A stretch of 64,000 nucleotides of DNA from contig NC_081817.1 in the NCBI RefSeq assembly GCF_030704535.1, positions 4,473,501 through 4,537,500 of the forward strand, given 5' to 3'. The notes below the pieces were generated by a model that did no database searches, was not told the DNA's origin, and saw only the letters and a program-made list of their open reading frames with translations. A program made the position numbers and the translations under genes. Shown piece by piece: positions 1-64,000 of this stretch (positions are counted from its first letter, which is position 1; every line of letters begins with the position of its first letter). The DNA comes from Vitis vinifera (Eukaryota > Streptophyta > Magnoliopsida > Vitales > Vitaceae).

Positions 1-721
1 GTTCTTGCCATACCAGGATTCCCTATAACACTATCCACCATATGAGGCATCGGCCCGTACTCTGGTTTCAGGACCAAGAACCAATCTGTTTTAGAGTTTG
101 AACATGGAAACTGTTATTATCTCCATATCAAACAAATTTTAATGTCCTTTGCTAGAGGGAAAGCTTGTATTTCACTGCATTTAATTACTGAAAAAGAGCA
201 TACAAATCACTGGCCTGAACTACCATACACTGTCTGGCTCAGTAGTGTTCAGTGACACTGGATCAGGAGTCAAATCTTTTCGAGTGGCACTCAGGTGAAT
301 AAATAAATAATTTCACTGGTGTGTATGAAATTGCAAATCCCTTTCATGGAGCTTTCCCAAAAACAAGGTCATCCTATTCTGTTTGGGATATTGTAAATCC
401 CTAGAGAGGTAGGCCTAGGGATTATCCCCCTTTCCCTATGCCTGCATCATCCAGAGTAACATGCCAACTTTACATAGCTTCTTAGGATTCTTTCACAATG
501 CAAATTGATGCCTTCTTTATAATTAATATTTCAGTCTGCTAGTGCAAGATGTGGATGAAGTTATGAGTAGCATACCAATCCAACAGGCGGTTTTTCTAGA
601 AAGAGTTTGTTATTCAATCTGAATGTAAAAAATCCTAGAATTATATTGTTCTTGATCTGGGGGGATTTTTTCAGCTTGTGTTGGAGAAGGAATTAATATC
701 ATCAAACAAGAAACAGTAAGC
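1..721. other. Upstream region and probable 5' leader; no gene recognised
   Basis: No open frame of a known family is visible on either strand. The last part, roughly 640-721, is the probable 5' leader of the downstream lachrymatory-factor-synthase-like gene, whose start codon lies at 722. The rest is moderately AT-rich plain sequence and could be promoter or part of a gene outside the window. Confidence 0.5.
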
Positions 722-1497
722 ATGGTAAGGGTTCTGCCTTTTTTTTTTTTGTTTGCAGTCATTTGTATTGGTAATGGTGGTGTCCCTTCTGTCGTCTTCC
801 ATCCTCTGTAAACTTGTTTTAAAAGTTAGCAAGTTGAGCCGGGGACCACCTCATTCGCTTGGGATCAGCTTGGTACTAGTTGAATCATCTGATCCATCCT
901 CTGGAATCATTGCCTCCTTCTACCTCTCATTCACAGAATTTACAGATACAGTAATCAAATGCTTTTAGGATTCTGTGTTTTAAACTTTTACCCTTTCTGC
1001 AGGCACAGGCATTAGCAGTGGGGAACGGGAAATGGCGTGGAACAGTTGGAAGCATTGTGGATGCACCCATAGACAAAGTTTGGGTGATGGTGTCACAGAC
1101 TAAAAGACTACCAGAATGGATGCCAATGGTTGAAAGATGCACTGACTTGGATGGAGATGAAGGCGTTCCAGGCTATATCCGGCTGGTCTCCGGCTTCATG
1201 TTCCCTCAACAAGATGGAGAAAGGTCATGGGTCAAGGAGAAGCTAGTTTTCATGAACCCATCATCACATAGTTATGCATACAAAATGGAAGCAAGCAATG
1301 TAGGTTTAGATGGGTCTGTAAATTCATTAAAGCTTGTGGATTATGGAGATGATTCGACACTAGTAGACTGGTCATTTGAGATAAACCCTTTAGACGGTGC
1401 TTGTGAGGACAGCATTATAGACTATCTAGGATTTCTCTATAAATCTTGTATTAATAGGATTAAGGGTGCCATTGAAGCTTGGGACAAAAAAGTTTGA
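722..1497 (+). CDS. Lachrymatory-factor synthase-like protein (Bet v 1 / polyketide cyclase fold)
   Basis: Two exons: 722-724 and 1003-1497. The second exon encodes an intact small START/Bet v 1-like protein with the family layout: KWRGTVGSIVDAPIDKVW at the N-terminus, the LPEWMPMVERC segment, and a C-terminal helix ending EAWDKKV. No ATG lies in this frame near the start of exon 2. An upstream ATG sits directly before a good donor (ATG|gtaagg at 725), and the acceptor ctgcag at 1002 restores the frame, giving a protein starting MAQALAVGNGKW and 165 residues long. The intron is 278 nt. Relatives include onion lachrymatory-factor synthase and a broad plant family of unknown ligand specificity. 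The true substrate cannot be read from sequence, and no signal peptide is visible. The single-codon first exon is inferred from splice signals; the exon 2 coding call is strong. Confidence 0.8.
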
Positions 1498-2196
1498 CCA
1501 GGATGTCTCATCCCTCAAAACTCACTCCAAGGGTATGATAGTTTTTTCACACCTCAAGTCCAATTACTCAAAGTGAAAACAACATGAACATTCGTATTGT
1601 AATCGGAAATTTATCAATTACCAAATTCTTGTTCAAAGTAGTAGGACAAAATTCTAAAATCTCTAAGTATCAACTTTAAAAAAACTAATACATCAATCAA
1701 AGTGTTATTGTCAAAATAACTTCAAATTCAAAATAATTCAAACGAGAATTAAGTTTTAACATCTAAATAATGTTCAAAATAAAGAGAGTTTAAACAAATA
1801 TCCTAATAAAGCCAAATTTCTCTCCTAACGGTCACCCCTCGCCTGAACTGAGGTTACTTGAAAGATTATCAACAAAGGGGGATGAACTTAAAACTCAATA
1901 AGAAACATTAATACAGTTTCATGGATCAAACATTTTCAATTATGCTTACAAATAAGATACACAACATATAGTTATTTTTATAAAAACTTTTGAGTTCAAA
2001 ATGCTAATACATTCAAAATTTTCAACAAAACTTTCTTATATCCATTTGAAAACAATTTCCCATCAAAACCAAATCGAATACATTCAAAATATCTCTACTC
2101 TAGTTATCATATGACAAATGGTGCCTAATTAGGTGAGACTTCACAATTGAGTAACTAGGTTCAAATTTGTTCCATTCAATGTGAACAAAACCAAAT

Positions 2197-2302
2197 GTCA
2201 ACAATTATAACCATTTGACTAGGACTATAAAGTCAATTATTATAACTTGTTGACTAGGACCGAAAATGTCAACAATTATAACCTATTGACTAGGACCATA
2301 TA
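2197..2302. repeat. Three-copy 35-36-bp tandem repeat
   Basis: Units starting near 2197, 2232 and 2268 share the pattern GTCAA-(C)-AATTATAAC, then a variable TTGACTAGGAC block. The copies have diverged by several substitutions. No function is apparent. Confidence 0.65.
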
Positions 2303-3002
2303 ATCTAGAGTTAAACACTTTATTTCATTAATTCACACTTACAAAACAAAACATCATAACTTCTCAATTTTTCATTTTTCATAAACAAAGAAAATGCTCA
2401 AATGTTCTTTCCACACAAAACATATATTTGATCCATGTGTAAAGATAAAAATAATATTTTTACACATTTAAAAATACAATATAAAAGGAAAATTACTTTC
2501 TTTTATAAAAACATGCATTAATATCCCTTACTAAAAAAAAACACTCAAAATCTTGAAGAATAATATTAAAGAGCCTACTCTTTACCTAGCATAATATCAT
2601 AGACAATATTTATTTTTGATTATTTATCTAAAGATATAGATTTGACAATACTAAAAATATTTTATTTAGTATTAGAGATCCTAATTAATTTTTCATGTTA
2701 ATATTATCACCACCCAATATTATTTTCAACTTACTAAACAATAATAAATTAATTTAGTGAGTTTCCAAATTATTGTAAAATTCATTTTCTTACCTAATCT
2801 TACCCTCACTATTTATTTGTTTATAAACTTAAATTAAATTAAAACCTATACAAGAAACTATTATTATTATTATTGTTCTCATAATCCAACTACACTTAAC
2901 AACAATTCCACCCACACACCCCATTATATAAATATATATTATTATCATTATTATTACTTTCAAAGACCTCTAACACCACTACTTAAAGCCACCAACTACA
3001 CC

Positions 3003-3004
<2 letters not shown>

Positions 3005-3036
<32 letters not shown>

Positions 3037-3084
3037 ATAATAATAACACTTTTTTTTAAACCTATGCTACACAACATCCATCTA

Positions 3085-3148
<64 letters not shown>

Positions 3149-3195
3149 AGAATAACACTTTTTTTTTTAAACCTCTGCTACACAACATCCATCTA

Positions 3196-3226
<31 letters not shown>
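3005..3226. repeat. Compound (ATT)n microsatellite with duplicated spacer
   Basis: Three ATT tracts (about 3005-3049, 3086-3147 and 3196-3226) are separated by two near-identical spacers of about 44 bp, each containing AACACTTTTTTTT and CTACACAACATCCATCTACA. The run of tyrosines and similar residues in the overlapping open frame is only the translated microsatellite. Confidence 0.85.
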
Positions 3227-3631
3227 TTCTTCATTATTCCAAAAAATACGCAACTCTTATTTTATTTATTTATTTATTTATTTTTCTATATCTATTCATT
3301 TGAGTAATCAAAATTTATTTATCTCCATTAATAAATCAAACTATGTTCATTAATTTTTAATCTTTTTGACCCATAAATTAGTTAAACGAACTCTAATCAA
3401 AATTGACATATTTTAAAATATTCAAAACTAATTAACGAATATAAAATATTAATTTAAGGATAAAAAATCTTATTTAAAAAATTAATTTTCAAACTCTAAA
3501 CCTCCAGATCTTCAACCTTATATTCTTTGATTTTTCTGATCTCTATGTAAAAAGGTTTTCTAAATAGAGATGATAGTAAAAATCTAATTTATACCTAGGG
3601 GTTTTAAATACGAAAAGATTTTTTTACTCTT

Positions 3632-4022
3632 ATTAAATTACTTTAATCAATTAATAATTTTTAAATTACGATTTTATCCCTAAATTGGGTTTGGGGCATT
3701 ACAAGATGGCTCATTGAAATGTATTAATATCAAATAGGCCCAACTTTTTCTTTCACTTGATCTATTATTGAATGTCTTAATATGGCTATAATGTAAGGTC
3801 AAATTAGATTCAAATTGGACGGAGTTAATTAAATTACTTTAATTAATTAATAATTTCTCAATTATGATTTTACCCCTAAATTGGGTTTGAGGCATTACAG
3901 GATGGCTCATTGAAATGTACTAATATCAAATAGGCCCAACTTTTTCTTTCACGTGATCTATTATTGAATGTCTTAATATGGCTATAATGTAAGGTCAGAT
4001 TAGACTCAAATTGGGTGGAGTT
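3632..4022. repeat. 196-bp direct tandem duplication
   Basis: Copy 1 (about 3632-3827) and copy 2 (about 3828-4022) share blocks such as GATGGCTCATTGAAATGTA (3705 and 3901) and GTCTTAATATGGCTATAATG at a constant offset of 196 bp, with only scattered substitutions. It is non-coding. Confidence 0.85.
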
Positions 4023-5135
4023 GCTCAAGTGTTGCTGCATTGAAGCTCCTTACTCCGAGCAGGTTCAATCTGTTTTGCCCATCAAAACAATTACGGTTCC
4101 TTACATGTTCTTGACCTTTTGGACTATAATTATGAATTGACTGAGAAAGAATGAAAGCATGTGATTTCTATGGAGTAACTGAAAATGTAAATAAAGAAAC
4201 AAGATGAAAAATGTGTAATCTATTCCAAATTAATGACAGAGAAGAGATAGTTACAACAAACTTTGCCAGACCTTTCACACAACAACAGACCAGACTTCCC
4301 TGATCCATGAAAGCCATCTCTCAACAATATCCTTTTGTTCCATTGGCGGCATTTCATGTACTTATGGTCTATGGACCATTTCCCACCAAAGTCAGCATCC
4401 CCTTATGTAAGTAATAGAAGCATACATAGTACTCTTCTAGAAGAGTAGTCCTTAAGCATCTACCAAACTTTTCTTACTCTTCTTTTCTCATCACATGTTT
4501 GCAGTAGAATTTTATTGTATGGTCTCAGCATTACATATAGAAAGTACCCCGTCATCACATGTGATGTACATATACTAGAGAACCTTCTTGAATCAGTTCT
4601 CTTCCCAAGGATCCATCACTCAGAGAATCTGACTCAGGCCCTTTGGCATATTGATTCAGATCCATTCATATGGGCATATTTGATCATGTTATAGGTATTG
4701 CCTATTGGCACTTACTGGTCTACCATCTCTTGTAAGCGAACCACTCCCTATATGAAGACTGTTTCATGCTTGTGACATCTGCTCATGGAGGGATAGTTGT
4801 GACAAGGGAGTGAATGAGAATTAAAACATGTAAGAATGCATCTTTTGGAGGAAATCAATCCTAAAGGTTAGGAATTGAGACACACTAGCATCTCTTTTAC
4901 ATCCTTAATGAAGAAGCAGCCTGACGGACAAACGTGTAGCAGTAAAATAGCTTCCATCAAGAGAGAGAGATGCGAGAGAGATGTGCAGCTGGGCTGTATG
5001 TTTCAAGCAGTCCAGATTCTGATATGGGTTGCTGTCAATGGAAAATGGCAGCAAGAGCATAGTGGACAGATAAGTACATTATGTAACATGCAAGAAAACT
5101 CTGAGGAAATAACTGGCTGACCTTCTTCATCATTC

Positions 5136-5184
5136 ACCTAACAGGCTGAAAGGACATGGCATCACAAATTTATTCCTTTATAAG
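5136..5184 (+). promoter_or_regulatory. Laccase core promoter: AC element and TATA box
   Basis: ACCTAAC at 5136-5142 matches the AC-III element bound by lignin-pathway MYB factors. TATAAG at 5179-5184 is a plausible TATA box about 105 nt before the laccase ATG. Spacing and identity fit a secondary-wall gene promoter. This is motif matching only. Confidence 0.45.
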
Positions 5185-5286
5185 GTTGGAGAGGCGTGTC
5201 ATGCCTACATACATAAGAGTTCCAGTAAGAGCCAAAAAGCCACGAATCCCGGGAGAGAGAGAGAGGTACCAAAAGAGAGGAAGAAG

Positions 5287-8200
5287 ATGGAGTTTCGGGT
5301 AGGTGCAATGCTACTTGTGGTACTGATATTTCCAACATTGGTTGGGGCCATGGTTCGCCACTACAAGTTCAGTGTAAGTACATCCCTTCATCTTTTCCTT
5401 TACTATTGGTAGATGTTACTATATAGCAGACGAAACATTTGAGACTGAAAGAGGCATGCCCTGCTTCAGGCATAGGCATTGCTTTGTCAATAATAGGCAA
5501 AAGAGGAAAATTATGGCGTTTTGTTGCACATGGCCCTATTCTAAAGGTCTATTCTAAGAGTCATTATTTGGGTGATCCATGTCTGGGTTTAAGAGCGGTA
5601 TTATTGCATTCAACAATTCCTCCCCTAACATGATACTCTTGTGACTCCAACCCATGACCCTTGGCTCATAATTCCAATGGTTGGATCAAGTTTTAACCAT
5701 TTCATCTGAAACCATTTTGAGACTAATATATTGGGTAAATATTGATGTAATAGTACGCCATATATTCCTACCAAAACCTCCAGCCTGAATAAGTCAAATT
5801 TCAAAACTTTTACGAGATATTTGGTTCCCAAAAAGCAAAGAAAGGAAGAACAAATTGAGAAAAATTATTTTTTCGTGTCTAAGTTACAATAAGAAAGGAA
5901 AAAGAAGGTGGTGAACTTGAAGAAACATGAAAAAAATAAGTTATTAATTTTAAATTTATTTATAATATTTTTTTCTATTTTCTTTTCCTTCCATTTCCCC
6001 CTCAATTTTCTAATAACCAAAGATTAGTATACATTCTTCTCCACTTGTATCTAAGTTTTTACTAAGCTCCCCAAAAGTTAATGAAATTTATTGGTGGTGC
6101 ATATATGCAGGTGGTGATGAAGAACACGACAAGGCTTTGTGCAACTAAGCCTATAGTGACTGTGAATGGGCGGTTTCCAGGGCCTAAGCTCTACGCAAGG
6201 GAGGATGACACGGTGATTGTGAGGGTCATCAACCACGTTACCTACAATGTTACCCTCCACTGGTGAGACTTTTATAAGGACTCCTTTTGCTGAACATGGG
6301 TAATAGGGCCATTCTCATGCCCAAGAAACTAGATAAAAAAAAAAAATTGACTACTGGTTTGAGTAGTATGATTTAGCAGAATCGGAGGGAAATGACAATT
6401 TTGTGTGTTTTGGATATGGCAGGCATGGGGTGAAGCAATTGCGGACAGGGTGGTCAGATGGGCCAGCATACGTCACTCAGTGTCCGATTCAACCGGGGCA
6501 AAGCTATATCTATAATTTCACTCTGTCTGGCCAGAGAGGCACCCTTCTTTGGCATGCACACATTTCCTGGCTAAGGGCTACTATGTATGGTGCCATTGTC
6601 ATCTTGCCTAAGCGGGGTGTTCCTTACCCTTTCCCCAAGCCCGATAGAGAAGTTGTTGTCATATTAGGTGAGGTCGAGGTTCTCTCTCATTTGTTCCACT
6701 AACATTGTCTTTGAATTTGAATAAAAAAGAAAGAAAAAAGACAAAAAATAACTGCTTCACCCATTTTCTTCCATTTAAATATTGTTATCTCCTAATTCAA
6801 TAAACCCTCACGATTTTAAAATGTATTTATATAGTTAAAAAAAACTCATACCCGTTACTTGTTCCCCTACATGATGTGAGATATCATATTTTCTCTTAGA
6901 AAAGAAGCTTGTGTATATATATATAGAGCAATTCTCTTAACCACATAAAGTTGACTGATTGGGTCAAAAGTAGATAATATCTATATGAAAGGGAGTGACT
7001 TGTAATGGTTTATGATAGAAAGAAATGAGACCAAATTTGCTTTACAATGATTTTGGTTGTAGAAGGGGTGTAAGCTTGTAGACATCCTCAAATATTTGTT
7101 TTGACTGTCATCTAGTTTGATTGCAGCGAAAACACTTCAAAGAACATGAAATGGGGGTTACAAACTGTCCCTGACAGATTTGCTAAATGCACTTATATTC
7201 TGTGATTATAGGGGAATGGTGGAAGGCGGACGTTGAAGCTGTGATCAACCAGGCTATACAATCCGGTTTGCCACCAAATATATCAGACGCGCACACCATT
7301 AATGGCCATCCAGGCCCCACATCAACTTGCTCTTCTCAGGGTACTGACACCGGGTATACATTGTCTTGTGTTTTTTTTCCAATCCTAATGCCCCCCTCCC
7401 TACCCATTTTTTTCCTCTTTTATCCAGAATTCTTCACCACCCATTCATTTTTGAAAGAAACAACATTTCAATCAGAAAGTATTGAGCTGAAAAATGTTTT
7501 CAACCTGCGTAAACCAGAAAGAAAATCACAAACGATTTTGGAGGAGACAACAGAATTGATAGTGTTGCTACCTATAACTGCATTCTCCCTGATATATATG
7601 AAACCGTGAGCAGGTTATACTTTGAATGTTGAAAGTGGAAAGACCTACATGCTGAGGATCGTCAATGCTGCTGTGAATGATGAGCTGTTTTTCAAGATTT
7701 CTGGCCATCAACTGACCGTTGTGGAGGTGGATGCCATCTATGCCAAGCCCTTCAAAACTGATACCTTATTCATAGCTCCAGGGCAAACCACAAATGCCCT
7801 TTTAACTGCAGATCAAGGCGCTGGCAAGTACTTGGTTGTCGTGTCGCCTTTCATGGATGCTCCTATCCCAGTAGACAACATCACAGGAACTGCTATTTTG
7901 AGCTACACAGGCACCCTTGCTGCTTCCCCTACTGTCCTTACCACCAGCCCTTCTCAAAATGCAACCCAATTAACATCAAGCTTCATGGACTCTCTTAAGA
8001 GCCTCAATTCAAAGCAGTACCCTGCAAATGTGCCATTAGCTATAGACCATTCTCTTCTTTTCACCATTGGTGTTGGGGTCAATCCGTGTTCTACATGCGT
8101 AAATGGGAGCCGCCTTGTGTCCTATATCAACAATGTTACCTTTGTGATGCCAACTACTGGTCTCCTTGAAGCACATTACTATAACATAGGTGGGGTTTTT

Positions 8201-8821
8201 ACTGTTGACTTTCCTGGAAACCCGCTCATTGCCTTCAACTATACTGGCACTCAGCCATCAAATATGCAAACCATGAATGGCACAAGGCTCTACAGATTGG
8301 CCTATAATTCAACAGTTCAAGTTGTGATTCAGGGGACTGCAATGATATCACCAGAGAGCCATCCAACCCATCTTCATGGCTTTGATTTCTATGCAGTTGG
8401 GAGGGGACTAGGGAATTTTGATCCAGTGAATGATCCCAAGAAGTTCAACCTCATTGACCCTATTGCAAGAAACACAATAGGAGTACCATCAGGGGGATGG
8501 ACTGCAATCAGATTCAGGGCAGACAACCCAGGTAGACCTACTGGCCTTATCTTTTTATTTCCTTGTCGTAAGCGGGTAAGGTAAATCAACTGCAAGGACT
8601 AATGGCCAAGCACCAATTATTTCTAACATGACCCTTTACTTTTGTCTTCAAAGAAGCATAAAATTGAGCAATTTCTGATGATGGGTGTAGGTGTGTGGCT
8701 GTTGCATTGTCATTTGGAAGTACACACAACTTGGGGGCTCAAGATGGCCTTTCTGGTGGAGAATGGGAAAGGTCCAAATGAGTCACTTGTACCACCTCCC
8801 TCTGACCTTCCAAAATGTTAG
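5287..8821 (+). CDS. Laccase, LAC4/LAC10-type multicopper oxidase
   Basis: Six exons: 5287-5373, 6111-6262, 6423-6667, 7212-7340, 7614-8531 and 8691-8821. All introns are GT-AG, and the 245-nt and 129-nt third and fourth exons are typical of plant laccases. They join to 553 residues. An N-terminal signal peptide (about residues 1-21, ending LVGA) implies secretion to the cell wall. All copper-ligand motifs are intact: HWHG (H79, H81), HAH (H124, H126), HPTHLHG (454-460) and HCHLEVH (516-522), with Leu527 as the probable axial residue of the type-1 site. N-glycosylation sequons are frequent. Plant laccases oxidise monolignols during lignin polymerisation. The mature start MVRHYKF and the C-terminus PPPSDLPKC resemble Arabidopsis LAC4/LAC10. 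GVWLLHCH replaces the more usual GVWFMHCH. The miR397 target region (7660-7680) is diverged. A DIV-type MYB follows, as in Arabidopsis. Confidence 0.95.
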
Positions 8822-10780
8822 ATAATTCCAAAATGCCTCAACTGCATCACAAGACTAAGCAAAAAAAAAAAAAGGAGAAAGAAGAGGATGGAAGCTGCAG
8901 GAGAACAAAGAAAAGAAGAAAGATTTAAGGGACTGCTTGTTTTCATGAAAGTGGAGGAGGGTGAGCTGTGTTGCACAATTTTCTGTCTTTTCTTTTTCTT
9001 TCCATGCTGCCAATGTTTGAAGTTACATAGCCTTGTATAACTGAGTATGAGGGGGGGTTTTTACTAAAAAGATCTTGGATCATGGTTGCAAAATTTGAAT
9101 TTGGTTACAAAACCCTTATCACTTGCTTGAACCCACATTTCCCACTTAGGAAACAGGCACTTCACTTCATCCATTGAGCTACAGGTGCATAAACATAATT
9201 AAACCATCCATGATGATCAACAATATTGGTTTTCTAACCTTAGTTTTTAGTTATATATTGAATAAATAAGAAACTTTTGTTATAAAAAAAAAGGATGAAA
9301 TTTAATGATTTTATAAATCCGTATTCTTCAATCATTAACATATATTTATGTGACAATAAATCATTTTTTTTACATTTATTTTTATATGAATTAGTAGTGA
9401 CAATTTTAACATAACATGTGATAAAGAATTTTAGTGGATTCACGTTATGTTAACTGATATAATCTATTTAATAAAAAGGTTGTGCTCAAGTTTAACTGTT
9501 TAATTTGTTTAACATATTTATTTAATCGTATCAAAATGAGCTATATAATTCATTTACTTAATTATGTTAAAATCATCTACTTATGATTCAATCTATTTAT
9601 TTCCTATTTAACAAATATGAACTTACTAATTTTATACATCTAAAATTTTTAATTTAAATATCATACAATTAAAAAAATTAAATAATTAAGTAAAATTTTA
9701 TTTATTTTATTATAAATATTAATAAGATAATAAAAATATGTAAAATTAAAATTAAAATTTACTTTCTACATTCTAAATTATTAAAATTTAAAATTAATTC
9801 AATTAATATTTAAAAAATTTAAGCTTAAAACTTAACATTTATAAATTTAAATTTTCAAATAAATTAAATGAGTTATAATTATATTAACATGTTTAATAAG
9901 TTAGAATTATGCAATGGGTTTAAGAAGTTTAAAATCATCTTAATTAGTTATACATTGATTCATATATAATTCAATTTTACACATTTAAAAAGATTATATA
10001 GGTTGTATCGTTACATTCCAATGATGAACTATTGTATTATCATTTTCGTCATTCAGACATTATTATTAAAGGGTTATTTGATTAAACGTATCTTTAAAAA
10101 TCCAAAATTTGAAATTTAACCTCTCATCCTTTTTTGACTTTATTTGAATAAAAATGCTCTCATTATTTTTTTATAAAAATAACTCTCTTTTTTAAAACCT
10201 ACATGTAAATATTTGAATGACAAATGACATTTATGTAAAAAAAATGAATTATTTTTTAAGAAAAAAATATAGAAATGATTAAATTTAAAATTTAAGAATT
10301 ATTTTATCTCGTTTAACTAAATATTTCATTATTAAACGAGTCATATTCAAACGAAGTAAATTTTTATTATTTCTTATCTTAACACGACACGTACACATGC
10401 ACGTATTTGTATTTGACATGATGCGATACTTCTCAGTGCGATCCTAAATAAAGCTTATTAGTTTACACATATACTATAAAAAGTACGATATCAAAATGTT
10501 TATTTTGACTAAAATTTTTCAATATATAAATTTTATTTTTTTACAAGTATATAGATGAATAAAATGATAACATATTTCAACTGGTGAATCATTTTCCTAT
10601 GAAAAGACGTGCATGAAGGGTAACTTCATTAAAGTTGAAGGGGGGTTTGAGGAAATGAAGCACTCAAAATAAAATAAAATAAAGAAGAAAAACCAAAAGA
10701 AAACAAAAATTTGAAAAGAAGGAAAAGAAAGAAAATGGTTAAGGAAGGTGGTATCATACTATCATAATATAACATATTCT
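8822..10780. other. AT-rich intergenic region
   Basis: This is the laccase 3' untranslated region followed by very AT-rich DNA (about 9240-10580) with many homopolymer runs. No gene, RNA or clear mobile-element ends were recognised. Confidence 0.6.
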
Positions 10781-11429
10781 TTGGATGGAGAAGAGCACCA
10801 CACCTCCAATCCCCACAAGCCATCTTTCATGTCTCCTTTTCTCTTTCTTATTCTTCTCTCCTTTGGATTCATCCACCACCAACACCACCCAAAACCATTC
10901 TCCTTTTGATTCTTCTCTTTTTTCACTCCCCCAAGGGCCAAGGGCCAAGCCCCCTCTTGCTTTCCTTCCCATTTTTTCCCCTCCTCTCTTTTTTCTTCTA
11001 CTTGAGGTTTTTTGCTTCCATCTTTGCCTTTGCAGCAAAGGAAATTTCAGGAACTAAAGTATTTTCCCCTGCTTTTCTGACTGGATTCTTTCAGAATCTC
11101 TCTCTTTTCTCAACTGGGTCTCTTTTCTCTTTGCTCTTGGGGTTCTTCTTGTTTTGGTCTCTTTCACTTCCTTTGTGAACTTGGGGTCACTGGGACTGTA
11201 GTACAAAGAAACCTTCCTTCCTTCCTTCGAATTTTCAACTTTCTGTGCTTCAAGTTCAGAAATTTCATCTGGGTTTTGCTTTTCCTTTCCATTCTCTGGG
11301 TTTTATTCTTTTTCTTCTTCCTTCTTTTTTTCTTCCACCAAGATTCTCTCCGATTCTGAAAAGGTTGGGTCTTTTCTGGATTCTTCGAGTTTATGCTATT
11401 GAGAAAAAGGGTATTCTGATTCCTTATAA

Positions 11430-11538
11430 ATGATTCTAAACTGAATGCCTCTTGGACCAGTGTGAAACCTTCTTCACTCTTCACAAACTCTCTTCTCAAT
11501 TCAGTATGCATTTTTTGCAAGCTGTTACTGCGTACTAA
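11430..11538 (+). promoter_or_regulatory. Short upstream ORFs in the MYB leader
   Basis: If the leader is not spliced, three minimal ORFs precede the MYB start: 11430-11444 (4 codons), 11445-11465 (6 codons) and 11506-11538 (10 codons). The last ends 12 nt before the main ATG at 11551. Such uORFs can reduce translation, but whether they are in the mature mRNA is unknown. The leader upstream (about 10780-11400) is strikingly pyrimidine-rich. Confidence 0.4.
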
Positions 11539-11550
11539 GTTGTGGCTAGT

Positions 11551-12843
11551 ATGGAAACTCTCTATCCAGCTTCGCATATATCGACTTCGAATTGGTGGTT
11601 GCAGGACAGCAACAGCACCCTATGGACTAAAGAAGAGAATAAGAGGTTTGAGAGAGCTCTTGCTATTTATGATGAGAACTCTCCGGATCGGTGGTTGAAG
11701 GTGGCGGAAATGATCCCAGGGAAGACTGTGTGGGATGTGATACAGCAGTACAAGATACTGGAAGAAGATGTCAACGATATAGAAGCAGGGATGTTTCCAA
11801 TTCGTGGCTACCTTGCCCCTTCTTTTACACTGGAGTTGGTTGAGAATCGTGGCTTGGATGCGTTAAGAAAGAGGACCGCCACTATGGTTCGAGCTTCTGA
11901 TCAGGAGAGGAAGAAAGGGGTTCCATGGACAGAAGATGAGCACAGGTGAAATCCCTTTGAAACCCATTATTTGGTTGCTGAGAAAACTAGGAAAGAAAAT
12001 ATCATAAATAGTACAAAGAAACTCAACTGCAGTCTAGCTAAATAATTGTGCATGAATTAATTGAGCTGTTTGTTTGATTTTTCTTGTTTCCATTTTTCTG
12101 TGAACCACAAACCCAATAGATAGGAAATAAATTGGTTTGATTGTCTGATTTCATTTCTATGGTGCATTGCCTACTGTAATAATTGCTTTAATTAGAGTGG
12201 GAATTTTAGGTAAGGACTTAATTTTGAACCCATTTAATCATAGCTTTGAATGAAGATCTGATGTGGGTTTGCTGATGGATTGATGTATTTATACCCCTTT
12301 GTACTGTGTGGCTTGAACCTTGAATTCCTTTTTCTGATCCTGCTCTTTGTTCTTGACATGGGTGGTTTGATGATAAACACCAGGCGATTTCTGATGGGTC
12401 TTATAAAGCATGGTAAGGGAGACTGGAGAAACATATCCCGGAATTTTGTAGTATCTAAGACGCCTACTCAAGTAGCCAGCCATGCCCAGAAATACTTCGC
12501 TAGGCAGCTTTCAGGAGGGAAAGATAAGAGGAGGCCGAGCATCCACGACATCACAACGGTCAATCTGACCGACACTACTCCCCCAGAGAACAATAAATCT
12601 CCTTCATTGCATCACTCAACTGCACTTCAGTCGCAGCAGAAGTCCACTGGTGCTCCAAAAGTAATACTGGACTGGGATCATTCCAATGATGGAGCCCTCA
12701 TGGTATTCAATTCGACTCATGGCAATTTGTTCATGCCATCGCCATATGAAGTTGCTTCGTTCGGTACCCATCATGGAGCTCATATTGTACCTCGCAATCC
12801 AGTGTTTCAAATCCAATCTGCAAGACATCAAGTTCGTGGATGA
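11551..12843 (+). CDS. DIVARICATA-like R-R-type MYB transcription factor
   Basis: Two exons, 11551-11945 and 12384-12843, join through gtgaaa/caccag with a split Arg codon to give 284 residues. An N-terminal SANT/MYB repeat begins at [13 protein letters not shown] (about residues 25-70, with [12 protein letters not shown]). A second MYB repeat begins [20 protein letters not shown] (about 122-170) and carries the diagnostic SHAQKYF motif (164-170). The tail is Ser/Thr/His-rich and low in complexity. The family binds I-box-like TATCCA/GATAAG DNA and acts in floral asymmetry, sugar and ABA responses; the exact role here is inferred only at family level. The ATG at 11551 is chosen because the frame upstream has no ATG. 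The two-exon structure with the intron inside the start of the second MYB repeat is usual for this class. Confidence 0.93.
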
Positions 12844-15800
12844 GCAAATCGGGTCCAGAAGAGAAGAGCAGGGGAGTTGATGGACAAGGAAGCAGTCTCT
12901 GTAGTTCCTCAGTGGATTGAGGAGAATTCTGATGTTATGGTGCCCTAGATAGGCATGGTTTTTTATGTGATTACATGAATGAGGAGTTGAGCTACTACTT
13001 AAAAGATTTTCTCGACATTATGGAAAGATGGGATGGCATGATGGTGCAAAATTCAGAGTGTCTGAGTTATGAAACTGAAATGAAAGACTCTTGGGTTTGT
13101 CTATATTTTTTTCCTCCATTGCTTAAAAGTCTTTGAAATGGTTTGTATCAGACAGATTTTTACATACCCAAAGTGATGATGTTCTGTTAAGCATGACATG
13201 AAAGCTTGGCAGCATTAAGAAGCCCCTTCGATTATTCTTTATTATAGACAAACATTCCTCATGGAGTTTTGTATCATTTCGTCCAACTACTTGTTCATCA
13301 TCCATTCTGTTGAAATGGAAAACGCTTAAAGCCATTTCTTGAAGTTAATGATTCCACGCTTGAAATTTCACACTCCTGCATCTCCAGATATTTTCAACAG
13401 CCCTTTGGCCTAATAATTGAAACTTTTTTTCTTTGTTATTATTATTAGATTTTAACAGATGGGTTGACAAGTGGTTATGGGTTTTATACAGTTTTGTGAC
13501 TGTGACCTGCACTTGCCTGTAGTAATTGGTGGTATGGCCGAATTGGCTGACTCAATTACCACTCTTTTTTTTAAGTTCCAGTACCTGATAGCTTACTTTT
13601 TGCCCACAGGGCCACAGCCACCCTTAGATTTTGTGTGTCCAACAAGGCAAGTTGACCCAAGCTTGATAACTATTACCTAGTAGAAGCTGAGTCTGCATTC
13701 CACCAAACTGAGCATCTAATGCTTCAATCGGTATTAGAACATTGGAAAGATTCACGTAAGCGTACCATGGTCATGGTGGCCTCTATGTGTTTTTCCAATC
13801 TTCTTTTTACTCCATTTGAGGTCTTTGCTTTTTACTCTTAATACTTGTTTTTTTTCCGGCAATCCTATTGTTAGTGGTGGCAGGACTATTGTATTAAGCA
13901 TGGTATCTTCTTTTACAAGTCCCTCAAAGCATCATGTTTTTGTATGATTCTTTTATATTTTCGTTTGACAATCCAACCCAAATCAGAAAAGGACTCCTAA
14001 ATGTGTCTAGATTTTGTGGACACTGTAAGGTCTTCATGGGAACAGAATCTACCTTTTCCTTTCCCATTTTGCAGAATGTGATCTTGACTTTACTCAACAA
14101 GATTGTAGCTTTCGGTTGTTCATCTCTAAATGGGTGTTGAAATAATTTCTTAACTCTCCCATTATGCTGCATTGGCCGCCAAGAAGATCTGCAATAACAT
14201 AAAGGAGATTGGAATCTCTTAATTTTCGGAAAACAAGAGTATTTTCCCTGGTCTACGACGCTTGGCCTTAATTAAATATTTGATTATACTATTAGAAATG
14301 CCCCATGGCTTTCAATAGACTGCCAAAAAAAAAAAAGGATTCGGTGCTTAATGAAGAATCTAATGCAGGAAAAGAATATTGATTAAAATGCTCAAAGGGA
14401 AAAGGGAAATGGGTTGACATAAGATGATTAGAGAATCACAATGGAACAGTATCATTTTTCATTCAATCACCAAACCCCCTCCCCTGCAACTATTAAACTA
14501 GCTCACTTGACTTTTTTTTTTTTGTGGGAATGGGCTGATCACTACCTCAATGCTATTCCACAAACAATTAATAAATGAAGTTAAAAAAAGAAATGGGTGC
14601 CTCCCAATATGCTGTGTACTGTGTTTGTTTCCTCTTAGTTGCCAATGTGGTTGCTACTACCACCATTGTTGCTACTGCAACTATCAAGAAAAAGCCAAGT
14701 GCCCACCCATGTCGCTTTTGCTTATATCATTTTCTTAGCCACACATGAGCAATAAAAGTTCCCCGAGGACATGAGCAATACAACTACTGTGATTAACTTT
14801 TCTTTCATAAATGACAAAACTACCAACTTTATATCTTTTTTTTATAGCAGAAGCAGCCTTTCTGCAAGTTGCATAAGAAAGCACTATGCCCACTTTATGG
14901 TAATTTCATTGAGCTTTTGAGTAGATTGAGACTGCAAACATGGGCTCAAAATCATATACTTTAGGCCATCTTTTCCTCCAAAAGAAAAAGCCTTCTTTAT
15001 CAATTTTTTTTCTCTTTTGATTATTTGCTCTTAAAAATCGTTCAGATGAACCATGCATGCATCGGACTTGTAGACATAAAAGTCTCCACTACCTAGAAAG
15101 ATATGCTCTTGCCGTGGTGACACTTCTTCAATGACCCACCAGAGATCTAGTGATCATCCCTGAAAGCCTTTTGTCATGAGATAATTATATAATCAAGAAC
15201 AAGTACTCAATGAGAGGATGGTGAAAGTAGGGAATTCAACTCTAGTTGGTTATATAACTTACAAGAGGAGGCGAATCTTTGGTCACTTTGTAATTGGAAG
15301 ACACTTGTGGGTGTGGCTACCTTCAAATGGAATCTCATTGTTTATGTGAGAAAAATAGACTCCAAATGTTAATAAATGTGTTAAAGTGTTGATATTTCAC
15401 TAGGTTTGCACTTTTCTTTTGGGTTTTTGATCTGATTGACTAGTGAGGTGAGGCAAAAAGGCCTTTCTGATGAACTTTTCTCTGTTCTCTTGATTCTTAG
15501 ATTCTATGATCTGTTCTTACTATTTCTTGACCAACAGCATAATCTCTTAGTTATATTTGAAACTTGCATCGTTATTACTAAAAACAACGAAAAATTTACC
15601 AAGGAATGTGTTCAGCAATGGGTTTGGCCAATGTAAGCAGCTTCTTCAACAGCCTCCAAGATGGTTCCTGCAACAAATTATTTACACTCTCATCTCACAG
15701 TCAAACCAATTAAGGGTAGAACAGGAAGTGGAGGACAAAATATAGAAACTTCTGCATCAGACCTTTCAATTTTGTTATAAGACAACTGCATTCCATAGTA

Positions 15801-17990
15801 CAAAAATGATTCCATTGGGAATTCTCTCCAAAGGAGTTATCTGAAATAGAATGCTTTCTTTTAGTCACATATAAAATCCAAAATTAGCACTGTGCCATAC
15901 ATATCTTTTCTTAACGCGTTTGAAGTGACTGGAGAAGTGGGGGGTGGGTGTGTTTTCTGAGGGGGGTCCTTGTTTGATCAAAATCATATCCTATTTCATA
16001 GTCATCTGATCATCACCTTCGAACTTAATTCTTAAGATAGCGACAGCATAGTTCTTTGATGATAATGCATTCTAACAAACCAAACTAAGGAGTATCTGCA
16101 ACCAAACAGAACTTTGGAACTGCACTCTTGGGGCATACTTTCAATAATGTGCCTTCAGGATGGAAAACAAAATGGCCCATAGCCTTTTGAGTCACCTCCA
16201 TTGAAAGTGTACCATACTCTTTGGTGAATTAGAATAATGTAGAGGCATCACTAATCCAAACAAAGAAGGAAAACAAGAGAGATCTTTACTAATTTATTCT
16301 ACATGCCAGTGACTTTATCACCAGAGTCCTCTGCACTGATGATACCTACATTATCACAATGTCTGCCCACCGTGAGAACTCCTGGCATTTTTATCTAGAG
16401 GAAGCAATGATTTCTACCCATCTTTCCCATTCTCTAGAGAAACCTGGGACTACTCAAGTACATCACAATCAAGCTTCCTCTCACCAACAGAAAAATGGAA
16501 ATAGAAGAGACCATTCCCATAGAAATCACAACTCATAGCACAAAGGGAAATTTCCAAGTTAATAATTAGGAAAATGGTATTATTCTATATTCAAATCCAC
16601 GTTTAAAACAGAGCTATTTCCAGTCATGCTAGCAGGCCCCTTGACTGTTAATTACCACCCTCTATCTTTGCAGTGAATTTTATCTTTCTGTTTGCTACAA
16701 TTTTTTGCATTTATAGTGTTGAAGTATGACTTTTAGCACTTGAAGTGTTATTAAATAGTATCTACGCATTATTAGCAGTAGTAAGTAACTCAATAATGGC
16801 TCTTAATATGGCAATCCAATTTAGGAGCAGCCATCATTTTTTCTGGTAATACAGCTGTTTATAAAGTGAGCACTCAGAAGTTTATTATTGAGCAAAAGTT
16901 GTAATGTAATGTGCACTAAGAAAACACAAGTGGAGCTAAGAGGACAGTTGTCTGCCATGTAAGAGATGACTGCTAAAACAGTAGCAAGCTATAGAGACAA
17001 GCATAGAGTGAAGTTTGACCAATCATCACAGTGAAAATACATCATGGTTTCATTTATCATCATTAGGGTTGTCATTCAAAGATCATCATGCTTGCATTTA
17101 CTTTTGAGACTACTGAGTATTTTTTGGTTCTTAAGAAATTGGCCACTATCAGAATTAATAAATAATATTAACAAACTTCAAATGTTATTTATTGTAATTC
17201 TTTGAGCTTACCTTGCATACAATTGCTCCAGCAAGGATCTACCAACAGAAAAGGCTCCTAAAAACACTTGGCAATGGATTTGACTTATAGAATCCATTCC
17301 ATAGCATCATCAATTCTACATGGGAATGTCACCTGCTCCCACTGGGAGATACTACTGAAGTATACAAGTAACTCCCCGTACGTAAAAAAACATGAATCAA
17401 CTGTGATTCATATTAGCCACATTACATACAGCTAGAAAGATCAAATATTCAGGATTTATTTATGTCCAATAGGCTCAATCACCTGTTGCATTGGATAGAT
17501 ACAACTAATAGACTAGAGGGACCACTAATTTTTCACTTATTTGTTTAAACTGTGGTGGTCCTGATTGATGTGAACCACACAGGTAGTGGAGTAGTCTCCA
17601 TGAAAAATTTGGAGTACTAATTGCAACTCCCAATGGGTGCTATAGCATTCCTGCATTTGTTCAAGCAGCAACAACTATATTAATAATCTGCTCTGTAACA
17701 TCCTTAAGATATATATCATAATGCTTTCAGAAATCTTTCCCAGGAATGTTCTCACTACAAACTTGTACATTCCCGCAAAAATTTTGGGTCATGCTATAAT
17801 GTTGCTTCTGTAAGTAAACCAAGCAGACCAAGGAGTTAGACTCATGTGCGTGCACATGTAGTGTTCAAAAATTAGATGAGAAATCCAATACATAGGAGAA
17901 TATCTCCCTCAAATGAGAGGGTGCTCCTTAAGGAGGAATCGGATTTTACTTAATTTAAAGTGCATATATTGATCATGAAAGGAGCAGACA
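12844..17990. other. Long intergenic region, no gene recognised
   Basis: After the MYB 3' untranslated region, both strands lack extended coding frames of any family I recognise. The longest open frames have no domain or splice context. The base composition is moderately AT-rich with short poly-T and poly-A tracts, and no terminal repeats of mobile elements were identified. Confidence 0.5.
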
Positions 17991-18019
17991 TCTGAAAGAA
18001 AAAGACAAGCAGAGCATAG

Positions 18020-19461
18020 GCTTCTTTACAGAGCCACAAGGGTAGCCCTTGGGATGAGCTTCATGCCATCACCCCAGTGACCCAGAAACAACTGAGAACA
18101 AATTAAAAATTAGTGTCCCCACCAAAGCTTTCATAGCATCCACCTAAAGTTTATTTGAACGTGACAAAAAGATATCTTATATAAATGAAATTCTATAGTT
18201 TCTCCTGAAGGGAAATTTCCTTTTGGGGGGAAGTTGTTTTCCAGGAGACAGCAAATTCCCTCATTGCCTTTTTAAGAATTACTTGAAGACTTATAGCAAA
18301 CATTACTATCAGACAGAAACATACATCATCCAACAGTAATGGAACATATATTTTAGTTATTTATTTATCTTGTTTTTCCATCAAAAGAAAGAGAGATGAG
18401 GAAGTTTGCCCAAGGAGAACTGCCATAAGATCATGGTCATGAGTCCAACTTCTAAATAAGATAAGAAGATTCAATTCTTCTACTTTTTTTTTTTTCTTTT
18501 TTTTTTGAAATTTTTTATTAGCAAACGAGGCAAATATGATAATAAAGAAAGCACCAGAAAAAGGTTCCCAAGAGGATTCAATTCTGAGAGAAGGATTTTG
18601 TAAAGATCTTTGTTGAGTAGTAGCTCTGAACAAAATAATCTGTTCTAATGTGTCAAAATATAAAATGGTATTTCCTAGTTTTTTTTTTTTTTTTCTTAAT
18701 TAAAAATTTGTTTAGGACATTGGAATTTTTTATAGCGGCCTTCTTTCTTGCACAGTCCTGCAAATGATATCTACAAAGGAGGATATAGTGTATAAACAGA
18801 AGGAAAGGAATTGTAGGCTTTGAGAAATAAATAATGATAGTCAATTCTAAAATACTAGATAAAATATGTTTGCACCAAGGTTAGTATATATTAGAAGGCA
18901 TAATGTGGTTCAAATCCATCCAGCAGATGGGGCTGGAGGGCTGGAATCCATGGTAAAGTAGTCCTCAGAAAAATCCCTACTAAATTTACCAGCCAACTGA
19001 AGACAGGTAATATTTTAGTCTAAAGCACTTGCTGCTGTAACAGGGCCATAAGTATGAGGTATACCTGTAGCTCTAATCCGAATGCTTCGCTCTGATCCTT
19101 TTGACCAATTCTCCATCCCTAGAGCACATCAAAGAGTACATGATTAAATTAATAACTAAACAAACATAAACCGGACTGGGACAGTCTCCATTGTCCTAAT
19201 CCATGGACTCTTCTATTTGGATTATTCCATTGAGTAGCATCTCTTCCTTTTTCCTAACATTAGAAGATGACAACTTGTAGAGATAAATAAGGTGAACACC
19301 CAAACAACAATAAACACTGAACTGACCATGTACAGCAATCTTTGTGTGGAAAATTGGACACCCAGTTATGACTGGTGCTGCTTTCTCGGAGATCTACCAT
19401 AGTGGTCCACTCCTATGAAAACTGCAGCCGTACTCACTTCCAGGGGTAATATAAACACCTA
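18020..19461 (-). other. Possible unrecognised minus-strand exons or COI1 3' extension
   Basis: Several short minus-strand segments look splice-bounded. One at about 19457-19330 has acceptor tattttag and donor gtcagt. One at about 19118-19065 has acceptor ctctag and donor gtatac. One at about 18091-18020 follows tctcag and can read to a stop through HWGDGMKLIPRATLVAL. I could not join them into one frame without ambiguity and recognise no family. They could be untranslated exons, a degraded gene or chance. Confidence 0.2.
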
Positions 19462-20689
19462 AAATAACAAGCAAATGAAGTTATAAACAAGACTCTAGAA
19501 TAGAGGGTATACAATATACAGGCAGCATGTTAATAAGTGGCCACAGCAGGAGAGAAAGAGCACCAACAATGAACTGGCAATTGCTTTTTTCAACAGTAAT
19601 CATCTGGGCATCTTTCTCCTGCTATGCATGAGAAGTCTCTAATTTTAGACTCCACCGGCTTGTTGGGGTCTCCTTAGATGCACTTACAAGGATTATCCTC
19701 TTCACTTGCATGTGAATAAAATTAAGGTTCTTCATGCTTTAAAAGCAAAGTTCTGATCGAAAATCACCACTAAAAGCATCAACCTATCATTAGGGGCGAG
19801 ACATATCTTATACTTGTAAAGAAGAATAGTTTTAAAGTGGGATGCTTCTTGTCCTCCTCTGCATTGTCAATTGTCCCCAAGCAAATATTCAATGATCCTC
19901 TCATCTTTCATCCACCACAGATATGGCTTCTTTTTTCTTTTTACCATTCTAATCCATGATTTAAACTAGAATCAGGGGTGTCTCCTTTTCTCATTATTGT
20001 AATCCATTATTTTAACTAAAATCCAGATATATGAAATCTTGCCTACATACAAAAGAAAAGGAAGAAAGAAAACCCACATCAACCAATCAGAATTACTGAG
20101 AACCATTGGAACTGAGTTTTGCTGTGACATTAGCTTCTTTTTGTAAGAGCACAACTGAAGCGTCTGTGGAGAAAAAAATGAGACATATTCCAGTATATCT
20201 TCCAATGTTTTAAAGTTCTCTACAATGTATTCTCAGTTGCTGGTATGGTAGCTCCATTCTTGAGTCAGACAAAAGTCTGCTAAAATGTATTTTACACAAT
20301 CATAGCAAGCACAAGATCAAGCAAATAAAAATCACTTCCATTTTTATTCACAAACTTGACACCCCCACATTCTTCTCATTGTCAACAATATTTGCAAAAA
20401 GATTTACTTGCCGTAGAATTAATACAATCCAAAAGTGGGTTGAAAATTGAACTCATTGCCCATGGGAGTTAACACAGAGATGCACCAAGAGTGCAAGTGC
20501 TTGCAGACTACAAAAGAAATCACAAACTTATTACAGGACAGCAGTCTAGAAATAGGATATGGAATGAAATTTGCAGATGAAAACCGTCTTCCAGGGAAAA
20601 AGAGAGAAAGATACACCAACTTATTAACAAGACACCTAACAGGGCAACATGACAGGGAAAAGATAACTTCTGGAAAAGGATATACAGTT

Positions 20690-23600
20690 CTACAACGTAA
20701 GAAAAGATGCAGGGTCCAAGGGAGTAACAGTACTTGGAAAATCTGTTCTTGGTCCAGCAAGTGAGTAGTATGCAAGTATATGTGCTGGATGCTCGATGGA
20801 CACAGGTTCCCTATCCGGAGCATTAATAGTAACTCCTCTTGAAGGAATTAACTCGATATTCCAGAATGGGCGAGCCATGACTAATAGATCACGGCCTGTT
20901 TCAGATGCTCTATACCCTTGCACCCACAAATACCTCAGTGACGTCAGTTGCATTGCTGCAACAGCCAGTGCACGCTCACTGAAGCAACAGCCCCTCATCT
21001 CTAGTTTTTGCAGGCTAGGGCAACCTCTAGAGAACTCCAAAAGCCCTGCATCTGATTCTCCAACATAACCAAGAAGCATCCATCTAACATTTGGGCTGTA
21101 CTGTCCAATATAATTGAGACCCACATCAGTCAAACCACCTGAACGGAGGTACAGAGCGAATCTTCTAAGCTTTTGGCAACCCCTCAGTAGAGCTCGAACT
21201 CCATTGTCCAATGGCAAATCTGTTATCCTTTCTTCCCGTTCGAGCAAGACGAGGCGAAAATCACATAGCTTTTTTGAGTGAGCACCAATACATTCTAGAG
21301 CAGCATTTGTGATATCGGACACATAAATGGCCACATATTCTATCTCCAGGCATCCCCGAGCCAAAGCCATTAATCCTCTCTGTGAAACTACACCTTCTTC
21401 ATCCTCCATTTCCTGCTCATCAGCACCTCTCTCAATCCTAAGCCTCCTTAATTTTTTACAACTCTGAGCAAGAACTTCTAATCCTCTGTCTCCAATCACG
21501 TTCCTGGCCTGTTAATAAGAATATCAAAATTTTAAAAAGCAAATCTCTTAGTTTTGTTCCCAGTGCAAAGATGAGCATTTTATACACAAGCTATGCAGTG
21601 TACTACTGTATGTCTAAATAATCCCTGCATTTTCTAAATTTTTTCTTCAAGTCTAAATTTGCCAAGATGAAACTTTGTTTATTCAAAATAAGCTATCATA
21701 CCCTTGGACTACACTTTGAATGGTATAAAACACCAATTAGGCAAAGGTAGAGTTGAAAGAAATTAAGAGAAATGATATTGTATTCTATCAAGACATTTTA
21801 TGAACAAAGTGAAACCTAATACACACAAATTTAGCCCCTTGAGGTGAAAAGGGGAAAAAGAAAAAGAAAAAGAAAAAAACCACAACATAATAAAAAAGCA
21901 AGAAATGGTATTGAGATTCTACCTCAAGAAATTCCAAGTTGGGGCACTTTTGAATTAACAGACAATGGTCCTCTGTGTCAAGCAAGCAATAGAGTAGATC
22001 CAACTTTTTAAGTAGGGATGCAAAAGGGAATACTATGGGCATTTCATTCTTCCCCATGTAGTTTAGACCCAGACGGCATAATTTTGGGGGGAACGATACC
22101 GCGGAGTATTTATCTGATTGTTCACTAAAAGAACCCCCAGCAAACTCTTCTAGTGCAGTTGCAGCACGGAAGAAACCAACTAGGTCCAAGATTTCAAAAT
22201 CACTAATTTTCATAGAGGTTAAAGATCGACAATTTCTAGCAATGAGTTCTAGGTCTTCAAATTGGACTGTTGCAAGCTCCGTCATGTAAAAATTCAAAGT
22301 TTCAAGAACTGTATTGTTCATTGCCAGCTCATGGAGCCATTCCCCATCTTTATCCACAATTTGGCTCTCTTCCAAAAACAAGGTTCTTAAATTCCTGAGA
22401 AAGAATAAACAGGATTAAAAATACAGATAGTAAGAAGCATAATAAAAAAGAAAGAAAGCATGCTTAGAATAAGTGAACTGAAAAAAAAAAAAAAAAAAAC
22501 AACTGTCCATCACAGAAAAGGAAAAAGAAAAAGTAACACATATTTGTCCGACATTAAGATGTTTGCATGGGGTGATAATGATATTCACAATGAATCCATG
22601 TAGTAAGAAGATATTCAATGTTAAGTTACCAACTAATGTAGCATGGTTTGATCATGTGCTACCCTATATATGGAACTGAGGAACACATTAACAATGACCT
22701 AAATGAACAGAGTCACAGACCAACATACATTAACCTAACCTAGATTGCATGGTGGCTGGGGACAAAATCACATGAGTCAAAATCAGTACATACAACTCGA
22801 TTCAACAAATCTAATTGTAATCAATTAATGTACATGAGTCCTCAATAGCCCCTCCAATCTATCTAGGGATCTTTTCTGTTAAATTTTAGGTTAGCATGTT
22901 TCCTTCACAACAAGAAGGAACATCTTTTTTGTCCTTTCCCTTGCCACAAAATTATAGAAACAAAATATTAGCAGTGTCTCACATACTATTTCATGAATAC
23001 AAGAGAAGATTTTGAAGGGTATAATGTTTTCAGAAGTACTTTGAATTCTGCTTAGATTGTTAGTTTTGCCTCACAATCTTGTCTAGAGCAACAAATTCAT
23101 GACCTGCTGCAGCCTCTAGACAAGATGATCACCCAATAACTAATGACAAAGACAGTGCTGTTAAAAAGTTGTTGCCATGTTTGGCCTATGGTTTGATAAT
23201 AATTTTCCAGCAGCCTAAAACATCTCCCTGCAGTTCCAACTTATAACTAGCCCTTTTGTTATCATGTGATATGATCATGCTAACCATCAAATGCAGCATG
23301 AAATATCCTATGTTCCTATCGTGGTGAGAACAGCCCAATAACTGCCACTGGGGGGTGCATGAGTCTAAAATGATTATGAACTCTTCAATCTCTTCTTTTA
23401 CTGTTCAAACATAAATTACAGCTCTATTTTGCTGAAATTTTAATCTCTTCTACACAGTATCATCTCCCTATGACACTGTTGTATGCTTTTTATAACAGCC
23501 ATGTAAGTTCTTCACTTCTGTATCTTTAAATCAGTCATGTTATAAAAAAATCTAAGAAAAAATACATAAATCTTTACATCATCCAGTAAAGAAAACAGTT

Positions 23601-25322
23601 TTCATGACTAATCTCTACTTAGTGGAGCTTCAAACATATTCCTTATTCTTACAAAGAGGCATCAGTTTTTTCCTGCCAATATTCCACCAATTTCTTCATC
23701 TTGAAAATGCCAGTTAATATCTTAGTCAACTAAAATGATTCACAATCTCCTCATTGCAATCTAAAATCCCTTAAGCTTCATCTTAAATCAATGATTCATT
23801 AGTTCCATATACCATTTTTTTTATAGGTATTCTTTAGCTCCATTTACCTCAATTCTAAAAAGAAACAAGAAACAAAAAATAGAATAATAATCCCCCATAC
23901 ACAGCCAAACCCCAATTAATATGCCGTTTAATCATAAAGCTGTTGAGTTTCTTCCTTATCAGATATGCTATAGTTTCAAATAACTCTATTCTAAAAGGAT
24001 ACAAGAAAAAGAAAAAGAAAACAAAAATGATCACTAATTGCAAATGTTCCAGAGCACTTTCAATCATATACCCCCTATGCAGTTTTCTTTTAGACAAATG
24101 TCATCTTCTGCAGGGTTTTAATACATTATTTGCTATATCCAGAGATTTCAGAAAAATAATGATGGTCATTAGCATCACCCCATAGTTTCTTTACAAAAAC
24201 ATGGATGTGAAATCAGTGTCTGATATTCTTAAGAAATACTTGATACAATCATCTTACAATCTCACAACAACCCATACAACAAAGAAGCACCCAGATAGGA
24301 GTTTATGAAGTTAGTAAAAAGATCTTCAATTGTTAACTAAAACAAAAATTAAAAACAGAGCTTAGACCAATTTCTTGCATGTGAATAAAGGGAGTGGTTC
24401 AATGACAATTCCAAGCATTCCACAGAAAACATCTGCTCCATGGAAAGGGAACATGATTTTATCCATGATGTCTAAAAACATACAACAGGATTAGTGACGT
24501 AGAATTGCAGATATCAAAACATTATCAGGTTGTATTATTCTCCTCACTAAGAGAGTTCAGACCTTAAAGAGGGCATAATTTTCTTTCATATTCAAATTAA
24601 CTACATTCTTCTCTGTGCACTTCTTTAAAATCCATAAAACAGTGTGCCACAATAAGAAAAACCCACAACGAACCAACATATAAAAACCAAAGGCAGACGT
24701 GACAAAAACTGAATTCAATATTTCTAAAGAATCCAACATTTCTAACCTAACATTCAATCAAACAATATAATTTGATCAACAAAGAATAATCGAATCCAAT
24801 ATGAAGCCAAAACTACCTGCAAGACCGACCCACATGTAGAAGCCCATCTGTGGAAAACCCAGAGCACTTATCGAGTTTAAGCACCAGGAGCACACGTCCC
24901 CGAGCTTGAGCAAGAAGTTGTAAATCGGAATCCTTCACAATCATGCGCCGAAAGTGAAGCGACTTCAAACAATCAAAATAATCTGAGATCTCCTTAACCC
25001 ATGGAGTCACATACCCTCCCCAATCCTCCATTATCAGATTAAACATGGCCGCCCTAGGTTTACCCTTCAATTTTAGGGATTCAAGATGCGGAAACCTCCC
25101 CCTTAATCGACCAGGAGTGGTCGTGTAGCACAAAGCAATTGTAATATGTTTCCTCGTCAACGCATCCAGCTCGTACCATCTACGGCACACTAGAGAGACC
25201 GCATCACGGTCCTTCGGGTCGTGAATATATGGCATCACACAATTCAGAACCTCATCAGACATTCCCCGATCCGCCATATCAAGCATTTCACGACTCACCT
25301 TTCTCTCGTTTCCATCCTCCAT
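20690..25322 (-). CDS. COI1: COI1 jasmonate receptor F-box protein
   Basis: Three exons on the minus strand: 25322-24817, 22394-21923 and 21508-20690, giving 598 residues. The introns are 2422 and 414 nt, both GT-AG, at the positions usual for COI1. The protein is the F-box/leucine-rich-repeat subunit of the SCF-COI1 ubiquitin ligase. It binds jasmonoyl-isoleucine with inositol phosphate and JAZ repressors in the nucleus and marks JAZ for degradation. The N-terminal F-box lies in about residues 21-62 (DEVLNCVMPYI, SLVCRRWYELD). LRRs fill the rest. Hormone-pocket segments are present: KGKPRAAMFNL (86-96), IERGADEQ, CDFRLVLL, QYSPNVRWMLLGYVG and RYLWVQGYRAS. The C-terminus keeps EHPAHILAYYSLAGPRTD. 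Similarity to Arabidopsis COI1 runs over the full length with no break. The start at 25322 (MEDGNERK) aligns with known COI1; the upstream in-frame extension lacks an ATG. Confidence 0.98.
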
Positions 25323-25795
25323 ATCCAAAAACAAGAACCTCCCAACAAATCGACGAATTGACACTTTCGGGCTCAACAACAGAACAAATTTAAAATTTTG
25401 ACTACATAAAACTCTTTGTTTCTTGTATCAAAAAGTTAGTTCGGATTCCAAACCGAACTCAAGAGCAGCGATTAATCAAGTCAACAAGTACAAACACCGA
25501 TCCTCTCTAGATCAGCTAAAAACCTTCAATCTCAAAGTGAAAAGAACTCGAAAATGAACTTTGAAAAGGAAAAAAACAACCAGAAAAAACAAAGATTCGA
25601 ATCTGCTAATCGAAAAACAACGTCCAAAACGGATCTGAAACTCAACGCTTCACATCATAGCTCCCAATCAAATTTCAATAAAACCGAAAGTTTTCTCAAA
25701 GTTTTCTCAAAAGCCGCAAGAAGAAAACTATTTTCAATAAACTCTCCGAAATTAACGCGTTTGGAACACGAAACTCAACCGAATCGGATCGGAGG

Positions 25796-25978
25796 TTACC
25801 GAAACCTTTGTCCGACGCTCCCGTGAGCGCCGTCACCGAGAACTACTCTCGGAAGCTGCAACAAGCTCATGGATCGACCAATCACACATCGAGGGAACAT
25901 AGACTCCACGTAGTCGCGAAGCAGAGAGCCTCTGGAGCATCTGAGCCAGGCGTAGAAGAATCGACAGGCGCGGATCAT
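25796..25978 (-). promoter_or_regulatory. Possible 60-codon upstream ORF in the COI1 leader
   Basis: An ATG-initiated frame (MIRACRFFYAWL...) of 60 codons lies 474 nt before the COI1 start. The region 25323-26060 is GC-richer than the flanking DNA, contains no other gene and is the likely 5' leader or core promoter of COI1. If transcribed, this uORF would be unusually long for a leader. It could equally be untranscribed DNA. Confidence 0.3.
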
Positions 25979-26176
25979 ATATGGAACCGACGGCTATGAT
26001 GGTCGGGAACGGATATCGGACGGCGACAGTTGCGACAGCTTCTAGGGAAATGGATCAGAGGCTAGGGTCACTATGCGGCTCAGACTAAACAAAACGCAAA
26101 ATAAATATAAAGCGCAAAAATAAAATAAAATAAAAATAAAAATAAAGGGAGAAACGACAAAAATATGCTGCTCCAG

Positions 26177-26280
26177 CCAATCACGCTGCGCCCACGTCAT
26201 CATCGGTTTTAAGGCCAGTCAATGGTTAACGCTAATTACTCTCCTTTCGAGGTTTTACTTACGTGGCGCTCCCTCATCAA
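26177..26280 (-). promoter_or_regulatory. COI1-proximal promoter segment with CCAAT and ACGT motifs
   Basis: Just upstream of the COI1 leader are a CCAAT box (near 26177), CCCACGTCAT (26191-26200) and ACGTGGCGCT (26271-26280). ACGT cores are bZIP/bHLH sites; related sites recur at 27501-27510 (CTGACGTGGC), 28928-28933 (CACGTG) and 29081-29088. The functional link is inferred. Confidence 0.35.
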
Positions 26281-27596
26281 CCCTGTCAGAGAGATTCTGC
26301 TGTTTCTCGTTACATATTTTTGTTTCCCTAATTTTTATTTTCGTCCAAAACATAAACTCATCTAATTCTCACGAGATTTTCAAATTAATATACAACTAAC
26401 GGTTTTTCTATTTCTACGAATTCCGGATACCATAATAAAAATAAAAATAAAAATAAATTCCCTCCTCTCTTTTTCCCAAGTTTTATTTTTATTTTTTTAT
26501 AATTTATTTCACCTTTTAATCCATAAAAATTGGATATAATACCAAATCAAAATCATAAATTATAAAATATTGATTCATAATAAATTTAAATTTAAAATAT
26601 TAATTATTTTCATATTCATTTTATTAAATTAATAACATTACACAATATAAAATTAAGTACATAAAAATAAACATTACTATTTAATTTACAATTACTAAGA
26701 ATCTTAAACTAGGGATAGTAAGGGAGGGTCAATATTTTTTATTTTAAAAATTTTTAATTATATAAAAATAAATGTATTTCATAAATAAATAAGTTTCATA
26801 AGTATTTATATCTTAACTTTTTAAGATGAATTTTTTTTTTTATGTGTAAAAGGGAAAAAATAGAAAAATAAATTAAATTATTTTTAATTTTATTTTATAT
26901 ATAATGGGAAACACAAGATAATAATACCCAAACTTAATTTAGATAGGACAAGAAAAAAAAGTCTTATTCATTTTATAAAATAAGTATTCATTCCAAACTT
27001 GTCTTTAACGGGATAAGTACCTAAACATCTAAAAAAAATTCATCACTATGTTACAGTTTCAAATATTTGATATTACAAAATTTAGAATAAATATATAAAT
27101 ATCATAATTAATGTTTGAGAGTTTTGTAAAAAAAATACTCATAAATATTAATGAGATTTATCAATTAGCAATGGCAAAAAATCACCAAATATAAATATTT
27201 TAATTTATTTATGCTTGTCATATTTTTACAATAATTCAATGAATCATATCAAAATAAAAAAAGTTTTCCTAAGAAGACTTTTAGACGAGAAAATTTCGCC
27301 CTTTCTCCTATTTGCCTTTTGTTTTTTTCACCTACTTTTCACGACCTTCTTAGTAATTGATAATCAAAAGAAATGAGAAGTCAAAAAAATTGAAAAGGAA
27401 GAAGGAAATATATCTCTTAAAATTTTATTCAGTCGCCTCTGAAATCTTTAGCGTTCAAGGAAACCGATGATTCCTGGTGATACCAGGGAAGAAGTCGACG
27501 CTGACGTGGCAAAAAAAAAAAAGAGGTGGGAAATCGACAGCTGTAGCGCAGTAAAGCATTTGGACGGTTAAAAGTTGTGCACATTACTGTGCACCA
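26281..27596. other. AT-rich intergenic region
   Basis: No coding capacity is visible. A stretch near 26715-26930 begins AGGGATAGTAAGGG and has an AT-rich interior like the hAT-like MITEs further right, but no clear second terminus. GC content rises again near 27450-27600. Confidence 0.5.
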
Positions 27597-28720
27597 TGGC
27601 ATATGGCGTGGGTCACGTACTCACATTTCTATATTCATATTTTGGGGTTGTGGCAGCAATTGGTTCACCCGTCGGTCACCCACACATCTCACCCGCTCTT
27701 CTCGTGGTTATAATTACGCCAACTCGTATAAATTGTTTTACCATATCAGCCATCAATTCATGACTTCATGACTCACGACAAGCGAAACCCTTCCTTTCCG
27801 TGACCAGCTTTTATTCATTTATTTTTTAAAAAAATTATTTAATTATGTCAAAATCAAAACCCCAATCCGTAACGACGCTCTCCTTTGTAACGGACTAATG
27901 CGACTCTATTTTTGGTAAATAAATGAAAGTAACCATTTTTTTAAAATGAATTCATTTTATGGTTGGCAATTATATGTTTTTAGTAATCATGTATAGGGAT
28001 GGTAATCGATGGTTAGAAACGGTTATTCCCTATTCCAATTTCATTTCATTTATATTAAATAATAAAAAAATTAAATCGAAGGAGGTTTATATTTAATTTT
28101 ATTTTTAAAAAATAATATTAAAATAAATATATCTTATAAATAATTAAGATATTATAATCCATTTCAAATCTATTCTCAAGATTTTTAAAAAATTTTAAAT
28201 TTACCCTTAATTTATTTAAATTTTAAATATGTTTCGTTAGGAAACGTTATGGTATGGAAAAAACTCTACTATTACCATGGCAATAGCATTATCGATAAAA
28301 GAAAAAACCAATTCTACCCTCCTACAAATGACATGGCTGCATACGTATGATATTTGGGAGTTGTAGCCGCAATTGCTTTACCGGGATAAGTATGCCAAAT
28401 TCGTCGATTCGTAAAACATCAATTTGTTTTATAGTCTCAGACATCAATTCATGACTAAGGAGGAGCGGAGCCCTCCGATTACCTAACAGACTTTTATTTT
28501 TAATTTATTTAATTATGTCAAATCAAAACCTCAGGGTAACCAACTCCTATGAAGCACTCTATTTTTTTTGGCAAATAAATCAAAGTAACTATTTTTAAAA
28601 TGATTTCATTTTACGGTTGGCATTTGGCAACTATATGTATTTTTTTTCATGAATCATATCATATCATTGTCCATATGAAATGCCAATTCTACCATACCAG
28701 AAATGACGTGATTGCATCAG
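27597..28720. repeat. Diverged tandem duplication of a non-coding unit
   Basis: Unit 1 (about 27597-28307) and unit 2 (about 28308-28683) share, in the same order, CAGCAATTG/CCGCAATTG, CATCAATTCATGACT, TTTAATTATGTCAAA, CTCTATTTTTGG..AATAAATSAAAGTAAC and TTCATTTTAYGGTTGGCA. A third copy starts at 28684 (CCAATTCTACC, ATGACRTGRYTGCAT). Unit 2 is about 374 bp. Unit 1 is about 300 bp longer because a MITE (27994 to about 28290) interrupts it. Confidence 0.7.
27994..28290. mobile_element. hAT-like MITE, right end degraded
   Basis: It starts TAGGGATGGTAATCGATGG and has an AT-rich interior (AATAAATATATCTTATAAATAA) like the interior of the well-defined element at 42050-42523. The right end is degenerate (ATTACCATGG). 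It accounts for the extra length of the first unit of the surrounding tandem duplication. Confidence 0.5.
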
Positions 28721-28729
28721 TTTAGGGTT

Positions 28730-29500
28730 AAAATAGTCTTTTACGTCACAATAATATACCAAACAAGAATGGTGTTAGAAAACGGCAGAAAAATTTGACG
28801 TTACCTTCTTTCCACGAAAAGCTGCATTGACTCCAGGGTCTCAAAAAAATCTTTTTATTTATTTATTTTTGGCCCTCTCTCGAGGCTGACCTTTCCGCAA
28901 AGCATGAGTGGGAGCAACCAGAGTTGCCACGTGGCCATTAAAAATATTATGGGGTGGGGGGTTCAAAGGCTGGTGTCACCCTATCATTATTCCTGAGTGG
29001 AGCATAGAGGCACCTGAAAGTGAACATCAACCTAATTACCCATAAATCATTCACTGCTTCCTGGGCCACTCGTCTCCACCCACGTGTCCCCCACCACAAC
29101 CGGGGATATTCCTTCCTCGAGATCTGCGGGTGGGGTGCGGAGATATTGGAATCCGACGGTGGAGGGGAAGAGGCCACAGTAGTTAGCATGGGAGCATATC
29201 CAGGTGCGGAAGAAAAGGAGTGAAATTTTTTGTTTTATGGATGGTAAAGTTATCTGAAAGTGATGGGAGGCACAAGGTGGGATGATAACGTGACGGGGGC
29301 CATCTTTTGGACTGAATGATTGAGATAGGGTCCCTTCCCACTCTCACTTGGCCACTTCAACGTCTAGACCATAGAGTTCTAATTCTCCAACTCTGTCCCT
29401 ATCCCTATGAAAACAAAAACTAAACCATAAAAATTTTAAAATTTCAACCTCATAAATATTTCTACATCTTATACTGTCCTAAATAACTTAGGAACCAAAA
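28730..29500. other. Intergenic, locally GC-rich segment
   Basis: About 28870-29350 is GC-richer than its surroundings and has G-box motifs (CACGTG at 28928 and 29081). Short open frames on both strands here match nothing I recognise and lack splice or start context. Confidence 0.4.
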
Positions 29501-29501
29501 T

Positions 29502-29748
29502 TAGGGATGGTTGAGATACTAATCCATTTATTCATTTTAATTTTTTTTAAATTATTAAATTAAAATAAAAATATTTTATAAAAAATTAAAATAAATTAAA
29601 TTAATTTTATATATGATCAATGTTTGAATCCACCCAAGTTAAAAAAAGGAAAAAACTCAAACCCATCATAGTTTATTTATTTAAATTTCAAATTCGTCAT
29701 GTCTAGGGTGAGACAAGTACTCAAAAAAATCTACTTTTGTCAACCCTA
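29502..29748. mobile_element. hAT-like MITE
   Basis: The element starts TAGGGATGGTTGAGATAC and ends GTCAACCCTA, giving imperfect terminal inverted repeats. Flanks ACCAAAAT and ATCGAAAT agree at 6 of 8 positions, as expected of an old 8-bp target duplication. The interior is AT-rich and non-coding. Confidence 0.6.
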
Positions 29749-29759
29749 ATCGAAATGAA

Positions 29760-31180
29760 TTGATCCAATCTCATATTAAGACTTTTGTGTTGTGGAAATT
29801 AAAATGTTTGTCATATTCATAACTTTATCCTGATCAAAAGTAGAAAATTTGTAAATAAAACAACCAATTGAAGCTTTTGCACATCTTAAAAGGTAACCCG
29901 AATTATTTTATTTTATATATTTTTGTACACATGAGATGATGAAAGCGAGGTCAAAACAAAAATGGAAAGTGAAATATGAAATTGGGAGAATAAAAGTGAG
30001 GAGTGGGGGAATAGATAGAAATAGTAGTGGATCCCAAGTTCCCCAACTCCCTGTGTGGTAGAATAATTGAAAATGAGAATATAATTCTTGTCTCTCAGTC
30101 ATACCCTTAAAACGCCAAGTGCCATTGGCTTTTCAAAATCACATCTCCCTTTAGACATTACTGAATTTCTCACTTTATGACCAATAATTCACATTACATA
30201 AAGCTATCACTTTATTTGTTTTCCTCCCTCTGTTACTGTTCTTCATTCCACTCCACCACCATTCCATTCCACCTAACCTTTTTTTTTTTTTTAAAATATA
30301 TCCATTACCACACTTAATATATTCACAAATTATTCCAATCTTCCTTTTTTTTTTTTTTTTACTTTTATTACGGTCATGATCTGTCCATGTCTTTATTGGG
30401 AAAATATTCTTTTTTTTTTCTAATATTATGAAAGAATCTAACACAAACCAATGCCTAATTAATTAATAAATAATTAAATATAAGTTTTTATTTTTATTTT
30501 ATTTTTCCCAGTTTCTTCACTAAAAACAAACCAATTCGTTGTTGTGATCCAAATCCAATTCAACAATGACTGGTTTTGTGAGATTAGAATACTCATCTTG
30601 ATTGAAGCCAGTCCAAAACTCAAAAGAGGAAAAAGGTTTAATATCTTTGAAAAACTAATGATACCTTTTTGGTGGCTTGTGTTGTGGGAAAGCAACAAAA
30701 GTGGTTATATAATCTTTAGAATGTAGCATAGTCCTAGGCATTCAAGAAATCTTCAAATGGAGAAGGCAACATGGCTCTTGACCTTCACATGGACTAGGTG
30801 GTTGTCCACTGGTGCAACACCATGGTCCCCTTCTTATTTAATTTTAACCTTATATTCATGCCTTTTGCAAAGACTAAGACGTTTTAACTTCTACCAATCT
30901 TATGTTCACATAGTGCCTTCATCATGCCTGATTTTTTAACCAAATAAGAAAATGAGAAAAAACAAAAAAGCAACAAGGTGGAGTAGTAGAAGGCTAGAAG
31001 CTATATAGATGGCGTTATATTATGAAGCTTTCTGTAATCTCTACATATGGAGATTTTTTGCCATGTGGGCATGTTGATTCACAAGCTGAGACCACTTGTG
31101 ATGAGGGTTCCAATTGAGAAATGAGATTGGATTGCTTGAATTCAACTACTTATTTAGTGGGTTATGATATGTACCAAAAC
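29760..31180. other. Intergenic region
   Basis: AT-rich DNA with several poly-T tracts (30279-30290, 30345-30360, 30411-30420). No gene recognised. Confidence 0.5.
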
Positions 31181-31184
31181 TTGG

Positions 31185-31723
31185 TGTCACAATATGCTTC
31201 AAATAGGAGGTGAGAAGCTTCTAGAGACCCCTATAGACATCTACACTTAGCTACAAAGTGGAAGAATATGGAAACTTCTAAAAAGGGTTAGAGTTGTCCA
31301 CACATCTCTACACTTGGCTAAGAGAGCATTGGAATAGTGTGGGGTGTTCTAGAATCTTTCAAAGTCATCTTTTACATAAACTAATGTAGGAGCCTCTAAA
31401 TTATTCTTGATTTGTAATGAACCCTTTAAGGTTCTAGAGACTTCCTAAGGTGCTTATAAATAGGTTAAGATCTCATTTGGCTAAGGCACCACCCAATAAC
31501 CTAACCAACCAAGTAAGTGAATTCCAAAGCACTTGTAAAGTTTCCTTTAAACAATAAAGCTTCCGTTCTTTAAGTGTTGCCTATTATGCCCTCTAAAGCT
31601 TCTAAGTCGGGTGCATCTTAGCCTAGCAAGCTAAACATCGAGAGTAAGGTTGACTTAGCAAGATTAAGGGTCTTAAATTGTCTAAGTGCCGAATGAGTTT
31701 AGGAAAAGACTAAGTCCGTAACA
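31185..31723 (+). mobile_element. Candidate solo LTR
   Basis: The 539-bp segment begins TGTCACAATATG and ends CCGTAACA, so it has the TG...CA ends of an LTR. TTGG flanks both sides (31181-31184 and 31724-31727), a 4-bp match where 5 bp would be normal. Inside is a TATA-like CTTATAAATAGG near 31450, then AATAAAG about 100 nt further on, as in an LTR promoter and polyadenylation region. No internal retrotransposon coding sequence follows, hence a solo LTR. The family was not identified. Confidence 0.5.
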
Positions 31724-32796
31724 TTGGTCATTGAAATTGACTGTGACACTATACTTTGTACAAACATAGTATGTAGCAATTAAGATTTGGAAAGGATTAA
31801 AAGAATTGGGTACTTTTTTTTAATTTAGTTCATAAGGTAGATAGTCCCTACATGAGAGGACCCAGCTGGGGAAGCATCAGCACGGCACTCACCATTCATG
31901 GGAAGAGTAAGAATGAATCCACTTTTTCCTAAGTTCTTTTCCAGCCATTTGATAGGAAGTGGGGTTTAAAAAACAGAAATCACTTTTGTTGTGTTCAAGA
32001 GTTATTCTTGGGCATTTTTTTATATTCTCTTCTTCCATATACTTGCAATTAACATAGGTATTGTTCTTGTTCCTTTTTGTTCTGTTTTTTTTTCTGTTGA
32101 TCTGCTGTCTTAAGGTGTTTGATTGTCCTTGTTCCGTGAAGATATGTTTGTGATGCTACAAGACTACATTTCATTTGGCTGCCCACATGCAGAGATGGCC
32201 CTTCACTGATATGTTCCCATTCATTTGAACCCTTAGCCTTAGCCCCAGCCAGCTCCACTTGTGCCCAGAGACTATTCTAGCCTGCATGATTCTGCACATA
32301 TCCCACCCTTATGAGTTGCTCATCACTACCATTCCCTCCACCTCCCTGCCCTTCTCAAGAGGGCATTCCTCCCCATTCTTTGTTCCACACAATGCCCACT
32401 TATTTCAAGGTTAAGAAATAAGAACTTGCATTATATTGATACAATTTTCTTTCTTGGGCCTCAAAGGTTTGCCATGGGGGGAGAGTGATTCAGAGCAAGT
32501 CATAGCTCAAAGTCATGCCTGCATTTGCCACTAAAACCCCACTTTGCAGCTACCCACATGGGGTACCGTATTATTCGGAATGCAACTTGGCCATCGGTTT
32601 GAGTGCTTTTTACTCTTTATCACATTCCAATTTGAGCCAAATAAGGTGGAGCATCAAAATTCTTAGCCTCCACACAACTCTACAACCCAACAAAACCCAA
32701 GACTCAATTCAAATGTTACATATACATAGAGAAACAACACCGTTAGGCATACTCCATACATTTGTATCTCAATGTGGTCATTGCTACTTTCCCTTC

Positions 32797-32832
<36 letters not shown>

Positions 32833-34496
32833 GAGGCATTATCCTCTCAGCAAGTACCTTGCCCTTGGGTCTGTTTCTCCGAAACTTCCTCTAGTTTTTT
32901 ATATTTATTACTTTAATACTCAATAGTAGTAGTGTCAAAAAAACAGGGTCATTGGATTAATAAATTGTTCAAAAAACGACAATAATAGTAATGATAATGA
33001 CGATGATACAAGTGTAAAGCAAAGCAAGGGTAAGTGAGGAGGAGAAGAGGATGTGAGAATTATGGGGTGGTGGTCCTGGTGGAGGCATCACTTAGAAATC
33101 CAAATATCCAATAGCTTTCCAAGACATGAGATGGGTTCCTTCTGAATGAGACAGGGCACGATTGAATGTTGGGGTTTGGGCCATCATCGATATTGTGGCT
33201 TTCACATCATACCACTTACAATTCTCAAGACCATGAGGCAGGAAGTTGCTTTCCATGTTATGAGAGGCTACACATGAATTCATTCATATCTTCGTGCTGT
33301 TGAATGGACATGTACCGTGCGTATGGTTTCTTTACTGTCCTTCATTCGATTGGGCGGTTTGAGAGAATTTAGAGCCATAAATCGTCAGGATTTTTAATCA
33401 TTGTACTTGCCATCTACTAGAATTCTCCACATTCTCTGGAGAAGTCCATTATTTAGGGGAGTCTTAAAATTGGGAGTTGATCTCAGGCGGTGGATGAGCG
33501 TGTGTAGACCATCATCATCAATCATCAATCATCAAAATAGATGCGCTTAGGGGCTGGACGGACCAGGTTCAATTCAATGAATGAGAATGCCAAAGCCCCG
33601 CTACTTTCTATTGGCAATCAAAGATAATCGACAGCTCCTTCAAACCGAATATATTTCACTTTCTTGTCTATAATGAATTGAGTTCGTATGGGCATTGCTT
33701 CATTTTTTCTTCAATGATTATTTCTGGCAGCAAGCCTTTATGTAGTGCAGATCAAAACAAGTAAAGAATCTATAATATTACGTCCAATTGAGTGTGGCTT
33801 AATGACAAAATGGTACTGTTTTATCACCCATATATACGAATTAGTTCTCAAGTACTACAGTCTAACTGCGATGGCTGATTTAAACCCCACTTTGTTGTTT
33901 TCAGATCATATGAGATAATGCCCAAATTTAGACTTCTTATCTATTTATTTATTCATCTGTCCTTAAAACGGAACCAACCCTCACAGTTACTAACCTAGGC
34001 GAAGCAAATTTTTTTTGCTTTCCAATTTATAATAATGCCGTTTCAGCCTTTGCAGAACAGACCTTTATACCAAAAGCACACTACACTCGTTACATCTTTA
34101 AACCACTGTCTTAAGAGCTTGGAGGATGTTCAGCTTAGGTTCACAACTCAGGGTGACTCAACCAGACTAGAAAACCACCCATACCCAATTCCAAGTCACT
34201 AAAACACAAGCAACCAAGAGCAGAAGTGATGATAGCTACATCCCATGCACAACCACAAGGTAACCCAAGATTCTTTAGCTTTCTAATCAACACCAGAATA
34301 ATATGCATTGACAACACCACCACACAAATGGCTTGATGTACATCAATTACAATCTCTAGTAAGGGTAAAGCCTACCCACACATATCTACATTTTCAGGGC
34401 CCAAAGAAGAGATTTACAAAGTAACACACACCCACATGAAATAACAAAGGATATGGTAATGTCTTCTAAACATAATGGATTTCTCTCCTCCCTCCG
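31724..34496. other. Intergenic region
   Basis: No gene recognised. It includes an (ATT)n microsatellite at 32798-32831. The right end holds the 3' untranslated region of the minus-strand gene that ends at 34497. Confidence 0.5.
32798..32831. repeat. (ATT)n microsatellite
   Basis: About eleven uninterrupted ATT units. Confidence 0.9.
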
Positions 34497-36729
34497 TCAC
34501 TCTTTTTCTTCCCTCAACTCTGGAAAATAGGGACCTTCCTGGTCATCCAAACAAGATTCAAAGGACCCAACAGCATGCTCCGCCTGAGAACCCAAATCTC
34601 CACTCCTCATGACACTAGATCCAATAGATCTCCCAGATAGTGAAACCAAGCTCATGCCTACAATGCTGTTTGCAATAGCATCAACATCTCTAGTTCCATT
34701 GTAGAGACCGCGGCTTCCCACAACCAGTAGACTGTGTTTCTCATCAGCATTTGTCAGAACAGCCGGCAATACATCCATCAACTGTGGATTATTCTGGCTT
34801 GAACTATTGATGAGCAGCCGCAAAGTCTCTCTTGCACCTTTTTCTACTGCAGACTCAGTTTCTGGGATCAATGGGTTCACAAGTTTTGGGTGCAAGGGAG
34901 GAATGGTGGTTGATATGGTGGGACCCGCACTAACCAGGTACCCTTGACCTGAGGAGCACACATCTATAACAGGAATGTGGACGATAGGATCACACATTAA
35001 AGGAGTGAAAGTTGCAATCTGTTGAGAACTTGCCATAGAGAAAGGTAATCGAACCAATGGGTCAGGCAAGAAAGCTGGGAAGTCTACTGAGGGAACGCCT
35101 GAGACATTGAGAGATGGAGTTGGCCTCAACAAATTGGACGACCTACTGGCTGGTAACAAAGAAGAAAGTGGAGGTAAAGATAAAGATTCAGCGGGTATGA
35201 TAGGCAGCTGTGAAGGGGCTACTGTGTATTGCAAAGAAGATGCCCGTGGGGGACACCAACAATAATAGGGTGCGAAGAGAGATGAACCTATCGAAGGGAT
35301 TTGAGATGATGGGCTTATTAAGGGTGCAGCAGCAGATTTACCCAGTGATTCCAGAAAATCTGACTCAGAGAATGGGTATGTTCCAACAACTTCCGGAAGC
35401 TTGTCCTTTTCAGTAGAATTTGAACTTGGTGCATCCATAGTGATACATGAGGCAATAGGCAGATTGTCAACAGCTGAAAAATGGCTTTCACCACGCCGTT
35501 TAAACTTCTCTCTGGCAGCATTTCTCAAGGATGATAAGTTCCTAGGCAGACCCTCTTTAAAGGAACTTGGCCTTGGACTCAGGCTACATTGATAGAGTGA
35601 ATTTGGTTTAACTGCTTGACTGCTGTTGTGTCGAGACCGTGAAGGCTTTGACAATGAGGGCAAAAATTGAGCATTTTGACCTAGTTCAGAAGGATCAGCT
35701 ATGGTATCCATTGAAGAGGATGGCGAATTGGATGGCCTTGCTCGAGCATTGCCCATGGATGACCCAACAAGGTAGGCACGGAGGTGGGTCGCAAAGCAGT
35801 CAAGACGTGACTCACTGATTCCAGTTAATTCAGCTAAAGATGGCTTCCTCTTGAGTAAATCCTTCATCTACTCCACAGGGGAAAAGGAAAGAAATATTAG
35901 TCAGAATCAGATGCACACCATGAATGTAAGCTACTGTGCAGTGTGCAGAACATAAGCTGCTATGTAATTCATAAATAATTAATTTAATTTGTCTTTTATT
36001 CCTTCTCTCAAGCTCTCTCTAATGTGTGTGTGGGTGTGTCTGTGTCTGTCAATGATAGTGGTTTATTTATCTATTTAGTTATTTGAATGGGGAAGGGTGT
36101 GGAGAGTAGGGACAAAGCCCTCCCAAGGGCGAAGACATGGTAGGATGACTTGAGAGCTTGTGGAAAAGATCCAATTCATGGAAGTGAATGAGAGAGAACA
36201 TATTCCAGAGGTGTTTGTTTACAAATTCATTTTCTAGATGAAATTTCCCCATTTGACACTGAACCAAAAAAACTTCCAACAATTGAAAACAGTGGGGTAT
36301 TGAGGAATAAAGGCGATTTTCATGGATGTAAAGCCTCCATACTCCTCATCACTGTTCTTTTCCATGGGCGAATGCATTGACCACATACAGAATAACCAAG
36401 TAGATTTACCTTTGCAAGCAATTCTATGCCCAGGAGCTTTGACTTTTCAGAGCACCAAAAATAGAGAACCTCACAATCTGGGATCTTTATGAGGAAAGAT
36501 CTTCCAGAATTGTCTGCAGGTATTTCTTCAATTGCAACAGCAGAGCACTGGGAAATACTACTTAAGGTAGACAGCCTCTCTGTGTAACCATCATCCCCAA
36601 TGAATGCAATGCGCATTTCAGATGTCGGCAGAAGTGTGAGATTTAGGTTTCCCCTGTTGATAAAAAAAGAACAAAATGTTCAAAGTGTTAAATAGTGAAA
36701 TGACACATAAAATGGGCTATGAAGTAAAT

Positions 36730-36765
<36 letters not shown>

Positions 36766-39700
36766 TAATAAAATCTCTACAGCAGTGCTCCAGCATATTG
36801 GCACAGTTTAGATTCAGTAGTTAATGTCCAACATAAAAAATAAAAAATAAAAAACTGATCTCTATACTGTATGTGCATTTAAAAATAACAATGAAAAAGG
36901 AACATAGATATGAATAATTTAAGTCATAAATAATTTCAATATTAAAGCATAAGCATTGAGGACGCTAATTTGTCATGGTAATGTAAGCTCATCCTGTACA
37001 GATATTGTCCACTTTGGGAGCATTATCTCTCATGGCTTTAAAACACACATACATACTAGAGCATTTTCAGTTACGAGTGCTAGAAACTTCTTCCTCCTAA
37101 GTGATGTATAATCTCACATTGACCCTCCCAAAAGTGGCCAACCTCCATGCATTTCCTGATGGGGATTCGCCTAATACATTGTTCACAAATTGCTAATCCT
37201 ATGAAGATATAGTCCACTATGGACACACCACAACACTTATCAACTAACCTTCATCCCTTAAAAATGCATCTAAATATATTAGATGAGTCATCCTTTATTA
37301 ATGTCACGGAATTTCTCCCTCCCAAGCGATTTCAGATCCCACAAGACCTCTACATGTATTTGGTGCCTTTTCAGGCTATCGCAACTAACTATTAATGCAA
37401 AGCCCCAATAATGTATCTTTTTATTTTCAATCTTGAATTCAGAACAATGCAAACATTTTTTCAATATTTAGTCTTCCAATTGGAAAATGGTTGTTCAAAT
37501 TTATGGAAAAAAACACACTACTTTGGTTAATGTAATGTATAACCCATGGCCAAGACAAACCACAGGGGCAAGGTGTGTGCCTCACTGGATTTAAATCAAT
37601 GTATATTTAGAGAGTATATTTAGAGAGACTTTCTTTAACTATGAAATGTTAACATCACATAAAACTACAGCCAAGAGATTACATAATGCACAATTCAAGC
37701 ATAGAAAGATATAGAAACAGCAATAGAAACAAAAACAATACCCCAGAGACCATGATTGAGGAATTCACAGCATCAAAATTATTCTAAAAAATAACTAGTT
37801 AATTGAAGTGTTATTATGGGTAAGCACTTAGAAGTCTGAATCATCATTATGTTCTGGAAATCGGGATACTTGTTATGTTTTGAAATGGTAATTATGTTTA
37901 CACTGGCTTGGAAACTTCTCAGGCTGAATAAAGAATATATTTAGCACTGTTCCTCCAGATGAATGCATTCATCTACATTAACATAACTTGCTTTTATCTT
38001 ACAAACAAATTACAAGGCACTAAAATATGTGACTAGAAGATTATTCTGTTACATTGCTGAGAATACAATTAGGATTGCATCCACCATTCATCACCAAGCT
38101 TCTAATAACGCATTTATTGAAAAATTTTCACAATAATATCTATCAGTGATGCACCTATCAAACAAGATAACATCTACCAGTGATGTATCAGTTCAACCAA
38201 ACCATTGCTAGAATGCATACAATGCCAAAACAATCGTTCAACTCAAAACACAGATCATAACACAGACAGCAGGTGCACAGAACAGCTAACAATAACAAAC
38301 AGTTCTTACATCATGCAATCACTTTCATGAATACAAAAAAAAGGGGAAAAATTAGAAGATAGCCATAATGGGGCATTTGACTTTTCACAAAAGAAGGAAG
38401 AGCAGCTAGACATAAATTGATAAAGATTAAAATGCAGAACAAAATATTCTTGATTCAATATAATGTCTGAACATCATGCATGGCATACTAACTGTTAAGC
38501 AAGCATAATATCTTCAAGCCTACTAAAACACAACAGATACAATGCCTTCCACACAAAATCCCACTTAAAATAAGAAGTAGAACCCATATAACCAAAAGAT
38601 ATAGGTGATCCAAAAAAAGAGAAGCAAACTATATAACATAGGAGCATGGAACTACCTTTACTTCCTCATAATTCAGAGATCATAATAGAATACGCCCACT
38701 TTACCTACAAGTCAAAAGATATATTTATTTGGAAGGATGAACATTGTCACCATCAATAATCTAAAATATAGAATCCTGCAACTTCTACTAGTTATCAACA
38801 ACATACATTTTCCAGCTAATTATGTCTGAAGATAAACCTGACACTAACGGAAAAATTCCAACCAAAATCTCCTTCTACAGAAAACATCCTCTGTGTAAGT
38901 ACACTAGAGAATATTGCATCCAAGGATGATAAGAGTGTAATTAAATGATTAACATTACAAATTTGTCATGTGATATATTAACAACAGAATGTCAATGTTC
39001 AAAAATAAGAAAACATGCATAAAAATTGCCATTTTACATCAGATTTCTTCTAACCATATCCATTAATCTTTGTGGTGTCTCCCCAGACCAAAATGCACTC
39101 AAACCTGACTAGATTTTCTAAATAGTACAAGGGTACAATTAAATAAGAGTATCATGGGCAGAAGCTTATTTCAATTCCCCAAGATGTTAAGATCATAACA
39201 TGAAGAAACTCCAAAGCACACAAAAAGCCTTCTCCACACATGATAACAGGAAGATGGTTATCTAAGCACAAGAAATGAAGAATAGTATACAAACATTGCA
39301 TCTAAGTTTCCATCATGCCAAGTTAAAGTTACAAGATAATGTAATACTATGAAAAATTAGCAAATCATCATCATGTATATTCTACACAAGAATCAAATAG
39401 CAAAAAAGAAACATGAGTCATTTTTAATAGGAGAAAAAAAAGCAACTGAGTCAGATGACTCAGCTTTCTCTGAAAAGCCAAACAACTAAGCAATTTTTTA
39501 TTTTAAGTAAACTAGAAGAAAATATCTGGAAAAAAAATATATTCCTCCTTTACCATGCTCTTAGCCTCTTAATACAAAGAAACCACAAGACAGAATGAAC
39601 CAAGACAGAATTAATTCATTGAGTAATATCCCAACCTATAGAGAACAAGCTAAGGTAGTGATGGGTGTGTTTAAAAAGGAATCATTTACTTCAATCTTTT

Positions 39701-41117
39701 GGGCATTCTATTCTTCCTTTTGAGAGAAGAAATTGCTTTATGCTTTACTTGAAGCAAATTTTAGAACCAGCAAAGCACCAGTCATTGAACAATAATACTT
39801 ATATCATGTTCATCATAAGATCAGGGGGTAAATAGAAAACGTAATGTAGAAGTAGCAACTAAACATATCAAAAACCACATACAATAAATAAAGACAGTCT
39901 TTAAGAAAATGTTTAGATTTCTCCTTAACACGGTAAAAATCCGTAGGTCAAACAAGGAGGATTACGAAGAAAAGGCTATGAGAAGAAAGCAATATCAAAT
40001 TTCAAATACATGCAAGACAAAAAATCTGGTCACGGTACCATTCTGCGAATACAACTATGAAGCTATTTTAGGAAGGAACGTGAATAACCAAATTATAGCT
40101 TCAATCAAAATTAATGACCACATTATATTCATTCATATGGCAGCATATATTATTTTCGAAACCAAAATCAATAATAATGCTGCACATATGAACAGTGAGG
40201 AAAATACAAATGAACATTACAACAATGTACACCCTAGAATGCACATAGACAAACAGTAAGATTGGGTGTTCAAATGGTTACAATTACCTTGTAGCAGTTG
40301 GGCACAGGAGGGTCCCTTGCTTAATGATCTTTCCAACGCGAATTGAAACCAGAGGAATACACAAGCACCTTGCTAGTTTACCAACTTCTGCCGCATCGAA
40401 GTGCTGTTTAATAAACAAAAAACAAAAGATATATAGAAAATTAACCATGATATATAAGCTGAATATTAAATAAGCATGTTCTTCATAATAGCCAATAAAA
40501 CATTTAAGATAAAATCGTCCAGCTAACAAATTCCTTATGCACAAGAATCATGTTTTCACTCACAGACACGGCATAACCCTTATCAGCCACCACATCAAAC
40601 TACCTACATAGATGTGCGAATCGTTCTGTATTGGAAGCATTATAAGATTTACAAGGAGAGGACCTTAATCTACATAAATTCAGAATTCTAAAGTATATTA
40701 TATGTCCTGATCTATACACACCTGAATTAGATGATCTAAAAGGCGATCTTCAGCAACACCATTAGAGACATTCAGTTTCAACAAAGGCTTCAGTCTCTCA
40801 TCAGCACGACACGCCCCCATGACTTGCAAATCCAGAGCCTGCAACCACTGCAAAACCCTAGTTTCTCGATTGCTACGCTGAAGCAACAGATCTCCATCCC
40901 CGTCTTCTACCAGAATATCGGTTAATCGCTCCGTGAGACCAATCTCACCATCAGAACCACCGTTCGCCGGAGAAACGCTAGAACTCCCACCAGATCCAAT
41001 AACAGCGGATTCAACGGACGGTGAATTCTCAAGATCCTCACCGCCGTATTCCTCCACTGCATCGGACACATAGATCTTGCGATCATCAACAGATCCTTGT
41101 TCGTTAGGGTTTTCCAT
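34497..41117 (-). CDS. Conserved plant protein of unknown function (At2g39950-like by position)
   Basis: Four exons on the minus strand: 41117-40722, 40403-40288, 36653-36410 and 35867-34497. All junctions are GT-AG and the frame is open for 708 residues. The N-terminus (1-100) is acidic and Ser/Gly-rich. Residues about 95-175 form a conserved-looking helical region (RVLQWLQALDLQVMGACRADERL, then HFDAAEVGKLARCLCIPL). Residues 155-265 (GKIIKQGTLLCP..., GRSFLIKI, CEVLYFWCSEKSK, ELLAKMKDLL) look like a small beta-barrel plus helix and may be PH/Pru-like. The last 440 residues are Ser/Pro-rich and low in complexity, with a conserved-looking patch AVEKGARETLRLLINSSSQNNPQLM near the end. There is no signal peptide or membrane segment. 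It lies between COI1 and SPC25, as At2g39950 does in Arabidopsis. Function unknown. Intron 2 (36654-40287) is 3.6 kb. Confidence 0.9.
36735..36762. repeat. (GA)n microsatellite
   Basis: About thirteen GA units, located in the long second intron of the unknown-function gene. Confidence 0.9.
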
Positions 41118-42049
41118 TGCAAATTCTTTTAATACAATCCTGAAACAAAGGGAGAAACCGCCACAAGACTCGAAACCCTAATTTTTCACACTCAGAAACT
41201 GCGATCGGTCAAATCAGAAGCCTCGGAGACAAAATTGAAGCTAAAGGCAAACGCCGAATCGCAATTCCGAGAGAGATGAAAATCCCCTCAAACAAATGGT
41301 CCGCAGCCAACAGGGGGATAAGGTGTGCGAGGGCTTTAAATAGGGCCTGACGGGCACGAAAGCAGTCTATGAATTACGGTTTTGTGCTGGTTTCAGGTCC
41401 GAGATTGATTGCTTATGAGTTATGACCCACCTCACGGCCTTCTCAGTCGCACTTGTCTTGAAGATGTCCACAATCGAACCAATGCTAAGACAGCTGCCAC
41501 GTCATCCGCGGACCTCACCATCGGGTCGGGTATTGTAAAAACTTTTTCTTAAAAGACGGCAGTACTGATTTTTTTTTTCTTTTGAAGGCGATTTGCTAAC
41601 TTGCGCGTTGGAGGGAGAGGTTAACGTGGGGCCAGGCAAGTGGAATTAATTTGGGTAGTGCGTTCTGCGTCGACCAATAAGAAGAAAGGAGGCTGATAAA
41701 CAAGATTTGCCGCTATAAAAATGTAACTTAAAAGCCATGACCCAAAAGTCACTTCAAACGACAGAAAAATCTTCTATGTGGGCCCCAGCTCCTGGGCCCA
41801 TAACAATAATTCAGTATCGTCTATATGCATATATGCTCACCCACGATTTCCCTTTTCTTTACAACTTGAATATAGATGGTGTTAAAAGGAATAGCAACTG
41901 TTATTCCTATGTTTGCCTATTTTGATTTTGAGAATGACCAAAATGGTGGAAGTCCAATGCCTCGTTTGGCTGTCCGGAAAATACCCAAAAAGGTTCAAGG
42001 GCTGCCAGCGATTTTGAATTGGAAGTACACGGTCCAGCACACTTCCCAG
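41118..42049. other. Promoter and leader region of the minus-strand gene, then intergenic
   Basis: The first 230 bases are GC-richer and form the probable leader and promoter of the gene starting at 41117. No coding region is seen on the plus strand. Confidence 0.5.
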
Positions 42050-42523
42050 TAGGAATGGCAACGGGGCGGGTTCGGGACGGGTCGCCCCCATCCCAACCCC
42101 GCCCCGTTTAGCAAAATCAATTCTCATCCTCGTTCCGTTTAAAAAATTAAACGGAACACCCCGTTTAGTTTTTTTTAAAATTACTTTAAAAAATTTTAAT
42201 TACATTAAAATAAATATATTTTATAAATAATAAAATTATTATATTTTTTATAATTTATTTTATTAAAAAAATTTATTATTATCTATATATTAAAAATAGT
42301 AAAATAAAATTTTAAATTAAATTAATTTTAAAATTAATTTTATATGTAAACGGGGCGGGGCGGGGCGGGGTGGGATGGGGCAATACCCGAACCCGCCCCG
42401 GGTTAAAAAAAATCTCATACCCGTTCCAAACCCGTTTAATAAATTTTAATCCCATCCCATTAGGGGCGGGGCGGGGCGGGGCGGGGCGGGTACCGAAAAA
42501 AACCCGCCCCGATGCCATCCCTA
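42050..42523. mobile_element. hAT-like MITE with GC-rich ends
   Basis: A 474-bp non-coding element. The terminal inverted repeats pair TAGGAATGGCAACGGGGCGG with TAGGGATGGCATCGGGGCGG. A perfect 8-bp target duplication, CTTCCCAG, sits at 42042-42049 and 42524-42531. About 100 bp at each end is rich in GGGGCGGGGCGGGG or its complement; the middle 150 bp is nearly pure A/T. The 8-bp duplication and TAGGG ends fit the hAT superfamily. There is no transposase, so it is non-autonomous. Confidence 0.9.
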
Positions 42524-43238
42524 CTTCCCAGCTGAAAATTTGAAGGTAGTACGCCGACTTCATGCAGCTGAAAATCCTTGAAGTGATAATTATTTCAGAT
42601 GATCCCTCCTGCATGCCACAGTAAATGGGTTGGAACTCTGAAGTCTGAACCAAAGTCAAAGGTGCTTAAAATTTTGGAAAAATTTAAAGGCATGTTTGGT
42701 TTTCAGAAAATTGAAAGAAAAATGAAAGAGAAAGAAAATAGAAGAAAAGAGTTTTAAAAAATAAAAAATTGATTTAAATCAATCAATTATTTTTAAGATT
42801 ATTTGATTAAAAAGATCATTAAAAACTTAAATTTAAAAATTTAACCTTATAATTTTTTTTTATCTTATCTTAACAAAAATACCCTTTTTATTTATAAAAA
42901 TAACTCTTTCTTTCAAAACTTACCTGTAAATATTTAAAATGATAAAAGGCATTTATGATAAAAATTAATTACTATTTATGTAAAAAAAAAAATAGAAACG
43001 GTTAGATTCACGATTTTGAGAATTATTTCATTTCTTTTAATTAATTAATTCTTATTTTTGTATATTACCTCAAATTCCTTTCACTTATTTTAATTCTTTA
43101 ATATAAAGATTAAATAATTAAAAAAAATGTGTAAGTTTTTAAGTAATTTTAATTATATTTCATTTTTTATATTTTTTATAATATAATTAAACTAGAAAAA
43201 TTCATTTTCTTTAACATTTTTCTTTTTGCTTTTCTTAA

Positions 43239-43539
43239 GGTAGTGTTTGGTTTCGGAAAATATTAAGGAAAAAAAAATACAAAGGAAAATTATTTTTTCA
43301 TGTTTGAAAAATAGAAAAGAAAATCAAATATAATTAAAATTAATTAAAATTTTATGTATGTTTAAATTATTTAATTTTTATATCGATGAGTTAAAATAAA
43401 TAAAATGAGTTTAAAGTAACAAATAAAAATAATTTATTGACTTTTAATCTATTTTTTATTTTTTCTTTCTTTCTACTTTTCTTTTTGTATTTTTTTCCTT
43501 TACATTTTCCCTCATATTTTTCGGAAACAAAACATAATC
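43239..43539. mobile_element. Tourist-like MITE
   Basis: Ends GGTAGTGTTTGGTTTCGG and TCGGAAACAAAACATAATC form imperfect inverted repeats. TAA flanks both sides (43236-43238 and 43540-43542), as for PIF/Harbinger-type MITEs. The interior is AT-rich and resembles the elements at 59633-59930 and 61999-62211. A further diverged relative appears to start at about 42686 (GGCATGTTTGGTTTTCAG). Confidence 0.65.
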
Positions 43540-44382
43540 TAATACTTTATGGGAACCAAATAACAAAAATGAAAAAAATGAAAATTTCTTATAACATACG
43601 AAGGTGGCATCCATGGTTGCTTTGTAATACTGGAGTCGTATCGTATTATTGTTTTGTAACATTTTTGTATATATATATATAATAATTATAGTATTATCAT
43701 TAGAATAATCTTTATAATAGTTGTCTATTTGTCTAACATAACTCATACTAGTTAATCAAAAAGTTTCATCAACAAACATGATAAAACATCCTAATGATCA
43801 TCACTATCAACATCACCCTCCTCCTCACCACTATGACCTCCATCCTCACCATCATTTCCCCTGGCTAAATTATTATTTATTTTTACAAGTGTTTGTTTTC
43901 ATCATATGTGTATATCCTATAGGATATTATTTACATCCTCGACAAGTTTAATTCATATCAAATTAATCACTTATTCGTGACATGATAACCTAATCAAAAC
44001 ATGTATGTATAAGAAGATATACCAAAAGAGATGTTACATCTCCTTAATACAATTCACCATATTTGTCAAATCCTTAATAAACAATCCAAATAAAAATATA
44101 TTATAACAATTATATCAAATATTAAGCATTAGTTTAACATAACCCATACTAGTTAATCAAAAAGGTCTATCAACAAGCACAATAAAATATCCTAATGATC
44201 ATCACCACTAACATCACCCTCGTGACCTTCCTCACCATCATTTCCTTTAGCTAAATCATCATCATTTTCATCATCATTAGAAAATGGTGGAGTTAGAGTA
44301 AGAGTTTTAAAGATTAGTAGTCTTCCACATGTAGCAGTGGGATGATTTGACTATTGATATGATTTTCAACTTTTTGTTAATA

Positions 44383-46100
44383 GGAAAACTTGTGTTTTGG
44401 GCTGGTTATTTGTAAATAATATGGTTTTCAAATCCCAAAAATCATGAATATCATGTTCCACTATCAAAAGGAAAAATATTATTGTTTTTATGCGCTTTGT
44501 GTTGTTTCCATTTTCTATTCCCAGATTGCCCCTCCATGTCTCCATGTTAGCAGCAACCCTATCTTCATGTCACCGGAGAAGGTTTCAAAAAATAAAAAAA
44601 ACACAAAAACCTAAAACTTCTCAAATTTGAAATACAAAAAACACCCAACTCCAAAACCACCTCAAATTTCCCCAATTTGAAACTTCTTTCTCTCAAAGTT
44701 TGGGAAAATATCTCCCTCTCTCTTGGCTTCGTCACCTACCCAATTCTGAGACCCATAAAAAATTTCCCAAAATTTCTCTCATTTGAGAAAAGAAACCCTT
44801 AATCTAAAACTCTAATATACATTTTTCTTTCTTCTCAACTTTCTTATCAACTAAATGAAGCACTCCATCCTAAGAACGTCTAGTTAAAAAATGGTTTGAA
44901 GGGGCGTAATTATGATTTTGATTTTACTATAGCAGAGTGGACTCGAACGGAAAGCTAAAATCCAAAATATTGGCTTCCTCAACAAGGTATCTCATCTTTC
45001 TGTCATTCTATTGCATTTTGCCTTAATCTTAACCTGAAATCTCAAGGTACTTAATTTTTATTTATTGTTTTTTAGTTCATTTATTTCAAATGGAGCACAT
45101 CAACAATTTTGGAGTCATTATTGGACTCCAAATTTTGTCTTGGGTTCTAGAAACTTCAAGAAATTAACATGAAAATATAGTAAATTTCAAATGCATATAT
45201 TATTTGTATATAGGCAAGTATGCGTAAATTGTAATAATGGACTGCCTAACACTTTCATACCCAAAAAATAATATTTTAGAATGCATTGAGAAAATATTAA
45301 GAAACATAAATTAGAACACCATATTCAAACTTTATGGCACTCCTAAATACTTTGGACTCTAGTATAGTATTGCTCTACAAAGAAGAAATTGAGACAAATG
45401 AACTAAAGAACAATAAATAAAAATTAATTACCTTCAGATTTCGGGTTAGGGTTAGGGCAAAATGCGACAAAATAATAGAAAGACGAGATATCTTGTTGAG
45501 AAAGTCAATATTTTGGATTTAAGTTTTCCATTCGGATTTGTTCTGCTATAGCAAAATCAGAATTACAGCTACGTTTCTTCAAGCTGTCTTTTAATTGGAT
45601 GTTCTTAAGATGGAGTGCTCCATTTGGTTGTTGAGAAAGTGAAGAAGAAAGAAAAAGGCATAATAGAGTTTTGGATTAAGGGTTTCTTTTTTCAAATGAG
45701 AAAAAATTTTGGGAAATTTTAGATGGATCTCAGGATTGGATGGGTGACAAAGCTAAAAGAGAGAGAGAGAAATGTTCTCAAACTTTGAGAGGAAGAAGTT
45801 TCAAATCTGGGAAATTTGAGATGGTTATCGGGTCAATTGTTTTTTGTGTTTTAGATTTGATAAGTTTCAACTTTTTGTATTTTTTTTTTATTTTTTGAAA
45901 CCTTTCCTGCTGACATGGAGATAGGGTTGTTGCTGACATAGAGACATTGGGGGGCAATCTAGGAACAAAAAATGGAATCAACACAGAGTACACAAAAACA
46001 ATAATATTTTTCCTTTTAACAATGGAATTTGATGTTCCCTATTCTTAGGATTTGGAAACCATATTATTTGCAAATAACTAGCCCAAAACACAAGGTTCTC
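44383..46100. mobile_element. Mutator-like element with long inverted repeats
   Basis: A 1718-bp element made of two inverted arms of about 700 bp (44383 to about 45088 and about 45392-46100) around a spacer of about 300 bp. Termini are GGAAAACTTGTGTTTTGGGC on the left and, read inward on the opposite strand, GAGAACCTTGTGTTTTGGGC on the right. Flanks TTGTTAATA (44374-44382) and TTATTAATA (46101-46109) match at 8 of 9 positions, the target length of Mutator-like elements. Neither arm nor spacer encodes a recognisable transposase. A transcript across it could fold into a long hairpin. Confidence 0.8.
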
Positions 46101-46157
46101 TTATTAATATATTTAAACATAGATGGATATTTTAAATATAAAACAATTCTTTAATAC

Positions 46158-46495
46158 CATGTCTAAATGTAAAATGCTTCCCAAAAAATTTAAAGGAAAG
46201 TGTAAGGAAAAGAAAAGAAAAAGAAAAAATGGCACGAAAGAAAAATGAAGGAAAAAAAAATACATTTAAAATCAATAAATTATTTTTATTTGTTTCTTTA
46301 AATTCATTTAACCTATTTTCCTTGATTATATAAAAATTAAATAATTTTAAAATACATAAATTTTTAACTAATTTTAATTATATTTTAGTTTCTTTCATAT
46401 TTTTCATAATAAAACCTAATATGAGAAAATGATTTTCTTTATCATATTTTTTTCTTTTCCTTAATACTTTCCAAAAATCAAACATAGTCTTACTC
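46158..46495. mobile_element. Degraded Tourist-like MITE
   Basis: The right end (CCAAAAATCAAACATAGTC) and the AT-rich interior (ACTAATTTTAATTATATTT) resemble the other GGCTATGTTTGG-family elements. The left end has largely decayed. Confidence 0.4.
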
Positions 46496-46974
46496 TTCAT
46501 TACTTAAGATCCATACATCGATGTTAATGGTTATGTGTGATCTATAATATCATATTTCATACTAGTTAAATCAAACCACCCAATATTTTGAAGAAATAAA
46601 CAAACAATTATAACATAACAAGAGGCCTCTTGTTTTGATTGTCTCATGTTATGCCTTAATCATATAGTGACATATCAATTTGACGAATTTCAATTAATGG
46701 ATGAAGCTCGTGTGATAAACAATGAAAAACATAAACAAAGTCACCTCATTATAGTGCCATTTTTTGCATTAACGATGTTTGGACCACAATGATATTGAGA
46801 ATTCTATAGTTAGGAAGAAAGGTAGTGATGTGTAAAGTTTGATAAAATGGAATAAGAAGATCACAGAGTACTCTTGTAATTTTGTCATCCATTATCTTGA
46901 TTTCATTATCAAACGCAAAAGGATGTTGCATATTTTGGGGATGGAAGACTTAGCAAGCAAACTATAATGGTTGG

Positions 46975-47500
46975 TGTAGAGTTTGCCAACTATCAAGTGA
47001 CAAGTGGCAAGGCTGTTGACTAAGCTCAACCAATAAACAATAAAGTTGGCTGACCTGGGTAGAAAATAACGGCTGGGAGTATTGTTAGTTAGTTAGAGGT
47101 TTGTGACTGATATAAATTGTGCAGTCTCGGGAAAATAGAATAGGAGCATTCAGTTGTATAGAACAGAGAGCTTTGGAAATCCATAACCATAGGTCTGTTT
47201 AGGTTATCTTGTATAGAAAGAAACAGAGGTGAGGAGGGTTCTTGGGGAAAAACTGTAATTTCTTTGTTTTTGATTCTTGTGTAATCTCTGGTTGGCGCAA
47301 TTGAATAAAAGCTTCAGGAAATCAGTGTGGATGTAGATCAAGTTGATCAAACCACGATAATTCTCTTGTGTTCTTGATCTTGGTTGATTGCGTACCAGCT
47401 GTTTGATTTTATTCCTAAGAGAAGTTCTTGCAAACTGGTTGTTTTTCCTTTTAGTTTATGCTCTAACAGTCCCTATTTCAAGGCTGGTTCTTCTTCAACA
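46975..47500 (+). repeat. 5' LTR of the copia element
   Basis: TG...CA ends. A TATA-like GATATAAAT lies near 47108, an AATAAAAG polyadenylation-type signal near 47304, and the repeated TTAGTTAGTTAG motif upstream of the TATA. Its partner is 51524-52065. Confidence 0.93.
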
Positions 47501-47526
47501 ATTGATATAAGAGCCTTTGGGTTATA

Positions 47527-48621
47527 ATGGGGATTGCAAAGTTCAATGTAGAAAAGTTTACGGGCAAAAATGATTTCGGGTTATGGAGACTAAAGATGAG
47601 GGCATTGTTGGTTCAACAAGAGCTCCAAGATGCCCTACTTGGAGAGAAAAACCTGCCCAGTACCATGCAAGAAAAGCAGAAAATAGAGTTGTTGGAGGAA
47701 ACTCATAGTGCTATCATTCTTTCTTTAGGTGATACTATGCTGAGAGAGGTGGCCAAAGCAAAGTTTGCAGCTGAGTTGTGGCTCAAGCTTGAGAGCCTAT
47801 ACATGACCAAGTCATTAGCAAACCGATTACATAAGAAGATCAAGTTATATACATTTAAGATGACCCTGGATATGTCAATTGAAGAGCATCTTGATCACTT
47901 CAATAAGATAATCTTGGATTTGGAAAATATTGATATCGCAGTATCAGATAAAGATAAAGCAATTTTGTTACTGACTTCTTTAGATGCACTATATACTAAT
48001 ATGAAAGAAGCCATAATGTATGGGAGAGATAGCCTGATCTTTGACGAGGTGCAGTCCATTTTGCATGCTAGAGAATTACAGAAACAAGAAGAATCCAAAG
48101 AGGAGTTGGGTGAGGGTTTAAACATCAGGGGCAAATCTGAAAAACGAGAAAAGAAGGGCAATAATTCAAAATCTAGATCAAAATCCAGGACCAAGAAGTT
48201 CAAGTGTTTTATTTGTCACAAGGAAGGACATTTCAAGAAGGATTGCCCGGATAAGAGACAAAACACAATAAAAAAAACCATGAATGAGGGTAATGCTGCT
48301 GTGATTTTGGATGGATATGACAGTGTTGAGGTGCTAAATGTGGCAGAAGTGGACTCGGGCAAGGAGTGGATACTTGATTCAAGGTGCTCTTTTCGCATGT
48401 GTCCTATCAAAGCTTGGTTTGAAGACTTTAAAGAAGCTGATGGAGGTCATGTCCTGCTGGGTAATAATAAACATTGCAAGATTCTTGGTACTGGTACCGT
48501 TAGGATCAAGCACTATGAAGGCATTGAAAGAGTTCTTGAAGATGTCAGGTATATACCCGAGTTAAAAGGAACCTTATCTCACTTGGAATGCTGTACAAGT
48601 CAGGATATACATTCAAGTTAG
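47527..48621 (+). pseudogene. Copia GAG and protease region (broken)
   Basis: An open frame of 364 codons starting ATG 27 nt after the 5' LTR. The first 200 residues are the UBN2/copia GAG fold (FTGKNDFGLWRLKMRALL). A zinc knuckle of CX2CX4HX4C form follows (CFICHKEGHFKKDC, about residues 229-242). The aspartic protease begins at WILDSR, where the family has DSG; the active-site Gly is replaced by Arg. The frame is lost near 48565 by an indel, and reading continues in another frame, so polyprotein synthesis would stop here. Confidence 0.9.
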
Positions 48622-49440
48622 AACCTAACTCTTTGAGAGTGGCTAGAGGTTCATTTACTGTCATGAAATGGACAATAAAAAATGGGTTGTATACTCTTAT
48701 AGGCCAGACTATGACAAACAAAGTTTCTACTGTGCTGAAGGAGGATGTGGGGACAACCAAGCTATGGTATTAGAGGTTTGGTCACATCAGCCATAGGAGA
48801 CTACAAGAGCTGGAGAAGCAAGGGGTGTTGGGAAACTACAAGCTGACACATTTGCCTTTTTATGAACATTGTGTGTTTGGCAAGGCTACAAGGGTGAAGT
48901 TTGCCAAAGCAGTACATGAAACACAAAACCAGCTGGACTACATACACTCTGACTTGTGGGGACCATCACAAGTACCGTCGATAGGTGGAGCAAGGTACTT
49001 CTTAACTCTTATTGATGATTACTCTAGGAAAGTGTGGATTTATTTTCTTAAAAATAAAAATGAGACCTTCCTAAAGTTCAAAGAGTGGAAAATTGTAGTT
49101 GAAACTCAAGTAGGCAGAAAAGTGAAGAAGTTGAGAATAGATAATGGGCTTGAATTCCTATCAAATGATTTTAATTCATTTTATCAAAAGGAAGGCCTAG
49201 CTACACATAGAACTATCAGATATACATTTCAACAAAATGGTCTAGCTAAGCGCATGAATAGGACCATTTTGGAAAGGGTGAGATGCATGCTGTCAAGTTC
49301 AAGGTTGCCAAAGGTTTTTTGAGCTGAGGCTATAGAAACAATTGTCCATTTGATCAACAAGAGCCCATCATCAGCATTACAATTCAAAACCCCTCAAGGA
49401 AAGTGGACTAAGAAAGCTGCAGATATCAATATCTCAAAGT
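48588..49440 (+). pseudogene. Copia integrase region (broken)
   Basis: In the shifted frame, GAG-pre-integrase and integrase core sequence is readable. A nonsense codon at 48771-48773 interrupts the pre-integrase HHCC region. The first two catalytic Asp are seen in HSDLWGPS and RIDNGLEF. The third catalytic position, Glu in the conserved QNG..ER motif, is Lys here (GLAKRMNRT). A TGA at 49320-49322 and a frameshift near 49.4 kb follow. The integrase would be inactive even without the stops. Confidence 0.88.
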
Positions 49441-49510
49441 TTTTGGGTGCACAACTTATGTACACACCAAAACAGATAAGTTAGAACCACAGGTTGTAAA
49501 ATGTATTTTC

Positions 49511-51076
49511 TTGGGGTATCTGAAAGGAGTTAAAGGTTACAAGTTGTGGATAGAAACACAAGGCAAAGGGAAGTGTATAATTAGCAGAAATGTAACTTTT
49601 AATGAGCAAGATATGCTAAAACAAACTCTAACAAAAGATATGGAAGGGTTAGATCAGTTACAATTTGAGGTGGAGCATGAGACTTTGCAACCTGAAAAGT
49701 CTAAAGAGACTTCATCAAAGACAGTTCAAGAAGAAATTGTACGTGAAAGACAAGATGAACCAACTCAAGGGCTGGAATCCTATAGTCTGGCAAGAGACAA
49801 GCAGAAAAGACAAGTCAAACCTCCCAAGAGATATGGCCAAGTTGAGATGACAACATTTGCATTGAGTGTAGCTGAAGAAATAGTGGATATGGAGCCAAAA
49901 ACATACCAAGAAGCCATCAATAGCAATGAGGCTGATCAATGGGTAAAAGCTATATAAAAGGAGATGGATTCCTTAAAGAAAAATGAGACTTGGGAATTGG
50001 TCACTAAACCCAAGGACCAAAAGGTTGTCAAAAGAAAGCAAGGGACACTAGGGAATGAGGCTCCAAGGTACAAGGCAAGGTTGGTGGCTAAGGGGTTTTC
50101 ACAAAAGGAGGGTGTTGACCACAATGAGATATTATCTCTTGTAGTTAAACACAGTTCAATCCGATTGTTATTGGCTTTTGTAGCTCATGAAGACTTGGAG
50201 TTGGATCAACTAGATGTGAAGATAACATTCTTGCATGGAAAACTTGATGAGCTAATTTATATGCAACCACCCGAAGGTTTTGGGGAAGGAATCAAGGATG
50301 GTCAGGTATGTTTACTTAAGAAATCTCTTTATGGCCTAAATCAATCACCTAGGCAATGGTATAAGAGATTTGATAAGTACATGCTAGATATTAGTTTCAA
50401 TCGGAGCAGCTATGATGGATGTGTATATTTTAAGCTAACTGAAAACAGCATGATATATCTTTTACTATATGTGGATGACATGTTGGTGGCATGTAAGGAG
50501 AAAAAACACTTGGAGCTGGTCAAAGAGATGCTTAAGGATGAATTTGAAATCAAAGATCTTGGTTTAGCCAAGAGGATTTTGGGAATGAAGATAGAAAGAG
50601 ACAGGAGCAAAAGGGTATTTAGGCTTTCTCAAAAGTCATACATCTCAAAGGTACTAAGCAGATTTGAGATGAATAATGTAAAGACAATGAGTACTCCTCT
50701 AGGACAACATTTTAAACTTTCCATAACACAAGCACCTGAGACTCATGAAGAGAAAAGGTTTATGGAAAGGATACTTTATGCTAGCATGGTGGGTAGTGTG
50801 ATGTACACTATGGTGTGTTCTTGGCCTGATCTTGCATATGCGGTTAGCATGATAAGTAGATACATGAGCTGCCTTGGAAAGCCACATTGGCAAGTAGTAA
50901 AGTGGCTTTTTCAATACTTAGCTAGTACTAGAAGCTTGGGGCTGGTTTATGGAGGTAATAGTCAGTTGGGAACTCAGTTACAAGGGTTTGTAGATGCTGA
51001 TTATGCTGGGAACATTGACACCAGAAAGTCTCTTACTGGATATGTATTCACAATGTTTGGAAGAGCAGTGAGCTAG
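49511..51076 (+). pseudogene. Copia reverse transcriptase region (broken)
   Basis: An acidic linker is followed, after a TAA at 49955-49957, by the RVT_2 reverse transcriptase from about 49964. The catalytic YVDDM motif and the LKKSLYGLNQSPRQWY segment are intact. The reading frame runs through the connection domain into RNase H (FVDADYAG), then hits TAG at 51074-51076. The frame is the same as that of the following RNase H part. Confidence 0.9.
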
Positions 51077-51094
51077 AAGGCCAACCTTCAGTCA

Positions 51095-51442
51095 GTGGTA
51101 GCTCTCTCAACCACTGAAGCTAAATACATGGCAATGACAGAGGTTGTGAAGGAGGCAATTTGGCTAAAGGGTATTACAAAAGATTTGGCTATGTATAGAG
51201 GTAAAGTTGTTGTATATTGTGATAACCAAAGTGCAATCCATTTAGCCAAGAATCAATCCTTCCACGAAATGTCCAAACATATTGATGTAAGACTGCACTT
51301 TGTGAGAGATATCATTGCTGCAGGAGAGATTGGAGTTGGAAAAGTTCCTACTAAATACAATCCATCCGACATGTTGACTAAGTCTCTAAATGTGACTAAG
51401 TTCAAACACTGTTTGAATTTGATCAACATGGGAGACTGTTGA
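51095..51442 (+). pseudogene. Copia RNase H C-terminal part
   Basis: It continues in the reverse transcriptase frame after the TAG at 51074. LSTTEAKYMA and YCDNQSAIHLAKN carry the RNase H acidic residues. The family end KHIDVRLHFVRD...VPTKYNPSDMLTK is present, and the frame stops at 51440-51442, before the purine tract and 3' LTR. Confidence 0.88.
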
Positions 51443-51523
51443 AGACTTCCCATTAGGGAAGGTATTGAGACCTGAAGGTAGTTCAGACACTTGTCAACTT
51501 AATAGGCTATCAAGGTGGAGTTT

Positions 51524-52065
51524 TGTAGAGTTTGCCAACTACCAAGTGACAAGTGGCAAGGCTATTGACTAAGCTCAACTAGCAAACAATAAAGATGGCT
51601 GACCTGGGTAGAAAATAACGGTTGGGAGTATTGTTAGTTAGTTAGAGGTTTGTGACTGATATAAAATGTGTAGTCTCAGGAAAATAGAACAGGGGCATTC
51701 CATTGTATAGAATAGAGAGCAAGAAATCAAGAGAGCTTTGCAAATCCATAACCATAGGTCTGTTTAGGTTATCTTGTATAGAAAGAAACAGATGTGAGGA
51801 GAGTTCTTGGGGAAAAACTGTAATTTCTTTGTTTTTGATTCTTATGTAATCTCTGGTTGGCACAATTGAATAAAGGCTTCAAGAAATCAGTGTAGATGTA
51901 GATCAAGTTGATCGAACCACGATAATTTTCTTGTGTTCTTGATCTTGGTTGATTGCGTGCCAGCTATTTGATTTTATTCCTAAGAGAAGTTCTTACAAAC
52001 TGGTTATTTTTCCTTTTAGTTTTTGCTCTAATAGTCCCTAGTTCAAGGTCGATTCTTGTTCAACA
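51524..52065 (+). repeat. 3' LTR of the copia element
   Basis: Matches 46975-47500 along its whole length, with a 16-bp insertion (AAGAAATCAAGAGAGC region, about 51720-51735) and scattered substitutions. It ends CAACA before the GTTGG duplication. Confidence 0.93.
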
Positions 52066-52101
52066 GTTGGAGATATAAAAATGTCAACTCGCTCGTACTT
52101 A

Positions 52102-52181
52102 GGTGGTGTTTGTTTTTTAGCCAAATAAAAAATGTCAAATATTTTTATTTTTTCTATTTAACCAAAAAAACAAACACCACC
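52102..52181. mobile_element. 80-bp Tourist-like MITE
   Basis: Inverted ends GGTGGTGTTTGTTTTTTAG and AAAAAACAAACACCACC are separated by about 40 AT-rich bases. A perfect TTA target duplication flanks it (52099-52101 and 52182-52184). It lies 31 bp beyond the copia element's target duplication. Confidence 0.8.
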
Positions 52182-52189
52182 TTAAACTC

Positions 52190-54056
52190 AACCAAGAACC
52201 TTTCATGGTCCACATCATCCATAATGCAATAGAATCTTTGCATGGACACCTAATGGCAATCCAAATTGAGGTAGAGAATTATGCCTAACTTATAGAAGTA
52301 AAGCAACTTAATCGATCCATCTTATTTAAACTTATAGAAGTAAACCACCCATTCATATGGTATTGGATGTAAGAAGTTAAGATATCATGTATCAAGTACA
52401 TTTTGATGGATAGGACAATCACGGTCATTACCAACACTAGATGACTCTACCTCTTTTTTTTTTTTTTTTTTTTTAGGAGCCATATGTTTTTGCTTGCATG
52501 TAACACCCATAAATATTAATCAACAAGAAATAACAAGCTCATTTACATGTTCAATTAGAATACTACCAAAGTTCATTTCATCATCCCCCAAAAAAATTAG
52601 CTTTCTTAATGTTACCATCATGTAAAAATATATTAATCCAATAATATGTAGAAGTCCATAATATAATTATTACTAAATGTAGAAAGCTATAAAAACTAGC
52701 AATGGAAAAGTAGATCCACAATATAACCTCAATGACACAAAATAAAAATCATATGTAAGTGTGATAAATCATTCCAAAATATGCATGTCTTATGTTAAAA
52801 TATACATTCATTTCTTACACATGTATTACAATAATCACACACATCATTTATCATAATAAATATATCATTTATATATACCCAAATTATGTACACCCTTTAA
52901 TAAAATATGTACATCCTATGCAAAAATAAATAAAATTACACCATTTATAAAAATATTTAATATGATTTATTTCTTTTATTAGAATATACATATCTTTAAG
53001 TAAAATATGTATATTCTTTGTAGACATGTCTCACAATCTATGATAAAATATGTAAATCTTTTGTTAAAATATACGTGGATTGAAACTTTAAAATATTGAG
53101 GAATATTTCAAAAATAAATTATTATAACAAGTACACTCTCTCAAAATGCGGACATAAAAGTTAACACTGGTAGCTAATAAAAATATGTGTTCAAAACACT
53201 AACACTAAACTTTTTCATAATTTCGAATGATTATAAATTCTACGTTGTTGCAAGATTCACAATTGTGCCCCAACCCCATCACAATAGAAGCAATATACAA
53301 CAAAACCCTAATAAAATAATACTCTTAGAATCAAGAGAAATTATTATTTTAGTGAGGTTATTGATTTATAGATAAATGAATAATTTATTAATTTAAAGAT
53401 ATTATTATTTTTCTAACGTACAACACTTATACATGTATGACTTATAAATTTAAAAACAAAGGATGTGTTCAAAAGTTAATACACTAAAGTTTAAGACACT
53501 TTAATAAATAAGAGGTTAATGTGAATTGTAGAAGATAAAATGATTCTTAAAAGGAAAAGATTTGATATCGAAACTTAATACTCTAGAAGATAAAAGAGGT
53601 TTCAATATGTAGTAATTTCAAGAAAGAGTTGAATTGAGAAAAGTGGAGATTATAAAAGCTACTCAATCTTATGTAATTAATTTTGTTTGCTATTTTTTTT
53701 ATAGACTTCATATTATTAATTTATGATTTCCTTTAATGATTTTATTTTTTATTTTAAAAAAAAGTCATTATGTACATTTAGCAAGGTTATTAATTTAGTA
53801 CATTGACCCGGGGCCAAAAGATTTTTTATTTGAATGAAATTATCAATTTATCTAATATTTATTTATCAAGGTTCTATTGTATGACCCTTTTAGTATTAAA
53901 TTAGGATTCAATACACTAAGTTTGAGATATACTAGGAGGTTGTTTTGAACATAGATGAAGGACATTAGCATAATCACACCCAGTTTTATTATACAAATTC
54001 TATTGGGTATTAGAACACGAATGTTGTAATTGATTGGGGGACGAATAGAACCAAAG
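52190..54056. other. AT-rich intergenic region
   Basis: No genes recognised. It includes a poly-T tract (about 52456-52474) and several imperfect repeats of the word AAAATATGTACATYCT near 52790-53070. Confidence 0.5.
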
Positions 54057-54507
54057 TAGGGATGACAATTAGGTAAATTTTTTCAGTTGTTTGCCCTAAT
54101 AAGACATATTTGAGATGAAAATAAATGAGTTAGAAGTGAATTTGATTTTTTTTATTTAAATTTGGGATGATACAAGGTATTTACCTTAGTCCATCACCCA
54201 ATTATATATAAAAATAGTTTTTTTCTCTTTCTTTTTTTCACATATAAAATAATAAAAAAATAATTTTCAAATAATTAAAATTTTATTTATTTTTAAGAAA
54301 ATATTTATTTTTTAATATAATTAAAATTTTAAAAATAAAAATAAATGGGGCAAGGTAGGATAAGATTAGTATGAGAAATTTTCATACCCTCCGTTGGTGG
54401 GCCAATTTAAAAATTTTTACTAGGCCAAGGTGCAAATAAATTTATATAAATAGGACGAAATTAATGTGCAATTGATGGATCCCAAACTCTCCCCCCACCC
54501 ATCCCTA
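54057..54507. mobile_element. hAT-like MITE, degraded
   Basis: It starts TAGGGATGACAATTAGG and ends CCACCCATCCCTA, the same terminal pattern as the element at 42050-42523, with an AT-rich middle (54230-54340). The 8-bp flanks do not match clearly, so the boundaries rest on the terminal repeats alone. Confidence 0.55.
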
Positions 54508-55994
54508 TGAGAGGACATCAACTCTTAGTTGGGCAGTTTGTACCAATCCTTCCTAAAACCTACAATATAAAGAATTTGTCATTCACCGTGCCTTGAAAGT
54601 GCAATTAATTATACTTTCTCAAATTACCATCTGGGAACGTCTTTCTAACGCATGCCTTCAAAATGTCTTACACTGAGCAATATCTATCACTAGTTTTTCT
54701 TCTATTTTTGGTTCAATAACTCCTTTTCACTTCAATGCTTCACCTTTGTTCCTATAGAACAACCTAACAAACTTGTTTGTATGTTTAATTATATGAAGTT
54801 TTGTTTCGACATTCATCTTGTAACTAAGCATTAAATGACTCCAACATATTTGTCATGAGATACGATGATCGGGCTTGAGTAACTCTAGATTGAGATCATT
54901 TTCTTCAACCCAGTAAGCCTAGATTGAATTGCTTTATATTCATTGTCACAATCACATCATTGTAGTCAACATCAAACCTAACATAGGCAATAGCACCAAT
55001 ATGGAACCTATCATAGGCAGTAGCTTCAAACAATTACAGTGCATTTTCCTTTTACAAGACTACCAAAATTCTTGATATGCATGATTTTCAATGCCAAACA
55101 CCTCAGTAACGCTACTCGGAATGGCTTGGTACCTATTTGATATGATTAATATTCCCAATCACCTAAAAAATGCACGCTACTATGGTTAGCTCAGATTATG
55201 TAAGCATAAAAAATGGATGTGCTATGAACAATTGACTAAAATGGTTATCAGAGGAGTATGCCAGTTTCGCAATTGAACCTGAAATCTGAATCGATTTCAT
55301 TTCCATTATCCCTTCACATACCATGAGAGCAACTTACATGAATTTCAAAGTCTTTACATGTTTGTTTGAGCTGATATTTCAGGTTGAACATTATCACATT
55401 GTCTATAATCTTTGCAGTTCCGACAAGAATTCACTATTGATTAGCTAGAACCATCACCCAAAGAAGATGCAGAATAAGATCATAATACCTCAAAAGACCG
55501 CCAACAGGTCATCATGTGTGTTCGCAGATGCAAAGCAGTTGAAAATGAACAAAGATACCTAACCAAACACCCAAAAGAAATGCATCTCACCTGCCGTAAC
55601 AATACTAAACAGACAGGCAGCGCAGCTATTCCCCCCCTGTCAACGGATGCAGAGCAGATAAAAGAAATATAGAACTTGGAAAATTATAAGCAACAACATG
55701 ATTCGCTACCATTTAACCTATACATCAAACCCAGCATCAGGCAGTCAAGAGAATCTAAGAATCATAATGGGCAAATCAAGTAATGCCAAAAGCTCCCAGA
55801 TTCACATTAGCCAACTTATGGTGTAAATCGTCTTCTCAAGTTTGACTCGATATCAATTCCATTGGGTTGGTTCAAAATTTTGTAAATGCAAGCAACATAA
55901 TTAGCTGAAATAACACATCTAGGCTCAGTCAAAATATTACTGGAGAATTTTCCAATAAGACCAATCTCCTATTAAACAATGTTTGATGCTTGCT
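54508..55994. other. Intergenic region and SPC25 3' untranslated region
   Basis: No gene recognised in 54508-55400. The stretch just before 55995 is the likely 3' untranslated region of SPC25 on the minus strand. Confidence 0.5.
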
Positions 55995-58900
55995 TCACTT
56001 GTTCTTTTTAGGTTCTCTTGCATAATCATTTATTAGTCCTTCAACGTCTTTCCAGAACAGGCCCTCCACCAAAATTCCGTCTGTGGTGAACCTGCAAAAT
56101 TATTGACAATAGAGAATGTAAACGGGTACAAAATTGCTGCACAAAGAATTACTTAAGCAATAATAATATGAAGTACAATATGTGTATGAGTATGAGCCAC
56201 AGGGATAGGGAGGGAGGGAGAAAGAGACCACTGGGTGACGCTTTTAGTAAACTCTACTGGGTCCTTTGCAGCCTTTGATTTTGGGTCTGCACTTGCTATG
56301 GAAAGTGTGTACAAATCAGAGAATCTTGGCAGCTTGGAAGAGACCACCAAACCTGTGCTGTTAAAGAACCCCTGCACAAATGAATTACAGCTAAGAGAAC
56401 TCCGTAATCTGAAGTTTCTGACGGTTGATCAGTATCCACATGCATAACAAAAGTTGACAGTCAGCTAAGATAATGGAAACATGAACCAATGTCTCTAGTA
56501 CTACAAGAAGTTCAACATGTCAGACCACACAAAATAGAATGTCTGAAGTTCCTGCCTACAGGCATTCATAAGCAAGACAATTTAGGTGTCATATCTACGA
56601 AATGATTACTCATGAAGGAGCATCATTGAGCCTTTTCCTAGGAAAGAACAAATGGAGAAAGCAATTTTTTTCCTTCTAGAGATGGAAAAGCCAGGAAAAA
56701 AATGTATTTAGAAAAAGCAATGAAATGGAGCTCCAAATGTGGACTAACAGAATGAAATAAGAAGCAATGAGCTGGGTCCAAAATATGTGGGAATGAGACA
56801 GATTAAGAGTCCGTTTGACAGTGACTTTGAGAAGTGTTTCTAGTATTTTTAATACTTGAAAAATAAAAATTTTCAAGTGTTAGCAAGGCTAAAAATACTT
56901 CTCATAATCACCGTCAAACGCACTCTAAGAGTATTTGGTAGTAATTTTAGGAAGCACTTCTAACCTTGTTAGCACTTGAAAATTTTTATCAAAAAAGTTA
57001 TTTTCAAGTATTAGAAAGCTAGAACCGTTTTCTAAAATCATAGCCAAACAAGTTTTAAGAGTGGGCTTGACAAAGTTAAAGTGTTTTTAGTAGAAATGTT
57101 TTCTCCAAAAATGTTTTATGGTGGATCATCTGGTGAAGCATTACAAGTGATTTTTGAACTTTTTTAAAAGTGTTTTTTAAATTCTATCGAACATTTGACT
57201 TTTCTTCAAAAACACTTTTTATGCTAGAATTGCTTTCTAAAAGCACTACCAAACGGACTCTAACATTGGTTGTTCCTCCAATGAATAATTTGGACTAGAT
57301 TTGGCAGACCCAGGGGATTGAGATATTAAAGATCTATCACAATATTTACTGTGCTAAAACGGTATATTTCCAAGGAACAGATAACACATTCCAACCCAAT
57401 TTCATAACACATACTAAAGGTTCCTTCCAAAATGAAAGCTGTCAATTCATGTGGTTGGATTCATAAGAGCACAAAGGAGGGCTACACACCCATGCCTATT
57501 AAAGTTTTCCCATCCTACGGATTACTAGAATTCAGGAAAAGTGTAACAAAAAGAATGCATAAAAAAATGGCTTACATATCAGGCTCAAGCCACTGGAAAA
57601 CAATTGAATCAAGAGCTAAATTCCTCACCCCTGTTGGGGTGAACTTTGCTTGTTAAGGTAAGACGAAGGCAAAAAGTGTTTTGGAGGGAAATAAGCACAG
57701 TGGGAAAAATGCTTCTTTTGTAATCTTTCCACCATTTGTCCCTATGAAAGATCAAAGAGAAGTGAGATGCAATCCCCATAACCAAAGCCAAATGCATAAG
57801 AAAAGACAGGGTTTCAAGGATTTCCCTTTCATTTGTTCCATCCCTATTTAGCTCAAAGAGTGGCATTTTACCTTCCTTTCTTTTGGTATGTAGAAGGGTT
57901 GAATTTGAAAAGACAAGGTATGGGATGAGAGTCAAGAAGAAACAAATAAGCCACCAAGTTAAGTCACCAAACAAAATAAACTTAAGATCTTCAATAGGCA
58001 TTTGAAAAGAATGGAGCATGGAACTGCCCAAGAAGTTCCCAGTTATACACATTGGCTGTCACAAGATTGTTGCTAGATTCAGCAGTATCAAAAAACAATC
58101 CAAAAAGAGAAAAGTTCAAGTCAGTGTGACATCTCAACTTGTTACAAATGTATCTATCAGCTCCAGGCATCAGAAAGACCAAATTCTAATATCTGGGTTA
58201 CTGAAAAGTTTTTAGAGACCCAAAGATGATGGGTCTCACCTCTTCTTATTTTCTTCCTAGTGTCTCTCTTTCTGTGTTTCACAATTCTCCACCACCGCTG
58301 CACAACCCCAACCCCCCCTCCCCCCAACCAAAATAAATAAAAACAAAATAAGAAAGAATTTAATGTACATAGCACACTCATGTGTCCCATTTTCCTCTCC
58401 TCCCCTCAATCACTTCCGAAAACTTCTGTCTCCAAACTCCCTAAAATTGCATCTACAGATACATTATAGAAACTCATGGGTATGAATCAGCAAAGAAACA
58501 TATTTTACAACAAAACAACCAAAACACAAGTTGTCCAACAACATGAATGGCCCACTTTTCAAGAAATGCATAGATAGGATCCATCAGCCGAGGGATGCTA
58601 AAATCTCCCATCCCAATGTCTGGGACCAACTTCATAGCTTTTTGCCTTCAATTCATTCAGGCATTTAGAATTAAAAAAATCCTTAAACATGCTATGTTTA
58701 ATTTTAAAAAATAAAATAAGATATCTAAGCTGATAATATCACTCCAAAGTTTCTTATTTGCCAAGACATCAAATCCATAATGTGAATCATGAATACATTC
58801 TGTAGCAACAAGACAGCCACAACCAAACTTTCCACTTGAAATAGAGAAGGAAAAAGGAAAAAGGAAGAAGGAAAAAATTACAAAAATAAAAAATAAAAGG

Positions 58901-60550
58901 AACTTACTTCAGGAGGATGGGTAAACAGGATTGCATTCTTTTCCTTTGTGTATATGATCAACTGCAACAGCCCATTGAAGAGGATATACTTGCCAGCGTC
59001 AAAGATCAAACATATTTTGATAGATAATCAGACACATTTTATAAAAAGTAGGGCCAAAAAAGGCATTCCAAAGTCCGTTGGATGTACACAAAGAAACATC
59101 TCAAGACAACACAAAAACAAAGAGGAACACCATCAACAGCCCCCTTAGCCCGAACCCAACCACTCTACAAAGTCTACAAAGGAAAGAGGACTACAAACTA
59201 TGTACAACTTGCACCAGGCCCAAATATTACAAATGAAGAAGAATTTCAACCCTTGAATCAATTGTCCCTCATTGTCAAATGTCCTACTATTTTTTTTCCT
59301 TCCAAACAGTCCAAAAAAGGCATAAAGGAGCAGCCCGCCACACCTATTTCCTTTTCTTACCCACAAAAAAACCACGTCATCCTAACAAAGCCACTGTAAC
59401 CGAGGAAGGGAGCACCCATGACACACCCAAAAGAGAGAACAATAAATTATAGTAGTTCTATGGAAAGCAACATCAGGAACACATTATGTCCATGCAGTTG
59501 GATGAGGCATCATTTGTTGTCATGTAAATTAGTAAGCTCATAATACAGCAGAATCCGCACACCTGCAAACTGATATTTTCCCAGAAAGATGTTTTGGGAT
59601 ATCATTTCCAGAATCTAGTTCCCAAACACTGAGGCTATGTTTGGTTCCTGAAAAGTTAAAAGGAAAAGAAAATGCCAAAGAAAATAATTTTTTCATGTTT
59701 GGTTTTACTGCAGAAAAAAAATCAAATATAATTAAAATTAGTTAAAGATTTATACATTTGAAAATTCTTCAATCTTTATATAAGAGAAATGAGTTTGGAA
59801 AACCATATAAAATAATTTATTAATTTTAAATCTATTTTTTATTTTCTTTCACTTTTTCGTTTCTCCCACTTTTCCTTCCTAGTTTCTTTCCCCATATTTT
59901 CCCTCAGATTATCCGGAACCAAACATAGCCTAAACCAAACATTCATATAACATCCAACCAAAATTTCAATTCATTTACCAAAAGCCAAGTTACTGGTCTC
60001 TGTCCTTCTCCTACCTTTTCTCACAAACTAAATAGACCTTGAGCAGCAAAAGAAAATCAAAATCAAACAAACCACGCAGCAAAAAGGATATAATAAGATG
60101 CAAACAATCAGAAAATCTCGATTCTCAGGAAACTTCTTCGGGTAAAATTGTGCCACGAGTGCAATGATAATGATGATCGACCCCATCAACAACCTCACAT
60201 TGCTCATCCTCACATCTTCCACATATCCACGACTCGTCACGATCTACAGCAGAAAAAGAAACCCAAAAGAAAAAAAAAACAACAACAAACCACATAGATC
60301 AAGACAGATACAACTAAACTTATGTTTACTGCGAAAACGCGAAAAGAAAATACAAGAAAACTCAAAATCAAACAGTGGATCGATATTCCCCTATGAGATT
60401 GAAAACTCAAGTTCAGTTCGGGGAATTACTAGGGTTAAGGTTTCGTTTTACCTCGGAGACGTACTCGTCAAGGATGTGTTTGATGGAGTGGTGATCTAAG
60501 AGATTGGCCTTTTTAGGGTTTTTGTTGGAGTTATTGTTGTTGCTGGCCAT
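55995..60550 (-). CDS. SPC25: Signal peptidase complex subunit 2 (SPC25 / SPCS2)
   Basis: Five exons on the minus strand: 60550-60452, 60243-60092, 58989-58908, 56371-56229 and 56091-55995, giving 190 residues, close to the 192 of the Arabidopsis protein as I recall it. It is a non-catalytic subunit of the ER signal peptidase complex that removes signal peptides co-translationally. KKANLLDHHSIKHILDE lies in the cytosolic N-terminus. Two membrane segments follow (about 51-67, LLMGSIIIIIALVAQF; about 76-97). The C-terminal part has STGLVVSSKLPRFSD and VEGLFWKDVE, then a basic PKKNK tail. Introns 1, 3 and 4 are GT-AG. Intron 2 (60091-58990) begins ATATCCTTT and is U12-type, splitting a Leu codon at residue 84. 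Intron 4-5 spacing is short, while intron 3 (58907-56372) holds nested MITEs. The start at 60550 aligns with known homologues. Confidence 0.95.
56804..57263. mobile_element. Cluster of three CCGTTTG-ended palindromic MITEs
   Basis: Within SPC25 intron 3, three inverted-repeat units lie end to end: about 56804-56928, 56926-57062 and 57058-57263. The outermost ends AGAGTCCGTTTGACAGTG and CACTACCAAACGGACTCT are inverted repeats. Each unit also has its own ends (for example CACCGTCAAACGCACTCTA; GTATTTGGTAGTAATTTTAG with AAAATCATAGCCAAAC). A diverged single copy lies at 61261-61383. Confidence 0.7.
59633..59930. mobile_element. Tourist-like MITE inside the U12-type intron of SPC25
   Basis: 298 bp with perfect 16-bp inverted ends GGCTATGTTTGGTTCC and GGAACCAAACATAGCC. 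Flanks are TGA and TAA, an imperfect 3-bp target duplication. The interior is AT-rich, with a CAAATATAATTAAAATTAG block shared with the related elements at 43239 and 46158. Confidence 0.8.
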
Positions 60551-61998
60551 GTCTCCTTTCTTCTCTTTTTCCGGGCGTTGTCTGAACGTCGTGAAGAAGC
60601 TCAGCAACTTGCGTAAGGGTCAATGAAGCGCCGGCTCTCGTGGGCCTTTTATCATCGAGCCACTTTCTATCGGGCGCGAGGGCTCAGGCTCACTGAGGTG
60701 GTGAGTGTACCGTGCTCCCTACTCTCGCGAAACAGAGGATATGGTCAATGGGAGGTCTAGACTCCAGTCTCGTCCAAGGACAAACGGTGTCGTTTTGGAG
60801 AGGCACGGTCTTGGTCTCAGGCCCCACAAACTCAAAAGGGGATTTTATGACAATATAATTTTTTTTTTAAAAAAAATTCTTATAATATTTTCTCCTCTCA
60901 TTAATATTATTTTTGTTTGGCACAATTTAATACTTATCATTTAGCTATTAAAGTTGATTTTAAGTTAAATTATATTTAAGTTATTCACATAAAACTTACT
61001 ACTTGATTTTTATTTTAAGTATTAAAGTTGTTCGATAAATTTAAATTAAAACTTATTCTAAATAATCAAATTGATATATTTATCATCATAAATTATAATT
61101 ATGATAAATGAGATCAATCAAGTAATAGTAGAGGATGTGAAATAATAAAAGATATCGTTGAGATAATAAGAGCAAATTAGGGTAAAAAAGTAAAATAAAG
61201 ATATGAATTTAAAAGTAAGTGAATTATTTTTACTTATTACTTAAAGTTAGTTTTTATTTTAAAAGTTCGTTTGGTAATGATTTTAGAAAGTATTTTTAAT
61301 ATTTTTAATATTTAAAAAATTTTATCATTAAAGTGTTAAAAATATTAAAAACGTTTTTTAGAATCATTCTCCAACGCACTTTAATTCATACCATTAAAGT
61401 TATTTTACCAAACATACTTAATTTATTTAATAATTTAAATTAAATTATTAAATTTTATTAAATTAAATTATTGAATCACTTTAAGTTATTAAGTTAATTT
61501 ACCAAACACTCATTTCCTCTTGTTAATTTATATCTTAATTTCATTTATTTAAACTTTGATTTCATTATTTGTGTTTAATCCCATTCTTTGTATTTTGGCC
61601 TTGTTATTTATCATCCAATAACCTCATATGAGAGTTAGGTGAATATCAAATTAATATCTTTGAGCATATTTAGAAACTATTTTTAAAAAGCAATTTTATT
61701 CTTTTACAAATAAAAAACTATTTTCCAAATTTGAAAAATACTATTTGATAGTTTTTATAGAAAACAATTTTATAAGAAAGAGTTTTATTTTTATTTTTTT
61801 TCAATGGTTTTCACTAGTTTTTTGAAAACTATTTTAAAAATAATGTAACAAATGTGAAGAACAATTAAAAATAAAACAATACATATAAAATTTATTTTTA
61901 AAAAACATTTAGAAACATAGAAAACATGTTTAAAACAAAAAACATATTTACTATTTTCTAATTATCAAACATACTTTTGAATCTTTTAGAACAATTAA
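60551..61998. other. SPC25 promoter, then AT-rich intergenic region
   Basis: The first 200-250 bases are GC-richer and are the probable leader and promoter of SPC25. Beyond 60850 the DNA is very AT-rich and repeat-like. It includes the single CCGTTTG-type MITE at 61261-61383 and another palindromic AT-rich stretch near 61650-61985. No gene seen. Confidence 0.5.
61261..61383. mobile_element. Single palindromic MITE of the CGTTTGG family
   Basis: Ends AAAGTTCGTTTGGTAATGAT and ATCATTCTCCAACGCACTTT are imperfect inverted repeats; the interior TATTTTTAATATTTTTAA is also self-complementary. It is related to the cluster at 56804-57263. Confidence 0.6.
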
Positions 61999-62211
61999 GT
62001 CATGTTTGGTTCCAAAAATATTAAAAAAAAAAAAGGAACACTTATATAATTTTAATTTATTTAATCATTATATAATAAAGGGAAATAAGTATAACGAGTT
62101 TAAAAATACAAACAAAAATAATTTATTAAGTTTAAATCTATTTTTTTTTCCTTTTTTTTTTTTTCCCTCAACTCCTTTTTCCTTCAAATGTTCTAAAAAC
62201 CAAACATAGCC
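61999..62211. mobile_element. Tourist-like MITE
   Basis: Ends GTCATGTTTGGTTCC and AACCAAACATAGC are inverted repeats like those of the element at 59633-59930. The flanks read TTAA on the left and TTAA on the right, so the exact 3-bp duplication frame (TTA or TAA) is ambiguous. Confidence 0.65.
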
Positions 62212-62702
62212 TTAATAACATAACCTTAATTTTCCTAATTTTTCGAAAACATACTGTGAACCAGTACAAACATATTTTGCACATCATCTTTACATCTTCA
62301 TTATTTTCTATATGTTCAAAAGCAGAAAAAACTGCTCATCCTCACCAGCAAAAGAAGACATCTAGATCGGACACTTTGGGCTTGGTCAGTTTTAAAATGT
62401 ACACCAGACCCTAGTCTTTATTTCAACCTACAACATTAGTAATGCAACAAAAAAGGATCAGTGTGCAACAAACTGAAGGCGATCATTACACCCTGTAATT
62501 ACCATCGTGAAATACATTTCATCAAAATATCAGGGGCGTCTAAAAAATCACATTATTCCCAAGAAAATCATCTAGTATCCTATTATTTTGGGATGTAAAG
62601 CCTGCAAGCATAGGGGGCTTATGATTTTAAATGAGCAGAGAAATTTCAAGCAATGTTGAGCTTGGGTTGTTTGTTCTACATATAACACAATCTTCTATCA
62701 GA

Positions 62703-63382
62703 CTATCTAACTGTATTAGTGACCTTCTTAGACAACAACAATCGAACCCCTCTCACAAGTTCTTCCTTAACCATGAATAAAACAGCTGCTGCAAGAACAC
62801 TTTGCACAATTTTTGTGTTCATCCCTTTGTAAAAGCCAGCAAAACCTTCATAGTGAATCATCTTCCCAATCGCATCACATGTGCCTAAATTTTGAGGAAG
62901 GGAAAAAAAAAAATTTGAAACATGAATCGGATAATAAAGGAAAAAAAATCACAGAGAAGAATGAAGGGAAAAGAATGGGGCATGAAAGAAAACAAATCAG
63001 GGCATCCACAGCATCAGCTAAATTAAGATCCAGAGAAATGGTCGTCGCTTTAAAACTGAAAGTTTGCTTAAGTTTTTTTAGCCATCCAAGTAAAAAATTG
63101 GATTTTGAACATAACAATCTATATGGTTTCGTGAAAATTATATCTGAAGGGCAAATTTCGAGCGGATATTCCAAGGCAAAGTTCATTCAATCCAGAGCTA
63201 CACGCCCTTATGTGTTAAAATGTATTTAAGGTCATGCTATTATATCATCTTTTTAAGAACCTACCAAAGATGCAGTTATGCTTTTCACAATTCTTGAAAT
63301 AAGAAAATATAAATATCAAAATTCAACCTTTATAATGATGCCTTTTGTCACCCCCGGCAACTTGCTTTGCTTGAAGCCTTGA
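62703..63382 (-). CDS. PXN: Peroxisomal NAD carrier-like mitochondrial-carrier family protein, C-terminal part
   Basis: The last two exons are in the window: 63382-63328 and 62884-62703; earlier exons lie beyond the right edge. The first encodes SRLQAKQVAGGDKRHHYK, the matrix-loop sequence following carrier helix 5. The second encodes DAIGKMIHYEGFAGFYKGM, the third-repeat EG..GFYKG motif, then the last transmembrane helix KIVQSVLAAAVLFMVKEEL, and stops TAG at 62705-62703. Junction phases fit, and the acceptor/donor pairs are GT-AG. The sequence closely matches the C-terminus of Arabidopsis PXN (At2g39970), which imports NAD into peroxisomes, and the position next to SPC25 is the same. It is incomplete only because of the window edge. 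Confidence 0.88.
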
Positions 63383-64000
63383 CTGCAAAATGCCAAGAGA
63401 ATTATTAAGGAACCAAAATCGGCCCAATAAATTATTAATGAACTAAACAAATGTTTTGAAAAAATCTTCCCACTGACACCAGATCCAGGGTTCCCAGTCC
63501 TGTATTTTATCATTGATTTTGGCTGGTCAAGTCCTTCTCTACGAATTTTTTCATTCCACATTATTTTATTTTCTTTGCAACTACAAGCTCATGTCAGCCC
63601 AAAACCTGACTACAAATTGCAGTCAAGCAGCTTTATTGGTTAAACTAGCTGGAACTGAAATCTAGTCAAGATCTAAAACCATGGCAAATGTTGGTGTTGT
63701 AAAGGAACAAGCATAGCTACATCTTTACATCAGGGACTCATGTTGTTTAAAATTATAAGAACTCCTCCACCGCTCTGAATAAATGCAAAGCAATTTCACT
63801 AGATTCCCTTTTCCCTTTTTTTCTTCCAAAACAGGCAAAGAAATTGTTAATATAATAATATCAACTTAGAATTTATTGAACAATGCCAAAACAGGAACAT
63901 ACTAGTCATTTGAGCCAAGCCATAGTATCTCAAATGCTGCTCCCTCTAGGAGATCCAGAGGTTGGATACTCTCAGAAGTGATCTCCCAAAGATTGATGTC
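63383..64000. other. Intron of the PXN-like gene
   Basis: No exon carrying the preceding carrier repeat is readable on the minus strand up to the edge, so this should be intronic sequence of the gene ending at 62703. Confidence 0.6.

Follow-up and report, generated by a model that had tools for sequence, protein, structure and literature searches.

The terminal pair AT-AA is reported as the commonest non-canonical terminus of minor introns in animals and plants (PMC10639083). In plants, it accounts for almost 75% of the non-canonical minor introns, which are in turn about 4% of the orthologous (conserved) minor introns in that survey, and the product of the two figures, calculated here, is ~3% of orthologous plant minor introns. 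Smaller shares come from another database (PMC7367187, Table 2), where 'other' ends were listed for 1.1% of the U12 introns of Arabidopsis, 1.2% of those of maize, 3.8% of those of rice, and 0 of those of soybean. According to the same source, most U2-type introns with an odd end in their annotation are conventional introns that have been misplaced (PMC7367187), which is a caution against an AT-AA reading. Non-canonical ends support U12 splicing, often at reduced efficiency, and AT-AG combinations are described as disfavoured (PMC3584512). AT-AA is also listed among the A-type (AT-AN) minor introns, a class whose members mostly require CENATAC in human cells (PMC8280824).

Human SPCS2 contains a U12-type intron, numbered intron 3, which is spliced by the U12 machinery (PMC3958305, PMC11039992) and mis-spliced in patients with RNPC3 mutations (PMC3958305). 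The locus analyzed here lies in a Vitis vinifera window (the whole stretch of DNA analyzed, 64,000 nucleotides) and belongs to the same gene family, and its candidate minor-spliceosome intron is number 2. Its AT donor and terminal AA are those of the plant U12-type AT-AA introns (PMC10639083), and they fit the A-type, CENATAC-dependent class, which has an AT donor and a variable last base (PMC8280824). That dependence was described in human cells, whereas the counterpart for intron 2 is the presence of a CCDC84/CENATAC family gene in the genome. The main text of the AT-AA survey (PMC10639083) contains no mention of Vitis, and no plant SPC25 was named as a U12 gene among the literature matches listed, supplements and databases being outside the scope. 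The AT-AA kind is uncommon but already known and catalogued in plants, and intron 2 of SPC25/SPCS2 is probably a new example. An earlier reading of the same DNA (the original prediction), which had called intron 2 an AT-AA minor-spliceosome intron, is probably correct; its remark that such ends are rare holds in absolute terms, but not among the non-canonical minor introns of plants (PMC10639083).

Host gene

The minus-strand gene at 60550-55995 has five exons and a 190-aa product. The product scored 139.4 bits (cut-off 24.3) against PF06703 (microsomal signal peptidase 25 kDa subunit), covering profile positions 2-159 of 159. Two distinct solved sequences were similar to it, exemplified by 7p2p_C and 9rjb_C; each carries the name signal peptidase complex subunit 2. 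By homology, the gene is identified as encoding SPC25/SPCS2, a subunit of the signal peptidase complex, the enzyme by which secreted proteins are trimmed. We take 7p2p to be the human complex and At2g39960 to be the Arabidopsis SPC25 gene. The kinetochore protein Spc25 (PF08234), which shares the name, is located on another contig. The coding exons and intron 2 are as follows:

60452..60550, minus strand, coding exon 1, 99 nt, followed by the donor GTAAAACGAA (joins scan; PF06703)
60092..60243, minus strand, coding exon 2, 152 nt, ending ...CATCTTATT within codon 84
58990..60091, minus strand, intron 2, 1102 nt, phase 2, AT-AA termini, putatively U12-type (frame, donor, acceptor scan)
58908..58989, minus strand, coding exon 3, 82 nt, beginning G-TAT-ATC, followed by the donor GTAAGT
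56229..56371, minus strand, coding exon 4, 143 nt, followed by the weak donor GTCTCT
55995..56091, minus strand, coding exon 5, 97 nt, stop codon included

Introns 1, 3, and 4 are GT-AG introns (GTAAAA...CTGTAG, GTAAGT...GTGCAG, and GTCTCT...TTGCAG, respectively). The weak U2-type donor of intron 4, TG/GTCTCT, is at 56223-56228 on the minus strand. The product was searched against its own genome (495.6 Mb, 21 contigs; best 7 candidates scored, E up to 0.1). All five matches were parts of the one SPC25/SPCS2 gene, and thus neither a second copy nor a retrocopy was found among the best 7 candidates scored.

Position and reading frame of intron 2

Intron 2 reads ATATCCTTTTT...ATCTTTGACGCTGGCAA and is 1102 nt long. 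Read along the minus strand, the last letters of exon 2 are CATCTTATT, up to 60092, and the intron starts with ATATCCTTTTTG at 60091; the intron ends with ACGCTGGCAA at 58990 and exon 3 starts with GTATATCC at 58989. The original prediction had the coordinates (60091-58990) and letters right. It had also placed the start of the downstream exon at G-TAT-ATC with a Leu84-Tyr85 junction, and this is correct because 83 whole codons and 2 nt precede the intron. The terminal bases are:

58990..58991, minus strand, terminal AA of intron 2, the next base being the G of exon 3 (AA/G)

In a scan of joins, the donor was allowed to lie up to 60 nt upstream or 150 nt downstream of the proposed one, and the acceptor up to 150 nt upstream or 60 nt downstream. 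The frame stayed open in 3,929 of the 44,521 joins tried, and five yielded the same 190-aa protein (AT-AA, TA-AG, AT-GT, TC-TA, and CC-AT). AT-AA is the only one of these that keeps the U12 donor in register; GT-AG, AT-AC, and AT-AG ends do not occur among the five. Since it was the AT-AA join that had supplied the 190-aa reference protein, the joins were tested against outside evidence, namely PF06703 and the solved SPCS2. The AT-AA product scored 139.4 bits, compared with 117.7-134.7 bits for the five alternative joins scored (4.7 to 21.7 lower): 130.8 (with a YPFCC insert), 119.4, and 117.7 for GT-AG joins, and 134.7 (AT-AC) and 128.0 (AT-AG) for joins with unrelated donors. The margin over the AT-AC join with an unrelated donor, only 4.7 bits, counts against the AT-AA reading. 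The solved SPCS2 sequences (e.g. 7p2p_C) align ungapped over the intron 2 junction.

Twelve GT-AG joins were open within the scanned ranges; they were rejected, as none (0/12) gave 190 aa and the three scored lose 8.6 to 21.7 bits. The AT-AC join that gives 190 aa uses a donor at 60099 (ATCTTATT) which is not a U12 donor, and it was rejected with its 134.7 bits.

With the donor fixed at 60091, 19 acceptor positions were examined, spanning -1 to 17 nt relative to the branch A. The AT-AA end, 9 nt past the branch A, was the sole acceptor giving 190 aa. Other in-frame ends gave longer (AT-GA 193, AT-GC 192, AT-GG 191 aa) or shorter products (AT-TA at 12 nt, 189 aa; AT-AT at 15 nt, 188 aa), and the remaining 13 of the 19 stopped early, including AT-AG after 93 aa and AT-AC after 96 aa. 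The prediction that ending at AC or AAG with the same donor breaks the frame is thereby borne out. The AC used with the 60091 donor in that AT-AC end, which was likewise rejected, ends at 58998, directly after the branch A, where it presumably cannot serve as a 3' end. The AT-AA end of intron 2 is dictated by the reading frame, and its last base would follow from homology together with the frame.

Donor and branch site

60081..60091, minus strand, U12-type 5' splice site ATATCCTTTTT (consensus match; 8-nt pairing with U11 and U6atac)
58998..59006, minus strand, branch-site-like ATCTTTGAC, branch A at 58999, 9 nt from the intron end

The donor matches the published U12-type consensus ATATCCTT (PMC2831892) at 8/8 positions, in agreement with the perfect donor originally claimed. 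Motif density was rejected as evidence: the window shows no significant enrichment of RTATCCTTT (6 matches vs 2.57 expected; 6/100 shuffles reach 6). ATATCCTTT was found at 4/127,984 positions (window, both strands), the intron 2 donor included. As five junctions keep the protein, the chance of it falling on one of these positions is ~1.6e-4 by a post hoc estimate. In the window, the donor motif by itself is nothing unusual, and its place is the unlikely part.

The branch-site-like ATCTTTGAC agrees with TTCCTTRAY at 7/9 positions, better than any other 9-mer that begins within the final 60 nt of the intron, which accords with the near-consensus motif predicted about 9 nt before the junction. 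By chance, 9-mers with at most two mismatches to TTCCTTRAY occurred 7-20 nt upstream of 1,691/18,230 sampled positions (9%), and 8-mers with at most one mismatch to TCCTTRAY at 434/18,230 (2.4%). The branch motif is weak evidence because chance supplies it at 2-9% of positions, and alone it would not convince. After the branch A, AA ends at 9 nt, AG at 10 nt, and an in-frame AT at 15 nt; no usable AC was found within 17 nt (19 acceptor positions). The best branch-to-end distance for U12-type introns is 11-13 nt (PMC3584512), and the 9 nt of intron 2 are below this optimum, although a base or two may be due to the way of counting. A distinct polypyrimidine tract is not a feature of U12-type introns. 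Pyrimidines make up 10/17 bases before the end of intron 2, as in introns 3 and 4 (10/17 each), and 13/17 in intron 1.

Minor spliceosome in the same genome

Matches over the cut-off were obtained for U12 (2), U6atac (8), and U11 (2) in the same genome, and these predicted genes indicate that the host possesses a minor spliceosome. U4atac gave 0 matches there, in a search without a positive control. An 8-nt pairing (7 Watson-Crick) is possible between the intron 2 donor and the 5' end of both U11 matches (ATCCTTTT), and one of equal length (7 Watson-Crick) between the donor and 2/8 U6atac matches, the two that were tried (TCCTTTTT). The branch site ATCTTTGAC pairs over 6 bp with both U12 matches, including two G-U pairs, where a consensus site would pair over 9. 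The donor is regarded as strong and the branch site as weak because of these pairing lengths (8 nt with U11 and U6atac vs 6 bp with U12). The CCDC84/CENATAC family (PF14968) is represented in the genome by three matching stretches on one contig.

Alternative readings of the junction

Intron 2 of SPC25/SPCS2 is best read as a U12-type (minor-spliceosome) intron with AT-AA ends, to which we assign a probability of about 0.86, in agreement with the original prediction. The frame, the PF06703 score, the ungapped fit to the solved SPCS2, the donor register, the acceptor scan, the snRNA and CCDC84/CENATAC family genes with the donor pairing, the U12 intron of human SPCS2, and the standing of AT-AA in plants speak for it. 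Removal of TA-AG one base downstream (60090-58989) gives, as had been foreseen and as the joins scan confirmed, the identical protein, with codon TTA, and has the usual AG end. Such an intron would start with TATCC, and therefore the U12 donor motif and the U11 and U6atac pairing would be one base out of register; to our knowledge, TA is not an accepted donor dinucleotide, which also counts against this join, and we consider it extremely unlikely. A U2-type GT-AG join from the donor TGC/GTGGTT at 60075 to the acceptor GGCAAG at 58989 is very unlikely. It keeps an open frame (195 aa), adding five residues (YPFCC) in a membrane segment, and its acceptor is preceded by as many pyrimidines (10/17) as those of introns 3 and 4. 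We take GTGGTT to be far from the U2 consensus, which counts against the join; weakness alone would not disqualify a U2 donor, because the intron 4 donor of the same gene, GTCTCT, is also weak. The PF06703 score falls from 139.4 to 130.8 bits with the insertion, the solved SPCS2 has no insertion at the junction, and the perfect U12 donor located 16 nt upstream would need to be a coincidence.

The intron might also be U12-type with another 3' end: either AT-AG, with its stop after 93 aa, would make up much or most of the product, or the intron would be AT-AT with its last base at 58984 (188 aa). The AG and the in-frame AT lie 10 and 15 nt past the branch A, and U12 splicing tolerates non-canonical ends (PMC3584512). 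However, AT-AG destroys the SPC25/SPCS2 protein and belongs to the disfavoured combinations (PMC3584512), AT-AT is near absent in plants (PMC10639083), and its use would remove two residues from the stretch that aligns gap-free to the solved SPCS2. These ends together are highly improbable.

Proposed splicing mechanism

In the AT-AA reading, U11 and then U6atac would base-pair with the strong ATATCCTTTTT donor, and U12 would pair weakly with ATCTTTGAC. The 3' splice site would be picked mainly through its short distance from the branch A, and the cut would fall after AA, 9 nt past the branch A, because there is no usable AC within 17 nt. TT would then be joined to G, giving codon TTG (Leu84). 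Splicing of the transcript in this way is what we infer from the letters, frame, homology, snRNA genes, and pairing potential.

A regulatory role can be imagined. AA/G could act as a built-in one-base tandem acceptor, in which AT-AA leads to the protein and an AT-AG slip or retention to a truncated frame; the weak branch site and the A-type ends would then let CENATAC and minor-spliceosome activity set the amount of the signal peptidase complex, in plants as in people. The truncated frames from the slip or from retention are 93 and 104 aa, with further introns downstream in the gene. We regard this role as doubtful and give it little chance.

Sequence surroundings

Intron 2 contains an element that we would call MITE-like:

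59632..59931, no strand assigned, MITE-like element within intron 2, 23-nt inverted repeats (AGGCTATGTTTGGTTCC type), 91% complementary, 254 nt apart

Upstream of SPC25/SPCS2, at about 62000-62212, similar ends (ggctatgtttggttttt ... ggaaccaaacatga, as read on the minus strand) were noticed by eye, and this stretch is possibly a relative of the intron 2 element. Elsewhere in the window, also judged by eye, a four-ORF run at 47527-51076 (plus strand) resembles a Copia-type retrotransposon (gag zinc knuckle, integrase, reverse transcriptase). ORFs at 20690-25379 (minus strand) resemble an LRR F-box protein of the COI1 kind, and those at 7622-8584 and 11542-12843 (both plus strand) resemble a laccase and a DIVARICATA-type MYB, respectively.

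Implications

Intron 2 of SPC25/SPCS2 makes a clean case: the genome search gave no second copy, and the frame dictates the non-canonical 3' end. Gene finders that demand GT-AG or AT-AC ends would be expected to misplace exon 3. If intron 2 and the U12 intron of human SPCS2 interrupt the same codon, plants and animals would have one more minor intron in common.
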